Shown: piece by piece, positions 1 through 23,587 of the stretch
How the letters are laid out: the number at the start of each line of letters is the position of its first letter
Position numbering within the stretch: position 1 is the first letter of the stretch
Source: a virus
Virus record (IMG/VR): IMGVR_UViG_3300020334_000013
Location: 1 to 23,587 of that record
Reading direction: 5' to 3' (one strand)
DNA: 23,587 nucleotides
The notes under the pieces: model-generated
The model's database searches: none
What the model saw: only the letters and a program-made list of their open reading frames with translations
Told to the model about the DNA's origin: nothing
Translations under genes and position numbers: made by a program

Positions 1-3000
1 TTGGTTTTAAATGATAGAAACCTTGATGCTGCTGATAGAATTGAAGAGAACAAAGAATTCATTGCATATGAAGCATATGGATATATTACAGCAAAGTATC
101 CAAGTCTTCTAATCAAATCTGGTATCACTATTGAGAAATGTCGTCGTGATATTGGTTATCTGATTGATGCTACAGTACAAGATTTGAGACTGGGTGGTAA
201 CATCAACACCATTCAGGCAGCCGAGTCATACTATGTTGGTAACAACCTCTCTTATATTATTGGAGAACTATCTGAGACTCTAGAAGGTTACAACTACGCT
301 AGAGACTTGGCAATCGCAGCAATGAGAAACTATTCTTATCTGCGTCAAGGAGCAACAACAACTGCATCCTCTTCTATTGTCAACGTTGGCGATACCTCTG
401 GAATCGTTCAGGGTATGGTTGTTGCAGATTATGATCCTTCGCAGTTTACTGATGGTAAACTAAACTCTGGTGCAACACGTCCAGCATCTCCTGCAATCCC
501 CGATAATACTTTCGTCAAGCGTGTTATTGACGCAACTACCATTGAGTTGGGTCAGAAAGCAACATTTAGTGAGAAGAAAGTTGTATCTGATCGTTTCGGT
601 GATGCAAGAGATTTAATGCTTGCTAACAAAGCATTTATTGCTGCTGAAGCATATGACCGTATGGTCCTTGACTTCCCTGGTTTTGTTACTCCTACAGGCA
701 ATTCACAGGACTGCATTGATGATATTGTTGATGTTATTGAAGCAGTTGCAGAAAACACCGCTTTCGGTGGTAATGCTGAAACATTTGATGCGGCATACTT
801 ATATGAGACTGGAGCACATGTTTCGGGAGAAGAAGCAGAAACTGTCAAGGCATTTACATATGCACGTGACATGTGTATTCAGGTCATGCGTAATGAGGAT
901 GTATTTGTATTTGGCACGCATGGTTTAACTCAGACCAAAGATACATCTATCACTTATGTTGCACCTGAGCTAGTTGCTGATCGTAATGGTGATGCTCGTG
1001 ACCTTATCTTGGCAAACAAGAATCTCATTGCTAATGAAGCAGTTGAGAGAATGCTTCAGAAGTATCCTACATTTACTGTTGCTGGTGGTAACCAAAACTG
1101 TATTGATGACGTTGTAGATCTCCTAGAAGCAGTTGCTGATAACGTTGCATATGGTGGTAACGATAAGACTTGGGATGCAGCATACTCGTATGTAAAGGGT
1201 GCTCACGTTGCTGGCGAAGAGACTGAGACACTATATGTCTTTGAGCAAGCGAAAGAAATGGCTGCTCAAGTGATGAGAAACCAGAAGATTCTCTCTATGG
1301 GATCTCATGGTCTATCACAGACATTTGATAGCAGTATTACATATGATCTTCCTGATCCTGTCATTGATCGTAATGGTGACGCACGCAATCTGATCGTAGC
1401 AAATAAAACTCTTATTGCTAATGAAGCATATGCAAGAATGCTTGCACAAAATGCTGGATTTGTGCCACCTACAGGAAATGCACAAGATTGTATTGATGAC
1501 ATCCTAGATTTTGTTGAGGAAATTTCTTATAACGTTGCTTTCGGTGGCAATGACAGAACTTGGGATATGTCAAATCTCTATGTCACTGGCGCTCATGTTG
1601 CTGGCGAAGAGACTCAAACAGTCCAAGCATTTGATTATGCTAGAGACCTGATGGTTCAGGCAATGAGAAATGAGGTTATCCTTCCTGTAGGATCTCATGG
1701 TCTCACCCAGTCATTTGATAATACTATTACTGTCAATGCACCAACTCCAACTGACAATAAGTCAGCTGATGCTAAGAATCTAATTCTTGCAAACAAAACT
1801 TTCATTGCTGAAATTGCATATGGAAGAATGCAAACTCAGTATCCTTCCTTCACTGTACCTACTGGTAACTCGCAGGATTGCATTGATGATATCATTGACA
1901 TGATTGAGGTTGTTGCATACAACCTAGCATTTGGTGGTAATGATCGCACTTGGGACGCTGCAAATCTATATGCAACTGGTGCTCATGTTGCAGGTGAAGA
2001 AGCGCAGACAATCACTGCGTTTACTGAAGCAAAGGACATAATGATTGAGGTTATGAGAAATGAGGCAGTCACCGTTGGTGGTCACACTGCTCTAACTCAG
2101 TCATTTGATAATACTATTACTGCTGACACTCAGACACCTCTATGTCCCGCTCAGGAGTCAACAATCAACACCTTGGTTACTATTCTAACCAACACGATTA
2201 CATCTGCTCCTCTTCTATACAATGTAACTCGTACATTCTCTAACGGATCTTGTAACGATGTACGTTCTTCTATTGAGACATTAACTGCTATTGCAACTAA
2301 TGCAGTAACATCTCCTGGATCTCTTGCATCTGTTACTAGAACAGTTTCTGTAGGATCATGTGAGGACGTAAGATCTACAATCAATACTCTATTCAAGATT
2401 GTTGAGGATGCTGTTGCAACTCCTACAACCTTGTCTTCAGTCCTTAGAACTGTATCTAATGGTTCATGTCAGAATGTTGCTTCTGCAATTACCACGTTGT
2501 TCCAGATTGTAAACAATACAATCTTGAACCCTGGTTATCTTCAGAGCGTTGATAGAGTTGAGTCGCCACTTGGACTATCATTCGGTCCATCTGTTAATGC
2601 TAATGCATCAACAACTAATTCCTATCTGTATTTCACACTAACTTCTGGTGTATATACCAGTCAGTTCTCACCAACCACTGACGAGACTATTACTCAGCAT
2701 ACTTCTTATCCTGAGTGCGCTGATCAAGCAACTGCTATTCGTCAGTTCTTCACTAATATCTCCACTATTATTCAGACTGGACTTAACTCTGTTCCTAGGG
2801 TTGAACCATCTCAGTTGACTACAGAACTCGCTTCTAGAGCAACTGTATGGACTTTACGCACTGGTCAGGGATCTAACCCACATAACCTGGAAACTGGTAC
2901 ACCTGTAAGACTTGTACCACGTCCTCGTTACGATAGTGTAACCAACTCTTATGTTGATGTTGACAAGAGAAAGATCAGACTACCAAATGGTTTTGAAACA

Positions 3001-6000
3001 AATGAACTATACTATGTAATTGCTCCTGCAAGAAAGACAAAACCAGAACCATACGAAGGTACTTCTATCTTTAATGGTAGTGATCAAACTAAGATCATGC
3101 TCGCAAGCAGCAAAGAGAATGCTGCAGCAGGTATCTATATCCACTCTGCTGAAGTAGATGGTATTGATCCTGATATTGAGATTGATATCTATCAGTTTGT
3201 ATTAGATGATCGTTTTGATCTCCACCAGTACTCTTGTGTATTGGAAGTTAATACCAACAACAGAATTCGTACCGATGTACCTCACATCTTTGATGTTCCA
3301 TTCGCTGATATCTCTGGTCATAAAGTATTCTTCAGACCAAATGAAGGCGGTAGTGTTCCTCTCGTAGGTGCAAACTATGCAGGCGATCCTAACGTTGCAG
3401 ATTCTAATGGTAGACTAAGAGGAGACAAGTTCTTCTGGGCAAGATATCAAACTGAGAAGAACTTTACCATCCACACCACAAAAGCGGATGCTATTGCTGA
3501 TATCAATGCAATTACATTCCAGTCTGGAGTATATGACTTCTCGGTATTTGCAGACAAGCGTGAATCTCCTGTAAGATTTGATCCATCATATCAGAACCCA
3601 GGCACAACACCTACCATCTATGGTAAGTGGTATATGCAGGTTGAGGATCATTCCTCTAATCCTCAGGATCCACAATACTCAATGAATATCCTCACTAGAT
3701 TGCATGAGAATGCATATAGTGATCAGTCTGGTCAGGATAAAACAAATGATACGTGGTTTGAGAGAATCAAGGACGAGAGAGATAAGGAAGATCGTATCTA
3801 TCGTCTACGTTATGTCATCCCTGATTATCTACAGGCAGTTCGTGATCCTATTAATGGATTCTCTATCAAGATCCGTAAGGACGAAACGAGAAAACTACTA
3901 CCACAAAAACTTGTACTTAAGCCTGTAACTGGTTCTGTAACTAAGGCAAGATTCTTTAACCCTGTACAAGCAAGTGAAGTTATTGGTTTCACCAAGCAAG
4001 ACTTCATTACTAATAGTCTTAATGAGGAAGTTGCATACGATCCTTATAAGAGAGATGTAGTTGGTACTACTCAATACGCTAAGAAGATTGAGACCACAAA
4101 CTATGTCTCCATGACTATTCAGTCTGGTAGATACTTCACTGAGCAAAGTAGTGGTGATGAACTCCTAGAACTAACGGTATTTGATCTAGGTATTGAGAAC
4201 ACTGCACTATTCAATGAGACTTTTACTACGGTTAAGATTACTGCACCTCAGGGTGGATCATTCGTAGCAGACAAGACTCAATCTAATGCTTCAAATAGAA
4301 TTGAGTGGTTCGGTAACAGCTCTGGATATGGATATATTCATGCAGTTCTAAATGTTCCTGGAACAAGTGAGTGGCACCTAATCCTTAAAGGAACATTTGG
4401 TGACATTGACTACTCTGAGTTTGAAAACATTAGATTTGCTCAAGGTTCTACCTTTGCAGATCTAGAAACAGATCAAGACTTTGGTAAGTCACTCGTAATC
4501 AAGGATCTTATCCGTAAGGAGTATCCTGAGTATTACTATAAGGAGAAAGGTTCTGCAGTATACACCATTACTCCTGGTGATATCGTCACTGACGATGATA
4601 ATGTTCAGTTCTATGTCGCATCTGTAGAAGACACAGGTGAGATTGATGACACTTTCTACATCTTTGATGTTGAGGAGATTCAACGCCGTATCTATGGTCA
4701 GCAAGATGGTATCTACTATCTAACTGCAGTTCGTGGTAACATCTCACCATTCCCAACTGGTGCTGGTAACCAGGGTAACTTCCGTAACTTTAAGTTCTCC
4801 CAACCAATCAGCAAACTATATCCACTCAACTACAAGAACGATCCTCTCTGGTTCAAGCAACTAGATGTAACTGAAGTAGACGTACCTGCAACGTATTCTG
4901 CTGCAGATAACTATACTCACGGTCTTGTTAGAGTTAACGACTTCAAGGGTTCAATGACCCGTGAGATGGCATTAGACTTTATTAGTCAGGATGCACTCAG
5001 CTCTAAGACTTATACTCAAGTAAGTTCTACCGAAGATAATAGACTAAGAGCACAAAAAGGAAATGCTGCTTCTGGTTCTGAGGATCGTAAGATTCCAATC
5101 GTTGGTGACAGTAAAGTCATGGCGGATCAGAGACTCTACGTTGAATTACGTAGACCATCTATCGCTCGTGCTGGTAACCATACGTTTGAATATCTTGGTT
5201 TCGGTCCTGGTAACTACTCCACTGGTTTACCTGCTAGACAGGAGATTGTTCTCACCCCAACTCAAGACTTCTATGCACAGTCTAAGAAGCAAGATGGTGG
5301 TCTCGTATTCTACACTGGTCTAAACTCTAATGGTGACCTATACATTGGTAACCGTAAGATTGATGCTATCACTGGTGAAGAGGAGTTCCTTGAGTCTGCT
5401 GCTCTAGTTGATTCTGCTGATGACGCGGATGCAATTGATACTCTTGTCACTACGTTTGATACCCCAGTAACATTCAATGAGAATATCGTTGTTAATGGTG
5501 GTGATGCACAGGATCTAATCAGTACATTTAACTCTCCTGTTACTATCAATGTTCTTGGTAGAGTTAGAGAGTATGCACTCAGAATTCTGTCTAACGTATC
5601 ACCTAGCTCTGGTGATGATGCTACACTTGACACCACTCAACAGTTCCTTAATCAGGATACTCAGGGTAACATTGTTATTGCTAGAAACAGAGTTGCTGCT
5701 TCTATTTTCCAATTCAACCCACGTGGATCAAATGGTCAGGCACAAGGATATAAGATCCAGAACCATGTAGTTGGAAACCAAGGATCTAATGTTACACCTA
5801 ACCAGAGTGCTCTCTACTCTACAGGATTAGGAACATCTATTGATGCTACTCAGAATGTCCTCTATGGAAGCAATGCACCATTGTCTGGTGATATGCTTCT
5901 TAAGGGCAGTGAGGTAGGTTCAAGTGGTTCCCGTGGTTGGATCTATGCAAACTTCTTTGAAGATGTTCCTGCTGCTAATATCCTTCACTTTACGATGGAT

Positions 6001-9000
6001 GGTAGCACTGTTATCACTATCACATGGGGTAATAACCTATCAAACCAGCAGGTTGGTATTAGTAGCGGATCACAAATTAGAATCAGTAACTACAGCGATT
6101 CTGGATTCAATGGTTTATGGCAAGTCATTGGTAACGGATTTACTCCTACTGCTAATACATGTCAGATTGCTCTTGCTCAGAACAGAGCAAATGTTTCTAA
6201 TGATAACCCACGACTATGGAGCACTGAAGTTGCACTTGGAAACGGTGCAAGACTAGAGTTCTCTAATTCTAACTGGAAGGAATTTGGTGTTATCGGTTCT
6301 GAATCTATCAGAACTAATACTGATGACATCGGTCAATATAAGATGGGTATCAACACCATCGCACGTGCTCCACACTCAGCATATGAAAATGCATTTGTTA
6401 GTGTTGAAACTGATCCACGTGCAAACCTTGACGTTGTTGGTAATGCATTTATCAGCGGTAGAATTGTTGATGACTATCTAGATCATAATAATTTTGCTGC
6501 TAGAAATAAGCAAGACATTGACAATGCATTCTTGGTTGGTGGTAACAGCGGATCACCTGACAATGAGGCAGTCTTCCGTGTTGCGACTACAAATGGTGGT
6601 CGTGTTGGTATTAACGTTGACAACTCTCAACTTGATAGAGCACTAGTTGTTGACGGTACATCTAGATTTACTGATGATGCTCGCTTTGAGCATGACATTG
6701 AAGTTAATGGTGATGACGGTGTAACTGCTGAGATTAGAACATCTCAGACATCTGGTACGTTTAATCTAGTTACAGATTCTACTTTCACTGGTACACTCAA
6801 CGTTGGTAACAGTGTAAGTGATCTAAACGTTCTCAACACCAGTACAGATAAGCAAAGACTCTACATTGGGAATGCATCTACTGAAAGTTATGTCTGGTTC
6901 GGAAATACTCCAGATACCAGCAGTAACATTTCTAAGATTACTATTGGTGGTGCATATGATAATAACGAATCATTATCATTTACTCTAATTGGTAGTAAGT
7001 CATTCAAGACCGCTGGAGACTTCCAGTTAGGTACTAGAAGAGGTCTTACTGACATCGTTAAGTTATCATCAACCGCAGGAACGGTAGAATTTTTCGCTGG
7101 TAACTCTGCTACATCTAAACTTGACTTTGCTACTAATGCTTCTGACATCACAATCGGTGGTCAGGGTGGTGATACTAGAGTTAGAAATAACCTAATTGTT
7201 GATTCTACTGCTAGATTTAATTCTGATGTTACACTATGTGGTGGATATGCATCATACTCTTTCGTAGCAGACAGAGCACAAATTGGTTCTGGTAGAATTT
7301 CACACACCAGTGGTGTTCTAGGAAATAACTTATTCAATTCCAACGTTGATATTATTTCTGTTGCTAGAGTTGCTACAACTGATGTAAGATACAACGCTGT
7401 AGATACTTCTGGTAGTGGTGATTGGGGTGGTTCTGTATATCAGAATCAAATCACTACAATTGGTGGTACACCATTGATTGAACCACAAGTTCTACCTGTT
7501 CTGACTGGTAATCAGTATTACTTACCAATTAAGAACAAACCAGTTGATCTTTCTGGTGCTCAGTATTTTGAAGAGAATGATATTCTACTCATTGATACAG
7601 ATTCATCTGGTGGTACTAAGCATCCAGAATTTGTTAGAGTAGTTTCTCTACCAAGAATTAATGTCGCTCCATTCTTCCTAGTTGTTGAGAGACTACCATT
7701 TGGTACTTTCACTGCAATTAGAAGTGATCATAATGACACTGCAGCAATCTATAAGTGTAACGTTCAGTTTAATTCCACTTGGATTACAACTGATCTTGAT
7801 AATACTGGAAATGAAGAAAACATTTATCTTGCACAGTTTGGTGGCACTATCAATCTTGGAGATTATGTAATTATTTCCCGTGATGATGGAACTCCTTCGG
7901 GAGACGGTGTTGATGACCAGGGAGAACTATTCAAAGTTAAGACCTTAATTGATCAGGTTGCTAAGAAACTATCAGTTAAGACTGGTTGTGATACTGCTAA
8001 TGAAGAGACAGTATTTGAAGTTGATTCTGTAACAGGTAATGTTACCATTTCATCTGAAACTACAACTATCAGCGGACTTCTAACTCTTAATGGTAGCTGC
8101 ACAACACCATACACCAATTCTCCTGTAGGTGATAAGTTAAGAATCACTAATGGTGATGATCCTGCAGTTACCACCTTTGAAGTAGATACTTGCACAGGAG
8201 ACACAACTATTGGTAATGTACACGGTACAGTCTTTATGCTTGCCGAGCAGTTTGGAACTTCTCCTTCTGCATATACCAAGGACAGTGATGTTGTTCATGT
8301 ATACAGACATAATCCACAATCAATTAATCCAAACGGATTAGGTCCTGCAACAACTCTTGCTACAGCAATTGTTCCTGCAACTTCAAACATTGAGATTCAA
8401 TCTAACCTTGCTGCATTCAGCATAGGTGATTTGGTAGCATTGTATGTAACCGATCAGCAGATTGAAATTATTCAAATTACTGATACGCCACGTACAGATA
8501 CAACCACTGGCGCACTAATTCTACCAACATCAACTAATCAAACTTATCCTGCTGGTGGTAGAGGACGTGAAGGTACAACAGCACAATCGTTCCAAGCAGG
8601 TGTTAATGTTGTCAAACTAGACAAATATGATAGAACAACAGTTCTTCTAGATGATATTCCTGCAACACAAGCAGATCGTGCAACTGCACTTAAAGCACGT
8701 ACTCCAAATACTAGTGATATTAGACTTGAAATTAGACTTCGTGATGCTGATCTAATTGCACCTAAGTTGGATTATCCAACATATGTAAGAATCGGAACAG
8801 AATTCTTTGTTCCTGATAGTGTTGATGGATCTCTTGATGCATTATATGCAGTCAAGATGCCGAAGAGTGCTAGAATACCAAACAATGTCAACACCCCACT
8901 TGTAAATCTATACAATGGTGGCAAGACTAAGATATTTGATGATACTACCATTTATGGTGGTGCGTTCAGAATGTATGGTTCTGATGGTAAAACTTTAGTT

Positions 9001-9831
9001 CTTTCTATTGCAAACGATGATGGTCACTCAGGTGATGGATCAATTGAAGATCCTATTGAAAACACTAATGGACTAACCCTTAAGGGCGCTGGTAATATCT
9101 ACGGTGATATTAGAGTTTATTGGGATGATTGCCAGATGAATGGCATCTGCTCAACAGTTCCATCCTTCCGCGTAACAAACCGCGAAGGTAGTGTAACCAT
9201 GGGTGAGAAATTCTATCAAGGTGGTCTACTCCTAGAAACAGAGAATGCAGCAGAGACTGTGTTCCACGTTGATAACCTAGGTTCTGCTGGTGTTGGTGGA
9301 ACTGAAGGTCCTAAGGAATTTAAGATCTATCAGAACAATGCTATTGACTCTTTCGGTATTGAAAAATACTGGACTGGAAATGGTGGTAGAAGACATACTT
9401 ATGTTGAATTTGATGCTACTACTGGAATTGGTCAGCAGCAAGATAATCCTCTAGAAGTTAACAATAACTATCTTATCAATACTTCTAGTGGTAGTAATAT
9501 GGTCTTATATCTACCAGATAATGCACAAACTGGAGATATGATTAGATTCGTTGAACTCAGTGGCAACTTGACATACAACACAAGTCTAATTATTAGAGCG
9601 AAAAAAGTAGGTGCTGTTGCGACAGCAATCCAAGGTGATACTACTGGATCTAGAGTTGGCGCTGGTGCTGGTCAAACACTAGCAACTGCATGGGACTCTG
9701 GAGAACTTGTTATTCAATCTAGAAATGCTTCATTCGGTCTAGTATATGCTGGATCTGTTGACATTGAGGGATCTGCAAATGCTAGAACTATTCCACCTAC
9801 TCTCCGTGGTTGGTGGTTGATGGAACTCTGA
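1..9831 (+). CDS. Giant modular virion structural / fibre-like protein, 5' end outside window
   Basis: Very large virion protein (3276 residues visible), probably a tail fibre or baseplate-attached fibre. Residue 1 is a TTG read as internal Leu: the frame is open to the edge and a repeat module is already under way, so the true start is upstream. Order of parts: five ~130-residue modules (about residues 5-115, then starts at 197, 327, 456, 585), each with DxxGDARxLxxANKxxIAxEA, CIDDIxD, FGGN and GAHVxGEE signatures; four 36-residue repeats from 715 to about 858; a beta-rich middle. Near residue 1718 lies the stretch containing FEYLGFGPGNYSTGLP, which I recall from large cyanophage structural proteins. 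Low-complexity Asn/Gly/Thr-rich beta repeats follow (about 1800-3150), then a tip ending LRGWWLMEL. Only 10 bases separate it from the next fibre gene. Structural role is confident; exact position in the virion is inferred. Confidence 0.85.
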   Translation: MVLNDRNLDAADRIEENKEFIAYEAYGYITAKYPSLLIKSGITIEKCRRDIGYLIDATVQDLRLGGNINTIQAAESYYVGNNLSYIIGELSETLEGYNYARDLAIAAMRNYSYLRQGATTTASSSIVNVGDTSGIVQGMVVADYDPSQFTDGKLNSGATRPASPAIPDNTFVKRVIDATTIELGQKATFSEKKVVSDRFGDARDLMLANKAFIAAEAYDRMVLDFPGFVTPTGNSQDCIDDIVDVIEAVAENTAFGGNAETFDAAYLYETGAHVSGEEAETVKAFTYARDMCIQVMRNEDVFVFGTHGLTQTKDTSITYVAPELVADRNGDARDLILANKNLIANEAVERMLQKYPTFTVAGGNQNCIDDVVDLLEAVADNVAYGGNDKTWDAAYSYVKGAHVAGEETETLYVFEQAKEMAAQVMRNQKILSMGSHGLSQTFDSSITYDLPDPVIDRNGDARNLIVANKTLIANEAYARMLAQNAGFVPPTGNAQDCIDDILDFVEEISYNVAFGGNDRTWDMSNLYVTGAHVAGEETQTVQAFDYARDLMVQAMRNEVILPVGSHGLTQSFDNTITVNAPTPTDNKSADAKNLILANKTFIAEIAYGRMQTQYPSFTVPTGNSQDCIDDIIDMIEVVAYNLAFGGNDRTWDAANLYATGAHVAGEEAQTITAFTEAKDIMIEVMRNEAVTVGGHTALTQSFDNTITADTQTPLCPAQESTINTLVTILTNTITSAPLLYNVTRTFSNGSCNDVRSSIETLTAIATNAVTSPGSLASVTRTVSVGSCEDVRSTINTLFKIVEDAVATPTTLSSVLRTVSNGSCQNVASAITTLFQIVNNTILNPGYLQSVDRVESPLGLSFGPSVNANASTTNSYLYFTLTSGVYTSQFSPTTDETITQHTSYPECADQATAIRQFFTNISTIIQTGLNSVPRVEPSQLTTELASRATVWTLRTGQGSNPHNLETGTPVRLVPRPRYDSVTNSYVDVDKRKIRLPNGFETNELYYVIAPARKTKPEPYEGTSIFNGSDQTKIMLASSKENAAAGIYIHSAEVDGIDPDIEIDIYQFVLDDRFDLHQYSCVLEVNTNNRIRTDVPHIFDVPFADISGHKVFFRPNEGGSVPLVGANYAGDPNVADSNGRLRGDKFFWARYQTEKNFTIHTTKADAIADINAITFQSGVYDFSVFADKRESPVRFDPSYQNPGTTPTIYGKWYMQVEDHSSNPQDPQYSMNILTRLHENAYSDQSGQDKTNDTWFERIKDERDKEDRIYRLRYVIPDYLQAVRDPINGFSIKIRKDETRKLLPQKLVLKPVTGSVTKARFFNPVQASEVIGFTKQDFITNSLNEEVAYDPYKRDVVGTTQYAKKIETTNYVSMTIQSGRYFTEQSSGDELLELTVFDLGIENTALFNETFTTVKITAPQGGSFVADKTQSNASNRIEWFGNSSGYGYIHAVLNVPGTSEWHLILKGTFGDIDYSEFENIRFAQGSTFADLETDQDFGKSLVIKDLIRKEYPEYYYKEKGSAVYTITPGDIVTDDDNVQFYVASVEDTGEIDDTFYIFDVEEIQRRIYGQQDGIYYLTAVRGNISPFPTGAGNQGNFRNFKFSQPISKLYPLNYKNDPLWFKQLDVTEVDVPATYSAADNYTHGLVRVNDFKGSMTREMALDFISQDALSSKTYTQVSSTEDNRLRAQKGNAASGSEDRKIPIVGDSKVMADQRLYVELRRPSIARAGNHTFEYLGFGPGNYSTGLPARQEIVLTPTQDFYAQSKKQDGGLVFYTGLNSNGDLYIGNRKIDAITGEEEFLESAALVDSADDADAIDTLVTTFDTPVTFNENIVVNGGDAQDLISTFNSPVTINVLGRVREYALRILSNVSPSSGDDATLDTTQQFLNQDTQGNIVIARNRVAASIFQFNPRGSNGQAQGYKIQNHVVGNQGSNVTPNQSALYSTGLGTSIDATQNVLYGSNAPLSGDMLLKGSEVGSSGSRGWIYANFFEDVPAANILHFTMDGSTVITITWGNNLSNQQVGISSGSQIRISNYSDSGFNGLWQVIGNGFTPTANTCQIALAQNRANVSNDNPRLWSTEVALGNGARLEFSNSNWKEFGVIGSESIRTNTDDIGQYKMGINTIARAPHSAYENAFVSVETDPRANLDVVGNAFISGRIVDDYLDHNNFAARNKQDIDNAFLVGGNSGSPDNEAVFRVATTNGGRVGINVDNSQLDRALVVDGTSRFTDDARFEHDIEVNGDDGVTAEIRTSQTSGTFNLVTDSTFTGTLNVGNSVSDLNVLNTSTDKQRLYIGNASTESYVWFGNTPDTSSNISKITIGGAYDNNESLSFTLIGSKSFKTAGDFQLGTRRGLTDIVKLSSTAGTVEFFAGNSATSKLDFATNASDITIGGQGGDTRVRNNLIVDSTARFNSDVTLCGGYASYSFVADRAQIGSGRISHTSGVLGNNLFNSNVDIISVARVATTDVRYNAVDTSGSGDWGGSVYQNQITTIGGTPLIEPQVLPVLTGNQYYLPIKNKPVDLSGAQYFEENDILLIDTDSSGGTKHPEFVRVVSLPRINVAPFFLVVERLPFGTFTAIRSDHNDTAAIYKCNVQFNSTWITTDLDNTGNEENIYLAQFGGTINLGDYVIISRDDGTPSGDGVDDQGELFKVKTLIDQVAKKLSVKTGCDTANEETVFEVDSVTGNVTISSETTTISGLLTLNGSCTTPYTNSPVGDKLRITNGDDPAVTTFEVDTCTGDTTIGNVHGTVFMLAEQFGTSPSAYTKDSDVVHVYRHNPQSINPNGLGPATTLATAIVPATSNIEIQSNLAAFSIGDLVALYVTDQQIEIIQITDTPRTDTTTGALILPTSTNQTYPAGGRGREGTTAQSFQAGVNVVKLDKYDRTTVLLDDIPATQADRATALKARTPNTSDIRLEIRLRDADLIAPKLDYPTYVRIGTEFFVPDSVDGSLDALYAVKMPKSARIPNNVNTPLVNLYNGGKTKIFDDTTIYGGAFRMYGSDGKTLVLSIANDDGHSGDGSIEDPIENTNGLTLKGAGNIYGDIRVYWDDCQMNGICSTVPSFRVTNREGSVTMGEKFYQGGLLLETENAAETVFHVDNLGSAGVGGTEGPKEFKIYQNNAIDSFGIEKYWTGNGGRRHTYVEFDATTGIGQQQDNPLEVNNNYLINTSSGSNMVLYLPDNAQTGDMIRFVELSGNLTYNTSLIIRAKKVGAVATAIQGDTTGSRVGAGAGQTLATAWDSGELVIQSRNASFGLVYAGSVDIEGSANARTIPPTLRGWWLMEL
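589..2139 (+). repeat. Four tandem ~130-residue coding modules (a fifth, divergent copy at 1-350)
   Basis: Modules start at bases 589, 979, 1366 and 1753 (130, 129 and 129 codons apart), each opening with Asp and a GDAR/SADAK-type motif and closing near an MRN...GSHGLTQxFDxxIT signature. The copy at the left edge has the same skeleton (NKEFIAYEAY, CRRDIGYLID, YARDLAIAAMRN) and is followed by an ~80-residue insert. DNA of the copies has diverged at most third positions, so most of the array is old. Confidence 0.9.
2143..2574 (+). repeat. Four 108-bp (36-residue) coding repeats
   Basis: Cysteine codons begin at 2143, 2251, 2359 and 2467, exactly 108 bases apart. Each unit reads roughly Cys-x-x-x-x-[SA]-x-I-x-T-L-x-x-I-x-x-[ND] followed by a helix-breaking Pro/Ser segment and Arg. 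A degenerate fifth unit starts at the Cys codon at 2716 (CADQATAIRQFF). The predicted look is a short helical or coiled repeat between the large modules and the beta-rich body. Confidence 0.85.
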
Positions 9832-9841
9832 TCTAAGACAA

Positions 9842-11533
9842 ATGACAGTAAGATACGACTCAATAAAAACCATGCGATCTGCCAAGATTGGCACTATCAT
9901 GCCATGGGGAGGAGATGGGGGTACTGGATTCTTGGAATCTAATATCCCCAAGGGATGGATTACTTGTAGTGGTCAAACATTGTCTGCTTCAGATTATCCT
10001 CTGTTAGCAGCTGCATTAGGTGATTCTTACGGAGGTAAGATGACTGACGCAGCAGGAAATCATGAGGAATTTCCATATTATGGTACAGATGCGACATTTG
10101 GTTTACCAAATATATCTGCTAAAGTTTTAATAGATCTTGAAAGATCTTATCTAACTCAGGACAAATATAAAGCAAATCAAACTGATCCTTTAGACGCAGT
10201 ATATAATACACAGGGAGATAAACTAGGAGATCTTATTGATGGTTACGGTCAAAACGTCCTAGTAAATACAACATATCAGGCAACATGTGATATTGATTTC
10301 ACTTTAAACTTATCTGGTAATTTATATTTTAAATTTGATAATATTACCATGGGTGCTCCTGATTTTCTAGAGACAGTTTATACTCTCAATAGAAAATTGG
10401 GAATGAACCACACTCCATCACACAGTCATAGTGACAGTATAATGTCAGTTAACCCAAACCCTACTGGTCCAATGGTTTTCCGAACGGACAGAGGTATTGA
10501 TATGACTGGAACTATTACAGATAGTACTTCTTGTAGATATACGAAAGGTCCAATTGAATGTCAAAACAAGGAAGCTGAACCTACTCAATGGTTTAATGGT
10601 GCTACTGACATAACATATTATGGTGATAATACCAGAGAAAATACACTACCTAGAATGGATAGATTCTATGAGTTTGTTCAAGATAGTAGTGGAAAAGATT
10701 ATTGGGGATTTATTCCTGCAGGAAAAGATAATTGGCCTACAACTGATAGAGAACAATTGGGAGGAGGAACTGGACCTACCAATTTGACATGGGAGTCAGT
10801 TATGTTTGAAAGAGGAAACACGGCGTCATATACCACAGAACACGAAATTTCTCACAAAACTCCTTGTCATACTGGAATGTTTCCAAAACCAATGAGGTAT
10901 CAAGGAAAAACAAACTTCCTTGGTTATGACACAGGAGCGCCTATTAGAAGTGATGGATTAGAAGATGATCCAGAAACCTCTCCAGTGTTCACTGTGTCTG
11001 GAGTTACAATTGCAGCACAAAGTAATAAAATCACGTTACCATCTAATACTAATATTAGTAGATTATACACAGCAGGTACAGAAACGTGGTATCAATATGA
11101 TAAAATCACTCCATTGATGGTTGTTGTACCAGTCAATGCAGACAATAAGTATCATTACTTTGAAGAAGGTACATATGTACAATCAGTTGAGAATAAAGGA
11201 ACAGAAGCTGCACCAATTTATGAACTTACACTGAATGTTCAGGTAAAAAATAGTGGAACAATTGACTTGGCATTTAAAAACAATACGTGGCCAACTACAA
11301 TGAACGTTATTGATACATCAAAAGATCCTAAAGAGCAAGTTTTTAGAGCTCATAATCACGGAAGTTTTGAAATTTCTCAGGGTATTGGATCTATTGCAAG
11401 TCCTCCTTCACATACTGCAAATGATGCAGATGGATCTGCTTTAACGGCAGATAGTCTAGAAGATGCACTAAATATTACGGTTGATACTACACAACCTAAC
11501 GTAACAATGACGTTCATAATCAAAGCATACTGA
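9842..11533 (+). CDS. Tail collar-domain fibre protein with two HxH sites (first of three)
   Basis: Probable trimeric tail fibre or short-fibre/adhesin subunit of the virion (563 residues). Near the N-terminus (about residues 16-65) is a phage tail collar domain: IGTIMPW, then PKGWITCSGQTLSASDYPLL and LGDSYGG, followed by FGLPN. Two HxH motifs, H194-S-H196 in a TPSHSH context and H504-N-H506 in AHNHG, match the pattern by which T4 gp12 and the gp37 tip bind iron inside a trimer. A middle segment with CHTGMFPKPMRYQG and FLGYDTGAPI resembles motifs I recall from other cyanophage fibres. It ends in FIIKAY, like its two neighbours. No strong ribosome site precedes the ATG. The stop overlaps the next start (TGATG), implying coupled translation. 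Which fibre it forms cannot be decided from sequence alone. Confidence 0.85.
   Translation: MTVRYDSIKTMRSAKIGTIMPWGGDGGTGFLESNIPKGWITCSGQTLSASDYPLLAAALGDSYGGKMTDAAGNHEEFPYYGTDATFGLPNISAKVLIDLERSYLTQDKYKANQTDPLDAVYNTQGDKLGDLIDGYGQNVLVNTTYQATCDIDFTLNLSGNLYFKFDNITMGAPDFLETVYTLNRKLGMNHTPSHSHSDSIMSVNPNPTGPMVFRTDRGIDMTGTITDSTSCRYTKGPIECQNKEAEPTQWFNGATDITYYGDNTRENTLPRMDRFYEFVQDSSGKDYWGFIPAGKDNWPTTDREQLGGGTGPTNLTWESVMFERGNTASYTTEHEISHKTPCHTGMFPKPMRYQGKTNFLGYDTGAPIRSDGLEDDPETSPVFTVSGVTIAAQSNKITLPSNTNISRLYTAGTETWYQYDKITPLMVVVPVNADNKYHYFEEGTYVQSVENKGTEAAPIYELTLNVQVKNSGTIDLAFKNNTWPTTMNVIDTSKDPKEQVFRAHNHGSFEISQGIGSIASPPSHTANDADGSALTADSLEDALNITVDTTQPNVTMTFIIKAY
11468..11474 (+). promoter_or_regulatory. Possible T4-type late promoter element inside a fibre gene
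   Basis: CTAAATA lies 59 bases before the next fibre start. It resembles the T4 late -10 consensus TATAAATA and its cyanophage variants. A short AT-rich motif inside a coding region can occur by chance, so support is weak. Confidence 0.2.
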
Positions 11534-12912
11534 TGCCAGCATTTTACGCCAAAGAAAGATCTAAGTATGGTAATCTATCAGGTCAGGTTATTATTTGGCC
11601 GATGGAATATAATGGTGATCCAAGCACTGCCGTAAATAGAGCAAAATTACCTGCAGGATATCTTAAATGTGATGGTGCAAAATACTTCGCTGCTGATTAT
11701 CCTGCCTTAGCAGCGATCTTAGGAACTGGTAGTAATTGCAAGTATCTTAGGAGAAATCCTGATGGTACAGAATTTGATATTCTATCTGATGAGCAATTCA
11801 TGGTTCCTGATTTGGGATCAAAATATCCAGAACCAACATCTGGTGCTAACGCTGGATCATATAATAATATCAGATTACCTAATGCTTTAGGTAATTTGGT
11901 AAGTAGATCTGGTATTGGTATTGAAGCAACGTCTGCAATTGGTGATAGCGTAACTATTACCTATTCTGGTCAAATTACAGTTCCTAGTCAAGAAATTCCT
12001 TTGAGAGGTAGACCATCATGGGAATATGCTGGTGACACCCATTACACTGATATTGAAGGTGTTGAAGAAAATATGGTACATGGTCACTTGCATTTGCATA
12101 GTGCAGTAAGAGCAAGAAATTTACAGACCAATGAAACATCATCTAATGAACCAAATCCTAATGGTGGTCGTACAGGTCGTAAGAATGCGTCAACAATACC
12201 AATTCAAGATTGGTTAGATGCTACTAGATATGATAATGATAGCTCTCAACCACCAGGAAGTGCTCAAGCACCTTGTAAAGCAATTGATAAGTGGAGATCA
12301 TCTGCAAGTACAACTCAGAACTTAGTTGTTGGTACACAAGAGACTTTATATTATGGTTATTGTATCTTTGGATATGGGCAGCAATCATACACTTATGGTT
12401 GCTTGAGTAATGAAGAATATACTCTTGATGGTGGAGAATTAGAAGGATCTCCAAATGGATCTGATGTTGCTAGATATGGAAACGCAGTAGAAGTCCTTGG
12501 TATTTGTGTATCTAGTCCATCATGGCCAGAAGTAAATTGGGACAATGATGTTCCAATTACATATGAACAGGGTTATCCTGGAGTTCCTACGGATTTTAAT
12601 AATGTGAGTTTACATGATGTAGTTCCTATGCAATCAAACCAAGAACATAGAGAAAATAGAGCAATCACTGATGTTGTAAACGAAACAACTGATACCGCTG
12701 ATTTAGCAATTGCTGCAGGTACAGACCCAACTAGACACAATCACCGTATTGATTTAGAGAGAGGTGATCATAACTATAAAGTAAAGACGAATGCAATCAA
12801 TGTTCCACCTGAAAATTTAACTACCAGAATGGACATTGGAGCAGACTCTTCAGTTTCTATTGATTCTGCTACTGCACCATTTATTGTTATGGAATACTTA
12901 ATTAAGATTTAA
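11533..12912 (+). CDS. Tail collar-domain fibre protein with two HxH sites (second of three)
   Basis: Second collar-type fibre/adhesin candidate (459 residues). The collar domain spans about residues 18-95: GQVIIWPMEY, PAGYLKCDGAKYFAADYPAL and AAILGTG, followed by FMVPDLGSKYPE. A His-rich metal-site candidate, H183-G-H185-L-H187-L-H189, and a second pair, H402-N-H404 in TRHNHRID, fit the HxH iron sites of T4-type receptor-binding tips. The middle is Asn/Ser/Gly-rich with several cysteines and no recognised domain. The C-terminus is MEYLIKI, parallel to the endings of both neighbours. The start shares a base with the upstream stop. Paralogy to the flanking genes is evident in layout but weak in sequence, as expected for fast-evolving host-recognition proteins. 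Confidence 0.82.
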   Translation: MPAFYAKERSKYGNLSGQVIIWPMEYNGDPSTAVNRAKLPAGYLKCDGAKYFAADYPALAAILGTGSNCKYLRRNPDGTEFDILSDEQFMVPDLGSKYPEPTSGANAGSYNNIRLPNALGNLVSRSGIGIEATSAIGDSVTITYSGQITVPSQEIPLRGRPSWEYAGDTHYTDIEGVEENMVHGHLHLHSAVRARNLQTNETSSNEPNPNGGRTGRKNASTIPIQDWLDATRYDNDSSQPPGSAQAPCKAIDKWRSSASTTQNLVVGTQETLYYGYCIFGYGQQSYTYGCLSNEEYTLDGGELEGSPNGSDVARYGNAVEVLGICVSSPSWPEVNWDNDVPITYEQGYPGVPTDFNNVSLHDVVPMQSNQEHRENRAITDVVNETTDTADLAIAAGTDPTRHNHRIDLERGDHNYKVKTNAINVPPENLTTRMDIGADSSVSIDSATAPFIVMEYLIKI

Positions 12913-12917
12913 TAGTA

Positions 12918-15900
12918 ATGGCACAAAGTTATAGAAATGCTAGACAGGGATTCCTGACCGACATGTTGGTGGATACTACACCAATCGGATCTATTGTACC
13001 TAATTTAAAGAGCACTGACAATAGTTTTGATCACAGTTACGTTAAATCTGGTGACATAAACTATGGTAATTTGAGTGAGAAGACTGGTAATGCATACGTC
13101 AATGGTGATGATCCAGCATATACTCATGAAGGATATTTGTATTGCGATGGATCTACATACGAGATTTCTGATTATCCAATGTTATTTTCTGTCATTGGAA
13201 ATAAGTATGGTGGTAGAGCAAGTCAAGGCATTGATATTACAAATCCTGGAAGTGGATATACATCTAATCCTGTAGTTACAGTTGATGCTCCCAGTGGCGC
13301 AAATTCTACTCAAGCAACTGCATATGCTGAAATTGATAACACTGGTAAGTTAGTTAAGATTGATACTATCATAGCTGGTAGCGGATATGATCCCAATAAT
13401 CCTCCCTCGGTTACTATCACAGGTGGTGGTGGATCTGGTGCTACAGCGGTAGTTAGAATTGATCCTGATACTGGTGGTCTTTCTGGAATAACTACAGCAA
13501 ATGTTCTTGATTGGTGGGGTATTACTAACCTCGGAACATTTGCAGTACCTGATACTAAAACCAGAAAAATTGTAGGAAACAATGCAGTATTTGGTAACAA
13601 CTCTCCTAACGTAGGTAATTCTTCCCTTGGTGTTGGCATTACAGGTGGTCAATGGTATTTTGCTAAAGAATCCCAGGATGAGTATTTTTCATTGGGTAGA
13701 ATTACTACTGCTGGATATGATCAAGTAGTTGAGACTACTGGTTGTACTATCATTGGTAGTCAAGATGTGACTGTCTCAATGAGAGAGACAAAACTCACAG
13801 GAGTCTTCCAGCATAGTCATGCAGTATTTCATACTATACCTGGAGATAACCAGTATATTGCTGAGGCAAGTGGAGACAGATATTTGGCTGACTTCAAGGA
13901 AGGATCTGGAAGAGTTCAAAGATGGTATCCAACCTCAGGTCAGGTATTTACGCATAAACATGCGTTGTTAAGAAGACCAAATGATGATAATACAGTTGCA
14001 ACATATGATGTATGGGATGCATTTGGTGGCGCTAGTGGCAATGGATCTATAAAAAATCCATTAGATGCTCCAGCAGATCAAAAATACATGGCATCAGGTG
14101 CTGCAGGAGCAGGTAGTTGGGACTTTCAAACATTTATTCCTAACCCAACATTCTATAGAACTCAAGGTAACTCTGTAATTGGCAACAGAGATATTACTAC
14201 AGGTGGAACACCTATTATTGACTATACAAATGAATGGGAATTCACCAACCCTGGTAACTATACGGTAGATTTCAGTACAGTTACTGGTAGTCCCGAATCA
14301 TTCCAATTCATTGCCATTGGAGGTGGCGGATCTGGTGCTAATGGTGATACAGGTGGAAACTCTGGTGGAGACACTTCTATTAAAGTTGGTGATGGATCAA
14401 TTATTCACCTAGTTGGAAAAGGTGGAGGCGGCGGCGGAGCAGCAAGTGGTCAATCAGGTGGAAATGGTGGTAGTAAAGGTGGTACACAGAAACTTGGTTC
14501 AAAGAGTGCTGGTAAGTTTGACGGATTGGATGGTACTGATGGTGGTAATGGAGCAGCATCAAATGGTTATCCAAAGGTAGATTATCCAAGTAATCCTGGC
14601 ACTGGAGGAATTGGTGGTTTACTCGGACGTGCTGCTGTTGATATGGGACCAGTTTATGGTGCAGGAACCAACGGAGTTAATAGAGAAGTTACAGGACAAA
14701 GTGGTACAGTTGATACTGAATTAACTAGTGACGGAACATTTAATTTACAAGGTATTAATAATCCTACCTTTGTTGCATTCTGGGTTCATGGAGGAAAAGG
14801 TGGTGGTGTATCCAAAGGTAGTGTAACTGGACATCCTGGAACAAGAGTATATGGAGAATTAAAAGCTAGCGCACGTGCCACATTTACTCAAAATTCTTGG
14901 TCTGTAAAAATAGGATATGCAGGCGGCACTGGTGGCAATAGTCCTGGTGGTGGCGGTTCTGGCGCTGGATCTGGTAGTGGTAAAAGAGGTGGACAAGGAC
15001 ATATTCCCCCACCACCATCATCAGGCGGTCCTGGCGCTTCTGGTGGCGGCGGCGGTGGATGCACTGCTCTGTATAGAGGATCTCAGCTTGTTATTGGTGC
15101 TGGTGGCGGCGGTGGTGCTGGTGCTGATGGATATGATGGTGGTCCTGGACAAAATGGTATTGGACCTGTTGGACTACAGCAGGTTACATCAGCTATCGGA
15201 ACTGGTTCTGGTGGTGTTGGTGGTAATTATGGATGTATCGGTGGTGGCGGCGGAGGCGGCGGCGGTGGTGCCGCTGTCAATGGTTTCACAACTCCTGGTG
15301 GTACAGGTGGTGGCGCTCCTGGTGGTCCTGGTGGCGCTCCTGGAGGAGGCGGCGGTCACCAAGGTGGTGGCGGTGGAATGACTGGAACTAGTTCTATTAG
15401 AACTGATTACTTCCAAAGTGCTTCTCAGTCTAGTTCTGGAAGAACTAACGGTAAAGTTAGAATGAAAGTTGATTATAATAATGATTACTGGACTTCTGGC
15501 GGCGGCGGTGGAGGCGGCGCTGGATCTTGGAATGGTACTACATCATGGAGTTCATTAGGCAATCCTACTTCAGCTCAAATTACTGTTGGTGATGGAGGAT
15601 CTTCGCCAGGTGGTGGTGTTGCTAAGGGTGGCGTTGGTTATGCTAAACTTGGATTGGGAATTATCACTGGATATATTGGTGGAACAACTACCACTAGTGT
15701 TGGTGACATATATGAGGAAGGAACTGCTGATAATGTTGATTGGGACGTTGATATCGTATCTTTTGGTGACGGAACTGGCAATCAAGGAAACTTTAAAAAA
15801 CCATCGGGAACACCTACTATTGTGATAACTGGTGGTGGTGGATCTGGTGCTACTGCAACGGTTAGCACATCTGGAGCTGGCACTGTAAATAATGTTACAT

Positions 15901-16754
15901 TAGGATCTGGTGGTAGCAATTATACTGAACAACCATATGCTTATGTTGTAAATGGATCTGCTGGGGGAACAGTTGTAAATGCAACGGTAGACTCAAATGC
16001 AGGGACTGTAACTGACATTACATTAGTTCCAAACTCTTCTCAACCATATGAGAATATGCTTTTGTTTGGTGGAGTTAATGCGAAAACTAGTAAAACAAGA
16101 TATGTTATTGTAAAACCAACGGATTGTAGTAAAGTCAATTACATCGGTATTAAAGCAGCTAGAGGTAATGGTGTAAATGGTGGTGATAGACCAGAAGAGA
16201 CACTAAAAGTATATTATCAATTACCTTCTTCAAGTACTTGGGTGTTGATTGATACTATCATCAATCCCAATGCTAATAGAAATGATCCTATTATTGGAAA
16301 TGTACCTCCAGTTAGTGAAGCATGGGATGGAACATCTGGTAACACAAAGTGGTACACATATAATGTGGCACTACCACAAGCAGCAAAAGAAAATAATGTA
16401 AAAATCAAATTTGAACAACCACGAGCAAATGCAAATAGTGCTAATGATAATGCTGATAATACAGACCACTATGGTATTGCTGAAGTAATTTACTGGAAAG
16501 AGAAAGTAACAGAACTAGTATTCACTCCAACAGCAGGAGCAATCTCTAAACCAGCAGTTGATTCTCTTACATATACTGTTCAAGGTGAAACAGGACCAGG
16601 AATTACATATAGCTCTGGTTTAAATGCTAGTGATGCTAGGTTGACAATGAAGTCAACTACGAAAGTAGAACCAATTGCTTCTCTAGACCCAGACTTTGAT
16701 ATTCCTCTACTTACACCATATAGACTTTGTAAGTATCTTATCAAAGCTTTCTAA
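12918..16754 (+). CDS. Glycine-rich tail collar-domain adhesin with reelin-like beta-sandwich
   Basis: Probable receptor-binding adhesin (1278 residues). Order: IGSIVPNL and HEGYLYCDGSTYEISDYPML...GNKYGG start a tail collar domain (about 21-100); an insert of ~105 residues (101-206) carries GSGYTxNPxVT / GGGGSGATA beta-repeats; the collar resumes with TFAVPDTKTRKIVG. HxH sites are H299-S-H301 (plus H305) and H346-K-H348. Residues about 468-908 are glycine-rich with many runs of 4-10 Gly, recalling the polyglycine-helix motifs of T-even gp38-type adhesins. Another GGGGSGATA repeat sits at about 962-1048. Residues about 1061-1192 look like a reelin-type beta-sandwich (GIKAARGNGVNGG, VYYQLPSSSTWVLIDT, LPQAAKENNVKIKFEQP, YGIAEVIYW). 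The protein ends CKYLIKAF. The gene lies 5 bases after the previous fibre. Structural role is strong; adhesin role is inferred. Confidence 0.85.
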   Translation: MAQSYRNARQGFLTDMLVDTTPIGSIVPNLKSTDNSFDHSYVKSGDINYGNLSEKTGNAYVNGDDPAYTHEGYLYCDGSTYEISDYPMLFSVIGNKYGGRASQGIDITNPGSGYTSNPVVTVDAPSGANSTQATAYAEIDNTGKLVKIDTIIAGSGYDPNNPPSVTITGGGGSGATAVVRIDPDTGGLSGITTANVLDWWGITNLGTFAVPDTKTRKIVGNNAVFGNNSPNVGNSSLGVGITGGQWYFAKESQDEYFSLGRITTAGYDQVVETTGCTIIGSQDVTVSMRETKLTGVFQHSHAVFHTIPGDNQYIAEASGDRYLADFKEGSGRVQRWYPTSGQVFTHKHALLRRPNDDNTVATYDVWDAFGGASGNGSIKNPLDAPADQKYMASGAAGAGSWDFQTFIPNPTFYRTQGNSVIGNRDITTGGTPIIDYTNEWEFTNPGNYTVDFSTVTGSPESFQFIAIGGGGSGANGDTGGNSGGDTSIKVGDGSIIHLVGKGGGGGGAASGQSGGNGGSKGGTQKLGSKSAGKFDGLDGTDGGNGAASNGYPKVDYPSNPGTGGIGGLLGRAAVDMGPVYGAGTNGVNREVTGQSGTVDTELTSDGTFNLQGINNPTFVAFWVHGGKGGGVSKGSVTGHPGTRVYGELKASARATFTQNSWSVKIGYAGGTGGNSPGGGGSGAGSGSGKRGGQGHIPPPPSSGGPGASGGGGGGCTALYRGSQLVIGAGGGGGAGADGYDGGPGQNGIGPVGLQQVTSAIGTGSGGVGGNYGCIGGGGGGGGGGAAVNGFTTPGGTGGGAPGGPGGAPGGGGGHQGGGGGMTGTSSIRTDYFQSASQSSSGRTNGKVRMKVDYNNDYWTSGGGGGGGAGSWNGTTSWSSLGNPTSAQITVGDGGSSPGGGVAKGGVGYAKLGLGIITGYIGGTTTTSVGDIYEEGTADNVDWDVDIVSFGDGTGNQGNFKKPSGTPTIVITGGGGSGATATVSTSGAGTVNNVTLGSGGSNYTEQPYAYVVNGSAGGTVVNATVDSNAGTVTDITLVPNSSQPYENMLLFGGVNAKTSKTRYVIVKPTDCSKVNYIGIKAARGNGVNGGDRPEETLKVYYQLPSSSTWVLIDTIINPNANRNDPIIGNVPPVSEAWDGTSGNTKWYTYNVALPQAAKENNVKIKFEQPRANANSANDNADNTDHYGIAEVIYWKEKVTELVFTPTAGAISKPAVDSLTYTVQGETGPGITYSSGLNASDARLTMKSTTKVEPIASLDPDFDIPLLTPYRLCKYLIKAF
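13217..13533 (+). repeat. GSGYT/GGGGSGATA beta-repeat insert within the collar domain
   Basis: The encoded segment alternates I-x-x-x-GSGYTxNPxVT and GGGGSGATAxV units, with at least two full units. It separates the collar's YGG from its F-x-V-P-D half, which are normally only a short stretch apart in this family. This is an in-frame domain insertion, inferred from motif order. Confidence 0.7.
14320..15640 (+). repeat. Glycine-rich block of the adhesin gene
   Basis: About 440 codons dominated by GGN, with Gly runs near 14421, 15043, 15105, 15239, 15347 and 15500 separated by short variable segments. Runs use GGC far more than isolated glycines do. It is comparable in style to the Gly-rich motifs of T-even gp38 adhesins; a polyglycine II packing is an inference. 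Confidence 0.8.
15803..16060 (+). repeat. Second GGGGSGATA-type beta-repeat module
   Basis: Encodes TIVITGGGGSGATATV, VNNVTLGSGGSNYTEQP and a further degenerate unit (VTDITLVPNSSQPYENM). It is the same repeat family as the insert at 13217-13533, about 2.3 kb away in the same gene, linking the Gly-rich block to the reelin-like domain. Confidence 0.65.
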
Positions 16755-16757
16755 ATA
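16751..16757 (+). promoter_or_regulatory. Putative T4-type late promoter (CTAAATA)
   Basis: CTAAATA overlaps the stop codon of the adhesin gene and precedes the next start by 24 bases, in the only non-coding gap of the structural region. It matches the core of the T4 late -10 box TATAAATA, recognised by the gp55-type sigma factor. Placement in the gap raises confidence. A GGAG at 16762-16765 is about 16 bases from the ATG, rather far for a typical ribosome site. Confidence 0.45.
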
Positions 16758-16781
16758 TATCGGAGACCATATTGAAATAAC

Positions 16782-17687
16782 ATGTCAACGCAAAATACAG
16801 CTGACATACCAGTGTTACAGGTGCAACTTGACACGGTAAATCAGGAAATTACATATAATGGTACGTCAAAGGTAATTCCTGAGTCTTATTGGAAAGATAC
16901 CCTACTTCCTTTTCTTTATCCTCTATGGGATAGTGATAAAGATAAGTTAATCCTGTTCAATTGGTTTACCAATGACACATACTATGCTAAACGTAGAAGA
17001 CATAAAAAGAATTTTTCTACAGGTGAATATGAGTGGGTTGATTATGAGATGGAGCAACTTGCTGGTGATGAAGGCAAGGCAGTAAAAGATAAATTAGTTG
17101 AAGCATATTATCTTATTGATTCTTTGGAAGAGCAAGAGTTCAACCAAGAACTTGCTAGAATGTATGCTAAAACTTCGTCAGTATCACCTCTCACTATCAG
17201 ACTATCACGTAACTTCCTGTTAGATGAGACAGATTGGGCAATGACATCTGATTCTCCACTTACTGATGATGAGAAAGCAAAATACATTACATATCGTCAA
17301 AAACTGAGAGATATTACAGATCAAGTAGAATTCTCTACCGATGCTGAGAGTGTTAAGTTCCCTATTTCACCTGAATTTTATAATAAAATCTACTCACAGG
17401 ATAATCCTGATGTAGAATATCTTGCAACAGATGATCAAATGATGTCACTTGCAAGACATCAACTTAAGTTATTCAGAGATAAAATTGCAAATTATCTTGT
17501 AATCAAGTCAATCACTGAAACCAACTACTTCAATGCTCTGCTCACTGAGTATGAAACTGTTAAGAATGCAAGAGAATCAAATCAGGTTGAAGATGCATTT
17601 ACACCAGAGCAAATTGCTGAGAGAAAACTATTCCTAGAAGAACTGCTTAAGAAAGTACAGGATGAATTAGATGAGGAAGCATCATGA
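16782..17687 (+). CDS. Putative tail assembly chaperone-like protein
   Basis: Soluble, charged, mostly helical protein of 301 residues without signal peptide or membrane segment. Residues about 137-178 hold RNFLLDETDWAMTSDSPLTD and then YRQKLRDIT, which closely follow the signature of the phage tail assembly chaperone family found beside tail fibres (R-x-x-LL-x-x-TDW ... D-x-P ... YRQxLRDI). Family members with this motif are often shorter, so the ~135 residues before it are an extra domain of unknown role. Position directly after three fibre genes suggests it helps fold or assemble one of them. The C-terminus is an acidic, coiled-coil-like helix (ERKLFLEELLKKVQDELDEE). The next gene starts within its stop (ATGA). 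The chaperone role is inferred from motif and context. Confidence 0.6.
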   Translation: MSTQNTADIPVLQVQLDTVNQEITYNGTSKVIPESYWKDTLLPFLYPLWDSDKDKLILFNWFTNDTYYAKRRRHKKNFSTGEYEWVDYEMEQLAGDEGKAVKDKLVEAYYLIDSLEEQEFNQELARMYAKTSSVSPLTIRLSRNFLLDETDWAMTSDSPLTDDEKAKYITYRQKLRDITDQVEFSTDAESVKFPISPEFYNKIYSQDNPDVEYLATDDQMMSLARHQLKLFRDKIANYLVIKSITETNYFNALLTEYETVKNARESNQVEDAFTPEQIAERKLFLEELLKKVQDELDEEAS

Positions 17688-18034
17688 TTATTCAAGGTAA
17701 TGAACTACAAGTATATGATCTTATAGCATCTTATGCACAGAGATATCAATGTAACCTAGTATACTTTGATCTAACAAATTATAATCAATTAGATGAATCA
17801 ACCAAGAATACTGTAAATGCTTGGTATGAAGATTTTATTGATGAATATGTTCTTGACATTATGAAACAGGGTATCTTCAATACAATTAAGTTTCCTGATG
17901 AAACTGTAGCATGTCTTAACGCTGGATCATGGTTCCCGAGAGCAAGTCAGTGTCCAGATGCTAACCATTATATCAGATGCTATGTGGTTGACGCATATGG
18001 TGATATAATCTGGGAGAACAAAGAGACTGCATGA
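17684..18034 (+). CDS. Unknown protein, 116 residues
   Basis: Not recognised. Acidic, likely cytoplasmic protein with aromatic-rich helices (YDLIASYAQRY, AWYEDFIDEYVLDIM) and a C-terminal half carrying three cysteines and CLNAGSWFPRASQCP, then a strand-like YIRCYVVDAYGDIIWE. The ATG lies 6 bases after a GAGGAA ribosome site inside the upstream gene, and both ends overlap neighbours by ATGA, so translation is coupled with the chaperone-like gene. This suggests a shared late-expressed unit. No domain can be named. Confidence 0.65.
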   Translation: MIIQGNELQVYDLIASYAQRYQCNLVYFDLTNYNQLDESTKNTVNAWYEDFIDEYVLDIMKQGIFNTIKFPDETVACLNAGSWFPRASQCPDANHYIRCYVVDAYGDIIWENKETA

Positions 18035-18273
18035 CCCAATTGATGAATGTACCTAGTGAGTTTGAACTGCACCACCTGCAGTTTCAAGCAATGATGCGTG
18101 AGCATGACATCCCAACCAGTGAACTAATGTATCTTGGTGAACGTGAGTACACTGAAGACTATGTTGCACATCCCGAATTTCATGGTATGATGATGCACTG
18201 GTATCTCGTAGGAGGGGAGCATGAAGTCCCCATCTGCGACATCCAGTCCATTGACCGTGTTGACGAGGACTAA
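18031..18273 (+). CDS. Unknown small protein, 80 residues
   Basis: Not recognised. Acidic, rich in Met and His (HHLQFQAMM, HPEFHGMMMHWYLVGG), with a C-terminus EVPICDIQSIDRVDED. No transmembrane segment or signal peptide is evident. It begins inside the upstream stop (ATGA) and ends in a TAATG junction with the next gene, so it belongs to the same translationally coupled run. Base composition is slightly richer in G+C than the fibre genes. Confidence 0.6.
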   Translation: MTQLMNVPSEFELHHLQFQAMMREHDIPTSELMYLGEREYTEDYVAHPEFHGMMMHWYLVGGEHEVPICDIQSIDRVDED

Positions 18274-18869
18274 TGTTTTCCGAACAATTGATTTCACTTG
18301 CGACTGAGCGAGCACTGGGTCACCCCACACAAATACAATGTGATCTTTTTGAGGAGTTATATGAAACCTACATCAACGACTCAAACAGTTCCACTCTGCG
18401 CGAGCATATTGTTGCTCGTGTTGCTGGTTGTAACCCTTTGGCTGGCAAACTTGGTCGCGATGCAATCCACCCTGCAACAAATGTAGAGAAAGAAGTCAAA
18501 CCAAAAAACTACACTGGTAAGACTACCAATGGTAGTGGTTGCTTCAATGACTACACACGTGCAAGATATAATAAAGATACTGCTGTCAATCTTCCCATCA
18601 TTCATGGGTTGTTTGTTGGTGGTATCTTGCAGTATGTGGTAGAATTTACTATTGACGCTGTTGCATCTAAACTTGATGAACAAGTCAGAAAGAAATGTGA
18701 AGAGGGTGGCAATCAGTATGTACGTTCTGCATCATGGACGTGGAGCGACTGGATTGATCACCCATCACTAACTGTTCATTATATTGACAAACCATTGCTT
18801 AAGCATAATCATGTCAAAGGACAGTATAAAGTATGTGATCCATTCTACAAGAAACTAATTGCCTTGTGA
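18273..18869 (+). CDS. Possible PD-(D/E)XK nuclease-fold protein, 198 residues
   Basis: Function unproven. Residues 54-80 contain NPLAGKLGRDAI followed by EKEVKPKNY: D63, E74 and K76 give the D-x(10)-E-x-K spacing of PD-(D/E)XK restriction-type nucleases, with E-V-K at the end of a predicted strand. A hydrophobic strand pair follows (IIHGLFVGGILQYVVEF), as in that fold's core, then a basic segment and a C-terminal half with SASWTWSDWIDHP. There is no recognition domain or paired methyltransferase in the window. It could be a degradative nuclease, an inactive relative or an unrelated family. It starts at TAATG after a GAGG site and ends the coupled run begun at the chaperone-like gene. Confidence 0.45.
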   Translation: MFSEQLISLATERALGHPTQIQCDLFEELYETYINDSNSSTLREHIVARVAGCNPLAGKLGRDAIHPATNVEKEVKPKNYTGKTTNGSGCFNDYTRARYNKDTAVNLPIIHGLFVGGILQYVVEFTIDAVASKLDEQVRKKCEEGGNQYVRSASWTWSDWIDHPSLTVHYIDKPLLKHNHVKGQYKVCDPFYKKLIAL

Positions 18870-18917
18870 CACCTTACAAACCGCCACACTTCCGCTCGCC
18901 ACGCACCCGATGTGCTC

Positions 18918-18923
18918 TACAAT
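18918..18923 (+). promoter_or_regulatory. Weak -10-like box (TACAAT)
   Basis: TACAAT follows GTGCTC, similar to the GTGCTATACT context at 19561, in the short gap after the nuclease-like gene. It abuts the following ATG and no -35 element is visible, so it is a weak candidate. Confidence 0.2.
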
Positions 18924-19106
18924 ATGAGCAATCAAGACAAAACGATGCTCAAAGCAACTATCGTCAAGACCATTCAAGAGTGCTGCAAAGGCACTGCTCT
19001 GACAAAAGTTGAGAAGTTTCAAGTGTTCTGTCATGTGTGTGATAACATGCTGAAAGAAGGTCACATCACTAAGATTCAACACGAGCGTTACACTAACATT
19101 TTTTGA
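18924..19106 (+). CDS. Small Cys-containing protein with SHOCT-like C-terminal helix pair, 60 residues
   Basis: Unknown function. The C-terminal third (DNMLKEGHITKIQHERYTNIF) has the layout of the SHOCT motif: leucine-ended helix, Gly, [IL]-T, then an acidic/aromatic helix. Four cysteines (CC, then CHVC) could bind metal, but spacing is not diagnostic. An in-frame GTG at 18912 would add four residues; the ATG is preferred, although neither has a ribosome site. A TACAAT box ends one base before the ATG, so the leader would be absent or the real start may be the ATG at 18945. The stop overlaps the next start (TGATG). Confidence 0.55.
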   Translation: MSNQDKTMLKATIVKTIQECCKGTALTKVEKFQVFCHVCDNMLKEGHITKIQHERYTNIF

Positions 19107-19402
19107 TGGAATTGCCAGCAAACTTTATTCACCTTCCCCCTTCAGGATACTCTTATGAATGCACTTTACACAAGCGTAACTATCTGTCTATTTGGTGTGT
19201 TAACCATAGCGAATTTGTATATAACAATGGGTGCCGTGCAAAAACTATCTGGGGATTCTACAACATTAAGAAACGATGCTATTACGCCCCGATCAACTCT
19301 AAAAAACCAGGAGCGGAAATAGATATTGGTAAGACGACACCATACACTGCTATGCAAATCGTCAAACCAATGAGACCAACAATAGGTAACTTCTATGAGT
19401 GA
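19106..19402 (+). CDS. Conserved cyanophage hypothetical protein, 98 residues
   Basis: Function unknown. The pattern NFIHLPPSGYSYE ... KTIWGFYNIKKRCYYAPINS ... TTPYTAMQI resembles a small protein I recall from many T4-like cyanophage genomes. It is rich in Tyr, Trp and Cys, and probably a compact beta protein. The ATG at 19106 shares its first base with the upstream stop; an in-frame TTG one codon earlier is less likely. The C-terminal 8 bases overlap the next gene. Confidence 0.7.
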   Translation: MELPANFIHLPPSGYSYECTLHKRNYLSIWCVNHSEFVYNNGCRAKTIWGFYNIKKRCYYAPINSKKPGAEIDIGKTTPYTAMQIVKPMRPTIGNFYE

Positions 19403-19550
19403 ACAGAAGAAGGACTACGATGGACCACTCTATGCACCATGGCATAAGGTAGAGGAATTTAGGAAACAACGACCATCATACGTTGATTATGTCATGGGTA
19501 AAATTAAATACCCTCCTGCATTCAAACGAGACGGAAAACTATCCGAATAA
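19395..19550 (+). CDS. Small unknown protein, 51 residues
   Basis: Short ORF starting ATGAGTGAACAG inside the end of the upstream gene and ending TAA just before a promoter-like box. The product begins MSEQKKDYDGPLYAPWHKVE and contains YVDYVMGKIKYPPAFKRDG; it is basic and hydrophilic. The 8-base overlap, tight packing and protein-like composition support it as a real coupled gene. No homology can be claimed. Confidence 0.5.
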   Translation: MSEQKKDYDGPLYAPWHKVEEFRKQRPSYVDYVMGKIKYPPAFKRDGKLSE

Positions 19551-19562
19551 GTGAATTTTCGT

Positions 19563-19570
19563 GCTATACT
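19563..19570 (+). promoter_or_regulatory. Putative sigma70-type promoter, extended -10 (TG-C-TATACT)
   Basis: TG, one base, then TATACT at 19565-19570, followed by ACTA. It lies 23 bases before the next ATG, which has its own GAGG ribosome site. There is no convincing -35. TATACTACTA recurs at 20477, supporting a shared phage promoter type read by host RNA polymerase. Confidence 0.5.
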
Positions 19571-19592
19571 ACTAGAAGACTACGAGGTAACC

Positions 19593-19784
19593 ATGTCTGA
19601 ATACTATGATCTGAAACATCAAAAACGTAAAGATGCATTTGGTTTGTTCTATGAGAGTGTACTCAAACCAGATCATGAACTACGTCAATGTGCTCACAAC
19701 CAAGAATGTTTTCACGAACTAATGGAGTGGCGCAATGATATCCTAGGATATCTTGATCAACGTCGTAACCAGGAATTTCACTAA
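19593..19784 (+). CDS. Unknown small protein, 63 residues
   Basis: Not recognised. Helical, charged protein (YYDLKHQKRKDAFGLFYESV, then HELMEWRNDILGYLDQRRNQ) with two cysteines. The ATG at 19593 is chosen over an in-frame GTG at 19551 because GAGG ends 5 bases before it and a -10 box lies between the two candidates. The stop joins the next start as TAATG. First gene of a probable promoter-led unit. Confidence 0.6.
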   Translation: MSEYYDLKHQKRKDAFGLFYESVLKPDHELRQCAHNQECFHELMEWRNDILGYLDQRRNQEFH

Positions 19785-20146
19785 TGTCAACTGAGCGTCC
19801 CCTCATCACACCACCTCTTCGTAAGACTTATGCACAACAGCGTAAAGATCGTCTCCAAGATGCTATTGATGATTACCTCCAAGATGGAGAGTTCTCGGCA
19901 CAACAGACATATGAAGAGGTGCTATCTTGCATCAATGATGTAATTGAGTACCATCAGAATGCTTACTGTCGTGCTAGAGAGTTGCACGATCTCATGACAA
20001 GTGAGCGTACACAAAATCTTAATGAACATAAGATTGCAACTCAGCAGGAACCAGTATATAATGAAGATGGCAGCACTTCATACAAATATGCTGCTCATAT
20101 CACCCTAAGTGACATTCAAAAGTTCCAACGAGGCAATAGTCTATGA
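19784..20146 (+). CDS. Conserved cyanophage hypothetical protein, 120 residues
   Basis: Function unknown. The opening TPPLRKTYAQQRKDRLQDAI and the following YLQDGEFSAQQTYEEVLSCI with INDVIEYHQNAY strongly recall a small helical protein common in T4-like cyanophages. It is predicted mostly alpha-helical with a coiled tendency through residue ~75, then a loose polar tail. Coupled on both sides: TAATG with the upstream stop and ATGA with the downstream start. No catalytic motif was seen. Confidence 0.7.
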   Translation: MSTERPLITPPLRKTYAQQRKDRLQDAIDDYLQDGEFSAQQTYEEVLSCINDVIEYHQNAYCRARELHDLMTSERTQNLNEHKIATQQEPVYNEDGSTSYKYAAHITLSDIQKFQRGNSL

Positions 20147-20301
20147 AATTCCGTGTTGAATGGTGGAAGCGAAAGAAGAAAGGATGCAGCAGGCAATCTG
20201 TTGTCCTATTCAATGATGATGATGTACTGCATTTTGTTAAAAACATTCAACTAGATCCTAATGTGAGTACTGTAGATGTTATCCCTGTGCTAGGAGAATG
20301 A
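20143..20301 (+). CDS. Small basic/acidic bipartite protein, 52 residues
   Basis: Short coupled ORF (ATGA at both ends). The N-terminus MKFRVEWWKRKKKG is strongly basic with paired Trp, while the remainder (VVLFNDDDVLHFVKNIQLDP) is acidic and strand-helix-like. Such a basic patch could bind nucleic acid or a phosphate-rich surface, but that is a guess. Support comes from its overlap geometry and sensible composition. Confidence 0.5.
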   Translation: MKFRVEWWKRKKKGCSRQSVVLFNDDDVLHFVKNIQLDPNVSTVDVIPVLGE

Positions 20302-20474
20302 ACACAGTAAACGTTGAACTCACCCCATCACAAATTAACTTTCTGCTGGATATGATGATGGGGTGTCCTATGGGTCACACCGAACAATACTCATATCATC
20401 ATGGTGTGTCCGCAGGACAGTTGTATGGACACCTGGAGAGCTGTCTACCTGACGCTCCTGATGCGGAGTCCTAG
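20298..20474 (+). CDS. Unknown small protein, 58 residues
   Basis: Short ORF beginning MNTVNVELTPSQINFLLDMM and continuing with MGCPMGHTEQYSYHHG. It has a Met/Cys/His-rich centre and an acidic C-terminus ending PDAPDAES. Overlaps the previous stop by ATGA, with TAGGAG just upstream of the ATG. The stop is followed within a few bases by a TATACT promoter-like box, marking the end of this unit. Confidence 0.5.
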   Translation: MNTVNVELTPSQINFLLDMMMGCPMGHTEQYSYHHGVSAGQLYGHLESCLPDAPDAES

Positions 20475-20476
20475 CC

Positions 20477-20482
20477 TATACT
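20477..20482 (+). promoter_or_regulatory. Putative sigma70-type -10 box (TATACT)
   Basis: TATACTACTAAGGTAA immediately follows a stop codon in a 33-base gap, 25 bases before a gene with a good AAGGGAGAG ribosome site. No clear -35 was found. It shares TATACTACTA with the site at 19565. Confidence 0.5.
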
Positions 20483-20507
20483 ACTAAGGTAATCAAGGGA
20501 GAGACAC

Positions 20508-20693
20508 ATGACCCGCACCATCCAAGAGGTACGAGCAGAGCGTGACCGTCACCTGGCACAACCTGAGACCCGCGCCACCTATGCTCTCAAGAATTACTCT
20601 CAATGGTGTGCTGGTCGTGTTAAGTGCCTTAACACCTTTGATGACATCATGGACGTGATTGAGCACAATGTTGAACCCTACGAACTCTACTGA
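20508..20693 (+). CDS. Unknown small protein, 61 residues
   Basis: Not recognised. Charged helical protein starting MTRTIQEVRAERDRHLAQPE, with CAGRVKCLNTFDDIMDVIEH in the second half. Preceded by one of the best ribosome sites in the window (purine run AAGGGAGAG, 20495-20503) and a TATACT box, so probably first in its transcript. Ends in TGATG shared with the next gene. Codons end in C more often than in the fibre genes. Confidence 0.6.
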   Translation: MTRTIQEVRAERDRHLAQPETRATYALKNYSQWCAGRVKCLNTFDDIMDVIEHNVEPYELY

Positions 20694-20839
20694 TGTTTAC
20701 TAAAGACGATCACGATTTCCTTGACATGTTGTTTGGTAAACTCACCAAGCACGTAGAGATGGACATGGTGGATCTTAGCGACTCTGATTGCTGTGATGAC
20801 CACCTGCAGTGGACACAACTAGAACTGCCCACTGACTGA
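20693..20839 (+). CDS. Small acidic protein, 48 residues
   Basis: Short ORF joined to the upstream stop as TGATG. The product starts MFTKDDHDFLDMLFGKLTKH and continues with MVDLSDSDCCDDHLQW: strongly acidic, with a Cys-Cys pair. Small acidic phage proteins often act by binding a host protein or mimicking DNA, but nothing specific supports that here. A following gap of 49 bases contains a promoter-like box. Confidence 0.5.
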   Translation: MFTKDDHDFLDMLFGKLTKHVEMDMVDLSDSDCCDDHLQWTQLELPTD

Positions 20840-20860
20840 CCACAGGGCACTCAGATCCCT

Positions 20861-20866
20861 TATACT
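20861..20866 (+). promoter_or_regulatory. Putative sigma70-type promoter (TATACT)
   Basis: TATACTATAGAC lies in the 49-base gap before the 150-residue gene, 22 bases from its ATG. A weak -35 (CTGACC, 20836-20841) sits 19 bases upstream. Same -10 hexamer as the sites at 19565 and 20477. Confidence 0.5.
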
Positions 20867-20888
20867 ATAGACATCAACGCAACAGACC

Positions 20889-21341
20889 ATGACCACTACC
20901 TTCGCTGACTACTGTGCCACCGCTGACGCTCGTCAGCAGATCGCTGACAACGTTACCAAGTGGACTGAGATGCTCTGTGAGGCACTCGTGCTTGACTTCA
21001 AAATGGATAGCATCCGCCGTGCCAACTTCTTCAACCACACTGACCCTGAGTACAAAGCAAAGCGTCTTGAGTCTATTGAGCGTGGTGATTGCCTGTACAA
21101 GTTCTACTATGAGACTGGTCGCAAGTATCACAAGGTGATCATGGAGACTGAAGATGGTTCCCGTAGTGTTCACGCTTTCATCAACAAGAAGACTGGTGAG
21201 TTGCACAAAGCAGCATCATTCAAAGCACCTGTGAAAGAACCACGTTTTGATCTCCGCGTGATTAAGGAGCGTGAGTTTGTACTTGAGAAGTGTGACTGGG
21301 CAGGTGGTTACCTGTACAAGAATGCATACTATCAGGGTTGA
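20889..21341 (+). CDS. Unknown protein, 150 residues, early-type gene
   Basis: Function not recognised. The N-terminal half is helical (FADYCATADARQQIADNVTK, MDSIRRANFFNHTDPEYK). The C-terminal half looks beta-rich, with YYETGRKYHKVIMETEDGSR, VHAFINKKTGELHKAASFKA and WAGGYLYKNAYYQG; the middle string suggests a small domain in which strands carry exposed Lys. No signal peptide. Led by a TATACT promoter box but without a Shine-Dalgarno, as is common in cyanobacteria. Codon use (many C-ending codons) differs from the fibre genes and looks more host-like. Its stop codon overlaps the -35 of the next promoter, so it is probably a monocistronic early/middle gene. Confidence 0.65.
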   Translation: MTTTFADYCATADARQQIADNVTKWTEMLCEALVLDFKMDSIRRANFFNHTDPEYKAKRLESIERGDCLYKFYYETGRKYHKVIMETEDGSRSVHAFINKKTGELHKAASFKAPVKEPRFDLRVIKEREFVLEKCDWAGGYLYKNAYYQG

Positions 21342-21366
21342 CACCCTCCCCATTGTCTGCTAAATT
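21338..21366 (+). promoter_or_regulatory. Strong sigma70-type promoter (TTGACA-17-TAAATT) with small inverted repeat
   Basis: TTGACA at 21338-21343 and TAAATT at 21361-21366 with the ideal 17-base spacer, 30 bases before the next ATG. A perfect 5-bp inverted repeat, AGGGT-TGAC-ACCCT (21334-21347), is centred on the -35 and could be an operator or coincidence. Overlaps the upstream stop codon. Confidence 0.65.
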
Positions 21367-21395
21367 ACTTACAGTTCACCACTAAACCAAGAACC

Positions 21396-21614
21396 ATGTT
21401 CTACCTTGTTGCTGACGGTAACGCTTTCGCTCTTGATGACGACGGCACAGTCTTCGGTGCTCCTGTTAACATGGATGGCACTGTTGATTGGGATGGATCT
21501 TATGACTTTGATCCTAACGAAGAAGATGTTGAGTATGTTGCTCACATGTGTCAGTATCTGACTCTAGCGGCAAAACTAACAAAAGAGCACGATCAGGAGG
21601 TCTTTATCAAGTGA
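21396..21614 (+). CDS. Small acidic protein, 72 residues
   Basis: Function unknown. The N-terminal half has strand-turn units, FYLVADGNAFALDDDGTVFG and NMDGTVDWDGSYDF, with repeated D-G turns. The C-terminal helix (DVEYVAHMCQYLTLAAKLTK) is amphipathic. Very acidic overall. It follows the best promoter in the window, though the ATG lacks a clear ribosome site. Its stop overlaps the start of the next gene (GTGA), where a strong AGGAGG lies inside this gene. Confidence 0.6.
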   Translation: MFYLVADGNAFALDDDGTVFGAPVNMDGTVDWDGSYDFDPNEEDVEYVAHMCQYLTLAAKLTKEHDQEVFIK

Positions 21615-21904
21615 TTTACTTATCACGTTATTGCAAAACAAAACCACAGCACGTAGCACCTATGATTGTCGCTGACATCAAGACCATGCTGCAACCGCTC
21701 CCATCGCGTTACAGCAGGGGCGAGTACACTGTACCTGTCAAGACCACGGCAGAACCCCTTACAGACGAATACAGGCGCTTCTGGCGCTATCATGGGCACT
21801 ATACTCTTGAGTTTACCCGTGCTCTGATTGAATCTCTCCCCAAAGACGTAGAATTCGTCTCCTACGACCACCTCAACAACAAACTGACTCTGATCAAACT
21901 ATGA
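21611..21904 (+). CDS. Unknown protein, 97 residues, GTG start
   Basis: Not recognised. A basic N-terminus (IYLSRYCKTKPQHVAP) leads into MIVADIKTMLQPLPSRYSRG and a C-terminal part with RRFWRYHGHYTLEFTRALIE and KDVEFVSYDHLNNKLTLIKL; alpha/beta, net basic. GTG at 21611 is chosen because AGGAGG (21595-21600) sits 10 bases before it and it overlaps the preceding stop by GTGA. An in-frame ATG at 21548 would add 21 residues lying entirely within the upstream gene and is unlikely. ATGA overlap with the next gene. Confidence 0.6.
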   Translation: MIYLSRYCKTKPQHVAPMIVADIKTMLQPLPSRYSRGEYTVPVKTTAEPLTDEYRRFWRYHGHYTLEFTRALIESLPKDVEFVSYDHLNNKLTLIKL

Positions 21905-22128
21905 ACAACGTTGACGCCCTTCGTATCTCTGGACAACGTGATGAAATCAGTGAGTGGGCAGTTGCTCGCTTTCGTGAACTCATGGAAGAGAATCGCATTG
22001 ATGATGCTATCTCTTTTGCTGATGAGTTCTTTGAGTGGTTGGATCCCAACAACTACATAAACGAGTCCACACACTTCTACAATGTAGATGAACTCACAGA
22101 ACTCTACGAATCATTCTCTGATGAATGA
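21901..22128 (+). CDS. Small acidic helical protein, 75 residues
   Basis: Not recognised. Mostly amphipathic helix: DEISEWAVARFRELMEENRI, DDAISFADEFFEWLD, then VDELTELYESFSDE. Strongly acidic. Coupled to both neighbours, with ATGA at its start and an 8-base overlap at its end. Resembles in style the tiny helical proteins that fill cyanophage early regions; no motif suggests an activity. Confidence 0.6.
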   Translation: MNNVDALRISGQRDEISEWAVARFRELMEENRIDDAISFADEFFEWLDPNNYINESTHFYNVDELTELYESFSDE

Positions 22129-22258
22129 GCAGATCAGGGGACTGATCCTCAAATATATGGAAGCAGAGAACGACAAAGATCATGCTCTAGCAGAGAAGAT
22201 TCTCCATGACATCAACGAAATCAAACGTCTTTGTGGCGTCAATTGCTCTGACTCCTGA
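22121..22258 (+). CDS. Small helical protein, 45 residues
   Basis: Short ORF starting in the last codons of the previous gene and beginning MNEQIRGLILKYMEAENDKD. It is one long predicted helix plus a Cys-containing end (RLCGVNCSDS). Overlaps the next ORF by 53 bases, unusual even here, so either both are translated or the next start is further downstream. Moderate support only. Confidence 0.4.
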   Translation: MNEQIRGLILKYMEAENDKDHALAEKILHDINEIKRLCGVNCSDS

Positions 22259-22397
22259 GTTAGAGCAAGAGTATCAAGATTGGTTAGAGATCAAGCGTAG
22301 TTTGGGTATCAAACGTACACTTAAAAGTTTCTTATACTTTATCCATAACTATGGAATACCTACTAACCAAGAAGGAGGCAGTGTGGATCTGCCGTAA
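22206..22397 (+). CDS. Unknown small protein, 63 residues
   Basis: Product begins MTSTKSNVFVASIALTPELE and contains YQDWLEIKRSLGIKRTLKSF then LYFIHNYGIP: a helix-turn-helix-sized helical protein, net basic, without a recognisable signature. The ATG at 22206 overlaps the upstream ORF by 53 bases; an in-frame GTG at 22233 would cut the overlap to 26. The 3' end overlaps the next gene by 47 bases. A TATACT hexamer at 22333-22338 inside it might serve the next gene. Confidence 0.5.
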   Translation: MTSTKSNVFVASIALTPELEQEYQDWLEIKRSLGIKRTLKSFLYFIHNYGIPTNQEGGSVDLP

Positions 22398-22545
22398 GGT
22401 GATTAAGATCTGGCATCCTGAATTGCGTGGTGATATACCAGGCAAACAGGAGTACTGGACTAAATTCCTTGACATTCTCTACCATGATGGTAGAATAAGT
22501 AAACAAGATTATGAGACATGGTTATGCCCATTCAAGCAACGCTGA
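22351..22545 (+). CDS. Small protein with SHOCT-like C-terminus, 64 residues
   Basis: Unknown function. The sequence MEYLLTKKEAVWICRKVIKI leads to WTKFLDILYHDGRISKQDYE and TWLCPFKQR. The segment around LYHDGRISKQDYETWL follows the short SHOCT-type pattern (Leu-rich helix, Gly, I-[ST], acidic/aromatic helix) and parallels the C-terminus of the protein at 18924-19106. The ATG has no ribosome site. A GTG at 22381 has AAGGAGG only 2 bases away, too close, so the ATG is kept. Overlaps both neighbours, the metallopeptidase gene by up to 28 bases. Confidence 0.55.
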   Translation: MEYLLTKKEAVWICRKVIKIWHPELRGDIPGKQEYWTKFLDILYHDGRISKQDYETWLCPFKQR

Positions 22546-23222
22546 AAAACGTTATCATCGGAGGCGCTCTGCTTGGCATGGCGCATGGCATGAGCGTTGA
22601 AGCAAACGAAGACAAGATTACAAAAGGTTTTTACACCATGGATGCCATGGGTTGTATGCTCCTGCGTGAGTGTACTGATGGTGTTAAACAAGTACACACC
22701 ATGCTTGACGTTTCTACGGAGTATGATGACCCAGAACGTTTCACTGGTGTGGCACATGAATTTAATAGGATGGTTGATGCACTCAAGGTAGTAGGATCAA
22801 ACGTATATCTTGCGGATCAGAAATACTTCCCGATTGGACATCGCGGAGTATATCATACTGTGAGTAACAATATGTACCTGAACAAGGCATATATGCATCG
22901 TCCATCCGCACTCATGAGTGTTGTACGTCATGAAGGATGGCATGCTGCACAGGATTGTATGGCAGGCACTATCAAAAACAATATGATTGCCATCATCCAC
23001 AATGAAGAAGATGTGCCTATGATCTGGCAAGAGCTTGCTAAGCGCACATATAAAGACATGCCTCACGCTATTCCGTGGGAGAAAGAAGCATCATGGGCAG
23101 GTAAAACTGAGAACATGACCATGGAAGCACTACAATCGTGCGCTCGTGGTACAATGTGGACAGATTATGAACCGACACCACTGACTGGTGAGTGGTTGCG
23201 TGAGAATGGTTATATCAAATGA
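22518..23222 (+). CDS. Putative exported zinc metallopeptidase (HEGWH)
   Basis: Probable zinc-dependent peptidase of 234 residues. H138-E-G-W-H142 is a classic HExxH zinc site with the catalytic Glu139, preceded by a hydrophobic/basic helix (ALMSVVRHEGWHAAQDC). E190 in WEKEASWAG is a good third ligand in gluzincin style. The N-terminus (VIIGGALLGMAHGM, residues 12-25, then SVEA) reads as a signal peptide with likely cleavage after A29. Four cysteines (46, 52, 147, 208) lie in the mature part and could form disulphides, fitting a periplasmic location. Translation may start at ATG 22518 or 22524. Substrate unknown: host envelope or peptidoglycan-associated protein, or a role in lysis or superinfection control, are possibilities only. 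The stop overlaps the next start by ATGA. Confidence 0.65.
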   Translation: MVMPIQATLKNVIIGGALLGMAHGMSVEANEDKITKGFYTMDAMGCMLLRECTDGVKQVHTMLDVSTEYDDPERFTGVAHEFNRMVDALKVVGSNVYLADQKYFPIGHRGVYHTVSNNMYLNKAYMHRPSALMSVVRHEGWHAAQDCMAGTIKNNMIAIIHNEEDVPMIWQELAKRTYKDMPHAIPWEKEASWAGKTENMTMEALQSCARGTMWTDYEPTPLTGEWLRENGYIK

Positions 23223-23575
23223 TGCATTACACTACTGCTGTTACCACTGATGCCCAAGACAACTACATCATCACGATCCCAGACCAAATCCTCAACTACC
23301 TTGAGTGGAAAGAAGGTGACACGCTCAACTGGCAAATCTCGGACAGCAAGCAAATCATCATCACCAAAATCAAGAACTCAGAAGAGTCTGGAGGAGAAGA
23401 CCAAGAGTCTAACATCAGTGAAGCAACCCAAGAAGACTGGGAAGATTTCTGGTACAACAGCGAAAGCGAAGGCAAAGACTACGACGAAAGGTACGACCAG
23501 TACATCCAAGAAACAGCAAAAGAAACCTTCGGTCAAGCGTACCACTCGCCAGAACAGCAAGGATCGTGGAGTTAA
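23219..23575 (+). CDS. AbrB/MazE/SpoVT-like swapped-hairpin protein with acidic tail
   Basis: Likely DNA-binding or antitoxin-like small regulator (118 residues). Residues 1-52 match the swapped-hairpin AbrB pattern: a strand (YTTAVTTDAQDNYIITIPDQ), then ILNYLEWKEGDTLNW, then a strand pair (WQISDSKQIIITKI). Similar proteins occur widely in T4-like cyanophages. The C-terminal 65 residues are highly acidic and polar (EESGGEDQESN, DWEDFWYNSESEGKDYDERY) and probably disordered, more than the usual family length. No MazF-type toxin gene is adjacent on either side in the window. Two tandem ATGs (23219, 23222) are possible starts, the first overlapping the peptidase stop. Codon use is strikingly C- and A-ending (AAC, ATC, GAC, GAA), unlike the fibre genes. 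Confidence 0.7.
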   Translation: MMHYTTAVTTDAQDNYIITIPDQILNYLEWKEGDTLNWQISDSKQIIITKIKNSEESGGEDQESNISEATQEDWEDFWYNSESEGKDYDERYDQYIQETAKETFGQAYHSPEQQGSWS

Positions 23576-23587
23576 ACACACACGATC

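Follow-up and report, generated by a model that had tools for sequence, protein, structure and literature searches.

Invariant HxH pairs in three adjacent collar-domain fibers of T4-like cyanophages very probably hold trimeric fibers around metal ions

This work examines three adjacent tail fiber genes, here called A, B, and C, in a 23.6-kb virus record (IMGVR_UViG_3300020334_000013; the whole stretch of 23,587 nt is referred to as the window). Each encoded protein combines a collar domain with two HxH motifs, and since these pairs are invariant across relatives, they very probably hold three-chain fibers together around metal ions. We consider it likely that A, B, and C are trimeric collar-domain fibers of the T4 gp12/gp37 type, each with two structural metal sites on the trimer axis. 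The direct basis for this reading consists of the collar domains, six invariant core HxH motifs, variable inserts, and a core model whose fold matches gp12, gp37, and the fiber of cyanophage A-1(L). From these we infer the trimer, the axial metal, its structural role, and the distal part as host contact.

The window represents part of a T4-like cyanophage genome and displays a five-gene order: a large fiber gene, A, B, C, and a chaperone-like gene. A, B, C, the features within them, and the chaperone-like gene lie on the plus strand. ORF A (9842..11533; 563 amino acids [aa]) encodes a collar-domain short tail fiber resembling gp12 (PF07484, E 2.6e-11; phrog_4591, short tail fiber, E 4.8e-61), with the collar domain at 9890..10039. 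ORF B (11533..12912; 459 aa) encodes a collar-domain tail fiber (PF07484, E 1.1e-07; phrog_4714, tail collar protein, E 3.8e-40; collar domain, 11581..11727), as does ORF C (12918..16754; 1278 aa; PF07484, E 2.1e-10; phrog_30655, virion structural protein; collar domain, 13122..13220). The Pfam name Collar refers to a region of the T4 gp12 fiber, its collar, and not to the phage neck. A preliminary description of three adjacent collar-protein ORFs is thus borne out by translation and by PF07484 matches exceeding the cutoff in all three, except that the end assigned to the trio, position 14000, falls short of the end of ORF C at 16754. The C-terminal strands of the three fibers are also alike (TFIIKAY, EYLIKI, and KYLIKAF).

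Upstream, the large fiber ORF is open from window base 1 (3276 aa, 35 histidines); in window positions 1-2300, several repeats of ~110-130 aa are visible by eye in the translation near its start, with the pattern GN.QDCIDDI...NVAFGGND.TWDA...GAHVAGEE. In Synechococcus phage S-PM2 (NC_006820; L056, 277-5104), 16 tRNA genes are annotated within the coding region of the large fiber gene; ARAGORN finds 0 tRNAs in that region despite the 16 annotated, which looks like a case of shifted coordinates. Downstream of C lies the tail assembly chaperone-like gene (16782..17687; PF16778, E 4.1e-12; phrog_4697, tail assembly chaperone, E 4.5e-33), a probable folding helper. Near the window end, a small ORF (23219-23575) carries a MazE/AbrB-type domain (PF04014, E 4.7e-07).

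The same gene order is found in Synechococcus phage S-WAM2, whose proteins share 37% (A), 42% (B), and 45% (C) identity with those of the window. An uncultured relative of 193 kb is closer, with identities of 76%, 81%, and 72%, respectively. Two photosystem reaction-centre (Photo_RC) genes occur in the 193-kb relative, and such genes are also present in S-WAM2; the orthologous fiber gene order, together with photosystem genes in a close relative, places the window among Kyanoviridae-like T4-type cyanophages. The 193-kb relative additionally contains, distant from the trio, another open frame of 1363 aa with two collar-domain matches (G001:C1:43952-46084, on the contig of L011).

Every histidine position in the preliminary description, which gave two HxH sites per protein, is confirmed by translation. 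In A, the motifs are H194-S-H196 (HxH1; 10421..10429) and H504-N-H506 (HxH2; 11351..11359). In B, HxH1 is H185-L-H187 (12085..12093), the core of a run in which H183, H185, H187, and H189 form three overlapping motifs (HGH183, HLH185, and HLH187), and HxH2 is H402-N-H404 (12736..12744). In C, the pair comprises H299-S-H301 (13812..13820) and H346-K-H348 (13953..13961). Counting overlaps, there are 8 HxH in the 2300 aa of A, B, and C, while the annotated genes adjoining the trio in eight relatives contain 6 in 38,168 aa, a rate that predicts ~0.4 for the trio. When HxH was looked for in the upstream 3276-aa ORF and the downstream chaperone-like gene of the window, none was found.

Histidine clusters might nonetheless arise by chance and lack any metal function. 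Composition-preserving shuffles of each protein alone yield two or more HxH in 1.6% of cases for A, 1.4% for B, and 0.6% for C, frequencies that leave such an origin some room for a single protein. What rules it out is conservation, as the six core motifs are invariant in distant homologues despite free synonymous change, and we regard chance clustering as having a negligible probability. Homologues from IMG/VR and from cultured phages were aligned, with 32 sequences for A and 34 each for B and C. No row covering any of the six core motifs lacks either histidine (32/32 homologues for both motifs of A, 34/34 for both motifs of B, and all covering rows for both motifs of C), at identities down to ~30%; invariant columns account for only 5% of the alignment for A, 3.5% for B, and 12% for C. 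The middle residue of the motif varies and the histidine codons mix CAT and CAC, indicating that the constraint acts at the protein level. Conservation of the histidines among orthologues, which had been proposed as a check, therefore holds for all six core motifs.

The one site that required redefinition is that of B, which had been described as spanning H183-H189. Conservation is limited to H185 and H187; among the 34 B sequences, H183 occurs in 65% and H189 in 41%. As the outer histidines are not conserved, the run contains one core motif, and its interpretation as a single larger quadruple-histidine site was ruled out.

When the survey was widened to 63 A-type and 70 B-type proteins, neither site was missing from any of them. 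This count includes four flagged A rows in which HxH2 lies ~71 residues before the end, just beyond the range used for counting, and one flagged B row that is an ORF ending early with the second HxH retained. Eight cultured cyanophages (S-PM2, Syn1, S-CAM3, ACG-2014h, ACG-2014j, Sf-CH1b, S-RSM4, and S-WAM2) carry an HxH pair in each of A, B, and C, the third fiber of the distant phages being assigned by gene position, annotation, and C-terminal sequence rather than by full alignment. A few proteins have an extra HxH, and none occurs in the structural genes that separate B from C in several of the eight phages. The trios of Kyanoviridae (S-WAM2, S-RSM4, S-PM2, Syn1, and others) are orthologous to that of the window and share its HxH pairs, whereas their inserts differ in length and sequence and many possess additional structural genes in the interval from B to C.

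The motifs are arranged in a regular manner along the chains. In A, a variable insert (10430..11350) separates HxH1 from HxH2, the gap measuring 137-326 aa in 63 relatives; this insert is likely a distal domain. In B, the corresponding insert (12094..12735) shows two size classes among relatives, with gaps of 49-57 or 194-255 aa, and in S-PM2-type B proteins it is absent. From HxH2 to the C terminus, by comparison, the distance in A and B is nearly constant (58-63 aa in most). In C, the two motifs are 47 aa apart and the variable stretch comes after the pair, where a glycine-rich domain (14310..15617; residues ~465-900) has runs of up to 10 glycines and gives no Pfam match. This domain could be receptor binding, and it recalls gp38, the polyglycine adhesin found in S16-like phages.

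The layout has precedents in T4. The order in gp37 is collar, HxH at 883/915/929, tip, HxH at 966/980/989/998, and C-terminal strand, and that in gp12 is collar, a single HxH at 445, and the C-terminal part. Judged by these orders, the chains of A, B, and C would run outward and return much as in gp37, with putative metal sites flanking a replaceable part; the variable insert would then be the host-contacting tip. The HxH motifs of A, B, and C sit between the collar and the C-terminal strand, as do the Zn site of gp12 and the seven Fe sites of gp37. T4 gp12 (1ocy and 5iv5) is like the three fibers in its collar, in the HxH before the C-terminal strand, and, by annotation, in its placement in the T4-like tail gene order. 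It is unlike them in being a single gene rather than three, in having Zn at its site, and in possessing one HxH rather than two, the last of which counts against our proposal. The gp37 tip (2xgf) shares a collar-like domain, HxH flanking a variable tip, and, probably, a C-terminal strand that returns to the collar; however, it has seven HxH sites on a long needle, whereas each window fiber has two and its distal part is far larger.

Structure searches point in the same direction. A profile of A matches T4 gp12 chains in the PDB over the collar (1ocy, E 1e-06), which makes gp12 the closest solved relative as judged by sequence. The C profile gives only a marginal gp12 match, and PDB sequence searches with B profiles return nothing relevant. 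A core model of a short B-type relative (48 sequences) has a mean pLDDT of 54, with the collar at ~86 and the HxH regions poor. With E values of up to 10 admitted, Foldseek returns five matches for this model, and no single one is significant by itself; in a second look, the four matches obtained are all collar-domain fibers (8kec, Z 7.5; 1ocy, Z 6.4; 5iv5, Z 5.9; and 2xgf, Z 5.4). The B-type core aligned only with trimeric collar-domain fibers, namely, gp12 and gp37 of T4 and the fiber of cyanophage A-1(L), over positions 14-294, a span that includes the collar and reaches the C-terminal strand, in a model partly of low confidence and at moderate Z. The AlphaFold model of A (22 sequences) has a mean pLDDT of 40. 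Around the HxH motifs, pLDDT is ~22-44 in both monomer models, as expected when intertwined trimers are folded as single chains. Three comparisons were set aside: the Foldseek/VIA matches of the A model cover only a small beta domain (~376-484) and are nonspecific; aligning the A core to gp12 by profile places HKH445 of gp12 beside HxH1 but introduces many gaps and is unreliable; and the B core did not align in this way.

Under the proposed trimeric reading, each chain would fold into a gp12-type collar domain, pass through two HxH strands, and close with a final strand folded back against the collar. Every site of the trimer would receive one HxH from each chain, so that a single metal ion on the threefold axis would be coordinated octahedrally by six imidazoles, with two ions per trimer. 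As buried structural elements, these ions would keep the intertwined chains in register, lock them together, and clamp the variable distal part at its base; this host-contacting part would be the insert separating the two motifs in A and B and the glycine-rich domain that follows them in C. Such a device is known from R1/R2 pyocin fibers, in which six histidines from the HxH of three chains form a proven octahedral iron site, gp37 and gpV being similar (PMC6116203); the pyocin fibers differ from those of the window in having one iron site and a different domain set. The gp37 substitutions H929A and H931A each abolish plaque formation (PMC6957217). The favored published view is that the HxH metal serves trimer folding.

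The metal in A, B, and C would be Fe(II) or, possibly, Zn. The preliminary description held that the HxH motifs of gp12 and gp37 bind iron in T4, which stands for gp37, but the solved gp12 site contains octahedral Zn at H445/H447 (PMC6116203, PMC3004832). With gp12 as the closest solved relative by sequence, the histidine pairs might bind Zn or another transition metal instead of iron, their structural role unchanged. We view this as the less probable case, though one deserving consideration: gp12 was reconstituted with zinc salt, from which its Zn possibly originates, its natural metal being unknown (PMC6116203), and octahedral geometry is unusual for Zn, while the other HxH fibers hold iron (PMC6116203, PMC3004832).

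A further reading extends iron to adsorption. The preliminary description suggested a multifiber, iron-loaded adsorption apparatus; the multifiber set and the conserved HxH pairs hold up, and iron and an adsorption role in A, B, and C are possible. According to the Ferrojan Horse hypothesis (Bonnain 2016, as cited in PMC11705849), fiber iron matters for marine infection, cyanophages included, and HxH motifs are reported there in cyanophage tails. Applied to the window, fiber iron would exploit host iron uptake receptors as a marine adaptation to iron limitation. The iron in the HxH sites of gp37, the pyocin fiber, and gpV (PMC6116203) and the conservation of all six sites agree with this scenario. 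A marine counterpart is the tail fiber of Alteromonas phage R22Y, which has several HxH and proposed iron binding; R22Y is a podovirus with six motifs in one protein, and its case rests on prediction and docking (PMC11705849). Against the scenario, sites of known structure lie buried along the axis, where folding and stiffness are the roles ascribed to them (PMC6116203), and nonmarine coliphages and pyocins use the same motif; we therefore deem a role in hijacking iron receptors quite unlikely.

At least one 2OG-Fe(II) oxygenase gene adjoins the collar fibers and chaperone in many cyanophages (L054, L055, L059, and L062-L065), and these enzymes might hydroxylate the fibers. A link with the trio was dropped, as S-WAM2 has none annotated beside it; the nine downstream ORFs of the window likewise give no 2OG-Fe(II) oxygenase Pfam match.

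The HxH metal device in phage fibers and the marine iron idea are already published. Two sites in each of three fibers across Kyanoviridae may be a new pattern, which we did not find described in a limited literature search. It is improbable, but worth stating, that six metal sites on three fibers are obligate throughout this lineage, filled with iron in nature, and possibly involved in adsorption. If this were true, and if each fiber were present six times, a virion would carry up to 36 ions, and these abundant phages would constitute a defined pool of organically bound iron. The six sites give an upper number for the metal carried there by such virions, and the invariant core histidines provide the exact residues with which the need for fiber metal in folding or adsorption can be tested in abundant marine phages.
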